Assembly: GCA_030740795.1 (NCBI GenBank)
Contig: JASLWO010000057.1
Coordinates: 1 to 44,735, forward strand
Length of the DNA stretch: 44,735 nucleotides
Origin: Acidimicrobiales bacterium
GTDB taxonomy: Bacteria > Actinomycetota > Acidimicrobiia > Acidimicrobiales > UBA8592
Direction of reading: 5' to 3'
Part shown: positions 1-44,735 of the stretch, piece after piece
Layout: every line of letters begins with the position of its first letter
How positions within the stretch are numbered: the first letter of the stretch is position 1
Made by a program: the position numbers and the translations under genes
Notes under the pieces: model-generated
Seen by the model: the letters and a program-made list of their open reading frames with translations, nothing else
The model's database searches: none
Told to the model about the DNA's origin: nothing

Positions 1-405
1 TCAGCGAAATTTACTATGGCATATACGAAGGTTGGGTTAACACCTGATGGGACGTCAAGCTACTTCTTATCCCGCCATATCGGATTGAGAAGGATGCTTG
101 ATCTGACTTTAACGAACCGTGTCTTATCTGCTGTTGAAGCGGAAGCGTGGGGGTTGGTGAATCGTGTCGTCCCTGATGAAGAGATCGCTGAAGCTACGAT
201 TGCTTTAGCTCAACAGTTAGCTAATGGAGCCCCAAATGCCGCTGGGACAGCAAAAACCGTGATCTATCAAGGCTATGAAAGTTCTTTGAAAGAAGCTGGA
301 GATTTTGAAGCAGAAAATATTGTGAGAGCTGCTGGAACGAATGATGGTCAGGAAGGTATCGCTGCTTTTGTTGAGCGTCGTGACCCGGATTGGACCGGGA
401 CCTGA
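1..405 (+). CDS. Enoyl-CoA hydratase/isomerase family protein, 5' truncated by window edge
   Basis: This is the C-terminal part of a crotonase-fold protein, which hydrates or isomerises enoyl-CoA thioesters in beta-oxidation-type pathways. The frame is open from base 1 (reading SAKFTMAYTKVGLTPDG), so the ATG at 16 is an internal methionine and the true start lies left of the window. The segment around the GLTPDG and LSRHIGLRRMLDL motifs, then ALGLVN-like 'AWGLVNRVVPDEE', is the classic crotonase region following the second oxyanion-hole loop; the FVERRDPDW tail matches the usual 'F.ekR.P.F' ending. The stop (403-405) abuts the stop of the convergent monooxygenase gene with no spacer. Family is sure; exact substrate is unknown. 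Confidence 0.85.
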   Translation, partial: SAKFTMAYTKVGLTPDGTSSYFLSRHIGLRRMLDLTLTNRVLSAVEAEAWGLVNRVVPDEEIAEATIALAQQLANGAPNAAGTAKTVIYQGYESSLKEAGDFEAENIVRAAGTNDGQEGIAAFVERRDPDWTGT

Positions 406-1860
406 TCAACTTTTAACTGGTTCGTAGTCTTCTAATTTTGGTGCTTCCATTTCTGATCTAAAGCGGGAAAATGGAAACGGCCAAGCAAATGGAACACCAT
501 TATTATCTAGGTACCAACTATTGCAACCAGTTGCCCATACTGTTCCTTTCGCTGCTTCATATCGTTCAGTATCAAACCGGTTGTAGGCTTCTTCGCTTAT
601 TGCCGCTACATCTAAGTCGCCTTGGTTGACGTGGTCAACGACTTTGAGGACGTAATCGAATTGCATTTCAGCGGTTTGGATTAATGAGAAGTTCCCTACT
701 GGACTATTGGGGCCGTTGAGCATGAAGAAGTTGGGGAATTCAGGTACTGCTATGGATAAGTATGCTGATGGCCAATCTTCCCAAACCTCGTCAAGAACGA
801 TGCCGTTCCGCCCAGTGATATCCATAGGGCGCATGAAAGCATCAACATGGAATCCGGTAGCGAGAACGAGCACGTCCAGTTCATGGAGTTCTCCGCCTGC
901 TCTGACACCATTTTTTTCTATTCGGTCAATTGCTTCAGTGATGATATTCACGTTGGGCCGTTGCACAGCGTCATAGAAATTATGTGAAACAACAAGTCGT
1001 TTACATGCCGCTCTGTATGTGGGTCGAAGTTTTTCTCTTAGTTCGAGGTCTTCTACAGTTTCAAGTGCTTCTAAGCAACGGTTTTGTATATCGTCGATAA
1101 GTTGTGATTCTCCATCAATGACTGAAGTGGCGAAGCCATCATTAAATGCTCTTGACATTTCAATGTGCATGTTTTGAAGCATGTCGGCGTCTGTTCGGAA
1201 TGCCTCTCTTTCTTCTTCTGTGTATTCAAGGCGTTCGTTGGGGACAACCCATTGAGCTGTTCGTTGGAAGACGGATAGTTTTTCAACTTCTGGCGCTATT
1301 TCAGCAGTGATTTGTACGCCGCTTGAACCTGTACCAATTAGGCCAATTCTTTTCCCTTTGGTTTCAATATTATGATCCCATCGAGCTGTGTGGAACATGG
1401 GTCCTTCGAAGTCGTCCATTCCTTCTATGTCAGGGTATTTGGGGTGGTGAAGAATTCCGGTGGCTGCTATAACCCATTTGAAGCGTTCTACATGACCTTT
1501 TTCTGTTTCTATTTCCCACTCGTCATCTACCCATGTGCAGCGGGTAACGCCTTCGTTGAAACGGATTGATGGTTCCACTCCGTATTTTATTGCAACATTT
1601 TTAAAATATTTATGTATTTCTTCTCCGGGGGAATGTGATGAGCTCCACTCTGGGTTGAGTTCAAAGGAATAACTGTAAATGTGAGATGGTACGTCGCAAG
1701 CTATTCCCGGGTACGTGTTTTCTCTCCATGTTCCTCCGACGCTGTCGGCTTTCTCAAATATTTGGAAGGAATATCCGGCTTCTTTAAGTTTTATCCCAGC
1801 GAGAATTCCAGACATTCCTGCCCCGATTATTGCAAATGTGTGGTTTTTTGTGTTGTCCAT
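406..1860 (-). CDS. Flavin-containing (Baeyer-Villiger type) monooxygenase
   Basis: A 484-residue FAD/NADPH-dependent monooxygenase of the class B flavoprotein family, which inserts oxygen into ketones to make esters or lactones. The FAD Rossmann motif GAGMSG is at residues 13-18, the second (NADPH) motif GTGSSG at 176-181, and the BVMO fingerprint FEGPMFHTARW at 151-161 fits FxGxxxHxxxW exactly. Length is typical of the short BVMO group. It lies 35 nt downstream of the acyl-CoA dehydrogenase gene on the same strand, so the two are probably co-transcribed; the ribosome-binding site is weak. I infer oxidation of a ketone intermediate feeding the neighbouring beta-oxidation genes. The BVMO assignment is good; a plain N-oxygenating FMO is less likely given the fingerprint. 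Confidence 0.9.
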   Translation of the reverse strand: MDNTKNHTFAIIGAGMSGILAGIKLKEAGYSFQIFEKADSVGGTWRENTYPGIACDVPSHIYSYSFELNPEWSSSHSPGEEIHKYFKNVAIKYGVEPSIRFNEGVTRCTWVDDEWEIETEKGHVERFKWVIAATGILHHPKYPDIEGMDDFEGPMFHTARWDHNIETKGKRIGLIGTGSSGVQITAEIAPEVEKLSVFQRTAQWVVPNERLEYTEEEREAFRTDADMLQNMHIEMSRAFNDGFATSVIDGESQLIDDIQNRCLEALETVEDLELREKLRPTYRAACKRLVVSHNFYDAVQRPNVNIITEAIDRIEKNGVRAGGELHELDVLVLATGFHVDAFMRPMDITGRNGIVLDEVWEDWPSAYLSIAVPEFPNFFMLNGPNSPVGNFSLIQTAEMQFDYVLKVVDHVNQGDLDVAAISEEAYNRFDTERYEAAKGTVWATGCNSWYLDNNGVPFAWPFPFSRFRSEMEAPKLEDYEPVKS

Positions 1861-1895
1861 ATTATTTTCAGCGTAGCCGGTTTTCGCTGTGAGTC

Positions 1896-3137
1896 TTAAT
1901 TGCGGGGAACCTCTCTAAAGGGAAGGTCTTTATCTACCGATGGTTCTCTTGGTAGTCCTAAAACTCGTTCTCCGATTATGTTTCTTTGTATTTCATCGGT
2001 TCCGCCTGCTATTGATTTTGCTGGTGTGGATATGAGAATTTCTGCTATTGCCCCATCATGGCCGGATTCTGGTCCTGCGAGCATTCCTTTAGCTCCTGCT
2101 ATGAGTGTGTGGGTTTTGTTTGCTTGTCTTGCTACGTTGCTACTCATTAGTTTCCCTATGGACCCTTCTGCTCCGGGGGAACGTCCAAGTTTGCGTGCTG
2201 TTTTTGCTCGTGCAGCGGTCCATTCCCCTATTCGATGCATTGTTATGAGTTTTGTGATTTCTTGGCGAACATTCGGTTCGTTGTTTTGGTTTTGTTGTTT
2301 GGCGTGTGATTCTATGAGGTCTACTCGTCCGGCTCTTTGGGGATACCAGGAATACACTTTGAAGTGTTCTTCGGCTTCGATTTTGGCTTCTTCTACCGCT
2401 TTGCTTTTTTGGTTTGCGTACTTTGGTTTTTTTAGACTTGCGAACCCTCGTTCAAATGCGAGTGTTGTAAGTGCCACTGCCCAACCATCACCAGCTGATC
2501 CGATGATATGGTTTTTGGGGATTCTGGCTTCTGTCATGAAAACTTCGTTGAAAGAACTATGCCGGTTCATTTGCATGAGTGGCCTTATTTCAACTCCTTT
2601 TTGGTTCATTGGTAGTGCGAAGTAGCTCAATCCACGATGTTTTGGAGCGTCCCAGTCTGTTCGAGCTACGAGCAATCCGAGGTCAGCGTGGTGGGCGCTT
2701 GTGTTCCAAACTTTTTGTCCAGAGACAACCCATTCATCCCCGTCGAGTTCGGCATGTGTTGTTAAGCCTGCAAGGTCTGAGCCTGCTCCTGGTTCGCTGA
2801 ACAGTTGGCACCATGTTTCTTCACCCGTTAAGGCGGGTCGAAGGAACCGTTTTTTCTGTTCTTCCCCGCCGTGTTTGAGAATTGTTGGAGCTGCAAGGTT
2901 CATGCTGGCTCCAATGGGGGTTGCGACTGCTCCGGCTGTGAGAATTTCTGATCGTACAATTTCATCTGCCCATACTGGGTAGTCGCGACCGAACCAATTG
3001 CTGGGCCATGATGGAACAGCCCATTTCTCTTCGACGAGGAGGGTTCGCCATTCCAATAAGGACATGTTCGGATCCCAGGTTTTTTTCATCCATTGGCGCA
3101 CATGATCGCGAATATTTTTTTCGTTTATTCCCTCCAT
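1896..3137 (-). CDS. Acyl-CoA dehydrogenase family protein
   Basis: A 413-residue FAD-dependent acyl-CoA dehydrogenase, catalysing alpha,beta-desaturation of an acyl-CoA. The mid-domain FAD/substrate signature CQLFSEPGAGSDLAGL and the C-terminal GGTDEIQRNIIGERVLGLP are clear. The position that holds the catalytic Glu in medium-chain enzymes (EGT) is Gly here (AGGTDEIQ), as seen in many actinobacterial FadE paralogues where the base lies elsewhere or in a partner subunit. The ATG at 3137 is preceded on its strand by a plausible AAAGGGGAG ribosome-binding site. It is first gene of a two-gene unit with the downstream monooxygenase, and is divergent from the SDR at 3273. Substrate is unknown; a branched or ring-containing acyl-CoA is an inference. 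Confidence 0.92.
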   Translation of the reverse strand: MEGINEKNIRDHVRQWMKKTWDPNMSLLEWRTLLVEEKWAVPSWPSNWFGRDYPVWADEIVRSEILTAGAVATPIGASMNLAAPTILKHGGEEQKKRFLRPALTGEETWCQLFSEPGAGSDLAGLTTHAELDGDEWVVSGQKVWNTSAHHADLGLLVARTDWDAPKHRGLSYFALPMNQKGVEIRPLMQMNRHSSFNEVFMTEARIPKNHIIGSAGDGWAVALTTLAFERGFASLKKPKYANQKSKAVEEAKIEAEEHFKVYSWYPQRAGRVDLIESHAKQQNQNNEPNVRQEITKLITMHRIGEWTAARAKTARKLGRSPGAEGSIGKLMSSNVARQANKTHTLIAGAKGMLAGPESGHDGAIAEILISTPAKSIAGGTDEIQRNIIGERVLGLPREPSVDKDLPFREVPRN

Positions 3138-3272
3138 AGCTCCCCTTTGTGAAATGAACCATACCTGTGTTCCGTGGTTGCTGCTACTTGGTTTGTGACA
3201 GCATTTTTTAGTTGAGGAGGCAAAGTCTGTTCTTTTAGGCGAAACTACGGTTACAACAATCGAGGGGGTTAA

Positions 3273-4055
3273 ATGTCAGGGCAATTAGAAAATAAGGTCG
3301 CAATCATCACAGGAGCTGGGGAAGGCATCGGGCGAGGGATAGCTAATGCATTCATTAAAGAAGGGGCGAAGATTGTTATTGCTGAAATTAATTCTGAACT
3401 TGGGCAGCAAGCGGCGGATGAACTGGGTGAAAATGCTGTTTTTTTTCAAACCGATGTTTCAGTGAAAGCAGATAATGAACGTATGGTCGAAGCCACTGTT
3501 AGTAAGTGGGGAACGCTCGATATTTTGGTAAATAACGCTTGGGGTGGAGGCCTAATTTCCCGAATTGAATCAAAATCTCCTGAGTTGATGGACCATGGTT
3601 TAAATGTCGGTTTTCTGGGACCGTTATGGGCAATGATTGCGGCTCATCCGGTTATGAAAGAAAAAGGTTATGGGAGAATCGTGAATTTGTGTTCGTTGAA
3701 CGGGGTGAATGCTCACATGGGCACCGTTGAGTACAACTCGGCGAAAGAAGCTTTGAGAAGTGCTACGCGAACGGCGGCGAGAGAATGGGCGCCGTTAGGG
3801 ATAACAGCTAATATTATTTGCCCTGCGGCAAAATCAGCATCGTTTTTTAGGGTAATGAGTCAATTTCCGGAGTTGATAGCGGCAGCTGATGCTGCGAACC
3901 CTATGGGAAGAATGGGTGATTGTGAAGAAGATATTGGGCCTGTAGCGGTTTTCCTTGCAAGCGAAGGATCTAGTTATGTGACCGGTAATACGTTATTTGT
4001 TGATGGTGGTTCTCATATAAATGGTTCTTCTTGGGCGCCGGATTTGGGAGAGTAA
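3273..4055 (+). CDS. Short-chain dehydrogenase/reductase (SDR)
   Basis: A 260-residue classical SDR, an NAD(P)-dependent alcohol/ketone oxidoreductase. The cofactor motif TGAGEGIG is at about residues 14-21, the structural NNAW (NNAG variant) near 88, the catalytic Ser in NLCSLNG, and the catalytic pair in YNSAK. The C-terminal FVDGG motif is present. An acidic residue at the end of beta-2 (AEIN) suggests NAD rather than NADP. The ATG has a strong GAGGGGG upstream. It is a single gene between a divergent acyl-CoA dehydrogenase and a convergent enoyl-CoA hydratase, whose stop is 9 nt away. The fold is certain; the substrate cannot be read from sequence. Confidence 0.92.
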   Translation: MSGQLENKVAIITGAGEGIGRGIANAFIKEGAKIVIAEINSELGQQAADELGENAVFFQTDVSVKADNERMVEATVSKWGTLDILVNNAWGGGLISRIESKSPELMDHGLNVGFLGPLWAMIAAHPVMKEKGYGRIVNLCSLNGVNAHMGTVEYNSAKEALRSATRTAAREWAPLGITANIICPAAKSASFFRVMSQFPELIAAADAANPMGRMGDCEEDIGPVAVFLASEGSSYVTGNTLFVDGGSHINGSSWAPDLGE

Positions 4056-4064
4056 TACAGTTTC

Positions 4065-4856
4065 TTAGTCGAAGGCTTTTTTGATTGATTCAAATGGGTT
4101 TTTCCGTGCTTCTTTAACTGATTTCTGATATGCGGCTAATGCTTGGAGTTCTTGGGCTGCACGAATGGCGGTTCTTCCCCCTAAGACTTCAAATGATCTA
4201 TGCACGGAGCGTTTATTCACCTGTTGGAGGTCAGATGGGACTCGGGCAACGGTTTCAGCCATGGCGAGAACTTCTGCTTCGAGTTGGTTGGAAGGATATG
4301 CCCGGTTGGCGAAACCGACTTGGACAGCGTCTTCTGCCGTGTAGGTGTTTCCGGTGAGCATCATTTCCATTGATGCTCGTAACCCGAGAATTGGTGTATG
4401 GAATTGCCAATCTGGGGTGCTCATCACACGAACTACTGGATAGCCAATAGTGGCATCATCGGCCATGTAGACAAGGTCACATGCTGAAGCGAGTTCAGTT
4501 CCGCCAGCCATGGCATAACCATGTATTTGGGCGATGACTGGTTTCGCTAAATCCCAGATACTAAACCAGGTATCTGTTGCCTGACGGGTCCATTGGCCAT
4601 CTCCAGGAGCGCTATAAATTGGTGGGTTTTCCATTAACCCCCCACTTGTCAGGTCGTATCCTGATGAGAAGCAATCACCTGCTCCACAGATAATGGTCAC
4701 GCGGACATCGTCGTCAGTGTCATGGTTTTGGAGTGCTTCTAGGATTTCTGTTCGCATTGGTGTGCTGATCGCGTTTCGTTTCTCCGGCCTGTTGAGAATG
4801 ATCCGGCGTACCCCATCAGCGGGGCTTTCAGTAATGATGTGTTCGTATGTTGTCAT
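4065..4856 (-). CDS. Enoyl-CoA hydratase/isomerase family protein
   Basis: A complete 263-residue crotonase-fold protein. The start of the domain reads IILNRPEKRNAIS; the oxyanion-hole segments are CFSSGYDL and the GYAMAGGTELASACDL loop. The Glu of the first catalytic site is kept (GGTEL), but the second site, usually FGxPE, reads IGYPVVRVM and has no Glu, which may mean a lyase, isomerase or dehalogenase-like activity instead of hydration. A GGAG ribosome-binding site sits 6 nt before the ATG. It follows the SDR gene (4883-5719) by 26 nt on the same strand and is likely co-transcribed with it. Confidence 0.9.
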   Translation of the reverse strand: MTTYEHIITESPADGVRRIILNRPEKRNAISTPMRTEILEALQNHDTDDDVRVTIICGAGDCFSSGYDLTSGGLMENPPIYSAPGDGQWTRQATDTWFSIWDLAKPVIAQIHGYAMAGGTELASACDLVYMADDATIGYPVVRVMSTPDWQFHTPILGLRASMEMMLTGNTYTAEDAVQVGFANRAYPSNQLEAEVLAMAETVARVPSDLQQVNKRSVHRSFEVLGGRTAIRAAQELQALAAYQKSVKEARKNPFESIKKAFD

Positions 4857-4882
4857 TTCTATCTCCTTTCAGACTTCTGGAT

Positions 4883-5719
4883 TTATGGCCTTATCCCTCC
4901 GGGGTGAGGTTTCTCTCCATTAAGATCCATGACTGTTATCTTGTACCGGTCAATGATTTCTAAACTGATTTCATTTTTTCCTGTGTGGTCGGGTTCACAA
5001 GTTGCGAGGTAAAGGATTGATTCAACCATTGCTTCCATAGATTCAATTTGGTGGGGTTTTAGCATTTTCCCAACAACTACGTCAGCTCCTTCAGAAAGGA
5101 CAGCTGCTTTAGGTTCAACCGTATTTACTCGTATACCGGTTCCATGGAGTTCAGAGGCAAGAGCAGAGGTTGTACGGTCAAGCATGGCTTTTGTCGCACC
5201 GTAAAAGCCATATACGCCGCGGACACCTCCTAAGTCATATGGGGGTCCAGTCGGGTGCTTCTTTGATGCGCTGGAAAGATTAACGATCCATCCTTGTCCA
5301 TTGTTGATCATTAATGGGAGTGCCTGTTGGGTAAGGTCAAGCGGAGCTTGGACGTTTATTTCCGTCATTAACCTTCGATGTTTCAACGAATAGGTATCAA
5401 GGCCTTTGTAAATTGCTGCTGCTGCATTGTTAATGAGGATGTTAACGGATCCGAGAGCTTCAATGGCTTTAGGGATGATTGCCGCCCGCGATGTTTCATT
5501 TCCAAGATCTGCTTGAATGACTTCTACATGCCCGCCGTATTGTCGGCAGCGTTCCACTGTTTCGTTAAGGGACCCGGGAAGCGTTGGATGATTGTCGAGA
5601 GTTCTAGCGGTGATAGCTATGTCAGCGCCTTCAGCTGCGAATCTATGAGCGACAGCTGCACCTATCCCCCTGCTAGCCCCAGTAATTACTGCTGTTTTGC
5701 CGTTCAGTAAATTTGACAT
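4883..5719 (-). CDS. Short-chain dehydrogenase/reductase (SDR)
   Basis: A 278-residue SDR. Cofactor motif TGASRGIG at about residues 14-21, NNAA near 97, catalytic Ser in NLSSASKK and the catalytic pair in YGATK. Two insertions set it apart from the 250-residue norm: a segment after beta-2 (about residues 40-55, TLDNHPTLPGSL) and one after the catalytic Ser (about 155-170). An Arg after beta-2 (TART) suggests NADP preference. An AGGAG lies about 12 nt before the ATG. It is first gene of an operon with the enoyl-CoA hydratase. The same long beta-2 insertion occurs in the SDR at 6614-7441, so these two form a subfamily within the window. Confidence 0.9.
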   Translation of the reverse strand: MSNLLNGKTAVITGASRGIGAAVAHRFAAEGADIAITARTLDNHPTLPGSLNETVERCRQYGGHVEVIQADLGNETSRAAIIPKAIEALGSVNILINNAAAAIYKGLDTYSLKHRRLMTEINVQAPLDLTQQALPLMINNGQGWIVNLSSASKKHPTGPPYDLGGVRGVYGFYGATKAMLDRTTSALASELHGTGIRVNTVEPKAAVLSEGADVVVGKMLKPHQIESMEAMVESILYLATCEPDHTGKNEISLEIIDRYKITVMDLNGEKPHPGGIRP

Positions 5720-5834
5720 GGCCGATACTCGCTCCTTTCTTCTTCTTTGTTTGTAGAACGTTTCCTTCTTTTTCGCAAAATACCGTTGATTGTGTCAAAG
5801 TATCCGAAAGAGAAACAGTTGCATAGGAGAGAAT

Positions 5835-6605
5835 ATGAGCGAGCATTTAACACGACCGGGGGAAACAGGCGGATGGCCTAAATTAAAGGTTTCCTATAGA
5901 ACTGATCCTGAGAAAATAGCTGCCCTGCTTCCACCTGGGATTGAGCCAAGTGGGGATCCTATTGTGCAGATCAACGTTTATTGTGTCCCTATCCTTGGAG
6001 AACCTGAATACGGAGTCAGTACAAAGGTTGGAGCTTCATTTGATGACATGGAGGGTCTTTTTTGTGTCGGAATGGGCATTGATCAGGAAGCAGCGATTTT
6101 TATTAGTCAGGAATTAAATGGGCAACCAAAATTTCCGTGCAATATTTCTTTCTACCGGATAGATGACTTTGTTGAGGCTGTGTGTGAGCATCAGGGATAC
6201 ACGTTCATGGAATTTCGCGGGAATTCGACTGGAAGCTTGAGCCCTGATGATGGGGAGATTGAAGAGAATGAGTGGTGGATTAAATCATCAAGAAAAATTG
6301 GTGGGGCTGAGGGTGAGTATGATTTCCCTCCCCATGTAGTTCGTGTCCATAGTGTCAGTGAACGTGTTGAAATTGAAGAACTTTCTGGTGATTTATGCCT
6401 TCGGGAAAGCCCATGGGACCCTTATACGGAACTTTTGCCAATGAGAGAGCAAGTATCGGCGCAACTAGTTCGTTCTGCTCATAAGAGCCGTGAAATTACG
6501 AACGCTGGTCCTTTGGATCCTGAGGGATTCTGGCCATTTGCTGACACGATCGGTGGTTCACGTTGGCCGGGTGAACGCGGAGGTCCGAGGAACTGGCGTT
6601 CTTAG
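5835..6605 (+). CDS. Acetoacetate decarboxylase family protein
   Basis: A 256-residue protein of the acetoacetate-decarboxylase-like fold. The GQPKFPC motif puts a lysine at residue 99 where the Schiff-base lysine of acetoacetate decarboxylases sits, and the LPPGIEPSGDP segment near residues 32-41 is typical of the fold. Members act as decarboxylases, dehydratases or aldolases on keto acids, so a true acetoacetate substrate is not implied. An open frame reaches back to 5790, but the ATG at 5835 has AGGAGAG just upstream and gives the usual length, so I chose it. It stands alone, divergent from the SDR at 5719 and convergent with the SDR at 6614. Confidence 0.82.
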   Translation: MSEHLTRPGETGGWPKLKVSYRTDPEKIAALLPPGIEPSGDPIVQINVYCVPILGEPEYGVSTKVGASFDDMEGLFCVGMGIDQEAAIFISQELNGQPKFPCNISFYRIDDFVEAVCEHQGYTFMEFRGNSTGSLSPDDGEIEENEWWIKSSRKIGGAEGEYDFPPHVVRVHSVSERVEIEELSGDLCLRESPWDPYTELLPMREQVSAQLVRSAHKSREITNAGPLDPEGFWPFADTIGGSRWPGERGGPRNWRS

Positions 6606-6613
6606 AATAATTT

Positions 6614-7441
6614 TTATTCAGGCCATCCAGGAAGCAAACCGCGCCGTTTTGTTTCCCTTTGAGCGTTTACTATTTTCCCTCCGTATTCTTCTGCCGCTGT
6701 AGGTTCTTGCACGAGCCAGGCAACAGCCGCTCCTATTGCTTCAGGCGGGGCGCTTGGAAAGGCAGTGTATTCTTTGTCTTTGCGTTTCGCTTTCTGTCTT
6801 TCCGTTACGACATGGCCGGGGTCAATGTTGTACGTGATTATTCCTTCATCTCCATGTTCAATCATTAAGAGAGGGGCGATTCTTTCTAAAGCTGATTTAG
6901 TCATTGCGTAACCAACTCCCCACCCTCCTGAACCGATTTTCCCAGGTGGGTTCGTAAACGCAGTTGCTGAAATCATGTTCACGATGGTCGCTCCCCCTTG
7001 CTGTATGAACGTTGGGAGCAGGTGTCGTATGAGAGCGAGCTGGGCAAAAACATTTCCTTCAAATAAACGATTCAGGTAGGGCTGTTCGAGTTCTTTGATT
7101 GTCAGCATCGCACCCGTTCCTTGATAAATAGCGTTATTAACAAGGACATCAATATGGCCGAAATGATCTATTGCGGTATCAGCTGCGTGGAGAACCGATT
7201 CCCTATCTAATAAATCCATTTCTATTGGTAGGCCCTCTTGCCCAGTTGACTTTATTTGTTCAACTGTTGTATCTAACCCCCCAGGGACAGGTGTAATCCC
7301 ATCATCGAGAAACGATGTTCCATCAATCATGGTTCGTGCAGAAACCGCTACGTCATATCCCGCTTGAGCTAGTGATATGGCGCAAGCTCTTCCTATTCCT
7401 CGGCTAGCTCCTGTTACAAAAGCGACTTTTCTTGTTTCCAC
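6614..7441 (-). CDS. Short-chain dehydrogenase/reductase (SDR), GTG start
   Basis: A 275-residue SDR with cofactor motif TGASRGIG (about residues 11-18), NNAI near 106, a Ser in NMISATA and the catalytic pair in YAMTK. Like the SDR at 4883-5719 it has a long insertion after beta-2 (TMIDGTSFLDDGITPVPG) and an Arg (SART) that suggests NADP. The start codon is GTG, supported by GGAG 5 nt upstream. The start is only about 31-97 nt from the divergent amidohydrolase, depending on that gene's start. Function within the catabolic region is probably oxidation or reduction of a hydroxy/keto intermediate; the substrate is unknown. Confidence 0.9.
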   Translation of the reverse strand: METRKVAFVTGASRGIGRACAISLAQAGYDVAVSARTMIDGTSFLDDGITPVPGGLDTTVEQIKSTGQEGLPIEMDLLDRESVLHAADTAIDHFGHIDVLVNNAIYQGTGAMLTIKELEQPYLNRLFEGNVFAQLALIRHLLPTFIQQGGATIVNMISATAFTNPPGKIGSGGWGVGYAMTKSALERIAPLLMIEHGDEGIITYNIDPGHVVTERQKAKRKDKEYTAFPSAPPEAIGAAVAWLVQEPTAAEEYGGKIVNAQRETKRRGLLPGWPE

Positions 7442-7472
7442 CTTTTCTCCTTCACCTTGAAACTCTAGGGTA

Positions 7473-8735
7473 ATGATGTGCTTGCTTTTATGGCTATCAC
7501 AAAAAATAGAGAATTATTGCACTGAATTGGAGTCCGCTTTGACAACTTCTTTAGATTCTGATCTTTTCCTACCGGATCCTGAGCCTTGCGAGGTCGCATA
7601 CACCATTATTTCAGTTGATGATCACGTTGTTGAACCCCCGCACTTGTTTAAAGAATACATGCAACCGCAATTACGGGATCACGGACCGCAATTAATTGAA
7701 ACTGAGCAAGGTCACCAGGTGTGGGAATTCGAAGACGCTACCTATAGCCAGGTTGGAATGAACGCTGTAGCTGGTCGGAAACCAGAAACGGTGAAGGTGG
7801 AACCTTTCCGGTTTGATCAGATGCGACCGGGTTGTTACGACATTGACGCTCGGATAAAAGACATGGATCTTGGTGGGATTTGGGCGATGTTGAATTTCCC
7901 GTCACAAATCACTGGGTTCTGTGGAACTGTTTTCGCTAAAGCTAAAAATCGTGAGGTTGGTATCGACGCGGTGAGAGCTTGGAATGATTGGATCTTTACT
8001 GAATGGTATTCCAAATACCCTGAACGTGTTATCCCCGGTGGGATCACGTACCTAGGTGATAGTGACGAAGCGGTTCGTGAGATTCACCGGAATGCTGAAC
8101 GTGGTTTCGTTTCTGTAACGCTGCCGGAAATGCCGCATAACGTTGGGTTCCCTAATCTTTGGGATAAAGAGTTTTGGGATCCCATAATTCAAGCATGCGA
8201 TGATACTGACACCGTTATTTCTCTCCACGTTGGGAGTTCAGGGATGACCCCTTTTACAGCTGGAGCTCCAGCCATGCAGATTGGAGCTACCCTCTTTGGG
8301 CAGCTTTCACTGGGTGCTTGCGCTCATTGGTTATGGAGTGAATACCCTATTCGCTTCCCAAATCTGAAGATCGCCATGTCTGAAGGAGGAATTGGTTGGG
8401 TTGCGATGCTTATTGACCGGTTAGATAACATCATTGATCGTTCAGGTTACGGTTTGGGGTGGGATGAACGCCCAGCTGATGTGCTTAAGCGCAACTTTTG
8501 GTTCTGTACCCTTGATGACCCGTCGACAATAGATACCCGTGATGTGATTGGTGTTGAAAATATTTGTGTTGAGACTGATTACCCGCATGGTGATGGGACA
8601 TGGCCTGGGACTCAAAAGGTAATTGAGGAAGTTTGGGGGCATGTCCCCGTTGAAGAAATTCGGATGATGTGTTCGGAAAACGCGGCGAAACTGTATCGTC
8701 ACCCTTTGCCTGATGTCGTTCTTCCACTCGGATAA
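7473..8735 (+). CDS. Amidohydrolase family protein (COG2159 type)
   Basis: A TIM-barrel amidohydrolase-2 family protein (up to 420 residues), a family of metal-dependent hydrolases and decarboxylases such as ACMSD. The N-terminal strand reads ISVDDHVVEP, with Asp and one His where the canonical HxH should be; later metal-site regions are ISLHVGSSG, MSEGGIGW and VETDYPHGDG. The start is uncertain: ATG at 7473 or 7476 (AGGG just upstream) adds a poorly conserved leader, whereas TTG at 7539 has GGAG 6 nt before it and starts nearer the conserved core (398 residues). An SDR follows 15 nt later, so the two are likely co-transcribed. A decarboxylase or ring-opening hydrolase role in the catabolic region is an inference. 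Confidence 0.88.
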   Translation: MMCLLLWLSQKIENYCTELESALTTSLDSDLFLPDPEPCEVAYTIISVDDHVVEPPHLFKEYMQPQLRDHGPQLIETEQGHQVWEFEDATYSQVGMNAVAGRKPETVKVEPFRFDQMRPGCYDIDARIKDMDLGGIWAMLNFPSQITGFCGTVFAKAKNREVGIDAVRAWNDWIFTEWYSKYPERVIPGGITYLGDSDEAVREIHRNAERGFVSVTLPEMPHNVGFPNLWDKEFWDPIIQACDDTDTVISLHVGSSGMTPFTAGAPAMQIGATLFGQLSLGACAHWLWSEYPIRFPNLKIAMSEGGIGWVAMLIDRLDNIIDRSGYGLGWDERPADVLKRNFWFCTLDDPSTIDTRDVIGVENICVETDYPHGDGTWPGTQKVIEEVWGHVPVEEIRMMCSENAAKLYRHPLPDVVLPLG

Positions 8736-8750
8736 ATCATTAAGGCTTTC

Positions 8751-9608
8751 ATGACTTCTCAAACTCCTGGCAATGTCCCCCCTATTGAAGATTGGAGTCT
8801 TCTCCTTGATGGGAAAGTAGCTGTTGTCACTGGGGGAGGCGGTGGAATAGGGCGTGGAATTAGTACCTTGTTCGCCGAACATGGGGCAATGGTTGAAATA
8901 GCTGAAATTGATGCTGCCCTTGCAAATTCCACCGTTGAGGAAATCACTGCAACGGGGGGGAAAGCCCGTGCCCATGTCGTTGATGTCCGCGACGAAAACG
9001 ACGTCGCTACATTGCAGAAAAATGTTTTGGAAACCCATGGATGCATTGACGTCTTGGTAAATAACGTTGGTGATTACCGGCCATTAGTTCGTTTTCTTGA
9101 TTCGTCTCCTGCTTCTTGGAAGGAAATGTATGACATTAATTTGCATCATGTTTTCCTTGTAACCCACGCTTTTTTGCAATCAATGGTTGATGGTGGAGGT
9201 GGCTCTATTATCAATGTTCATTCTGTTGAAGGAATGCGAGGCTATCCGGGGGATCCAGTTTATGGATCAATGAAAGCAGCTGTGAATCATTTTTCTACAT
9301 GTCTCGCTTCTGGGTTTGGAAGGCGTGGCGTTCGGGTCAATGGTATCGGTGTTGACTTAACGCAAACCTCTCAGGTCGATTACATTTCAGGGTACGAAGA
9401 CGTGGATCATTTGTGGGAAGCTTGGGCTCCTGTTGGCAGGCTTGGCTGGCCCGAAGATCAGGCGAGAGTCGCTCTTTTCCTTGCCAGCGACCTCTCAGCT
9501 TTTGTAACGGGCCACAACATCCCAGTTGATGGGGGGAGCCACGCCGGTGGCGGTTGGTTCTTCTCTCCTGAAACGAAACGTTTTGTGAACCGCCCAAAGA
9601 CTCTTTAG
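8751..9608 (+). CDS. Short-chain dehydrogenase/reductase (SDR)
   Basis: A 285-residue SDR. The glycine motif is unusually Gly-rich (TGGGGGIGRG, about residues 27-36), followed by NNVG near 105 in place of NNAG, a Ser in NVHSVEG and the catalytic YGSMK. The C-terminal PVDGGSH is typical. An N-terminal leader of about 18 residues precedes the Rossmann domain. It follows the amidohydrolase by 15 nt with AAGG upstream of the ATG, so the amidohydrolase-SDR pair probably act on the same metabolite. The stop codon abuts the stop of the convergent SDR gene with no spacer. Confidence 0.92.
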   Translation: MTSQTPGNVPPIEDWSLLLDGKVAVVTGGGGGIGRGISTLFAEHGAMVEIAEIDAALANSTVEEITATGGKARAHVVDVRDENDVATLQKNVLETHGCIDVLVNNVGDYRPLVRFLDSSPASWKEMYDINLHHVFLVTHAFLQSMVDGGGGSIINVHSVEGMRGYPGDPVYGSMKAAVNHFSTCLASGFGRRGVRVNGIGVDLTQTSQVDYISGYEDVDHLWEAWAPVGRLGWPEDQARVALFLASDLSAFVTGHNIPVDGGSHAGGGWFFSPETKRFVNRPKTL

Positions 9609-10379
9609 TTAAGAAGGGGAAGCGATAAGCCCTCCATCTATTTTGAGTACAGCCCCTGTTGTGAATGAACTAGCTTCGCTAGCGAAGTAAAGAGCTGCTC
9701 CGACAACTTCATCTGGCTGCCCTCCCCGACCCAGTGGCAGTGCTTTCAAAGATTGATGTGTGGCTTCTGACCATGCGTCGCTTATATCGGTTAGGAACGG
9801 TCCGGGCATGATGCAATTGACCCGTACTTGAGGTGCATAAGCACGAGAAAATGATTGTGTTAGTGATTGCAAGCCTGCTTTCGCAGCTCCATAGGGAACT
9901 TCGTGGGGACTTGGTTGAGCGGCTGCAACTGAGCTGACATTGATGATTGAACCGTTCCCATCTTTCATCATCTGCTCCCCGAAGATAGCGGAAAGCCTGA
10001 AAGGTCCTCGAAGGTTAACGTTAATAACTTTGTCAAATAATTCTTGTGATACATCTGTCAAGGTCTTGTACAGAGGTGACATTCCAGCATTGTTGACTAG
10101 AACGTCGCATTTCCCGAATTGGTCGTGAACCTTTTCAAATAACGTATTGCATTGGCTCCAGTCCCCTACATGGCATTCCACAGGGAATGCTTCTACTCCC
10201 ATATTTTCAGTGATGTGACTAGCTAATGCTTCGCAGTTCTCTTTTTTCCTGCTTGAAATGACTACATTTGCGCCACATCTTGCATAAGCGAGAGCCATTT
10301 CCTTACCAAGACCTCTGCTCCCACCGGTGATCGTTATTACTTTTCCTTCAAGGTTTGTGAACATTTTTTCTGGATTCAC
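9609..10379 (-). CDS. Short-chain dehydrogenase/reductase (SDR), GTG start
   Basis: A 256-residue classical SDR with cofactor motif TGGSRGLG (about residues 18-25), NNAG near 95, Ser in NVSSVAA and catalytic YGAAK. SSRK after beta-2 points to NADP. The start is GTG at 10379 with GGAG 5 nt upstream; an internal ATG at 10364 is the alternative. The gene lies 8 nt after the stop of the DHDPR-like reductase gene, so it is its operon partner. The family resembles 3-oxoacyl-ACP/gluconate-5-dehydrogenase-like SDRs, but the substrate is not predictable. Confidence 0.92.
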   Translation of the reverse strand: MNPEKMFTNLEGKVITITGGSRGLGKEMALAYARCGANVVISSRKKENCEALASHITENMGVEAFPVECHVGDWSQCNTLFEKVHDQFGKCDVLVNNAGMSPLYKTLTDVSQELFDKVINVNLRGPFRLSAIFGEQMMKDGNGSIINVSSVAAAQPSPHEVPYGAAKAGLQSLTQSFSRAYAPQVRVNCIMPGPFLTDISDAWSEATHQSLKALPLGRGGQPDEVVGAALYFASEASSFTTGAVLKIDGGLIASPS

Positions 10380-10387
10380 GACGGCTC

Positions 10388-11464
10388 CTATCCGATATTT
10401 AGTTGAGCGCCTAAACGTAATGGAGTGACGTTAAGCGGGTGGAGTATTCCTGGGTTAGATTCACAAACAGCAGGAATAGCGTTGACTATTCGGTTCGCCG
10501 CTGTTCCGTTACCTCCCCCGGCCGCTCCTCTTTCACCGTGTTCTTCTCCATGGACAGTGACTTGTAGCGTGGGTTTCCCTGTTATCTGCACTTGATGCGA
10601 CCCTTGGCCGGTGGGTGGGTAAGGCCAGTCAGGTGCGCAGTCATCGTCAATGCGGGTGACGTGTTCCATTACTAACATTTTTTTGCCATTGACGATTCCT
10701 TGAATTTCGAAACGTAACGCTCCAATGGTGCCTTCTTCAAATTCTCCCATTCCATCTACATGTATAGTTTTTTCAAGGGGTCGTTTTTCGACTTCTGTTC
10801 GTATCTCATCAAGTTCTACCCCTAACCCATCTGCGAGTATCCGGATTTCTGGACCCCATACCATTTGTAGAGAAAAATCTAAAACCATTGGTGGGGTTTG
10901 ATCCATCGGCATGCCAAAACCAACTAGGTTTCGTACTGCATCCGGCTGGTCATATAGCGCGTAATTCATGAGTTCTTGCGATCTGATTTCTGTAATATCA
11001 GCACTGACGCCGCTTAGCAGCAGTGGGAGGATGTCACAGGTCCAACCTGGGTCTATTCCTGATGCGAAGATAGATGCATTTCCGGATTCGCATGCTTCAT
11101 TGAAACGATCAGCGAGGTCTTTAGGCATTGATGGGGGGTGATACATCGGGTAGAAACTTGTTGTGACGACGTTTATTCCCTGCCTTAGCAGCGACTCGAC
11201 TTCATCTAGTGATTCCATCGGTCGAAAATCTGCATTAACGGTATAAACAACTGCGTCAATATCTTCAGTTAATGCCTCCTGATGGTTATCGGTTGCTACA
11301 ACTCCCAATGGCGAAATTCCAGCGAGCTCCCCGGCGTCTACCCCGACTTTTTCTGGGTTGCTTACGATCACTCCAGTAAGGTTCAGGTCTTGGTTCGCTG
11401 CTACAGATCGAATTGCTGGACGTCCCACATTCCCGGTTCCCCATACAACTACATTCTTCCCCAT
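10388..11464 (-). CDS. Dihydrodipicolinate reductase-like NAD(P)-dependent oxidoreductase
   Basis: A 358-residue protein with an N-terminal Rossmann motif GTGNVG (about residues 9-14) followed by a DapB-like fold, longer than true DapB (about 250-270). Proteins of this length and pattern (VVVWGTGNVGRPAIRSV, then LTGVIVSNPEKVGVDAGELAG) are frequent in actinobacteria and are related to 2,4-diaminopentanoate dehydrogenase; they are not lysine-pathway enzymes. AGGA precedes the ATG. It is first in an operon with the SDR at 9609 and divergent from a Zn alcohol dehydrogenase. Its real substrate is unknown. Confidence 0.82.
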   Translation of the reverse strand: MGKNVVVWGTGNVGRPAIRSVAANQDLNLTGVIVSNPEKVGVDAGELAGISPLGVVATDNHQEALTEDIDAVVYTVNADFRPMESLDEVESLLRQGINVVTTSFYPMYHPPSMPKDLADRFNEACESGNASIFASGIDPGWTCDILPLLLSGVSADITEIRSQELMNYALYDQPDAVRNLVGFGMPMDQTPPMVLDFSLQMVWGPEIRILADGLGVELDEIRTEVEKRPLEKTIHVDGMGEFEEGTIGALRFEIQGIVNGKKMLVMEHVTRIDDDCAPDWPYPPTGQGSHQVQITGKPTLQVTVHGEEHGERGAAGGGNGTAANRIVNAIPAVCESNPGILHPLNVTPLRLGAQLNIG

Positions 11465-11633
11465 CGTTGTCCTTTCATGTTTTTCCTTCCTTACGTTATG
11501 TGAGAATAGGTTATAGAGCGAACCAGAAACAAAGTCTTCTATTCGTGTTAAGCCAATGTTTTGATTACTGTTAGTAAGAGGAATACATGACCTTCTTGTT
11601 GAGGGAAGAACGTCAGTGAGGAAAGTAGCGAAA

Positions 11634-12725
11634 ATGCAGGGATTGATTCTAGAAGGAACGACGGAAGACAGTATTCGTCTATCTAACGATGTTGAACTTG
11701 TCGGGGATCTAGCTCCTCGACAAGTCCGAGTGGAGGTACATGCCGCTGGTGTATGTGGTTCGGATCTGAGTTGTGTGCATGGGAAATATTACATGCCGAC
11801 ACCATTGATCCCTGGTCATGAAGCGGCGGGGAAAGTCGTCGAAGTTGGATCAGCGGTTACTTATTGTCAAGCAGGGGATCATGTGATCCTGTCTACGTTT
11901 GGCAATTGCGGTCATTGTCCAGAGTGTGAAGATGGCCACCCTGGCAATTGTCGCAATGGCGGCATGGGGGGACTCACCCAGCCATATCGGGAAGGGGACC
12001 AACCGTTATATAATTTCGCCAATATTGGGGCGTTTGTTCAAGAAACTATCGTGAATGAGAACCAATGTATCCCTATTCCAAAAGAGGTGCCTTTAGCATC
12101 AGCTTCTCTTATAGGTTGCGGTGTGATCACGGGAACCGGTGCCGTGTTCAATCGTGCCAAAGTCCAAATTGGAGACACCGTAGTGGTCATCGGGGCAGGT
12201 GGGGTAGGTTTAAATGTTATCCAAGCAGCTCATCTCGTAGGCGCAAGTCAGATAGTGGCGATTGATCGTGTCCCAGAAAAAGAAAATCTGGCGAGAGAGT
12301 TTGGGGCTACAGATTTTATTGTTTCTGATAGTGACGAATTTGATGCAATTGCTGCAGTAAAAGAAATTCTTCCTTTAGGCGCTCATCATTCTTTTGAGGT
12401 CGTTGGACATACCGGTTTGCTTAGTGATGCTATCAACATGACTCGGGCCGGTGGGAATATCTGCGCGGTTGGGGTCCCTGACCTGACAGCTACGGTAACG
12501 TATGGGTTTCAAAGCCTCCACCAAAACAAGCAACTGATGGGCATTCGAGCTGGAGGAGCGAAACCCAGAAAAGATTTTCCAATGCTCGCTGATCTCTATT
12601 TGCGTGGAAAACTTAAACTTGACGAAATGATCTCAAATACAGCAGGGTTAGATGGTATTCAAGGAGCGTTTGATGCCATGAAGACCGGGACTGAAGCAAG
12701 AACTGTTCTTCTCCCCCATGGTTAA
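11634..12725 (+). CDS. Zinc-binding alcohol dehydrogenase (MDR family)
   Basis: A 363-residue medium-chain dehydrogenase/reductase. Catalytic zinc ligands are Cys41 (GVCGSD) and His62 with Glu63 (PGHEAAG); the structural zinc site is intact with Cys 92, 95, 98 and 106 (CGHCPECEDGHPGNC). The nucleotide motif is GAGGVG. It oxidises alcohols or reduces aldehydes/ketones with NAD(P). The frame is open from a GTG at 11616, but the ATG at 11634 has AGGAAAG upstream and gives the usual MQGLILEG-type start, so I chose it. The D-aminoacylase-like gene follows 30 nt later on the same strand. Confidence 0.92.
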   Translation: MQGLILEGTTEDSIRLSNDVELVGDLAPRQVRVEVHAAGVCGSDLSCVHGKYYMPTPLIPGHEAAGKVVEVGSAVTYCQAGDHVILSTFGNCGHCPECEDGHPGNCRNGGMGGLTQPYREGDQPLYNFANIGAFVQETIVNENQCIPIPKEVPLASASLIGCGVITGTGAVFNRAKVQIGDTVVVIGAGGVGLNVIQAAHLVGASQIVAIDRVPEKENLAREFGATDFIVSDSDEFDAIAAVKEILPLGAHHSFEVVGHTGLLSDAINMTRAGGNICAVGVPDLTATVTYGFQSLHQNKQLMGIRAGGAKPRKDFPMLADLYLRGKLKLDEMISNTAGLDGIQGAFDAMKTGTEARTVLLPHG

Positions 12726-12755
12726 TTACTGACGTAAAAAAGGTAAAGTTTTATT

Positions 12756-14489
12756 ATGTTCGACTATCTCATTAAAGGTGGGCTCATCGTAGATGGAACC
12801 GGGAGTGACGCGTTCCATGCAGATATCGCCATTAAAGACGATCGTATAGTCGAGATAGGAGAAATCGAAAGCGACTCTCGGGAAACCATTGACGCTACTG
12901 GACTCGTTGTCTCCCCCGGTTTCGTGGACCCTCACACTCATTATGATGCTCAAATCTTCTGGGACCCTCGAGCTACCCCATCAAATCTTCATGGCGTTAC
13001 TAGCGCCATTATGGGCAATTGTGGATTTACGTTAGCTCCGGTCAACACCGAAGAGGACGCTGATTACCTTCGCCGCATGATGGTAAAGGTAGAGGGGATG
13101 CCTTTAGAAGCTTTAGAAACCGGTGTGAGTTGGGATTGGAACAGTTACGGGGAATACCTTTCAAAGCTGGAAGGAAACATTGGTTTAAATATTGCGACAA
13201 TGGTCGGACACTGCGCTCTTCGTTTAGCGGTAATGGGATCTGACGCTACTGAAAAAATCGCTTCCCCTGAACAGGTAGAAGAAATGAAAACTCTACTCTC
13301 TCAATGTATTGAAGAAGGTGGATTGGGATTTTCAACAACGCGGGCTTTTACCCATAACGACGGGAATGGAAATCCGGTACCTTCACGCGTTGCTTCTGAA
13401 GAAGAACTTCTCAGTTTGTGTGAAGTTGTCTCAGAGTTTGAAGGAACAACATTGGAGTGGGCTAGTGACGGGTGCCTCAACGGATTTACCGATGATGAAG
13501 TTGAACTCATGGCAAACATGTCTCTTATTGGACGGCGCCCGTTGAATTGGAATGTTTTAACAGTTGATTCAGCCCGCCCAGATGATTACAAAAACCAGTT
13601 GAAAGCTCTAGATACTTGCACAGAGAAGGGGGCCAGAGTCGTTGCCCTGACTATGCCTGTACTGGTTGGAATGAACATGAGTTTCCTTACCTACTGTGGG
13701 TTGAATATGATGCCAGATTGGGGCCCGATTCTTGGTCTCCCAGTTGAAGAGAGAATAGAGAAGTTAAGCGACCCGGATGTGCGTCGATTTATGGAAGAAC
13801 GAGCAGCTTCTCCGGATGCAGGAGTGTTTAGCCGACTCACTGGCTGGGGTCGATATATTATTGGCGATACCTATTCAGAAGAAAATGAAGGGCTGAAAGG
13901 AAGAGCTGTTGGGGACATTGCCAGAGAACGAGGGGTCCGTGATTTCTATTGCCTATTGGACATAGTCCTCGCAGATGATTTAAGAACTGTTCTGTGGCCT
14001 GCTCCAACCGATGACGATCCAGCTAGCTGGCATATGCGCACTGAAGCTTGGAGGCACCCCGATGTGATGATCGGTGGTTCAGACGCAGGCGCCCATTTGG
14101 ATCGAATGTCTGGAGCCCCATATACAACAAGTTGGCTGCATGATTGTCTACATGGGAAATCTTTAACCACTCTTGAAGAAACGATCCATCACATTACGCA
14201 AGTGCCCGCTGAACTTTTCGGTTTACGTGACCGGGGGATTCTTCGCGAAGGCTGGTTTGCTGACATTGTCGTCTTTGACCCAGAAACAGTTAATGCTGGA
14301 GAGGTAGTTCTTGTGAATGACCTCCCCGGAGGAACAGGGCGCCTCTACGCAGATGCGCATGGAGTACATAGAGTTTTCGTTAATGGAGTGATCACAGTAG
14401 TAGATAGTCAGTCAACGGATAATCTCCCTGGAACTGTCTTAAAAAGTGGTCAAGATACTTACACGGTTAAAATTCCAGCTGACGCGTAA
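12756..14489 (+). CDS. N-acyl-D-amino-acid deacylase-like amidohydrolase
   Basis: A 577-residue member of the D-aminoacylase branch of the amidohydrolase superfamily. The metal motif HTH is at residues 60-62 in PGFVDPHTHYDAQ, Cys89 lies in GNCGF (the metal-bridging Cys of D-aminoacylases), and the Asp of the last strand is in GGSDAGAHLDR near residue 445. It is longer than characterised D-aminoacylases (about 480). Close relatives in actinobacteria sit in catabolic gene sets, so the real substrate may be a cyclic or linear amide other than an N-acyl-D-amino acid. AAGGTAAAG precedes the ATG. It is probably co-transcribed with the alcohol dehydrogenase and ends before a clear terminator hairpin. 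Confidence 0.85.
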   Translation: MFDYLIKGGLIVDGTGSDAFHADIAIKDDRIVEIGEIESDSRETIDATGLVVSPGFVDPHTHYDAQIFWDPRATPSNLHGVTSAIMGNCGFTLAPVNTEEDADYLRRMMVKVEGMPLEALETGVSWDWNSYGEYLSKLEGNIGLNIATMVGHCALRLAVMGSDATEKIASPEQVEEMKTLLSQCIEEGGLGFSTTRAFTHNDGNGNPVPSRVASEEELLSLCEVVSEFEGTTLEWASDGCLNGFTDDEVELMANMSLIGRRPLNWNVLTVDSARPDDYKNQLKALDTCTEKGARVVALTMPVLVGMNMSFLTYCGLNMMPDWGPILGLPVEERIEKLSDPDVRRFMEERAASPDAGVFSRLTGWGRYIIGDTYSEENEGLKGRAVGDIARERGVRDFYCLLDIVLADDLRTVLWPAPTDDDPASWHMRTEAWRHPDVMIGGSDAGAHLDRMSGAPYTTSWLHDCLHGKSLTTLEETIHHITQVPAELFGLRDRGILREGWFADIVVFDPETVNAGEVVLVNDLPGGTGRLYADAHGVHRVFVNGVITVVDSQSTDNLPGTVLKSGQDTYTVKIPADA

Positions 14490-14622
14490 CCTAAAGGTTC
14501 CAGCTTTGGTTGTGAATCTATTTTCTTATCTCACAGTGTGGGATGGGTTGTAGCGATTCTGTATGAGTGAGCGTAAACTTCATACTTACAATGTGCAGCT
14601 TCAACTTTGTATGTTGTAACCG
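14490..14622. other. Gene-free spacer with an inverted repeat
   Basis: This is the first part of the longest gene-free stretch in the window (14490-14746). No open frame with a ribosome-binding site is present. Inverted arms TTACAA (14586-14591) and TTGTAA (14614-14619) flank 22 nt just ahead of the terminator. I see no tRNA fold and no recognised riboswitch. Confidence 0.4.
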
Positions 14623-14657
14623 AAAACCCTCGCCGTACCACTTCGTGCGAGGGTTTT
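14623..14657 (+). terminator. Intrinsic terminator-like hairpin
   Basis: A perfect 11-bp stem (14623-14633 with 14647-14657, arms AAAACCCTCGC and GCGAGGGTTTT) with a 13-nt loop, followed by CACTTTTGT. The T-rich 3' side and A-rich 5' side fit a rho-independent terminator that could work in both directions. It separates the alcohol dehydrogenase/deacylase unit from the following SDR gene. Confidence 0.65.
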
Positions 14658-14746
14658 CACTTTTGTACCATCTTGTCGTAAAAAGATTCGTTAAATTGAC
14701 TCCATAGCATGACGCTGTAAGTTCGGAGTAATAATTGGGGGTTCAA

Positions 14747-15517
14747 ATGCGTTTTGAAGGTAAAAATGTCATAGTAACGGGGGCAAATGGTGGTTTCGGC
14801 CGTGCAGCAGCTCTCCGTTTCAGTAGTGAAGGTGCGAACGTCGCTTGTGTGGACCTTTCTAAAGCTGACTTATCAGACTTGATAGATGAAATTGAGGAAA
14901 CCGGGGGTACTGCAATAGCGGTAGCCTCAGACGTCACTCAAAATAGTGAGGTAGAAAATTACGTCAACGAAACAGTTACACAATTTGGTGGAATTGATGT
15001 GTTATTCAACAATGCTGGAATTGAGGGTGTGATTTCCCCTCTTGAAAGTTACGACGAAGAAATGTTCGACAAAGTGATACAAGTCAACGTAAAGGGCGTA
15101 TGGCTAGGCATGCGCCACTCTGCTGATGCCATGCGGCGAACAGGGGGCGGTGTGATTATCAATACCGCTTCGGGAGCAGGTCTTATGGCAACGCCAACCA
15201 TGGTGGCGTACGGCGCTAGTAAACACGCTGTTATTGGAATGACCAAAACAGCGTCAATTGAATTAGCTCCTGCAGGGATAAGAGTTAATGCTGTCTGCCC
15301 GGGGGTAATAAACACACGAATGATGCGATCAATTGAAGAACAAACTATCCCTGAGAATCCAGAAGAATATGTTAAAGCTGTGAGTGAAAGAACACCTTTG
15401 GGCCGTTATGGAGAACCTGAAGAAATAGCTGGCCTTGTCGCATTTTTAGCTTCGGATGAAGCTGCCTATATAACAGGAGCTTCTTATGTGATCGATGGTG
15501 GTCTCGTAAACGCATAA
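14747..15517 (+). CDS. Short-chain dehydrogenase/reductase (SDR)
   Basis: A 256-residue classical SDR: cofactor motif TGANGGFG (about residues 11-18), NNAG near 88, Ser in NTASGAG, catalytic YGASK, and C-terminal VIDGG. Asp after beta-2 (CVDLS) favours NAD. A TTG at 14735 is in frame, but the ATG at 14747 has GGGGG 5 nt upstream and begins directly at the conserved core, so I chose it. It sits between the terminator hairpin and the DoxX-like gene, with which it may be co-transcribed across 80 nt. Substrate unknown. Confidence 0.92.
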   Translation: MRFEGKNVIVTGANGGFGRAAALRFSSEGANVACVDLSKADLSDLIDEIEETGGTAIAVASDVTQNSEVENYVNETVTQFGGIDVLFNNAGIEGVISPLESYDEEMFDKVIQVNVKGVWLGMRHSADAMRRTGGGVIINTASGAGLMATPTMVAYGASKHAVIGMTKTASIELAPAGIRVNAVCPGVINTRMMRSIEEQTIPENPEEYVKAVSERTPLGRYGEPEEIAGLVAFLASDEAAYITGASYVIDGGLVNA

Positions 15518-15597
15518 GCCTGCTATAACAAAATAATGGATTCCCACAACGCAGATACAAGCAATGCTTCTAAACGGGTAGCGCCATCTTTGTGACA

Positions 15598-16044
15598 ATG
15601 AAGAACTTATTACGGGCAACCAAGATCACAAGATTTGATATTGAAGCTTTTCTTATCGGCGCTGCGTTTATTTGGGTGGGAATATACCATTTTTTGAATC
15701 AAGGATTTTTTGAAGCAATCGTTCCAACCTGGTTCCCTTATCCAAAATTAGCGAACCTAACTTCTGGTGTAACTGAAATTATCCTAGGGGCGGGATTAAT
15801 GATCAGGAAGTACAGGCGTTTTGCTTCGTGGGGCCTACTCATACTTCTAGCTTTGGTTTATCCAGCCAATATCGACATGTTCATCAACGACGTTGATACC
15901 GCTACCAATGCGGCAGGGGTTACAGAACGGATTGTTGACGCCGATGGTGTAAGGGTGCGGAATTTCATACGCCTTCCTTTTCAACTTCTATTCGCTTGGC
16001 TTGTGTGGCGTCATACAAAAGTACAACCTCCCAAAGTCGAATAG
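15598..16044 (+). CDS. DoxX-like small membrane protein
   Basis: A protein of about 148 residues with four hydrophobic segments (about residues 18-35, 50-70, 76-96 and 126-142). The order GAAFIWVGIYHF, a short loop with WFPYPKLANLTSGVTEI, then LILLALVYPANIDMF fits the DoxX/DoxD-like membrane family, whose role is poorly defined (linked to redox stress and thiosulfate-quinone chemistry in other organisms). GTG at 15592 is also in frame; the ATG at 15598 is my choice, though neither has a clear ribosome-binding site. The convergent thioesterase-like gene ends 4 nt away. Confidence 0.75.
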   Translation: MKNLLRATKITRFDIEAFLIGAAFIWVGIYHFLNQGFFEAIVPTWFPYPKLANLTSGVTEIILGAGLMIRKYRRFASWGLLILLALVYPANIDMFINDVDTATNAAGVTERIVDADGVRVRNFIRLPFQLLFAWLVWRHTKVQPPKVE

Positions 16045-16048
16045 TTTC

Positions 16049-16849
16049 TTAACAGGGTTCAACCTGGGCTAAGAACACGCAAGAAATATTGTCATGTCCT
16101 TCGTCATTAAGAGTTACTTGAATGAATCCTCGTTCGGGAGGCCCTATCCAGGTCGCTGAAGTCGTCAAAGGCCCCGACCTTCCTCCTATAAGATATCTGG
16201 CATCAAGTCCGGTGATGACACATGGCTTTCCTAATTGATTTTCAGCAAAGACTTGCGCGCTTAGTTCCCCAATTAACGTCATTATGGCCCCTTGAACAAA
16301 ACCTCCGGGTCTTCGAACAGCTTCTTGGGGAATCATTGATACGCGACCAGTAGAAGCATCTTCAATAGTTATTCCTGCTAAATCTTCAATTGATTGTTCT
16401 AATGGGATGACTTCCATTCGCCCCATTTGGTCTCGGACTTTGCCAACATCTGGTTTGGTTTCCCCTTCTCGGAGTGGAGTTCTTATAAAAGTAATATGAG
16501 CATGCCCAACTTGAACATTTTGTTCATTCACATATTCGAGTTCTTCAATAAGAAGCCGTTTCCCATGCCGAAGTACTGTGCTTCTCGCTTCAATAGTTTT
16601 TGATGGAACAATTTCGCCTCTCCGAAATGAGAAATCAGTGGTGAACGTCCAATCGTCTATAGATGATTCCAGCCGCATTCCAACTACCGTGTCAGCGAGC
16701 AGCATGAGTGGCGCCACTCGAATGATCCCATTTGAGGAAAGGTATTCATTTACCTGTACTTGACCCTTGGAACGGTCTGTCAGATCTGGCCTTGCTCCCA
16801 TTCGTGCCATAACACTAAGGAACTCTGTTGGAAATTTCGCTTCACCCAT
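16049..16849 (-). CDS. Double hot-dog thioesterase-like protein (PaaI-like)
   Basis: A 266-residue protein with two hot-dog-like halves (about residues 35-125 and 175-262). The second half has GGFVQGAIMTLIGELSAQ, resembling the PaaI 'HGG...ADxA' helix with the usual His/Gly/Gly and Asp replaced, and each half ends with strands typical of the fold. Members hydrolyse acyl-CoA thioesters, but the missing acidic catalytic residue makes a binding or dehydratase role possible. It lies 33 nt downstream of the P450 gene on the same strand, which suggests a shared substrate. No strong ribosome-binding site is visible. Confidence 0.65.
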   Translation of the reverse strand: MGEAKFPTEFLSVMARMGARPDLTDRSKGQVQVNEYLSSNGIIRVAPLMLLADTVVGMRLESSIDDWTFTTDFSFRRGEIVPSKTIEARSTVLRHGKRLLIEELEYVNEQNVQVGHAHITFIRTPLREGETKPDVGKVRDQMGRMEVIPLEQSIEDLAGITIEDASTGRVSMIPQEAVRRPGGFVQGAIMTLIGELSAQVFAENQLGKPCVITGLDARYLIGGRSGPLTTSATWIGPPERGFIQVTLNDEGHDNISCVFLAQVEPC

Positions 16850-16882
16850 GAGGATTTCACGCCTTTGCTTAATTAGTCGTGT

Positions 16883-18130
16883 TTATCTTTCATATGGAGG
16901 GGGGTTAACTTTAGGTCCCGGAGTCCAGCTGACTGGCAGATGCTTAATCCCTCCAATGAAATTCGACCTGAGCCTTGCAGGTTCTCCTTCCATACGCATA
17001 TCTGGCATCCGCGTAGCTATTTCTTTGAAAATAAGTCGAAGCTCTGCTTTGGCAAGGTTAGCTCCAAGACAATAATGGGCTCCTCCTCCTCCAAAAGCGA
17101 TATGGTCATTTGGGGTACGCGTAATGTCAAACTTAAACGGGTCATTGAATACTTCTTCATCACGATTCGCTGAAATGTACCACATCACGACTCGGCTTCC
17201 TTCTTCAATTTCTTGTCCAAGTATTTCGGTTGGGGCTGTAGTTGTTCGTCGAAAGTGAAGCACGGGGGTTGCCCAACGGATAATTTCATCTACGGCTGTA
17301 TCAATATGGGCTTCAACATCTGATTGGAGTAAAGCAAACTGGTCAGGGTTCGTTAAGAATGCGTGCATGCCATGTGCCGTTGCGTTTCGGGTTGTTTCGT
17401 TTCCGGCAACTGATAGCAACAACATAAACACATCGATTTCAAGTTCGGTTAACCGATCCCCATCGATTTCTGCATTTATAAGTTTTGTAATTATGTCATC
17501 TTGTGGATCTATTCCGCGAGCAGCAGCAAGTTCATGGGCGTAGGCATATAGCTCCATCGCAGCTACACGCGGGTCTCCTACATATTCCGGATCATCGGTT
17601 CCTATAAGTTCATTTGACCATTTAAAAAGCAGGTGGCGGTCTTCTTGAGGGACTCCCATTATTTCAGCGATGGCCTGTAAGGGAAGTTCTGCTGCTATAT
17701 CTTCCACAAAATCAGCTTCACCTTTGCCGATGACATTGTCCACGATAAGGGTCGCTCTGTGTGCGAGAAATTGTTCCAATAAATGGATCATACGCGGTGT
17801 GAAACCTTTGCTTATCAACCTTCTGTGACGGGTGTGTTTAGGAGGGTCGGTATAGAGGATATTTAACCCTCGTTGATCAACAAAATCCCCTTTTTCCATT
17901 GCTTCGCCGGGATTGAAAATACTTATCCCTCCAATTTCGCTTGAATAGAGATCGTTGTCACGATTAACCATTCTGACATCTGCATGTTTCACGACGTTCC
18001 AGAAACCACCACCGTCGGGATCTTTATGCCAGTACAACGGGGCCTCTTCGCGTAGAGTTTTTAACATCGCATGATGTTCCATTCGAACGAATCGATCAGC
18101 GTCAAGTAGATCAATCTCTTCGAGGTTCAT
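16883..18130 (-). CDS. Cytochrome P450
   Basis: A 415-residue soluble bacterial P450. I-helix oxygen-activation motif AGNETT at residues 242-247 (Thr246), K-helix ExxR at Glu282-Arg285 (EIIR), and heme-binding FGGGGAHYCLG at 346-356 with axial Cys354. The segment TDPPKHTRHRRLISKGFTPR and the heme loop resemble actinobacterial CYP125/CYP142-like steroid- or lipid-oxidising groups; that link is an inference. AAGGAG lies 5 nt before the ATG. No ferredoxin or ferredoxin reductase is in the window, so its redox partner is elsewhere. It is divergent from an amidohydrolase across a 161-nt region that holds two palindromes. Confidence 0.95.
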   Translation of the reverse strand: MNLEEIDLLDADRFVRMEHHAMLKTLREEAPLYWHKDPDGGGFWNVVKHADVRMVNRDNDLYSSEIGGISIFNPGEAMEKGDFVDQRGLNILYTDPPKHTRHRRLISKGFTPRMIHLLEQFLAHRATLIVDNVIGKGEADFVEDIAAELPLQAIAEIMGVPQEDRHLLFKWSNELIGTDDPEYVGDPRVAAMELYAYAHELAAARGIDPQDDIITKLINAEIDGDRLTELEIDVFMLLLSVAGNETTRNATAHGMHAFLTNPDQFALLQSDVEAHIDTAVDEIIRWATPVLHFRRTTTAPTEILGQEIEEGSRVVMWYISANRDEEVFNDPFKFDITRTPNDHIAFGGGGAHYCLGANLAKAELRLIFKEIATRMPDMRMEGEPARLRSNFIGGIKHLPVSWTPGPKVNPPPYER

Positions 18131-18228
18131 GTAGCTCCTTCTATTTACATCTTACGTCAAAAACAGGGGATGTTCCCGAACTAACTTGGTGTTTAAGACT
18201 AAGAGAATTTCTTTTTCGTTTACTCGGT

Positions 18229-18244
18229 ACTAAAGTCTTAGTAT
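18229..18244. promoter_or_regulatory. Candidate operator palindrome 1
   Basis: Arms TACTAA (18229-18234) and TTAGTA (18239-18244) pair perfectly around AGTC. The site is 48 nt upstream of the amidohydrolase ATG in the region shared with the divergent P450 gene. Size and symmetry fit a TetR- or MarR-type dimer site, but no regulator gene is in the window. Confidence 0.4.
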
Positions 18245-18248
18245 CCAC

Positions 18249-18271
18249 TAATTAATGAATCCCATTAATTA
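18249..18271. promoter_or_regulatory. Candidate operator palindrome 2
   Basis: Arms TAATTAAT (18249-18256) and ATTAATTA (18264-18271) pair perfectly around a 7-nt spacer GAATCCC. It ends 20 nt before the start codon at 18292 and lies 4 nt from palindrome 1. A protein bound here would block transcription of the amidohydrolase genes. Confidence 0.4.
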
Positions 18272-18291
18272 TTTATGCACAAGGAAAGTAT

Positions 18292-19584
18292 ATGTCTAGC
18301 GACCCCAATCTCTCAAATGACCCATACATAATTGTTTCTTCTGATTCCCATGCTGGGCTTAAATGTGAAGAGTACCGACCATATTTAGACTCATCAGTGC
18401 ATGCTGAGTTCGATGATTATGTTGCGGAACGGCATGAACATAGACGACTGACTGAAGAGATCAATGGTGAGTATGTCGCTGAATGGGAAGGAGAAAATGC
18501 TGACGGGCTTCCCGGGTCGTACGACCCTGTAATTCGAGATAAAGTTCTTGACGCCGACGGCGTTTCCGGAGAAATCATATTCGCTGATGGAGATGCTGTT
18601 ACGGGAATGGAATCCCCTCCATTTGGAGCTGGTCTAGCAGCTGGCCAAATCACAGACCCCCGCCTAGCATTTGCCGGAGCGAGAGCTCACAATAGATGGC
18701 TTGAAGAATTCTGCGCTACAAGCCCAGCTCGAAAAGCCGGTGTTGCTCTTATCCCAATAACACATGGAGTAGATGAAGCTGTTAAAGAAGTTGAAGGTTT
18801 AGCTGGGAAACCAGGCATTAAAGGAGTGATGATCCCGACTCTTTGGCATGACTCTCCGCCGTATGGAACAGATCACTACGATAAGTTCTGGGCGGCATGC
18901 GCTGAAGCTGGTTTAGTCGTCCATACTCATTCAGGGGAAGCTGACTTCCCAAGTTATGGGGATAACGTCGCTATGTACGTGTCTGAAGTGGCCTTCTGGA
19001 CCCATCGGGCCTTATGGCAGCTGCTCTTCAGTGGGAAATTTGATAAATTCCCAGGTTTGAAATATTGCGTCGTTGAGTGTGGCAGCTGGTGGGTTGGAGA
19101 TCTGATTTGGAAATCTGATGTTAATTTCGGAGCCAGTTGGAAAATAAAGAAAATGAGTAGTCGTATGAAAGGTCTTCTGACAAAACTTCCATCTCAATAC
19201 TTCGGAGAAAGTGTTTTCATTGGAGCTTCCACGATGAGTCGGTATGAGATTCGTGAACGGCACCGGAATGGAATTGATGCTCTCATGTGGGGAACTGACT
19301 ACCCACACCCTGAAGGGTCTTGGCCTAACACTGTGCACCGTTTAGAAAATGATTTCCAAGATGTGTCCATTGAAGACACGCGACGCCTTCTAGGTTTAAA
19401 TGCTATTGAATGTTACAACTTAGATATTGATGCTCTCACTGAAGTCGCTAACCGGGTTGGTCCTACTCCTGAGAAACTCAATCAAAACCCCGACTTGAGA
19501 ACAAGCCCCACTGCGAAACGGGACGCGAGATGGTGGTTTGATGAATATGGAATTGAATGGGTCGGGTCAGAAAGAGGTTTTTAA
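18292..19584 (+). CDS. Amidohydrolase family protein (COG2159 type), tandem copy 1
   Basis: A 430-residue amidohydrolase-2 TIM-barrel protein. The first metal motif reads SSDSHAG, with one His in place of HxH; later conserved points are the AHNRWLEEF helix, VVHTHSGEAD, VVECGSWW and the terminal-strand GTDYPHPEGSWP. AGGAAAG lies upstream of the ATG. It is a clear paralogue of the next gene (19621), 36 nt downstream: both share the DSH start, HNRW helix, (W/G)SDYPH-type strand and the C-terminal NAxExYxxD motif. Decarboxylase, hydratase and hydrolase functions are all known in this family, and the substrate is unknown. Confidence 0.88.
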   Translation: MSSDPNLSNDPYIIVSSDSHAGLKCEEYRPYLDSSVHAEFDDYVAERHEHRRLTEEINGEYVAEWEGENADGLPGSYDPVIRDKVLDADGVSGEIIFADGDAVTGMESPPFGAGLAAGQITDPRLAFAGARAHNRWLEEFCATSPARKAGVALIPITHGVDEAVKEVEGLAGKPGIKGVMIPTLWHDSPPYGTDHYDKFWAACAEAGLVVHTHSGEADFPSYGDNVAMYVSEVAFWTHRALWQLLFSGKFDKFPGLKYCVVECGSWWVGDLIWKSDVNFGASWKIKKMSSRMKGLLTKLPSQYFGESVFIGASTMSRYEIRERHRNGIDALMWGTDYPHPEGSWPNTVHRLENDFQDVSIEDTRRLLGLNAIECYNLDIDALTEVANRVGPTPEKLNQNPDLRTSPTAKRDARWWFDEYGIEWVGSERGF

Positions 19585-19620
19585 GCAAATGTTGAAATCT
19601 AAAAGCAAACGGAGGCAACT

Positions 19621-20931
19621 GTGACTATTAAGTTACCGGAAACAGATCACCACATCGTTATCTCAGCGGATAGCCATTGCGGTTCGGACTTGAGAGGGTA
19701 TAAACCTTTCTTAGAAACGAAATACCATGATGACTTTGAAGAATGGGTAACCGCTTCAGAAGAAGCCGCTTTAAAACAAGAAGCTCTCTTCGCAGGCAAA
19801 GGCCGCTCTACTCGTAATGTCGGAATCGACGGGGATCCAGTTGTTGATGGAGATCGTAATTTCTCTTCGGAACGAAGGCTACGTGAACAACAGGCAGATG
19901 GAGTTGTTGGATATGTATTATTCCCAAACACCCAACCCCCATTTGCCCCAGCGGCAGCGACCCAATTTGAAGCCCCTCCTTATAGCGACAACTTTGATCA
20001 CCGTTGGGCTGGGCTGCGTGCTCACAACCGTTGGGTGAAAGAACTCGTTGATGAAGCCCCTGTTCAACGAGCAGGAATAGCCCAAATCTTTCTCGGAGAC
20101 GTTGAAGGTTCCGTAAAAGAAATTGAATGGGCAGCCGAAAATGGTCTACGCGGAGGGATACTTATTCCCGGCGCTCCCCCTGATTCACCATTTGAGCCGC
20201 TTTATTCAGCAAGTTACGAACCTATCTGGTCCGCTGCAGCGGCAAACAACATGACTCTTAACCATCATGTTGGTGGAGCTACCCCGAATTTTGGAAATCA
20301 CTTCCCTGCGTCGCTGGCAATGTTCATGCTTGAAGTGAAATGGTGGTCTCAAAGAGCGATATGGCATCTGATGTTCTCTGGCGTTTTTGAAAGGCATCCA
20401 ACTCTCAAATGGATAAACACTGAATCTTCTACATCGTTTGTTCCTGATACTCTTCGGGATTTAGATTCGTTCTATCATCGGATGAAATATTCAAAATACG
20501 GTTCTGAATCTATTTTCGGAGGGATGGCTGTTGAGAATATGAGCCTCAAACCCAGTGAATATTGGCAGCGCCAATGCTATGTCGGTGCTAGTTTTTTACG
20601 TCCATCTGAGGCGCTTCTATGCCCAGAAATTGGAATAGATAATGTTTGTTGGGGATCTGATTACCCTCATATTGAAGGCTCTCATCCGCACACGCTGGAA
20701 CATTTACGTTTAACTTTTGCTCAACTCAGTATTGAAGAAACAACAAAGATGTTGACAACGAACTCAGCTGAAGTGTACCAATTTGATTTAGAGGCCCTTA
20801 AGCCCCTAGCTGAACAATACTGTCCAACGAAAGAGGAAGTGGCTACGCCTATCTCCTACTCAGATATTCCTGAAACAGCGAAGGGTTGCCCTGCTATGAA
20901 CCCATTGAATCAAGTTCAAGAAGTTGCCTAA
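19621..20931 (+). CDS. Amidohydrolase family protein (COG2159 type), tandem copy 2, GTG start
   Basis: A 436-residue paralogue of the preceding gene. Metal-site motifs are SADSHCG near residue 17, LNHHVGGATP near 220, and WGSDYPHIEGSHP near 350. The start is GTG with a strong GGAGG 6 nt upstream. The stop overlaps the start of the next gene by one base (TAATG at 20929-20933), showing translational coupling to the SDR. Retention of both copies in one operon suggests different substrates or a heteromeric enzyme; which of these holds cannot be seen. Confidence 0.88.
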   Translation: MTIKLPETDHHIVISADSHCGSDLRGYKPFLETKYHDDFEEWVTASEEAALKQEALFAGKGRSTRNVGIDGDPVVDGDRNFSSERRLREQQADGVVGYVLFPNTQPPFAPAAATQFEAPPYSDNFDHRWAGLRAHNRWVKELVDEAPVQRAGIAQIFLGDVEGSVKEIEWAAENGLRGGILIPGAPPDSPFEPLYSASYEPIWSAAAANNMTLNHHVGGATPNFGNHFPASLAMFMLEVKWWSQRAIWHLMFSGVFERHPTLKWINTESSTSFVPDTLRDLDSFYHRMKYSKYGSESIFGGMAVENMSLKPSEYWQRQCYVGASFLRPSEALLCPEIGIDNVCWGSDYPHIEGSHPHTLEHLRLTFAQLSIEETTKMLTTNSAEVYQFDLEALKPLAEQYCPTKEEVATPISYSDIPETAKGCPAMNPLNQVQEVA

Positions 20932-21818
20932 TGCCTGAAAATCTAAATATCGAAGGGTCTGTTGCTGTTGTTACGGGCGGGGCAAGTGGTATAGGTAAAG
21001 GAATTGCCAAAGCATTGCTCAATAACGGCGCAACCGTTGTAATCGCTGACATAGAACAAACACCTATAAATGACACCATCAAAGAATTCGCTGATCTAGG
21101 AACAATTGATGGATACGTAACGGATGTCGCAAGTGAAGAATCTGTTGAGTCATTATCCAATTATGTTTTTGATAACTATGGGAAATGCAACATTCTTTTC
21201 AATAACGCTGGAGTAGGTTCCGGTGGTGGTGGGAAAGCATGGCAGAACGAACCCAATGATTGGAAGTGGTGTTTCAGTGTCAACGTGTTTGGTCCGGCTC
21301 ATGGTGTAATTTCGTTCGTCCCTAAGATGATTGAGTCAGGAGAACCCGGTCATGTAATCAATACATCTTCTGGTGATGGAGGGTTCGCCCCAGTCCCTAT
21401 GGCATCTGTGTACGCTTCAAGCAAAGCAGCCGTGAGTTGTTTCACCGAAGCGCTTAATCACCAACTTGAAAGCGAAACTGACAACATGGGGGCATCTGTG
21501 TTCTACCCATCTGGTGGATTGATGAACACTGGTCTCTTTACCTCTCAGAGAAACCGTCCTAAAGAACTTGAACGTGTCCGAGGGGGAACAGGTAGAAAAT
21601 CCATGAGTTTCGAAGAGTTAAAGAGTCTATTGGAAAAAGCGGGGCGGGACGTGAAAGTGGCTGATCTTGATGAGCTGGGAGAGTTCGTTGTCAAAGCTGT
21701 CCACGAACGTCGTTATATTATTGGCCGAGATCTGGAAGACACAGTTGATTTGCTTCATCGCAGGGCCGACGCTATTTCTGACTTCCTATGTCCCCCACAT
21801 CACGATATGGGAATATAA
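20931..21818 (+). CDS. Short-chain dehydrogenase/reductase (SDR)
   Basis: A 295-residue SDR. Cofactor motif TGGASGIG (about residues 16-23), NNAG near 87 followed by a glycine-rich insertion (VGSGGGGKAW), Ser in NTSSGDG and catalytic YASSK. ADIE after beta-2 favours NAD. The C-terminal 70 residues, including RRYIIGRD, extend beyond the 250-residue core, as in SDRs that have a substrate lid. A longer open frame begins at 20886, but the ATG at 20931 sits in TAATG with the preceding stop and starts at the domain, so it is the real start. It is last in the amidohydrolase-amidohydrolase-SDR operon. Confidence 0.92.
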   Translation: MPENLNIEGSVAVVTGGASGIGKGIAKALLNNGATVVIADIEQTPINDTIKEFADLGTIDGYVTDVASEESVESLSNYVFDNYGKCNILFNNAGVGSGGGGKAWQNEPNDWKWCFSVNVFGPAHGVISFVPKMIESGEPGHVINTSSGDGGFAPVPMASVYASSKAAVSCFTEALNHQLESETDNMGASVFYPSGGLMNTGLFTSQRNRPKELERVRGGTGRKSMSFEELKSLLEKAGRDVKVADLDELGEFVVKAVHERRYIIGRDLEDTVDLLHRRADAISDFLCPPHHDMGI

Positions 21819-21821
21819 ATT

Positions 21822-22643
21822 CTAGTTTTGAATAGATTGGGTCTCTGTCTCTCCCTGCGCAGAGTTTTCAGCCAGTGGCTCAATAGGTTGGAACGCTTTT
21901 AAGGGCCAGTATTTAGAGGCGATCTTCCAACCCACATAAGCCAAAACCGCACCAACTACGATGTCCAACCAGAAATGATTAGCGGTGATCACAACAACAA
22001 TAGTTGTAAGAATCGGGTGCAAAAGGATGAGCCACCGAGCCGGTGATTTTACAATTTTGATGACTGCAAGCGCTATAAGAAGAGCCCAACCTACATGAAG
22101 GGATGGCATGGCTGCTAATTCATTAGCAGCTTTCGCTACTCCTAATGAATACGGGTCCGGTCCAAATACTTTTGCTGTATCTATAAAACCATACGATCCG
22201 AGCAGTCTCGGTGGCATTAAGGGAAATGCTAAATGGATAATTAATCCCATAAATGTTGCCATACATATTGATGCCCTAACTTGAGGTATCCATTCGACTT
22301 TTCGGAACATCACCCATGCAAGGAAAAGGATCATTGATGGGAAATGCATCAAGAAATAGAAACAGTTCGCTATTTTTATCAAGAGATCCAAATCAATCAC
22401 GGATTGCTGAAAAGCAGCTTCGCTTGGAAAGCCAATCCAGTCTTGGAATTTGACAAGATTCACCGCATTGTCATAAGCGATTTTCGTTGAGTCAGCAGTG
22501 ATCCTACGAACTTGTGAATAGCCAACCCATATCAATCCAAATGCTGCAAAGTTAAAAACAATGGTTGTTATTCGACCCTGCTTATGGATCCAAGATATTA
22601 TCTTGTTCATTTTTGGTGTAAGAGTCTGTAGTGCCTGTCCCAT
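21822..22643 (-). CDS. PAP2-family membrane protein (Aur1/Ipt1-like)
   Basis: A 273-residue integral membrane protein with about six hydrophobic segments. It carries the three-part phosphatase/transferase site of the PAP2 superfamily: PPR at 144-146 (MPPRLLG), PSLHVG at 180-185 with His183, and NHFWLD at 222-227. This spacing and the PSLHVGWA form match the inositolphosphotransferase-like (Aur1/Ipt1) PAP2 branch, so it may move an alcohol-phosphate head group or dephosphorylate a lipid. GGGGG lies 5 nt before the ATG. It is a single gene, convergent with the SDR (3 nt between stops) and divergent from the large monooxygenase. Confidence 0.82.
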   Translation of the reverse strand: MGQALQTLTPKMNKIISWIHKQGRITTIVFNFAAFGLIWVGYSQVRRITADSTKIAYDNAVNLVKFQDWIGFPSEAAFQQSVIDLDLLIKIANCFYFLMHFPSMILFLAWVMFRKVEWIPQVRASICMATFMGLIIHLAFPLMPPRLLGSYGFIDTAKVFGPDPYSLGVAKAANELAAMPSLHVGWALLIALAVIKIVKSPARWLILLHPILTTIVVVITANHFWLDIVVGAVLAYVGWKIASKYWPLKAFQPIEPLAENSAQGETETQSIQN

Positions 22644-22787
22644 TCAGTCCCCCGTAAATTTATTATTCCATACTAAATCCAGTTTTCGAAAAAATAAACT
22701 GCACTGGTTTACAAAGAACAAAAACGGGGAAGATGCTAAGTGGATGGTATCTCTTGAGCACGTTAGTCTCTTCTATAAGGAACCTTT

Positions 22788-24719
22788 ATGAGCTTCACCC
22801 CTTCAATCTCTCCGATAACTGAGAACAATAAACAATTACAAGAACTCTTGTTAGACCCCGGTGTTGAACTTCCCCCTCTGTTGCCGGCTTTGGCGTTTGC
22901 TCTTAATGACTTATCTGTCCTGCCAATAGACCTTTCTTTAGATCCATCGAAAACCCTTGAGGAGCAAGGAGGGTTAACTGTAGAAGAACAGGAAAAAGTT
23001 CGGTTGCTCGCCTTTGCAGCGTTGCAGAGGCTTCGAGACGAACCTTTAGGAAACAACAATGTCAGTGATGACGATTTACAAAAAATAATGTCTTGGGCAT
23101 GTGGAACAGATCTAAACGGATCGTATTTACAAATGCTGAAAGAAGAATTGTCTCCAAACGATAATGACCTTCGATCCCCTGATTGGGTTCAAACTGAAGT
23201 TGATGAAGAGCGGGATTTCACTGTTGCTGTTATTGGGGCGGGAATGTCCGGCATCCTTGCCGCGTACCGGTTGAAACAAGCTGGAGTAAATTTCATCCTT
23301 TTTGAAAAAAACAGCGGGATAGGAGGAACGTGGTTAGAGAATACGTACCCCGGTTGTCGAGTGGATGTCTCTAACCATGTTTACTGTTACTCATTTATGC
23401 AAAAACATGACTGGCCTCATTTCCACTCCACGCAAAATGTCTTGTTGCAATATTTCAATGATTGCGCTGATATTTTCGGAATCCGCGACAATATCCGTTT
23501 TGGAACCAATGTTTCATCAGCTGTCTGGGATGAAAACGAAGGAAATTGGAATCTGGAGATTTCCTCAGAAAACGGTGAAGAAATCTTTGCTTGTCAGAGT
23601 GTCATAAGCGCTGTGGGGCAACTTAACCGTCCCTCCTACCCTGATATTCCAGGTGTAGACACATACAGAAGGGAATCTTGGCATTCCGCCCATTGGAACC
23701 ATGATTACGACCTTTCAGGAAAGAACGTTGCTGTAATTGGTACAGGATGCAGTGCTGTCCAGTTCATTCCTAGAGTCGCCGAAGTCGCAGCAAACACTAC
23801 TATCTTCCAGAGAACTCCAAACTGGTTGATGCCCCGTCCACAATATCAGCAGCGACTTCCAGAAAGTCTTCTGTGGTGTTTTGACCACATCCCCCATTAC
23901 CACAACTGGTTTCGCCTTCATCTTTTTTGGAGAAGCCACGAAGGTTTACTTCCTCGCCTTGAATTAGATCCCGATTGGGAAAATCCAGGTGACAACTCCA
24001 TAAGTTCTGAAAACCACGAACTTGGATTAATGCTTCGCCTCTATCTCCAAAGCGAATTCTCAGAACATCCTGAACTCTTGGAGAAAGTAACGCCAAACTT
24101 CACATTGGGAGCGAAACGTTTCGTTATTGACGATGGATTGTGGGCTGAGACTCTTCGTCGCGACAATGTGGAGTTGTGTACAGAAGAAATAACAAGCATT
24201 ACCGAAACTGGTATTGAAACTGTCGGTGGGGAACACAACGAATTTGATGCGATTATCTACGGCACCGGTTTTAAAGCTTCTGAATTCTTAACTCCGATGA
24301 AAGTTGTTGGTAGAGGAGGAATTGACCTACATGAACAATGGGATGGTGATGCCAGAGCGTATTTAGGTATCGTTGCTCCAAATTTTCCTAATTTCTTTTT
24401 CTTATATGGACCTAACACGAACATAGTGATCAATGGAAGCATCATTTACTTCTCTGAGTGTGAAGTTCATTTCGTCACTCGTTATATAAATTATTTATTA
24501 GCAAACAATGTGACCGCTATGGATGTAAAACAAGAAATCCATGATGCTTATAACGATCGTGTAGATGCAGGAAACCGCCAGATGGCTTGGGGCATATCGG
24601 ATGTGAATAGCTGGTACAAAAATGCCAGTGGGAGAACGGCACAAAACTGGCCATTTTCTTTACTTGAATATTGGGAACAAACTCGTGAAGTTAACCCATC
24701 TGATTTTGAGATGCTCTGA
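22788..24719 (+). CDS. HAPMO-like flavin (Baeyer-Villiger type) monooxygenase with N-terminal extension
   Basis: A 643-residue class B flavoprotein monooxygenase. An N-terminal extension of about 140 mostly helical residues precedes the FAD motif GAGMSG (150-155); the NADPH motif GTGCSA is at 318-323. The fingerprint region reads YRRESWHSAHW (293-303), departing from FxGxxxHTxxW at the Phe, Gly and Thr positions. Length and extension match 4-hydroxyacetophenone monooxygenase (about 640 residues). AAGGAA precedes the ATG. An alpha/beta hydrolase gene follows within 50 nt, as expected if the ketone is turned into an ester and then cleaved. Substrate is inferred only. Confidence 0.88.
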   Translation: MSFTPSISPITENNKQLQELLLDPGVELPPLLPALAFALNDLSVLPIDLSLDPSKTLEEQGGLTVEEQEKVRLLAFAALQRLRDEPLGNNNVSDDDLQKIMSWACGTDLNGSYLQMLKEELSPNDNDLRSPDWVQTEVDEERDFTVAVIGAGMSGILAAYRLKQAGVNFILFEKNSGIGGTWLENTYPGCRVDVSNHVYCYSFMQKHDWPHFHSTQNVLLQYFNDCADIFGIRDNIRFGTNVSSAVWDENEGNWNLEISSENGEEIFACQSVISAVGQLNRPSYPDIPGVDTYRRESWHSAHWNHDYDLSGKNVAVIGTGCSAVQFIPRVAEVAANTTIFQRTPNWLMPRPQYQQRLPESLLWCFDHIPHYHNWFRLHLFWRSHEGLLPRLELDPDWENPGDNSISSENHELGLMLRLYLQSEFSEHPELLEKVTPNFTLGAKRFVIDDGLWAETLRRDNVELCTEEITSITETGIETVGGEHNEFDAIIYGTGFKASEFLTPMKVVGRGGIDLHEQWDGDARAYLGIVAPNFPNFFFLYGPNTNIVINGSIIYFSECEVHFVTRYINYLLANNVTAMDVKQEIHDAYNDRVDAGNRQMAWGISDVNSWYKNASGRTAQNWPFSLLEYWEQTREVNPSDFEML

Positions 24720-24769
24720 ATCTCTTCTGTTTTACTCCTAAGCGAAAAGTGATCTAATATTTAACGATC

Positions 24770-25453
24770 ATGGATGCAGATTCTGTTTTTCTAGATATTC
24801 AAGATTTCGGGAAAGGGCCCATTGTTGTCTTCACCCATGGGTGGGCGCATAATCGAAACGCTTGGGATGGAGTCATTGACCGCCTAGGAAAAGAAATTAG
24901 GAGTATCTCCTGGAGTCTACGTGGCCATGGGGATTCCGAAGCCCCTCCTCCTGGACAATACACTCGTGATCACACTATGAGTGACCTCGCTCGAGTTATT
25001 CCAGATACGGGACAGAAAGTGGTTCTCGCAGGACATTCTCTAGGCGGTTATCTTTCTTTAGCTCATTGTCTTAAACACCCTGAACAAGTAAAAGGTTTGG
25101 TTCTCATAGCTGCCGGACCTGGTTTTAGGAAAGAAGAAACACGTGAGCAGTGGAATACCTCTGTTACCGAAGGTGCAAAAAAAATGGATATCCCTGAAGG
25201 TTCTGAAGCAGCTGCTTTACATACAGATTCTTGGGTTATTGACTCATTGGGTGAAATTACTGTACCGACTCTTGTAATAGTGGGCGAACGTGACAAGCGC
25301 TTTGCTGCTTCCATGGCAGTTTTTGAGAAATATTTGAATGTTACATCTTCTATTGTTGTTCCTGATGCAGGGCACTCTGTTCATAGTAAAAACCCTGAAC
25401 CGGTTGCAGAAGCAATTAGGAATTTTCTTTCTGAAATTGAACACGGCCAGTGA
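24770..25453 (+). CDS. Alpha/beta hydrolase
   Basis: A compact 227-residue alpha/beta hydrolase. The oxyanion-side HGW motif (23-25), nucleophile elbow GHSLGG with Ser90, catalytic Asp175 (VGERD) and His202 (DAGHSVH) form a complete triad. The lid between about residues 115 and 160 is small. The fold covers esterases, C-C hydrolases and lactonases. Its place 50 nt after the HAPMO-like monooxygenase and 51 nt before the CoA-transferase supports an esterase that releases an acid for CoA activation (inference). The ribosome-binding site is weak, so its translation may depend on the upstream gene. Confidence 0.9.
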   Translation: MDADSVFLDIQDFGKGPIVVFTHGWAHNRNAWDGVIDRLGKEIRSISWSLRGHGDSEAPPPGQYTRDHTMSDLARVIPDTGQKVVLAGHSLGGYLSLAHCLKHPEQVKGLVLIAAGPGFRKEETREQWNTSVTEGAKKMDIPEGSEAAALHTDSWVIDSLGEITVPTLVIVGERDKRFAASMAVFEKYLNVTSSIVVPDAGHSVHSKNPEPVAEAIRNFLSEIEHGQ

Positions 25454-25454
25454 A

Positions 25455-25477
25455 AGATGATTCTTTCTTAATCATCT
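25455..25477 (+). promoter_or_regulatory. Hairpin between alpha/beta hydrolase and CoA-transferase
   Basis: A perfect 7-bp inverted repeat (AGATGAT at 25455-25461, ATCATCT at 25471-25477) with a 9-nt loop begins 1 nt after the hydrolase stop. It has no T-run, so it may be an operator, an mRNA-stabilising stem or chance. Confidence 0.3.
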
Positions 25478-25504
25478 ACTAATGTCCTTCCCCAAGGGGG
25501 TTAC

Positions 25505-26704
25505 ATGTCTGGTCCTTTAGATGGAATCAAAGTAATTGATATATCTGCAGTTATTTCAGGTCCTATGGCTTGTCAGGTGCTTGGAGATCAAGGAGCTGAC
25601 GTCATCAAAGTAGAACCTCCCATTTTGGGAGACATAACGCGGATAGGGGGATTCCGAGTTGGTGATATTTCTGCCATGTTTGCTTCAGCGAATAGAGGGA
25701 AAAGATCTATAGCCCTTGATCTTTCAAAGAAAGAAGGAGTTGAAGTTCTCAAAAAAATGGTTGAAACCGCTGATGTTCTTGTCCAAAATTTTCGACCGGG
25801 AGCTGTGGAGAGAATGGGAATAGGTCCTGAAACGTTACTTGCGATAAACCCCGATTTGATCTACGTGTCTATTTCCGGATTTGGACCAGATGGCCCATAT
25901 CGTGATTGGCGGGTTTATGACCCTATTGTTCAATCAGTATCTGGGGTTGTTTCAATCCAACAAAGTCCCGACATTCCTATCCCAGACCTTGTAAGGACAA
26001 TTATCTGCGATAAAACAACGGCTCTTACCGCCTCGAACGCTATTACTGCTGCTCTTTTTGCGCGCGCTTCAGGGAAAGCTTCAGGTCAGCATATTGAGAT
26101 ACCAATGCTTGATGCAGCGATTTATTGGATGTGGCCTGATGTCTTTATGGGTCATACATTGTGGGGAGATTCCGTAGAACCAGGTCCTCTTATTTACCAG
26201 ATCTACCGTCTTCAGCAAACATCTGATGGTCATCTTGTATATTTCGTTGCTTCTGATAAGGAATTCAATGGGTTGTCTAAAGCTCTTGATCACCCCGAGT
26301 GGATTGCTGACCCCAGGTTTGAAACAATGAAACAAAGAATGGTCCCTGAACATTTTGAAGCTTTAGGTGCTCTTTTGCACAATGCGTTTCTAGAATTTCC
26401 AACAGATGTGATCATGGGTCGATTGCGGGAAGAAGAAGTCCCCGCTGCTCAGGTGAATAGCATTGATGAAGTGTTTACCGACCCTCAGGTCGTGAATAAT
26501 GAACTCATCGTTGAATGGGAACATCCGGACGCTGGGTTAATGAAAATGGCTCGCCCTCCTGTCCGATGGGGGGAAACAGAACCTGAAGTTCAATGGTCAA
26601 CCGACCACTTAGGGCAAAGCACCACTGCCATCCTTGAAGAGCACGGATATAGCGCCGATGACATAGTGGTTTTACGGGATAAAGAAATTATTGTCAGCGA
26701 GTGA
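25505..26704 (+). CDS. CaiB/BaiF family CoA-transferase (class III)
   Basis: A 399-residue class III CoA-transferase, which moves CoA between carboxylic acids through aspartyl intermediates. Family marks are LGDQGADVIKVEPP (about 28-41), NRGKRSIALDLSKKEG, VLVQNFRPGAVERMG, SGFGPDGPY, and the IICDKTTALTASNAITAAL segment whose Asp aligns with the catalytic Asp of formyl-CoA transferase. GGGGG precedes the ATG. It ends a likely monooxygenase-hydrolase-transferase unit and is convergent with tatA, 4 nt apart. The acid accepted is unknown. Confidence 0.93.
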   Translation: MSGPLDGIKVIDISAVISGPMACQVLGDQGADVIKVEPPILGDITRIGGFRVGDISAMFASANRGKRSIALDLSKKEGVEVLKKMVETADVLVQNFRPGAVERMGIGPETLLAINPDLIYVSISGFGPDGPYRDWRVYDPIVQSVSGVVSIQQSPDIPIPDLVRTIICDKTTALTASNAITAALFARASGKASGQHIEIPMLDAAIYWMWPDVFMGHTLWGDSVEPGPLIYQIYRLQQTSDGHLVYFVASDKEFNGLSKALDHPEWIADPRFETMKQRMVPEHFEALGALLHNAFLEFPTDVIMGRLREEEVPAAQVNSIDEVFTDPQVVNNELIVEWEHPDAGLMKMARPPVRWGETEPEVQWSTDHLGQSTTAILEEHGYSADDIVVLRDKEIIVSE

Positions 26705-26708
26705 ATGA

Positions 26709-26882
26709 TTAAGAGCTTTGCTCGTTATCTTCGTTTTCTTGAAGGTCTTCACTCTGGCCTTCTTTGAATTCTTTTTGAGCTTTACCTAGTGATCGTGCGA
26801 GTGCAGGTAATTTCGCTCCACCGAATAGAACCAGCAGAATTACTAATACGAGAATCAGTTCACCTGTTCCTATGCTTCCCAT
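26709..26882 (-). CDS. tatA: Sec-independent protein translocase TatA
   Basis: A 57-residue protein read directly from the gap between flanking genes. It begins MGSIGTGELILVLVILLVLF, a single membrane helix (about 5-20), followed by the FGGAKLPALARSLGKAQKEF amphipathic helix with the hallmark FG and LP residues, and a charged tail. This is the TatA/E form, not TatB, because the helix after the hinge is short and there is no long C-terminal region. AGAAGGG lies about 9 nt before the ATG. TatA forms the pore of the twin-arginine pathway for folded, cofactor-bearing proteins. tatC is not in the window. Confidence 0.92.
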   Translation of the reverse strand: MGSIGTGELILVLVILLVLFGGAKLPALARSLGKAQKEFKEGQSEDLQENEDNEQSS

Positions 26883-26959
26883 GGATATGGACCCTTCTTG
26901 TATGCCATCGTGGCTTCTTTAAGGATATCTCTGATTCATTTAGGTTTAAGTGCAAAATT

Positions 26960-26987
26960 AAGAAACTAATGGTTTCTACGTTTCTTA
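26960..26987 (-). terminator. Weak hairpin after the GlcE-like gene
   Basis: Downstream of the GlcE stop on the minus strand, two overlapping hairpins are possible: AGAAAC/GTTTCT (26961-26966 with 26972-26977) or the longer arms TAAGAAAC/GTTTCTTA (26959-26966 with 26980-26987), followed by TAATTTT. AT-rich and weak; it could be a terminator before tatA. Confidence 0.3.
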
Positions 26988-26989
26988 TT

Positions 26990-27913
26990 TCAAATTTTTC
27001 TACCGGGATTTAATCTTCCAACTGGGTCAAATTGATGTTTTAGTGTCTTTGTGACTTCTGATGAAACTGGATCAATGGTTTTGGGGGGTTGGGGACGATC
27101 AGCCCATAACGTTCCTACTCCTATAGATGCGATGAAGTTTCCAGTATCTGTTCGATCCACGTGATTAAGGTCCGATGGGGGTAATGACCACCGATAGCGG
27201 GGAAGGCCAGGAGCTCCTTCTACTTCCTCGAAATGGCTGATTTTTGATAAAATTTGTTGTTGATTTTCTAGATCGGGCTTGTGTCCTTCTAAATGAACCC
27301 ATATTGTCTCTCCATCCCAGAGCACTGCTGCTGGCTTGTAAAGAGAATCAAAGATCTCCTTCGGGTTTTTCGATGAGGCAGTAAGCCATTTGCTTGCGGT
27401 AGGAATAGGGTTTGTTCGAAGTGTTGCTTCAGCAATGAGTCCCAGCGTGCCAAATGCGCCGACCATGAGCTTATGAAGATTGAAACCACTGACATTTTTC
27501 ACAACTGGAGCTCCGCATGTAATTATTTCTCCTTCAGCAGAAATGTACCGTAGTTGTAGCACTGCGTCTCTAACTCGTCCTTTCCCTAGAACATTCAGAT
27601 CATTTTCTCCAACTGCTATTGCCCCTCCAACTGTTCCTCCCCTATCTGGAAGACTGGTCCTTTGCCCTTGGGCTTTTAGGTGATTGTGAAGTTCTGCGAC
27701 TGTAGTCCCGGCTTTAACTACTACGATCATCTCTTCTGGCTTATGAAATATTGCTCCACTTGGGGCATTTAAGATTCTAGTTTGAGGGGAAGGCAACCCT
27801 TTAAGGTTCCAACGTGTCTTACCACCTTCAACAGCTACGGGGCCTATGGGTCCTATTGCTTTGGCGAATTCACGAACGCTATCATCAATCTTTCCTGACA
27901 TCTTCAAACCCAT
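26990..27913 (-). CDS. GlcE-like FAD-binding oxidase subunit
   Basis: A 307-residue FAD-binding (PCMH-type) protein similar in size and layout to glycolate oxidase subunit GlcE. It has GGKTRWNLKG near residue 30 and the PDRGGTVGGAIAVGENDLN segment near 95, with VSGFNLHKLMVGAFGTLGLI and a C-terminal FDPVGRLNPGRKI matching the family ending. Its ATG at 27913 overlaps the stop of the GlcD-like gene by 10 nt, so the two are translationally coupled. It would act with GlcD to oxidise a 2-hydroxy acid. No GlcF gene follows. Confidence 0.85.
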   Translation of the reverse strand: MGLKMSGKIDDSVREFAKAIGPIGPVAVEGGKTRWNLKGLPSPQTRILNAPSGAIFHKPEEMIVVVKAGTTVAELHNHLKAQGQRTSLPDRGGTVGGAIAVGENDLNVLGKGRVRDAVLQLRYISAEGEIITCGAPVVKNVSGFNLHKLMVGAFGTLGLIAEATLRTNPIPTASKWLTASSKNPKEIFDSLYKPAAVLWDGETIWVHLEGHKPDLENQQQILSKISHFEEVEGAPGLPRYRWSLPPSDLNHVDRTDTGNFIASIGVGTLWADRPQPPKTIDPVSSEVTKTLKHQFDPVGRLNPGRKI

Positions 27914-29397
27914 ATTCCTTCGGGTTGCTCTTTCAACGTTTGAATATCAGCGCATGAGTGACCTGTGGGTAGAACTTTCCCTGGGTTTATTAAACATTGT
28001 GGATCGAAAGAAGACCTCAACCTATTTTGATGATTCAGGTCCTCATCTGAAAAAAGGTCGGTCATGAATTCTTGTTTCTCTATTCCTATTCCATGTTCTC
28101 CTGAAAGCACTCCTCCTGCCCTTAAAGAAATCTTCACTATTTCAGCCGCTACTTTATGAACGCGTTCAATAGTTCCTTCTTCTTCGGCATCAAAAAGTAG
28201 AAGGGGGTGGAGGTTTCCATCTCCTGCATGGAAGACGTTCATAATCATAAGGTCATGTTCTGCGGCGAGTTCGTTAACTTGATCCAACACGTCTGCGAGT
28301 TGGGAGCGAGGCACTACTGTGTCGTGCAGGTAGTAGTTGGGAGCAATGTAGGTGCTTGCCCCAAAAGCTGATTTTCTTCCTTTCCATAAGGCTTCCCGTT
28401 GCCAAGAATTTTGAGCGATTCTGATATCTAATGCTTGGTGTTGTTCAGCTATCTCACAAATACGCTCCGCGTCAATCTCTACTCCATCAGATAACCCTTC
28501 TACCTCGACAAGCAGAACGGCTCCAGCGTCGGTGGGATATCCAGCAGGGATATGACTTTCGACCACCTCTACCGTACGTTGGTCCATTGCTTCCATTGCT
28601 GCTGGAATAATTCCATCAGCGACAACAGCGCTCACTGTCTCAGCTGCTGTTCTCATGGTGGGAAAAGAAATAAGAATTGTCTTAACAGCTTCAGGGTTTG
28701 GAGTAAGGCGGACAGCTATTTTGGTTGTTATTCCCAAAGTTCCTTCGCTTCCAATAAACGCCCCTCTGAGGTCTAATCCTTCGGGTTCCGGGTCAATCCC
28801 CCCGAACTGTGCTGTTTGCCCACCTGGGAGAACTACTTCCAAAGCTAAGACATGCGTGTCTGTTACTCCTTCTGCTAGACAGTGAGGTCCACCTGAGTTA
28901 TTCGCCACATTCCCACCAATTGTGCAAATTTGTTGACTTGACGGGTCAGGAGCATAATGAAACCCCATTGGTCGGAGATATTCGCTTAATTCAAGATTGA
29001 TTACCCCGGGTTCTACCCATGCAATTCGGTTATCAATGTCTACTTCTATGATCTTTTTCATCTCTGTCATGGCAATAACTATTGGAGCTCCTAACGGAAT
29101 CGCTCCCCCAGCTAGACCACTGCCAGCGCCACGAGGCACTACAGGGCATTCATGGCGTTGTGCTATTCGCATGATCGCCTGGACTTCATCCGTCGTTATG
29201 GGAAAACATACCGGGCCAGCCAAACCCCCTTCGAAAACCGATTCGTCTTTAGAGTGAAGGAGCCTTTCTTCTTCTTCTTCTAACACGCGATCTCGAGATA
29301 ACGCTTTTTGAAGTTCAGCTACTAAAGGATTCGCAGAAAGCTTTCTGTTATTAAGCTTTTGTTTTATTAATTCTAAAATTGACACTGTATTATTCAT
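27904..29397 (-). CDS. GlcD-like FAD-linked 2-hydroxy-acid oxidase subunit
   Basis: A 497-residue FAD-linked oxidase of the GlcD/D-lactate dehydrogenase family. The PCMH FAD site is clear: VPRGAGSGLAGGAIPLG near residue 95 and ICTIGGNVANNSGGPHC near 160. The C-terminal cap has MNVFHAGDGNLHPLLLFD, SGEHGIG and FDPQCLINPGKVLP. Members oxidise glycolate, D-lactate or D-2-hydroxy acids and pass electrons to a quinone or Fe-S partner. It is coupled to the GlcE-like gene by a 10-nt overlap. AAAAGAG precedes the ATG. Substrate between glycolate and other 2-hydroxy acids is not decidable here. Confidence 0.9.
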   Translation of the reverse strand: MNNTVSILELIKQKLNNRKLSANPLVAELQKALSRDRVLEEEEERLLHSKDESVFEGGLAGPVCFPITTDEVQAIMRIAQRHECPVVPRGAGSGLAGGAIPLGAPIVIAMTEMKKIIEVDIDNRIAWVEPGVINLELSEYLRPMGFHYAPDPSSQQICTIGGNVANNSGGPHCLAEGVTDTHVLALEVVLPGGQTAQFGGIDPEPEGLDLRGAFIGSEGTLGITTKIAVRLTPNPEAVKTILISFPTMRTAAETVSAVVADGIIPAAMEAMDQRTVEVVESHIPAGYPTDAGAVLLVEVEGLSDGVEIDAERICEIAEQHQALDIRIAQNSWQREALWKGRKSAFGASTYIAPNYYLHDTVVPRSQLADVLDQVNELAAEHDLMIMNVFHAGDGNLHPLLLFDAEEEGTIERVHKVAAEIVKISLRAGGVLSGEHGIGIEKQEFMTDLFSDEDLNHQNRLRSSFDPQCLINPGKVLPTGHSCADIQTLKEQPEGIWV

Positions 29398-29521
29398 CGC
29401 TCTTTTCTTAGGGTACAGCTGCGTAAAGGACTCGGGTATTAGTTGTGGAATCTAATGTCACAACGATTTTGATTTTTTAGGTTACCGCTGGAAAAGTAGG
29501 TAAAGGAAAAGGAGTGTTTTG

Positions 29522-30607
29522 ATGGTAATTCCCTTAAATCTTTCTGAAATAACCCCTGATTGGTTGCAGCAAGCGTTTCGTTCATCTGACGAATTCGCAG
29601 ACGTTGAAGTAGAAGATATCACGTGTGAAAATATCGGGGAAGGTACTGGAATTTTTGGGGAGATTGGGTTGCTCTCTATCTCGTACTCCAGCCAAGGAGA
29701 AGCTCCGGATTCTTTAGTTGTCAAACTTCCGTGTGTTGAACCTGAAAATCTTGCTATTGCGCAAGCATTGGGGATTTACGCACGTGAAGTCGCGTTCTAC
29801 CGAACGGTGAGCGTTACTTCAGTTTTGCGTGTTCCAAAATGTTTTTACTCTCAAATGGGTGAAGATGGAAGGTTTGTTCTCCTCATTGAAGATCTCTCAC
29901 TTGATTACACTGTCGGTGATCAAATTGAGGGGGCAACACATGAACAGGTTTTGAACGCTATAGATGCTTTAGCTCAGTTACATGCTGATTGGTGGGAGAA
30001 CCCTGAACTTGAATCGCTTGACTGGTTACCGCTTCCAGACGACCCTGCTTACATGGCGGCTGTTCCTGAAATCTACAGAGGTGGAATTCCGGTTCTAGTG
30101 AATGAATGGGTTGGAAAAATCCCTGATGAAAGCATAAAAATTGCTCAAGCACTTGAGCCTCGTTTTGAAGAGTTGATGTTCAAGTTTGCGGGAGGCCCTC
30201 ATACTCTTTCCCACGCTGATACTCGATTAGATAACTTGTTTTTCTCTAAAACGGGTTCTAGCGAAGTAGCTTTCATTGATTTCCAACTGTGCCTACGCTC
30301 AAGGGGGATAAACGACATTGCTTATCTTGTTGGGAATAGCGTTCCACAAGAAATCGCATCAACTAATTGGGAATCTTATATTCAGCACTGGATTAATGCG
30401 TTAAAAACCCATGGAGTCGAGTACGACTTTGATGACGCTGTTGATCACTACCGTCAAGCCGTTCTTTATTACACGGTTGGGGCCATGTCTCTAATCGCTT
30501 CATTTGATACAGGAAACGAACGAGGAGCTGCAATGGCCGAAGCCTATGTAACTCGTATCTTTACCCATGTAGTAGATATTGGAGCTGGCGTAGTCCTAGA
30601 AGGTTAA
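29522..30607 (+). CDS. APH-fold phosphotransferase
   Basis: A 361-residue kinase-like protein of the aminoglycoside-phosphotransferase/choline-kinase superfamily. Catalytic loop HADTRLDNLFF (HxDxxxxN, about residues 235-245) and Mg-binding IDFQL (DFG equivalent, about 256) are intact. A glycine-rich loop GEGTGIFGEIG near 40 and LVVKLP with the ATP-binding Lys are visible. Such proteins include the kinase domains of ACAD10/11 and the hydroxyacyl-CoA kinase LvaA, so a small hydroxy metabolite is a likelier target than an antibiotic. GGAG lies 7 nt before the ATG; the in-frame TTG at 29519 is less likely. A second family member is at 31411. Confidence 0.85.
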   Translation: MVIPLNLSEITPDWLQQAFRSSDEFADVEVEDITCENIGEGTGIFGEIGLLSISYSSQGEAPDSLVVKLPCVEPENLAIAQALGIYAREVAFYRTVSVTSVLRVPKCFYSQMGEDGRFVLLIEDLSLDYTVGDQIEGATHEQVLNAIDALAQLHADWWENPELESLDWLPLPDDPAYMAAVPEIYRGGIPVLVNEWVGKIPDESIKIAQALEPRFEELMFKFAGGPHTLSHADTRLDNLFFSKTGSSEVAFIDFQLCLRSRGINDIAYLVGNSVPQEIASTNWESYIQHWINALKTHGVEYDFDDAVDHYRQAVLYYTVGAMSLIASFDTGNERGAAMAEAYVTRIFTHVVDIGAGVVLEG

Positions 30608-30612
30608 CAGAT

Positions 30613-31332
30613 TCACTTTTCCGCTTTTTCATGTTCGAAAGCAATTCGGTACTCTTTCCCTGCTTTTGTGTTCCCAACTTGAATCAAAGACCCAGCGTGT
30701 CTGAAGCAATACACCATTTGTTGAGCTACCGATCTAGGAATTTTTGCATTTGCGGCAACATGAGCAGTTGTAAAAACAGGTGGTAAATTATTTGGGAGAA
30801 GATCCATAAAGTCATTAATTCCAGAAAAATGCTGTGTTTCATGTACTGCATCTAATTCAGTATTTATTGTTCTGAATCCTCCTCTTTTCCGACGTATCTT
30901 CGGATCATATTCTTTGATTTTTTTAACAGTTACCTTTACCACGTCGAAGCTAAGGTTGGAATGAGTTAATAGTTCCGGAATTGAGACAAGTTCTTTAAAA
31001 ATAGTGTGCGTAGTTTCTTTCTTTGGTGATTTTCTAGGTTTCACTCCTGGCTTTACTATCAGTATTTCTTTGGCGACAGGGAAGATCACTTTTATCTGGT
31101 GAGAGTCCAGTAATTTAGTTAATTTTTTCCGCATAGCTGCAAATGAGGATGTTTGTATCTCTATGAGCATTTTCCCTTGTTTGGTGTCTCGAGATATGTC
31201 GGCTACGAACCCATCTATGGGAACTTCAAATTGATCTCCTGGTTCTGCAAAAAAGGTTTTTAATGCAGCGTGAAGTGAGCCTTCGTTAAGAGTCCCAATT
31301 ATCGGGTTTTCAGAAAGGTTTTTTGAAGTCAT
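30613..31332 (-). CDS. Uncharacterised protein: nuclease-like N-terminal domain plus probable winged helix
   Basis: A 239-residue protein I cannot name. Its N-terminal half has Glu17 in a helix (EGSLHAALKTFF), Asp45 (VADIS) and Glu58-Ile-Gln60 (LIEIQT), an arrangement like the E-D-ExK core of PD-(D/E)XK nucleases with Gln for Lys. A basic stretch (about 97-106, VKPRKSPKKE) and another (138-150) follow. Residues 185-235 (PPVFTTAHVAANAKIPRSVAQ onward) look like a winged helix-turn-helix. I infer nucleic-acid binding and possibly cleavage. It is convergent with one phosphotransferase (5 nt) and divergent from the other. Nothing about expression or partners can be seen. Confidence 0.6.
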   Translation of the reverse strand: MTSKNLSENPIIGTLNEGSLHAALKTFFAEPGDQFEVPIDGFVADISRDTKQGKMLIEIQTSSFAAMRKKLTKLLDSHQIKVIFPVAKEILIVKPGVKPRKSPKKETTHTIFKELVSIPELLTHSNLSFDVVKVTVKKIKEYDPKIRRKRGGFRTINTELDAVHETQHFSGINDFMDLLPNNLPPVFTTAHVAANAKIPRSVAQQMVYCFRHAGSLIQVGNTKAGKEYRIAFEHEKAEK

Positions 31333-31410
31333 TGATCACTTAATGCTTTAGATTTTGTGTATTTGGTTTTCGTCTGGCAGTCTTTAAAGTACTGTACTTT
31401 GCGGGGGGTT

Positions 31411-32580
31411 ATGGGAAAGCGTTCAACACTGTTTATTCCTCAGGATGGAGATGACTTCTCCGCTGAATGGTTCACTGAGTGCCTCCAACCCGAATATGGG
31501 GCTGCTGTTCTTGAAGTTAATCGCGAGGTTATAGGTACGGGAATAGGTTTTGTTGGCGAGGTTTATCGGTGTTTCCTCACGTGGGATGCCATTCGAGAAG
31601 ACCTCCCTGCCTCTGTGATAGTAAAAGTTCCTTCAAAAATTCCGGCTAACAGAGGTTTAGGTGAAGGGTTACAGTTATATGAGCGAGAAATTATTGCCTA
31701 CAGGGAACTTTCTAATGGCATGGGAATTCCAATTCCCAAAGTGTATTACACCGCAATGGATGATGACCCTACTCCCTGGTTAGATGCAGTCATTGAATTT
31801 CTATTCACTCATCTTCCCCCTAAGGGTGTGAATTGGCTCGCTGTAAAATTTTTAGAATTAGCTGGGAAAAGCCCTGCGCTTCGACGCTATTTGCTCGTTC
31901 TTGAAGATATTCATGATGCGCGGCCGCCTAGCCAAGTAGCAGGTGGTTCACTTGATGACGCATCACTGGCATTAACTGCATTGGCCAAGTTTCATGCCAC
32001 ACATTGGTTGCAAGATGCTTCTGTAAATATTTCTCCTAGAGTTTGGCCTCTAGATCGGCTACCAAAAGTCTGGAGGGCTAGTTACCTTCGTAACAGAAAT
32101 GAATTTGTTGAACGGTTTGGAAATCTTATTGGAGACGAAAAGCTCAAAATACTTGACCAAGCCCAAGAGGAAATTCCTGCTCTTCTAAAACCTCTGGGAG
32201 AGCCTCCATGGACACTACTTCATGGTGATTATCGCCTTGATAATATTATGTTCCGTCCTGATGGAAGCATTGTCGTAATTGATTTTCAAATTCTTTCAAA
32301 AGGCAGGCCTGGTTGGGATGTCGCCTATTTCATCACCACTGCCCTCACCCCTGAACATAAATCCGAAGAGGAAGCGCTGTTGCGGCATTATCACAATGTA
32401 CTTTGTTCAGCTGGGGTAGAAGATTACCCGTTTTCTTTATTATTAGAAGATGTCCGCTTGACTAAGTTACTGCTTGCTCATCGCCTTGTTGGTGGTAGGG
32501 ATGCGTTTGATACTGAGTTGCAAGACACCGATGAAACGTTCGTTGATGTTTTGGTAAAGCGTGTCGTTGGGTGGATTTAA
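31411..32580 (+). CDS. APH-fold phosphotransferase
   Basis: A 389-residue relative of the gene at 29522. ATP-site strand SVIVKVPSK, catalytic HGDYRLDNIMF (HxDxxxxN, about residues 270-280) and Mg-site VIDFQILSKG are intact, followed by GWDVAYFI, a common marker of this subfamily. The frame is open from a GTG at 31357, but the ATG at 31411 follows GGGGGG and starts nearer the conserved domain, so I chose it; the GGGGGG lies very close to the ATG. The target is probably a small hydroxy compound or hydroxyacyl-CoA (inference from ACAD10/11 and LvaA). The stop is 17 nt from the convergent methyltransferase stop. Confidence 0.83.
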   Translation: MGKRSTLFIPQDGDDFSAEWFTECLQPEYGAAVLEVNREVIGTGIGFVGEVYRCFLTWDAIREDLPASVIVKVPSKIPANRGLGEGLQLYEREIIAYRELSNGMGIPIPKVYYTAMDDDPTPWLDAVIEFLFTHLPPKGVNWLAVKFLELAGKSPALRRYLLVLEDIHDARPPSQVAGGSLDDASLALTALAKFHATHWLQDASVNISPRVWPLDRLPKVWRASYLRNRNEFVERFGNLIGDEKLKILDQAQEEIPALLKPLGEPPWTLLHGDYRLDNIMFRPDGSIVVIDFQILSKGRPGWDVAYFITTALTPEHKSEEEALLRHYHNVLCSAGVEDYPFSLLLEDVRLTKLLLAHRLVGGRDAFDTELQDTDETFVDVLVKRVVGWI

Positions 32581-32597
32581 TAAAGCTGTTTAGCTAG

Positions 32598-33515
32598 TTA
32601 TGAATTTAAACGCTCTTCGGCAAGTTTTATATAGCTTTCATCTGTATCAAACCCTATGTAGTGACGTCCCGCATTCTTTGCAGCAACTGCGGTAGTCCCA
32701 GCTCCACAGAAAGGGTCAAGAATTAAATCTCCTTGATAGGAGTAAAGCTCAATGAGGCGTCTGGGAAGTTCAATTGGAAATGGGGCGGGATGTCCTACTC
32801 TTTTCGCAGATTCAGGTTGTATGCGCCATGTATCTAATGTCCATGCAAGAAAATCTTCTTTTCTTATTGTATTGAGATGTGGAAATCCCATTTCTTCTCT
32901 TTTTTTTCTTGGAATTGCTCTATCTAGCCTTAATTTGCTTGCAACAATAACCCGTTCCGTGACATCACGAAGCACAGGGTTTGATGCTGATTGAAAGGAC
33001 CCCCATGCGCAACTACCTGACGCTCCTTCTGCTTTAATCCAGATTATTTCTCCTCGGAGGAGGAATCCGATGTCGTCTTGCAGGATGCGAGTGATATCTG
33101 AACTGAGAGAACGGTATGGTTTTCTTCCAAGGTTTGCGACATTCACAGCTATTCGCCCACCTGGCTCAAGTATTCTCCAACATTCTGCAAAAACGTTTTT
33201 CAGCATATGTAAATACTCAACATAGTTAGCAGGAATACCATTTTCTCCTAGATCTAATTCGTACTCCTTACCAGCAAAATACGGTGGGGATGTGACAACA
33301 AGAGCTGTTGAGTTCGTATTTATTGAACTCATATCACGTGAGTCACCAGTTATTAATTGATCGACTGTCAAAGGAGGAGATGGTTGTGTATCTGTGTCTT
33401 GTTTAAGTGGTGGGAATCGGTTATAAAAATCATCCGAATTGTGGCTTTCTCTTTTAGAAACCCCAAACGATGATGTTCTTGTCGTATTTTTAGTGCCATT
33501 TTCAAGAATTGACAT
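32598..33515 (-). CDS. Beta-class site-specific DNA methyltransferase
   Basis: A 305-residue amino-methyltransferase acting on DNA adenine N6 or cytosine N4. Catalytic motif IV TSPPY is at residues 75-79 and the SAM-binding motif I DPFCGAG at 267-273; motif IV before motif I defines the beta class. GSGKT-like regions are absent, as expected. The TSPPY form is shared by N4-cytosine and some N6-adenine enzymes, so the base cannot be decided. No target-recognition insert of large size is visible, and no restriction endonuclease gene adjoins it. It follows the GNAT gene by 68 nt on the same strand. Confidence 0.9.
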   Translation of the reverse strand: MSILENGTKNTTRTSSFGVSKRESHNSDDFYNRFPPLKQDTDTQPSPPLTVDQLITGDSRDMSSINTNSTALVVTSPPYFAGKEYELDLGENGIPANYVEYLHMLKNVFAECWRILEPGGRIAVNVANLGRKPYRSLSSDITRILQDDIGFLLRGEIIWIKAEGASGSCAWGSFQSASNPVLRDVTERVIVASKLRLDRAIPRKKREEMGFPHLNTIRKEDFLAWTLDTWRIQPESAKRVGHPAPFPIELPRRLIELYSYQGDLILDPFCGAGTTAVAAKNAGRHYIGFDTDESYIKLAEERLNS

Positions 33516-33583
33516 ACTTCAACGCTAGCCGTGACTATCCCTAGATCCGCATGCAGTTGTTGATGAAATAAGGAATTTAGTGT

Positions 33584-34123
33584 TTAACCTGCGGAAATAG
33601 GTTTTTTAAAATACCGTACTTTCTTGCCAGGACCATGTTCTCTATCGTGAAATGGCTCCCATCCGAGGTCATTATGAAACGACAATGATTGAGGGTTAGG
33701 TGGTTCAATATTTACTTCACAGAGAAGAACTTCTGCTCCTATTGCTTTCGCATAGGTTTCCAACATGTCATAAAGTTGCTTGCCTAATCCATTGCGTTTT
33801 GCCTGTACATCAACCATGATTCGATCAACATAACAATAGTTATCAAATTGGTTATCAAGCCATGTGTAATTATCGCTTTGATAGGACTCTCCTGACTCCA
33901 ACGTTAATAAAGCGGCAGCGACCACCCCGTCTCGTTCAACTATCCATGACTTGTGAGACATTTTAAGAATGTTTTCAAGTTCAGTCTTCGTTAGTTCATT
34001 CACTGCTGGAGTAGACGCATTGTTAAGTTTTAAAACACCGTCAACGTCTTCATCTCTTATTTCACGCATCAATAAATGTTCATTCTCAAGAAATTGTTTG
34101 GAAAGTTCATAGGTTTCAACCAT
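33584..34123 (-). CDS. GNAT-family N-acetyltransferase
   Basis: A 179-residue GNAT-fold protein. Acetyl-CoA motif A is VDRIMVDVQAKRNGLGKQLY with the (Q/R)xxGxG-type AKRNGLG (about residues 107-113), followed by the helix YDMLETYAKAIGAEVLLCEV and the motif B segment SLSFHNDLGWEPF. It resembles the RimI-like group with an unassigned substrate. The start codon lies only 26 nt from that of the divergent CoA-transferase gene, so its promoter must overlap that gene. No clear ribosome-binding site is seen before the ATG. Confidence 0.85.
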   Translation of the reverse strand: MVETYELSKQFLENEHLLMREIRDEDVDGVLKLNNASTPAVNELTKTELENILKMSHKSWIVERDGVVAAALLTLESGESYQSDNYTWLDNQFDNYCYVDRIMVDVQAKRNGLGKQLYDMLETYAKAIGAEVLLCEVNIEPPNPQSLSFHNDLGWEPFHDREHGPGKKVRYFKKPISAG

Positions 34124-34149
34124 AGAATAGTCGGGAAGGAGTATTTAAA

Positions 34150-35382
34150 TTGAGCGCTACCCCATTATTATCAGGGGTCCGGATAATTGAGAGTTCATTA
34201 TTGGGACCTGGCCTTATATCCACGTTTTTCTCAGACCTTGGTGCTGAGGTGATAAAGATTGAACCTCCTCAAGGAGACTACATTCGCCAAATGACATGGC
34301 CGATCATTAATGGGGTTTCTCTTCTTCACTTACACACTCATAGGGGTAAGAAAAGTGTTGCCTTAAATCTTAAAACAGAAGATGGTAAATCTATTTATAA
34401 AGAACTCGTTGAAAAAGCCGATGCTGTGGTCGAAGCTATGCGCCCTGGAACGTTAGCGAAGCTTGGACTTGGTTACGAGGTGCTTCAGGAAATCAATCCA
34501 AAAATTGTTTTTTGTACTTTATCTGGTTACGGATCTTCTGGCCCCTACCAGAATATGCCTAGCCATGGAATTGCTTATGATACGTGGGCCGGTTTAATCA
34601 CTCCTGAAGTTGATGAATTGGGATTTGCTCGTATCCCTAGGGATATGCCAAATGTTGGTATCAATGTTGGCCCGATGCTGGGAGCATTCGCTTTATTGGC
34701 AGGTATTACCCGTGCTAGAGAAACCGGGTTGGGTTGTCAGATGGAACTTGCTCAATCTGATGCAGCCGCATACATGGATTGGTATCGGATTGAAACTTGG
34801 AAAGCATACGAAAGATCAGAAAGTGAAGTTACTGGAAACTCTTCAGATAACTATGAACGTCGCCCTCCTGGTCTAGCTGGAATGTGGGACGGTGTCCGTT
34901 ATCAAATATATGAATCAAGCGATGGTCACGTCTTGTTTATGGCTTCAGAACAAGCATTTTGGAAAAATTTTTGTGATGGAATTGGACGCCCAGACTTATT
35001 TGAGAAATGGCCTGGGTCAAAATATGCTGATCACGCTAAGGGGAACTTAGATCTCCAACATGAATTAAAAGCGATCTTTAAGGAGAAAAGTAGTAGTGAA
35101 TGGATCCAATTTAGTGAAGATGAGAACACTCCAATTGCTCCGGTTTACAATGCAAAAACTGCTCCAAGTGATCCACAGTTCCAGCACCGCCTTCCGTTCT
35201 ATTCCATTGATGATTTGGGAGCAGAACAACTTCCTTTGCCAGTAAAAATTATTGGCGAAGAAGTTGAAACCCCTTCAAAAGCCCCAACTGTGGGGGAAAA
35301 CACTGAAGAGGTGCTCGCTGGCCTTCTTGGATATGAAGAAAAAGAAATTAACGACCTTCGCGAGGGTGGAGTTTTTGGGTAA
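34150..35382 (+). CDS. CaiB/BaiF family CoA-transferase (class III), TTG start
   Basis: A 410-residue class III CoA-transferase. It has LLGPGLISTFFSDLGAEVIK (about 17-36), HRGKKSVALNLKTEDGK, AVVEAMRPGTLAKLGLG and LSGYGSSGPY. It differs from the copy at 25505 in the central region (PSHGIAYDTWAGLITPEVD). The start is TTG, supported by GGAAGGAG 8 nt upstream. It begins a likely operon with the PlsC and inositol-phosphatase-like genes, 18 nt and an overlap apart; a link between them is not obvious from function. Substrate unknown. Confidence 0.9.
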   Translation: MSATPLLSGVRIIESSLLGPGLISTFFSDLGAEVIKIEPPQGDYIRQMTWPIINGVSLLHLHTHRGKKSVALNLKTEDGKSIYKELVEKADAVVEAMRPGTLAKLGLGYEVLQEINPKIVFCTLSGYGSSGPYQNMPSHGIAYDTWAGLITPEVDELGFARIPRDMPNVGINVGPMLGAFALLAGITRARETGLGCQMELAQSDAAAYMDWYRIETWKAYERSESEVTGNSSDNYERRPPGLAGMWDGVRYQIYESSDGHVLFMASEQAFWKNFCDGIGRPDLFEKWPGSKYADHAKGNLDLQHELKAIFKEKSSSEWIQFSEDENTPIAPVYNAKTAPSDPQFQHRLPFYSIDDLGAEQLPLPVKIIGEEVETPSKAPTVGENTEEVLAGLLGYEEKEINDLREGGVFG

Positions 35383-35400
35383 CTTCCCCGCTTTGGAGCT

Positions 35401-36453
35401 TTGAAACATTCCCGCATGAAGTTACTAGCCTTGCCATCATTTCTGCGTAGGACATTAATTCTCCTTTGCCTTCCTCCTGCTTTGCTTTTATCTTTCTTAT
35501 ACGTTCTCATCTCAATGTCTTTATTTCCTTTTTTAGGGATTTATCAAAAAATTACAATATCGAAAAAATCTTCCTCTCGGCATGTCAGATTTTCTTTAAT
35601 GTTCACCTGGTATTTATTAATGGAACTTTTAGGAGTAGTCGTCGCATTTTTTCTCTGGGTTGTAACTATTTGTGGTTATTTTCTGCAATCACGCATTTCA
35701 CAAAGGCTTCACGCTTTTGTCCAATTCGTTTGGGCTTCATCGCTTCTCTTCGGAGCCCGTTTATTTTTTAATGCAACTATCGTCTTTCCATCTTTTGCTC
35801 CATTCCGCTCAGGTCCTTTACTTATCGCTGCGCAACACAGTAGTTTCTTCGATGCTTTAATCCCAACAGTTCTTTTAGGAAAAGGGGGTGGAAATGTTGT
35901 CCCGCGACATGTTCTTAAAAATGACCTTCTTCTGTCCCCATCTCTAGATCTATATGGAAATCGCCTTCCTAATGTATTTGTGACTCGTGGCGCTAAAAAT
36001 AGTGGCTTAGAGGTTTCAGGGGTTCATTCCGTCACAACAAATCTTGGTAGCGACGGATGCATTATTTTCCCTGAGGGAACTTTTCACACACCGGAAAAAT
36101 TTGAAAGGGCAATTAAAAAAATAAAAGCGGTAGATCCGTCTCGTGCCCAAAGGGTTAAACACTTAAAGCATTTACTCCCCATTAAACCAGGAGGTGTTTT
36201 GGCAATGGTTTCTGCTGCTCCTAAAGCAGATTTGGTATTAATTGGGCATCATGGATTTAAACCTTTCGGTTCTTTTAAAGAAATTATGTTAAATATCCCC
36301 TTTAAAGAACCTATAGAAATTTACGTCAAGCGAATCCCCCCACCCACATTCCCTAAAGAGGCATCTACTTGTTTAAAATTTTTAGATAATGAATGGCTCA
36401 CCATAGACAACTGGTTACAAAGTAAGATTGAAAATCATGACGACCCAAGTTGA
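35401..36453 (+). CDS. PlsC-like 1-acyl-sn-glycerol-3-phosphate acyltransferase
   Basis: A protein of about 345-350 residues. Two or three hydrophobic segments (about 20-50 and 65-95) anchor it in the membrane; then the acyltransferase domain shows HSSFFD (HxxxxD, about residues 146-151), a GxR-type region VTRGAKNSG and FPEGTFHTP (FPEGT motif, about 220-228). It would add an acyl chain to lysophosphatidic acid or a related acceptor. It is longer than typical PlsC (about 240-260) because of the N-terminal membrane region. The start is either TTG at 35401 or ATG at 35416. The last 17 nt overlap the next gene. Confidence 0.85.
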   Translation: MKHSRMKLLALPSFLRRTLILLCLPPALLLSFLYVLISMSLFPFLGIYQKITISKKSSSRHVRFSLMFTWYLLMELLGVVVAFFLWVVTICGYFLQSRISQRLHAFVQFVWASSLLFGARLFFNATIVFPSFAPFRSGPLLIAAQHSSFFDALIPTVLLGKGGGNVVPRHVLKNDLLLSPSLDLYGNRLPNVFVTRGAKNSGLEVSGVHSVTTNLGSDGCIIFPEGTFHTPEKFERAIKKIKAVDPSRAQRVKHLKHLLPIKPGGVLAMVSAAPKADLVLIGHHGFKPFGSFKEIMLNIPFKEPIEIYVKRIPPPTFPKEASTCLKFLDNEWLTIDNWLQSKIENHDDPS

Positions 36454-37207
36454 TGCAGACTTATTTGATTTCGCGAACAGAATAGCTTCAGAGGCTGCAA
36501 CATTAACTCTGAGTTGGTTTCAAAAACCAGATCTAAAAATTGACCTTAAAGAAGACGCTACTGAAGTAACAGACGCCGATAAAGCGGTTGAAGAATACCT
36601 CCGAAATGAAATAGGAAAGAATTTCCCCCATGACACAATTATCGGGGAAGAAGAAGACATGTCCCATGGGTCATCTGCCAGAAAATGGATAATCGACCCC
36701 ATTGACGGAACTGCTTCATTTGTTCGAGGGGTTCCACTATTTAGTTCGTTATTAGCTCTCATTGATGACCACGGTCCTGCAATAGGAACAATCTATTTGC
36801 CTGCATTGGGAGAATACATCGCAGCGGGAAGAGGGTTAGGAGCCCTTAGCTCTCAAACTATTCCCGCAGTTTCTAACGTTAAAAAAATTAAGGATAGCTG
36901 TATCTCTTCTAGTAGTTTTGATATGCCATGGTGGCCTGAAAAACCATTAAAGGCGATCCTTTCAAGTGGAGCGAAAACAAGAACCTGGGGTGATGGTTAT
37001 GGATATTTTCTGGTTGCCACAGGGCAAATAGATGCAATGATTGATCCATCCCTTTACATTTACGACATTGCTCCCATGTTGACAGTCATCCCTGAGTGCG
37101 GCGGCTTAATAACAACCTGGGAAGGGGAATCCGTTTTGTTGGATCGAAATGGATGGGTAGCTACCAATACCCACCTCCATGATTCAATATTGGAATTACT
37201 TCAGTAA
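36437..37207 (+). CDS. Inositol-monophosphatase-family phosphatase (HisN/SuhB-like)
   Basis: A 256-residue Mg-dependent sugar-phosphate phosphatase. Metal residues are visible in IIGEEED (Glu71-Glu72) and DPIDGTASF (87-95), with the C-terminal YDIAPMLTVIPECGG (WDxAAG-like, about 205). The arrangement GDGYGYFLVATGQIDAMIDP resembles histidinol-phosphate phosphatase HisN as well as inositol-1-phosphatases, so either activity is possible. The ATG at 36437 overlaps the acyltransferase gene by 17 nt, showing coupling; an in-frame TTG at 36428 is less likely. The convergent stop is 1 nt away. Confidence 0.85.
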   Translation: MTTQVDADLFDFANRIASEAATLTLSWFQKPDLKIDLKEDATEVTDADKAVEEYLRNEIGKNFPHDTIIGEEEDMSHGSSARKWIIDPIDGTASFVRGVPLFSSLLALIDDHGPAIGTIYLPALGEYIAAGRGLGALSSQTIPAVSNVKKIKDSCISSSSFDMPWWPEKPLKAILSSGAKTRTWGDGYGYFLVATGQIDAMIDPSLYIYDIAPMLTVIPECGGLITTWEGESVLLDRNGWVATNTHLHDSILELLQ

Positions 37208-37208
37208 A

Positions 37209-38204
37209 TTAATTTGACGGCATTCCGTCAAATTCCACTGTTTTTATTCCCTTAGCAGTTACCCGATTTAAAAAACTAGTTGAATCAACTATGTTTGCCA
37301 CCCCGCCAGTAAAGGGGTCTATTAATGATTCCATCATCATTTCTGTAAGTGTTTGAACAACTATCGCTGCCGCTGAAGATGGTGGACTAACTGCCCCAAG
37401 GACCCGTGTAATTCGTTCATTTTCTAATCGTCCTCGAACTTCTACTCGGACCGCTCCTATGCCACCATCATTGTGTGGTGGGATTAGCATTGGAAGCCAG
37501 GAAGTAAATCGATCCTGTCGTGTAGCTGAAAGCCGAGACGTGATTCGAGAACTATTTGGAAATATTGTTTGTAGTAGCACCGCTTCCGGAAGAGCAGCCC
37601 GATAACAGTCTGAGCCTGCAATTGGCTCTGGAAACCAAACTAGCTCTCTTCCTGAACCACCTGGTCGACGTACCCATTCCCCTTCCCACCAATCTAGAGA
37701 AGGTCTTTTCATTGCCCGATGATGTTGCTTGGCGCAAGCAGGACCTCCAGTTCCATCTTTAGCAATGTGTATCTCATCAACAAAGTCAAATTCTTTAGCT
37801 GCAAACCGGGCAAGGGCACACGTTAAACCTGGAGAAAATCCTGCACCAGCAATAACCGAAGCATCATATTTCTCAGCTAAGGACTTCAGTTTTAATAATC
37901 CGACAACATCACTGATTCTGTCCGAGGTTGAAATAACAGATATCCCTTTTTTTATGGCTCGTTGCGCTACTTGTAAATGTTGCCCTGAAGGTGACGCAAT
38001 AACAAGAATTGATATATCTTCATCTTCTATTCTTGCCCCACTTGTTTGAGTAAAATTATGGTCAAGTTGATCTATTAAAGAAGCTGTTTTTGAAATATCC
38101 AAGTCATGTAAAATGATAGGGATCTTAACTTTCGCCGTACTAAACCGTTGAACTAATTGTGATCCAACTGCTCCTAATCCTAAGATTCCGATTGATGGTG
38201 TCAT
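37209..38204 (-). CDS. Saccharopine-dehydrogenase-like NAD(P)-binding protein
   Basis: A 331-residue oxidoreductase-like protein with an N-terminal Rossmann motif GLGAVG (GILGLGAVGSQLVQRF) and a saccharopine/Gfo-type continuation: ILVIASPSGQHLQVAQRAI, SVISTSDRISDV and AGAGFSPGLTCALARF. The C-terminal part has no recognised catalytic signature. An earlier in-frame ATG at 38234 would overlap the DLW-39-like gene by 25 nt; I prefer 38204, which leaves TAA-CAAGA-ATG between the genes. It is likely the last gene of the origin-proximal block operon. The reaction is unknown. Confidence 0.7.
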   Translation of the reverse strand: MTPSIGILGLGAVGSQLVQRFSTAKVKIPIILHDLDISKTASLIDQLDHNFTQTSGARIEDEDISILVIASPSGQHLQVAQRAIKKGISVISTSDRISDVVGLLKLKSLAEKYDASVIAGAGFSPGLTCALARFAAKEFDFVDEIHIAKDGTGGPACAKQHHRAMKRPSLDWWEGEWVRRPGGSGRELVWFPEPIAGSDCYRAALPEAVLLQTIFPNSSRITSRLSATRQDRFTSWLPMLIPPHNDGGIGAVRVEVRGRLENERITRVLGAVSPPSSAAAIVVQTLTEMMMESLIDPFTGGVANIVDSTSFLNRVTAKGIKTVEFDGMPSN

Positions 38205-38209
38205 TCTTG

Positions 38210-38338
38210 TTAATCTGTTTCCAGGTCCCGCCATCCGCCACTTTGTAACGGAACGGTACCCGATTCCCGTGCTTTGAGAATTACTGATATTGCAACGGCT
38301 CCCAACAGCGCTAGAAGACCTCTAAAAAATAATCTCAT
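38210..38338 (-). CDS. DLW-39-like single-pass microprotein
   Basis: A 42-residue protein read directly from the gap after tRNA-Ile. It begins MRLFFRGLLALLGAVAISVI, one membrane helix with a basic start, and ends SGGWRDLETD. Actinobacteria commonly encode a DLW-39 family protein of about this size just after gyrA, DUF3566 and tRNA-Ile/Ala, with a membrane helix and a D-L-W-type tail; here the order of W and DL is reversed (WRDL). Position and form support a distant member. The function of the family is unknown. The weak ribosome-binding site (TAGG) lies about 10 nt before the ATG. Confidence 0.6.
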   Translation of the reverse strand: MRLFFRGLLALLGAVAISVILKARESGTVPLQSGGWRDLETD

Positions 38339-38419
38339 CTACGTAACCTATTTTTGGTGAAAACAAACATGCTTTTGAATTTTACCCAGTATGAATCATT
38401 TTGAAAATTTGTTACTTTG

Positions 38420-38493
<74 letters not shown>

Positions 38494-38511
38494 AATTTAC
38501 TCATTGAAAGA

Positions 38512-38541
38512 ACTCTACGATATCGCGCAGAATCAAAACAA
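38512..38541 (-). promoter_or_regulatory. Possible tRNA-Ile promoter
   Basis: On the minus strand, TTGTTT (38541-38536) and TAGAGT (38517-38512) are 18 nt apart and about 18 nt upstream of the tRNA, fitting -35/-10 boxes. Matches to consensus are partial. Confidence 0.3.
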
Positions 38542-38577
38542 TACGGTAGTAGCCCTAAAGAGAAATAGAAACCTTCA

Positions 38578-39261
38578 TCAACGTACTCTGCGACGGCGAA
38601 GTCTTCTTGGCGGTGATGGACGCACTGTTTCTTCCTCAACCATTGTTATTCTCAGACCGCCTGTTAGGTCACTTATTAAATTAAAGATGAGGCACATTAA
38701 TACGTTCATTGTAGATCCAGCAATCGCTAGAACTAGCCCTCCGTAGGCATACCCTTTAAAGATTTGTTTCCCATCAAAATTGAAAGTGTCAAGAGCGAAT
38801 AGCTCCGTTATTAATGTTTCTAATTTTCCTACAGTTCCTGATGACTCAGCTACACCCCAAACCATAAAACCAGCGATTAGAAAGATTGCCCAAAGGCAAG
38901 CGTAAAAAAGAACTGAGATCTTTAGAACTGACCAAACTTCAATGTGGCGTACAATTCTTCTTACCCTCCTAGCCTGAAGTTTAACTCTTCTCCGTCTCTC
39001 AAAAATTGAAATTTTTCTTTGTTTCCTTGGACGAGCAGGCGGTGTTTCAAAATTCCCAAAGAATTTATTTTCAGCTTCTGTCGCGTTTGAATCCGGATAC
39101 GTTGTTTCTTGAACGCTGTTTTCTTCGTGACTCTCAACAAGGTCAACAGTTGATGTTTCAGGTTCCTCTATTAGAGGTTCCTCTGTATTGTCAACCATTT
39201 CATTATCTGCATCAACCATTAAGCGTATTGTAGATGAATGGTGGGGCTTTATGGATGGCAT
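38578..39261 (-). CDS. DUF3566 transmembrane protein
   Basis: A 227-residue membrane protein of the DUF3566 family found beside gyrA across actinobacteria. Order: an acidic, low-complexity N-terminus (about 1-65), a basic stretch (79-104, rich in Arg), membrane helices at about 113-137 and 172-197, the conserved SDLTGGLRITMVEEE (197-211) and an Arg-rich tail. The family's role is unknown. The ATG at 39261 or 39219 are both possible; neither has a strong ribosome-binding site. It lies 32 nt after gyrA on the same strand. Confidence 0.88.
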   Translation of the reverse strand: MPSIKPHHSSTIRLMVDADNEMVDNTEEPLIEEPETSTVDLVESHEENSVQETTYPDSNATEAENKFFGNFETPPARPRKQRKISIFERRRRVKLQARRVRRIVRHIEVWSVLKISVLFYACLWAIFLIAGFMVWGVAESSGTVGKLETLITELFALDTFNFDGKQIFKGYAYGGLVLAIAGSTMNVLMCLIFNLISDLTGGLRITMVEEETVRPSPPRRLRRRRVR

Positions 39262-39293
39262 ACAGCGAATGTCATCTAATTCGCTTCTTTAAT

Positions 39294-41768
39294 TTACAAA
39301 TCAGAAGTTGTTTCTTCTAGTTCTTCAGCTTGTATAACTGGGGCGATTGCGGTTACTTGAACTCCTTCTTCAACAGCCATGAGTTTTACTCCTGTTGCGC
39401 TTCTTCCTTGTACGGATATCGAATCTACTTTCATTCTTATAATCACCCCGTTAGAGGAAATCATAAATACCTCATCATCGTCTCCTACAGCACGGCTAGC
39501 TACTACCTTGCCTCTATCTTCAGATAGTTTGATTCCTGTTACCCCTTGCCCCGCTCTATGTTTGGGGTTGAAATTCTCCATCTCTGTTCTTTTCCCAAAT
39601 CCTTTATCAGTAACTATTAAAAGAGTCTTTGCTTCTCTTGCGATACTCACAGCTACGACCTCATCTTCGCTTTTGAGTTTAATTCCGCGTACTCCTCCAG
39701 CTGATCGCCCCATTGGGCGAGCTTCTTTTTCATGAAATCTCATTACTTTTCCATTTGAACTTACAAGACAAATATCATCTTCTCCTGTTGTTGGAACAAC
39801 ACGAACTAATTCATCTCCGTCTTTAAGGTTGATAGCAATTAGCCCTTTTGATCGAGATTTATCATATTCTGTGAATTTTGTCTTTTTGACTTGTCCTCGT
39901 TTCGTTGCAAAAACTAAAAACCTGTTTGTTTCATAATCTCTAGTATCAATAACTGCTGCGACTTTTTCATCAGAAGATAGTTGCAAAAGGTTTACGATTG
40001 CTGTCCCTCGGGCGGTTCTTCCCATCGTGGGAATTTGATGAGTTTTTAAACGATAAACCTTTCCAAGGTTCGTGAAGAAAAGAAGATAGGCGTGAGCTGA
40101 TGTATGCAAAATTGTTGTAATCAGATCTTCGTCTTTAAGTGCGGCTCCTGCCACCCCTCTCCCCCCTCTTCCTTGACTTCTAAATTCATCACTAGATACT
40201 GTTTTGACATAACCGCCTGCGCTCAGGGAGAAAACAAGATCTTCGTCTTCTATCAAATCTTCTATTAAGAAATCCCCTGGATCAACAACGAGTTCTGTTC
40301 TCCGATCATTAGAAAATTCGTCACGAATCTCACTAAGTTCATCAATGATGATATTTCTCAAGATTTTGTCATCAGCGAGAATTTTTTGGAGTTCTAATAT
40401 GGATTCGGTTAGTTCAGCTACTTTTTCTTCTATTTGGTCTCTCCCTAAACGGGTTAAACGCCCTAGTTGCATGTCTAAAATGTGATTGGTTTGTAGTTCG
40501 CTGAATTCAAATGGTTCAGCCATTAACGATTCTCTGGCAGTTGCCCGGTCTTCGCTCGCCCTGATTGTTGCAATAATCTCATCAATCATTCCTATTGCTT
40601 TTAAAAGTCCTGTATTGATATGGAGTTCGTGTTCAGCTTTTTCAAGCCTGTATTCAGTTCTTCTCGTAACAATTTCAATTTGATGGTTTACCCAACATGT
40701 CAAAGCATCAAGAAGCGTCATTGTTCTAGGAACACCATCATCTAACGCAACCATATTTACGGAAAAAGAAGTTTGTAGTGGAGTCCCTTTGTAAAGCTGG
40801 TTCAAAATAACTAAGGCTGGCGCGTCTTTTTTGAGTTCAAAGACAAGCCGGGTTTTTCCTTTTGCTGATTCGTTTCTAATTAGCCGAATTCCGTCAAGTG
40901 CTTTTCTATCTACTAGATCTGCTGCCTTTTCCTCAATTGTTTCGACACTGGTTTGGTAGGGAATTTCAGTAATGACTATCTGATCGTATTTTCCGCCTTC
41001 AACTATTTCAGCTTTAGCTCTAACTTTAATAGACCCTTTCCCAGTCATATAGGCTTGATGAATACCAGAATGGCCAAGTATCTCTCCTCCTGTGGGAAAA
41101 TCCGGGCCTTTTATGTATTCCATAAGTTCTTTAATGGTTGCTTCTGGATTATTTATGAGATGTATAGCAGCATCAGCGACTTCTCGAAGATTGTGTGGAG
41201 GTATGTTGGTTGCCATTCCAACAGCAATCCCTTGGCCTCCGTTTACAAGAAGATTTGGAAACCGTGCTGGAAGAACTTTCGGTTCTTGTGACGAGCCATC
41301 GAAATTATCTAAAAAATCAACCGTTTCTTCATCTATTCCTTCCATCATTCTCATTGCTAATTCAGAAAGGCGGCTTTCTGTGTACCGCATCGCAGCAGCA
41401 CCATCATTTGGAGAACCGAAGTTTCCATGAGGGTCAATGAGTGGGTAGCGCAAAGACCATATTTGGCCCATGCGGACCAATGCTTCATATATAGCACTAT
41501 CGCCATGTGGGTGATAATGACCCATGACCTCACCAACGACTGTCGCACACTTTACATGTGATCGGTCAGGACGAACATTTGTGTCATACATCCCCCACAA
41601 AATGCGGCGGTGAACTGGTTTTAATCCATCTCTAGCGTCTGGCAAAGCGCGAGCAACAATGACCGACATTGCATAATCAAGAAAAGATTGTTCCATCTCT
41701 TGTTGTATTTCAACATCTTCAACTCCATCATTTCGTTCTTCTGGAGGTGAAATATCCGTATCGCTCAT
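39294..41768 (-). CDS. gyrA: DNA gyrase subunit A
   Basis: An 824-residue type IIA topoisomerase subunit that cuts and rejoins DNA with GyrB to introduce negative supercoils. Near the N-terminus it has YAMSVIVARALPDARDGLKP, the quinolone-resistance region GHYHPHGDSAIYEALVRM with the wild-type-like Ser, and the active-site Tyr in AAMRYTESR. The C-terminal beta-pinwheel has the gyrase-specific GyrA box QGRGGRG, which separates it from ParC, and repeated blades through residue 810. The tail is acidic. AAAGGAAG precedes the ATG, 17 nt after gyrB, so both are co-transcribed. Confidence 0.98.
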   Translation of the reverse strand: MSDTDISPPEERNDGVEDVEIQQEMEQSFLDYAMSVIVARALPDARDGLKPVHRRILWGMYDTNVRPDRSHVKCATVVGEVMGHYHPHGDSAIYEALVRMGQIWSLRYPLIDPHGNFGSPNDGAAAMRYTESRLSELAMRMMEGIDEETVDFLDNFDGSSQEPKVLPARFPNLLVNGGQGIAVGMATNIPPHNLREVADAAIHLINNPEATIKELMEYIKGPDFPTGGEILGHSGIHQAYMTGKGSIKVRAKAEIVEGGKYDQIVITEIPYQTSVETIEEKAADLVDRKALDGIRLIRNESAKGKTRLVFELKKDAPALVILNQLYKGTPLQTSFSVNMVALDDGVPRTMTLLDALTCWVNHQIEIVTRRTEYRLEKAEHELHINTGLLKAIGMIDEIIATIRASEDRATARESLMAEPFEFSELQTNHILDMQLGRLTRLGRDQIEEKVAELTESILELQKILADDKILRNIIIDELSEIRDEFSNDRRTELVVDPGDFLIEDLIEDEDLVFSLSAGGYVKTVSSDEFRSQGRGGRGVAGAALKDEDLITTILHTSAHAYLLFFTNLGKVYRLKTHQIPTMGRTARGTAIVNLLQLSSDEKVAAVIDTRDYETNRFLVFATKRGQVKKTKFTEYDKSRSKGLIAINLKDGDELVRVVPTTGEDDICLVSSNGKVMRFHEKEARPMGRSAGGVRGIKLKSEDEVVAVSIAREAKTLLIVTDKGFGKRTEMENFNPKHRAGQGVTGIKLSEDRGKVVASRAVGDDDEVFMISSNGVIIRMKVDSISVQGRSATGVKLMAVEEGVQVTAIAPVIQAEELEETTSDL

Positions 41769-41785
41769 GTCTTCCTTTAGTTAGT

Positions 41786-43732
<1,947 letters not shown>

Positions 43733-43798
43733 CTACAAATTTTTAAATTGTGAAATTCCAAGAAACCACCAGTTGTTTTTTTGCATAACCCGAGGTCA

Positions 43799-43891
43799 GA
43801 GGGGTAAATCACAAGAGTTTAATTCTACCATTTCCCCATGTTAGATAGGGGTTTACTCCAATAAATTTAGTTAGGTGTGTGAGGGGTAAAT
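43799..43891. repeat. Iterated AGGGGTwwA element upstream of gyrB
   Basis: GAGGGGTAAAT occurs exactly at 43799-43809 and again at 43881-43891; a third, degenerate copy (ATAGGGGTTTA) lies at 43845-43855. On the gyrB strand they read as ATTTACCCCTC. The copies fill the spacer between dciA and gyrB and flank the candidate promoter, which suggests a regulator binding site. Confidence 0.45.
43822..43830 (-). promoter_or_regulatory. gyrB: Candidate extended -10 promoter element for gyrB
   Basis: The minus strand reads TGGTAGAAT (TGn plus TAGAAT, 43830-43822), an extended -10 form about 105 nt upstream of the gyrB ATG. No good -35 box is at 17 nt, which an extended -10 promoter can tolerate. Confidence 0.35.
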
Positions 43892-43899
43892 TACCTTAA

Positions 43900-44226
43900 T
43901 TATTTTTGTTTTTTTGAACTTATTTTAGTTTCTTCGATCAATGTATTTGAAACTAATTTATTTGTTTGTTCTATAACCTCTTTACTACGCCATTGAAGTT
44001 CTTTTGCAATCACTGAATCATCAGCTTGGATGTATAAACAGTTGTTTTTTATATGTGTAGGACGGCTATATTCTGCTAGTTTCTCTCCAATTATTAGTTC
44101 CCAGTTTGAGAAAATTTGTTCTATTTCACCGGTAGAGGTTCCTGCTAATTTATACATAATTGTGTTTAATAATGTATTTATTTTTTTAGGTTGTTTTTCT
44201 TCACCATAAAGAGGTTCCCAGCTCAT
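43900..44226 (-). CDS. dciA: DciA (DUF721) replicative helicase loader-type protein
   Basis: A 108-residue DUF721 protein. The N-terminal KH-like domain shows the family pattern: INTLLNTIMYKLAG, then FSNWELIIGEKLAEYSRPTHI (W..ivG..la.hs.P), LYIQADDSVIAKELQW (L.v.v.ss.wa.eL) and the basic tail. DciA loads or regulates DnaB helicase in bacteria that lack DnaC/DnaI, and its gene sits between recF and gyrB in actinobacteria, exactly as here. It lies 33 nt after recF. The sequence is divergent and shorter than mycobacterial homologues (about 180), lacking their disordered N-terminus. Confidence 0.85.
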   Translation of the reverse strand: MSWEPLYGEEKQPKKINTLLNTIMYKLAGTSTGEIEQIFSNWELIIGEKLAEYSRPTHIKNNCLYIQADDSVIAKELQWRSKEVIEQTNKLVSNTLIEETKISSKKQK

Positions 44227-44259
44227 TTTTTTATGCTAAACCACAAAACTAGAAAAGGG

Positions 44260-44735
44260 TCATACTTCTGTGATTTCACCCTCTTTTACAGTTAAATACG
44301 TTGATGTCATTATTTTCTCTGGATGTATAGCAGTTGTTATAAACGTTTGATCTGCAACTAGAAGTTTTAAAAGTGCTTGCGTCCGGTCCTCATCAAGTTC
44401 TGAAAAAACATCATCTAGTAGTAGTATGGGTTTCGTTTTATGTACGTCATTTAATAAGTGATGTCCAGCGACACGTAGTGCTAAAGCAATTGTGCGTTGC
44501 TCCCCTTGTGATGCATGTGTACGGGCCGGCATGTTCCCCAAGTTGATTTCTATTTCATCCCTGTGTGGGCCAATAAGTGAAGTTCCTCTTCTTAATTCAT
44601 CGGTTTTTACCGACAATAGAGAATTTTTTAATCCTTTCTCTAACCAGGGTGGTTGATAATTTAGCGCAATGCCCTTTTTGTCTCCAGCTAATTCCATGTA
44701 GGCAGTTTTTACACCTTTGTTAATTTCGGCAAGGG
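44260..44735 (-). CDS. recF: DNA replication and repair protein RecF, N-terminus outside window
   Basis: The C-terminal part (about 158 residues) of RecF, an SMC-like ATPase that helps load RecA at gaps. The signature motif SQGEQRT and Walker B PILLLDDVFSELD are visible, with TSLIGPHRDEIEI before them. The frame stays open to the right edge (12 codons beyond the ATG at 44697), so that ATG is internal and the start is outside the window. Its presence places dnaN and dnaA, and so the replication origin, just to the right. Confidence 0.95.
   Translation of the reverse strand, partial: LAEINKGVKTAYMELAGDKKGIALNYQPPWLEKGLKNSLLSVKTDELRRGTSLIGPHRDEIEINLGNMPARTHASQGEQRTIALALRVAGHHLLNDVHKTKPILLLDDVFSELDEDRTQALLKLLVADQTFITTAIHPEKIMTSTYLTVKEGEITEV

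Follow-up and report, generated by a model that had tools for sequence, protein, structure and literature searches.

A conserved microprotein with a predicted membrane helix and its neighbouring dehydrogenase gene at the gyrA–cofA locus of Acidimicrobiales

Introduction

The closest described counterpart of the microprotein treated here is DLW-39, which NCBI curates as a hypothetical equivalog (NF038356, actino_DLW39) and whose name we take to come from a D-L-W tail motif, the motif itself being visible in DLW-39 sequences. These are proteins of about 40 residues with a basic N terminus, a single hydrophobic stretch and a W-x-E tail, and in several lineages their gene is found after gyrA, a DUF3566 gene and a tRNA-Ile gene. 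The term DLW-39 occurs in no paper of the collection searched, and none of the papers listed for DUF3566, CofA, CwsA/ileT/Rv0007 or the gyrA/tRNA-Ile locus describes the present microprotein in its title or abstract opening.

The second system of interest is the neighbouring DUF3566 protein. CofA is a cofactor of PBP1a in Corynebacterium glutamicum, where it binds PBP1a at the transmembrane part and that enzyme requires it to accumulate stably (PMC7205459). It gives an example of an enzyme stabilised by a small membrane protein (PMC7205459); it resembles the microprotein in being small, in its membrane character (predicted for the microprotein) and in its locus, and differs from it in having two transmembrane domains in C. 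glutamicum and in belonging to a different family.

The DNA analysed is a stretch of 44,735 nucleotides from an Acidimicrobiales bacterium (assembly GCA_030740795.1, contig JASLWO010000057.1), referred to below as the window. A preliminary description had pointed to a DLW-39-like microprotein at its gyrA/tRNA-Ile locus and had called the lineage low in GC, which holds in a relative sense (44.1% GC in the window).

The microprotein and its locus

The features of the locus are the following.
38210..38338, minus strand: ORF of a 42-residue membrane microprotein (MIP), 42 codons plus stop, ATG at 38338 and TAA at 38210-38212; from the open frame, profile and purifying selection
38276..38320, minus strand: uncharged hydrophobic stretch of MIP, residues 7-21, core of the predicted helix; from AlphaFold2 and a charge-free run in 69/69 sequences
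38213..38239, minus strand: conserved C-terminal tail GGWRDLETD of MIP, residues 34-42; from alignment A1, spacing and synonymous codon variation
37209..38204, minus strand: partner dehydrogenase (OXR), 331 aa, start 5 nt after the MIP stop; from adjacency and a fold model
38419..38493, minus strand: tRNA-Ile (GAT), 80 nt upstream of MIP; from ARAGORN
38578..39261, minus strand: DUF3566 gene, cofA homologue; PF12089, E=2.3e-15
39294..41768, minus strand: ORF which we take, from its protein sequence, to be gyrA; relatives have a homologue of the translated ORF at the corresponding position

Read along the minus strand, the order is gyrA, cofA (DUF3566), tRNA-Ile, MIP and dehydrogenase. The MIP frame translates as MRLFFRGLLALLGAVAISVILKARESGTVPLQSGGWRDLETD followed by a stop, and the plus strand of 38210-38338 is interrupted by stops; the 42-residue microprotein that the preliminary description had proposed for these positions, with no strand given, is accordingly encoded on the minus strand. 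A search with this single sequence gave matches in 72/99 genomes at E<=10, the weakest of which look like chance and lie inside longer frames, and among the listed matches with E < 1e-5 the frame is open without stops in 18 of 18, that of the window included. Codons were compared in 12 sequences from the genus, one of them that of the window (L017, which has unread bases, was omitted): third positions vary in 39/42 codons and second positions in 15/42, the median pN/pS over 66 pairs is 0.335 and that of the window against its nearest relative is 0.10, and the tail residues G34, G35, L39, E40 and T41 are invariant while their codons vary. A profile built from A1, the alignment of 42 MIP sequences including that of the window, matched 170/248 genomes of the order at E<=0.01, or 164/248 once six weak matches (above 1e-4) were dropped. 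From the low pN/pS, the order-wide profile matches and the varying codons of fixed tail residues it follows that the amino acid sequence of MIP is under purifying selection and that the protein is very probably made; that MIP is a real protein is in our view close to certain. Stops in relatives or a tail without conservation had been named beforehand as counting against the microprotein, and neither was seen, since the frames are open and the tail is kept.

The AlphaFold2 model of MIP has a single helix spanning residues 2-26, followed by an extended tail with GGW at its centre (mean pLDDT 83.3, pTM 0.44), in keeping with the membrane helix and the tail SGGWRDLETD pointed out in the preliminary description; the tail is strongly conserved. 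Across the 69 sequences measured, a basic N terminus is followed by the uncharged stretch (12-16 residues in 69/69), a basic flank, in most cases a Gly/Pro linker and then the tryptophan, the last W standing 14-15 residues past the uncharged stretch in 69/69. Residues G35 and W36 are invariant in A1 and GGW is present in 67/69 sequences, and the number of residues after the W varies.

The placement of MIP at the gyrA/tRNA-Ile locus, in the exact place of DLW-39, was confirmed: the slot is the one used by DLW-39 in other actinobacteria, and homologues were found at the same locus in named relatives within the Acidimicrobiia. DUF3566 and tRNA-Ile upstream and the enzyme downstream, all on one strand, occur in 47 of the 69 MIP loci fetched, the others having one of them outside the stretch fetched or missing from it; the pair of MIP and enzyme stands without cofA or tRNA-Ile in 18/69 (about 1.5 kb was fetched on each side, and some loci are at contig ends), and in 3/69 the stretch contains tRNA-Ile and the dehydrogenase together with a tRNA-Ala further downstream. 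The genes of the DLW-39 proteins over the NF038356 cut-off in L073-L076 and L078 follow DUF3566 and are flanked by tRNA-Ile and tRNA-Ala; in the eight f83 loci (L065-L072) about 1 kb or more separates the DLW-39 gene and tRNA-Ile. Wherever the order is kept, then, the MIP slot is the DLW-39 slot, with the dehydrogenase gene placed behind MIP. Slot occupancy is not universal across the phylum. A survey around DUF3566 had tRNA-Ile in the stretch for 28/40 loci fetched, and 15 of these 28 hold a DLW-like or MIP-like ORF, six of the 15 belonging to the window's own class; by these criteria the other 12/28 had no DLW-like or MIP-like ORF, L111 among them ending just after the tRNA. One further survey locus of the same class, beyond the 15/28 (L099, genome G292), carries at 1303-1440 a diverged MIP-like ORF with the tail KGYRQLFPPEFK, in which W is replaced by Y, directly before a distant homologue of the enzyme.

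Several side observations concern the tRNA genes. In 8/69 loci MIP starts at -1 to 4 nt from the 3' terminus predicted for tRNA-Ile (L016, L025, L029, L037, L039, L050, L054 and L063), the same holds for the DLW-like protein of L117, and in L053 MIP starts 3 nt from a predicted tRNA-Arg; with the start codon at the tRNA 3' end, tRNA processing could release a leaderless mRNA for MIP and the enzyme. Additionally, three genomes of family f88 (L117, L118 and L119) encode, between tRNA-Ile and tRNA-Ala, short DLW-like proteins whose tails read W-H-T or W-H-V and depart from the usual DLW motif.

The downstream dehydrogenase

In the window a longer OXR frame is possible from 38234, that is, with a start inside MIP. 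In the relatives L002 and L005 the MIP stop stands in frame just upstream of the enzyme ATG, so that the enzyme there cannot begin inside MIP, and this supports the start at 38204 that had been assigned to the downstream gene. A search with OXR found it in 173/248 genomes of the order at E<=1e-20; counting strong MIP matches, both genes are present in 163 of the 248 genomes, MIP only in 1, the enzyme only in 10 and neither in 74. The sole genome with MIP only (G064) has it at a contig end. Among the ten with the enzyme only, the six f56 genomes and G040 were looked at (G068, G394 and G423 were left out): once fetched, the f56 genomes had a diverged MIP directly upstream in 6/6, and a true absence of MIP is rejected for these six. 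G040 (L227, reverse strand, 334-600 in the numbering of that strand) retains the tail GSGWRELSGPDLR ahead of the enzyme and shows no recognisable helix in this frame, which may represent a frameshift or a tail-only form.

The arrangement of the two genes is also constant. MIP comes first and the enzyme is adjacent on the same strand in 123/123 genomes compared, with gaps of 5-107 nt (median 17), and in seven further genomes, whose enzyme rows had earlier been taken for partial matches, adjacency is found in 7/7 with gaps of 14-441 nt; these come from a set of 149 of the genomes with listed MIP places, for 19 of which the place of the enzyme was absent from the rows used. When loci of named GTDB genomes were fetched by the enzyme alone, MIP was upstream in 75/76, mostly at 0-83 nt and, for enzyme matches that start at residue 19 or beyond, at 120-478 nt; the lone exception (L201) lies on a contig whose first base is 12 nt ahead of the enzyme match. 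Some of the 76 named loci are the same genomes as the earlier loci, so the two adjacency counts overlap, and as the genomes are related by descent neither presence nor adjacency counts independent events. Fusion of the two genes was considered and rejected: none occurs among the listed open frames of the profile search, the longest of which (268 aa) could not span both. The adjacency to the enzyme is near-obligate, and this pairing, which the preliminary description had missed, is the tightest association of MIP. We think it likely that MIP and the enzyme are functional partners; their adjacency and joint loss might instead have a non-functional cause, a single deletion of neighbouring genes.

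Regarding the identity of the enzyme, Pfam matches among OXR members are mainly of Rossmann type (GFO_IDH_MocA in 33/49, the saccharopine dehydrogenase NADP domain in 20/49). The structure model of OXR (pLDDT 91.8) aligns with carboxyspermidine dehydrogenase (8h52; Z 34.2 over 321/331 residues), L-lysine dehydrogenase (3abi; Z 31.4 over 302/331) and saccharopine reductase (Z 25.6 over 314/331), and the best Foldseek match has E=8.2e-22. By its predicted structure OXR has the fold of this superfamily over nearly its whole length; its identity to the fold matches is about 15%, and the four enzymes scanned did not approach the NCBIfam equivalog cut-offs. OXR is unlikely to have a transmembrane helix itself, as its most hydrophobic 19-residue segment scores 1.36, below what is typical of such helices. 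Beyond the class, a search of the phylum sample with the enzyme profile gave 17 genomes with matches, all of them weaker and partial (26/149 in all, at E<=1e-8). Family f66, also outside the class, has a weaker enzyme relative that is convergent with cofA at a distance of about 0.4-0.5 kb (G129, contig C109; G155, contig C189).

Relation to DLW-39

Alignment to the DLW-39 profile, proposed earlier as a check, gave no match for the window protein: NF038356 (curated cut-off 24 bits) does not match the window MIP at E<=10 or anything in the window's whole own genome at E<=0.001, and of the 42 members of A1 it matches one, at E=0.048. Membership of MIP in NF038356 is therefore rejected by the model's own cut-off. 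The same model matches 19/23 proteins of a DLW-like comparison set at E<=10, a control that is partly circular because 15/23 come from loci fetched by NF038356 itself; the set is mixed, joining loci found by NF038356 with small hydrophobic slot ORFs with W in the tail that were picked by eye, and one of its loci (L087) has neither cofA nor tRNA-Ile in its stretch. Over 296 genomes of the phylum NF038356 places 18 genomes above its cut-off, with many sub-threshold matches inside longer frames, and it matches 9/14 control genomes below the cut-off. Four of the loci above it (L077, L079, L081 and L082) have neither cofA nor tRNA-Ile in their stretch, and the protein of L079 has the helix and lacks the W tail.

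What stands of the proposed likeness to DLW-39 is the slot and a similar architecture. Like DLW-39, MIP has some 40 residues, a basic N terminus, a single hydrophobic stretch and a W-x-E tail, and it follows gyrA, DUF3566 and tRNA-Ile; unlike DLW-39, it has a Gly/Pro-rich linker, carries GGW in place of D-L-W (67/69 MIP in a test for the motif) and is followed by a dehydrogenase gene, and NF038356 misses the window and matches a single relative weakly. The statement that the order of the motif differs was misleading, as both groups mostly read W-x-E/D when aligned on the W (59/69 MIP, 18/23 DLW-like). A basic N terminus, an uncharged helix core of 12-18 residues and a W some 13-15 residues later are common to the 69 MIP and 23 DLW-like proteins, with median helix-to-W spacings of 15 and 13 respectively (DLW-like quartiles 13 and 13, range 8-16). 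Intermediate forms also exist, in a set of five proteins from other lineages that includes two with W-Q-E-L at the slot (L112 and L127).

Profile comparisons were made with hhalign. MIP against all 23 DLW-like proteins gave E=4.8e-5 (a score reached by 1/100 tail-shuffled controls), A1 against A2, the MIP and DLW-like comparison, gave E=8.1e-5 with a probability of 61%, and a set of six proteins (L080, L083, L091, L092, L094 and L125) gave E=7.1e-4. The intermediate set matches MIP at E=4.3e-5 (2/100 tail-shuffled controls) and the strict set, made up of eight DLW-39 proteins with six over the NF038356 cut-off, at E=1.9e-7. Under a full-length DLW model the 69 MIP as a group score above the other ORFs of the same loci (medians 2.6 vs -1.8 bits, p ~9e-31), and under the MIP model 20/23 DLW-like proteins fall in the top 41 of 570 scored ORFs, the hydrophobic segment contributing in both cases. 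The shared W-x-E/D, the similar helix-to-W spacing and the intermediate forms suggest distant homology, and we regard MIP as probably a distant homologue of DLW-39, a judgement drawn from sequence and position.

The likeness might also be convergent, two unrelated small membrane proteins having come to occupy one slot. Consistent with this, the direct comparison of MIP with the strict set gives E=0.011, equalled by 20/100 tail-shuffled controls; a tail-only model separating the microproteins from other ORFs has an AUC of 0.87, matched by 9/100 shuffled tails and by 14/100 with the W column held fixed; and the best scorer under the MIP model is an unrelated ORF of L117 (E=6.1e-4), above every DLW-like protein. 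The tail-only tests thus do not establish the homology, which is plausible and supported by position rather than proven by sequence. Convergence has against it the common slot after tRNA-Ile, the shared architecture and spacing, and an intermediate set that matches both sides, and it appears rather doubtful. On the preferred reading of distant homology, the extension of the DLW-39 family put forward in the preliminary description would apply to a wider family than the one NF038356 recognises.

If MIP and DLW-39 are separate descendants of one protein, that protein would have been a membrane microprotein encoded between tRNA-Ile and tRNA-Ala, beside gyrA and cofA, in some ancestor inside the phylum, and the enzyme gene would have entered the slot on the line to Acidimicrobiia. 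The DLW-39-like proteins of other lineages have a W-x-E tail and, in the stretches fetched, no such enzyme behind them, and the tail would therefore originally have had another, older partner, for which CofA is the obvious candidate.

Possible functions

MIP may be a small bitopic membrane protein that holds its N-terminal helix in the membrane and whose extended tail, centred on GGW-x-x-L, would dock the NAD(P)-dependent dehydrogenase encoded downstream, both proteins being made from one short operon and probably translated as a coupled two-gene unit. The constant spacing from helix to W, the conserved tail, the near-obligate pairing in cis and an enzyme without a membrane segment fit such docking at the membrane. 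On the other side, no MIP-enzyme fusions occur among the listed frames, and the net charge beside the helix, both flanks being basic, is higher on the N side in 32/69 sequences, higher on the C side in 11/69 and equal in 26/69, a balance that leans to a cytoplasmic N terminus and against a cytoplasmic tail. MIP probably anchors or assists its enzyme; for docking through the tail in particular we would give slightly under an even chance. The best explanation as a whole, a bitopic MIP that docks or assists its enzyme and derives from a microprotein of the cofA locus, is likewise offered tentatively.

Alternatively, MIP could serve the CofA–class A PBP complex of wall synthesis as an accessory, a role that DLW-39 might have in other actinobacteria, the enzyme being a conserved bystander in the operon. 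CofA, tRNA-Ile and a small membrane protein do occur together in several lineages of the phylum, DUF3566 (181/248 genomes of the order) is present in 156/164 genomes with a strong MIP match, and in C. glutamicum CofA contacts the transmembrane part of PBP1a, whose accumulation depends on it; the available part of that source names no small partner of CofA (PMC7205459). Nevertheless, MIP tracks the enzyme more closely than it tracks cofA: 16 genomes have cofA and lack both MIP and enzyme (two of them, G056 and G466, with a weak MIP match, and some of the 16 being incomplete), all three are absent from 58, and the pair is kept away from cofA, as in G034, where MIP lies about 39 kb from cofA with the enzyme beside it (L059). 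The tie between MIP and enzyme is therefore tighter than that of either with cofA, and the role in the wall complex seems unlikely.

Docking or assistance of the enzyme may also be compared with a role as a cis-acting leader peptide, whose translation, or stalling at the tail, would control translation of the enzyme. MIP does stand upstream and in cis wherever the two genes were compared, mostly with a short gap, and its invariant residues sit in the C-terminal tail. However, the hydrophobic stretch is conserved too and small DLW-39 genes such as those of L073-L076 and L078 precede a tRNA gene (tRNA-Ala), which make a leader peptide less likely; additionally, the length of the tail after the W varies, and in the window about 21 residues follow the hydrophobic stretch, less than the 30-40 residues of the ribosomal tunnel, so that this stretch would still be outside the membrane when the ribosome reads the tail. 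We consider the leader peptide improbable. That the ORF is spurious, or its region kept as an RNA or DNA signal, as its shortness and its closeness to a tRNA might suggest, is scarcely credible given the low pN/pS and strong third-position variation, the synonymous variation within the tail and the frame free of stops in all 18 listed matches below 1e-5.

Concluding remarks

MIP looks like a distant, uncatalogued relative of the DLW-39 microproteins, which suggests that the curated model NF038356 may cover just one end of a wider family, at a position next to a known cell-wall cofactor. On the most far-reaching reading, which we rate as a long shot, MIP would be an obligate subunit, the membrane one, of a new dehydrogenase with two components that works where CofA and PBP synthesise the wall and delivers amino acid or amine chemistry of the lysine, DAP or spermidine type at the growing wall; much of the phylum would then use DLW-39 as its module for docking at the wall site, with the dehydrogenase as one cargo. 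The new result is the dehydrogenase partner, which makes the function of MIP testable: with a constant enzyme partner of recognisable fold, a so far unexplained microprotein next to gyrA and cofA becomes one half of a pair that experiments can address.
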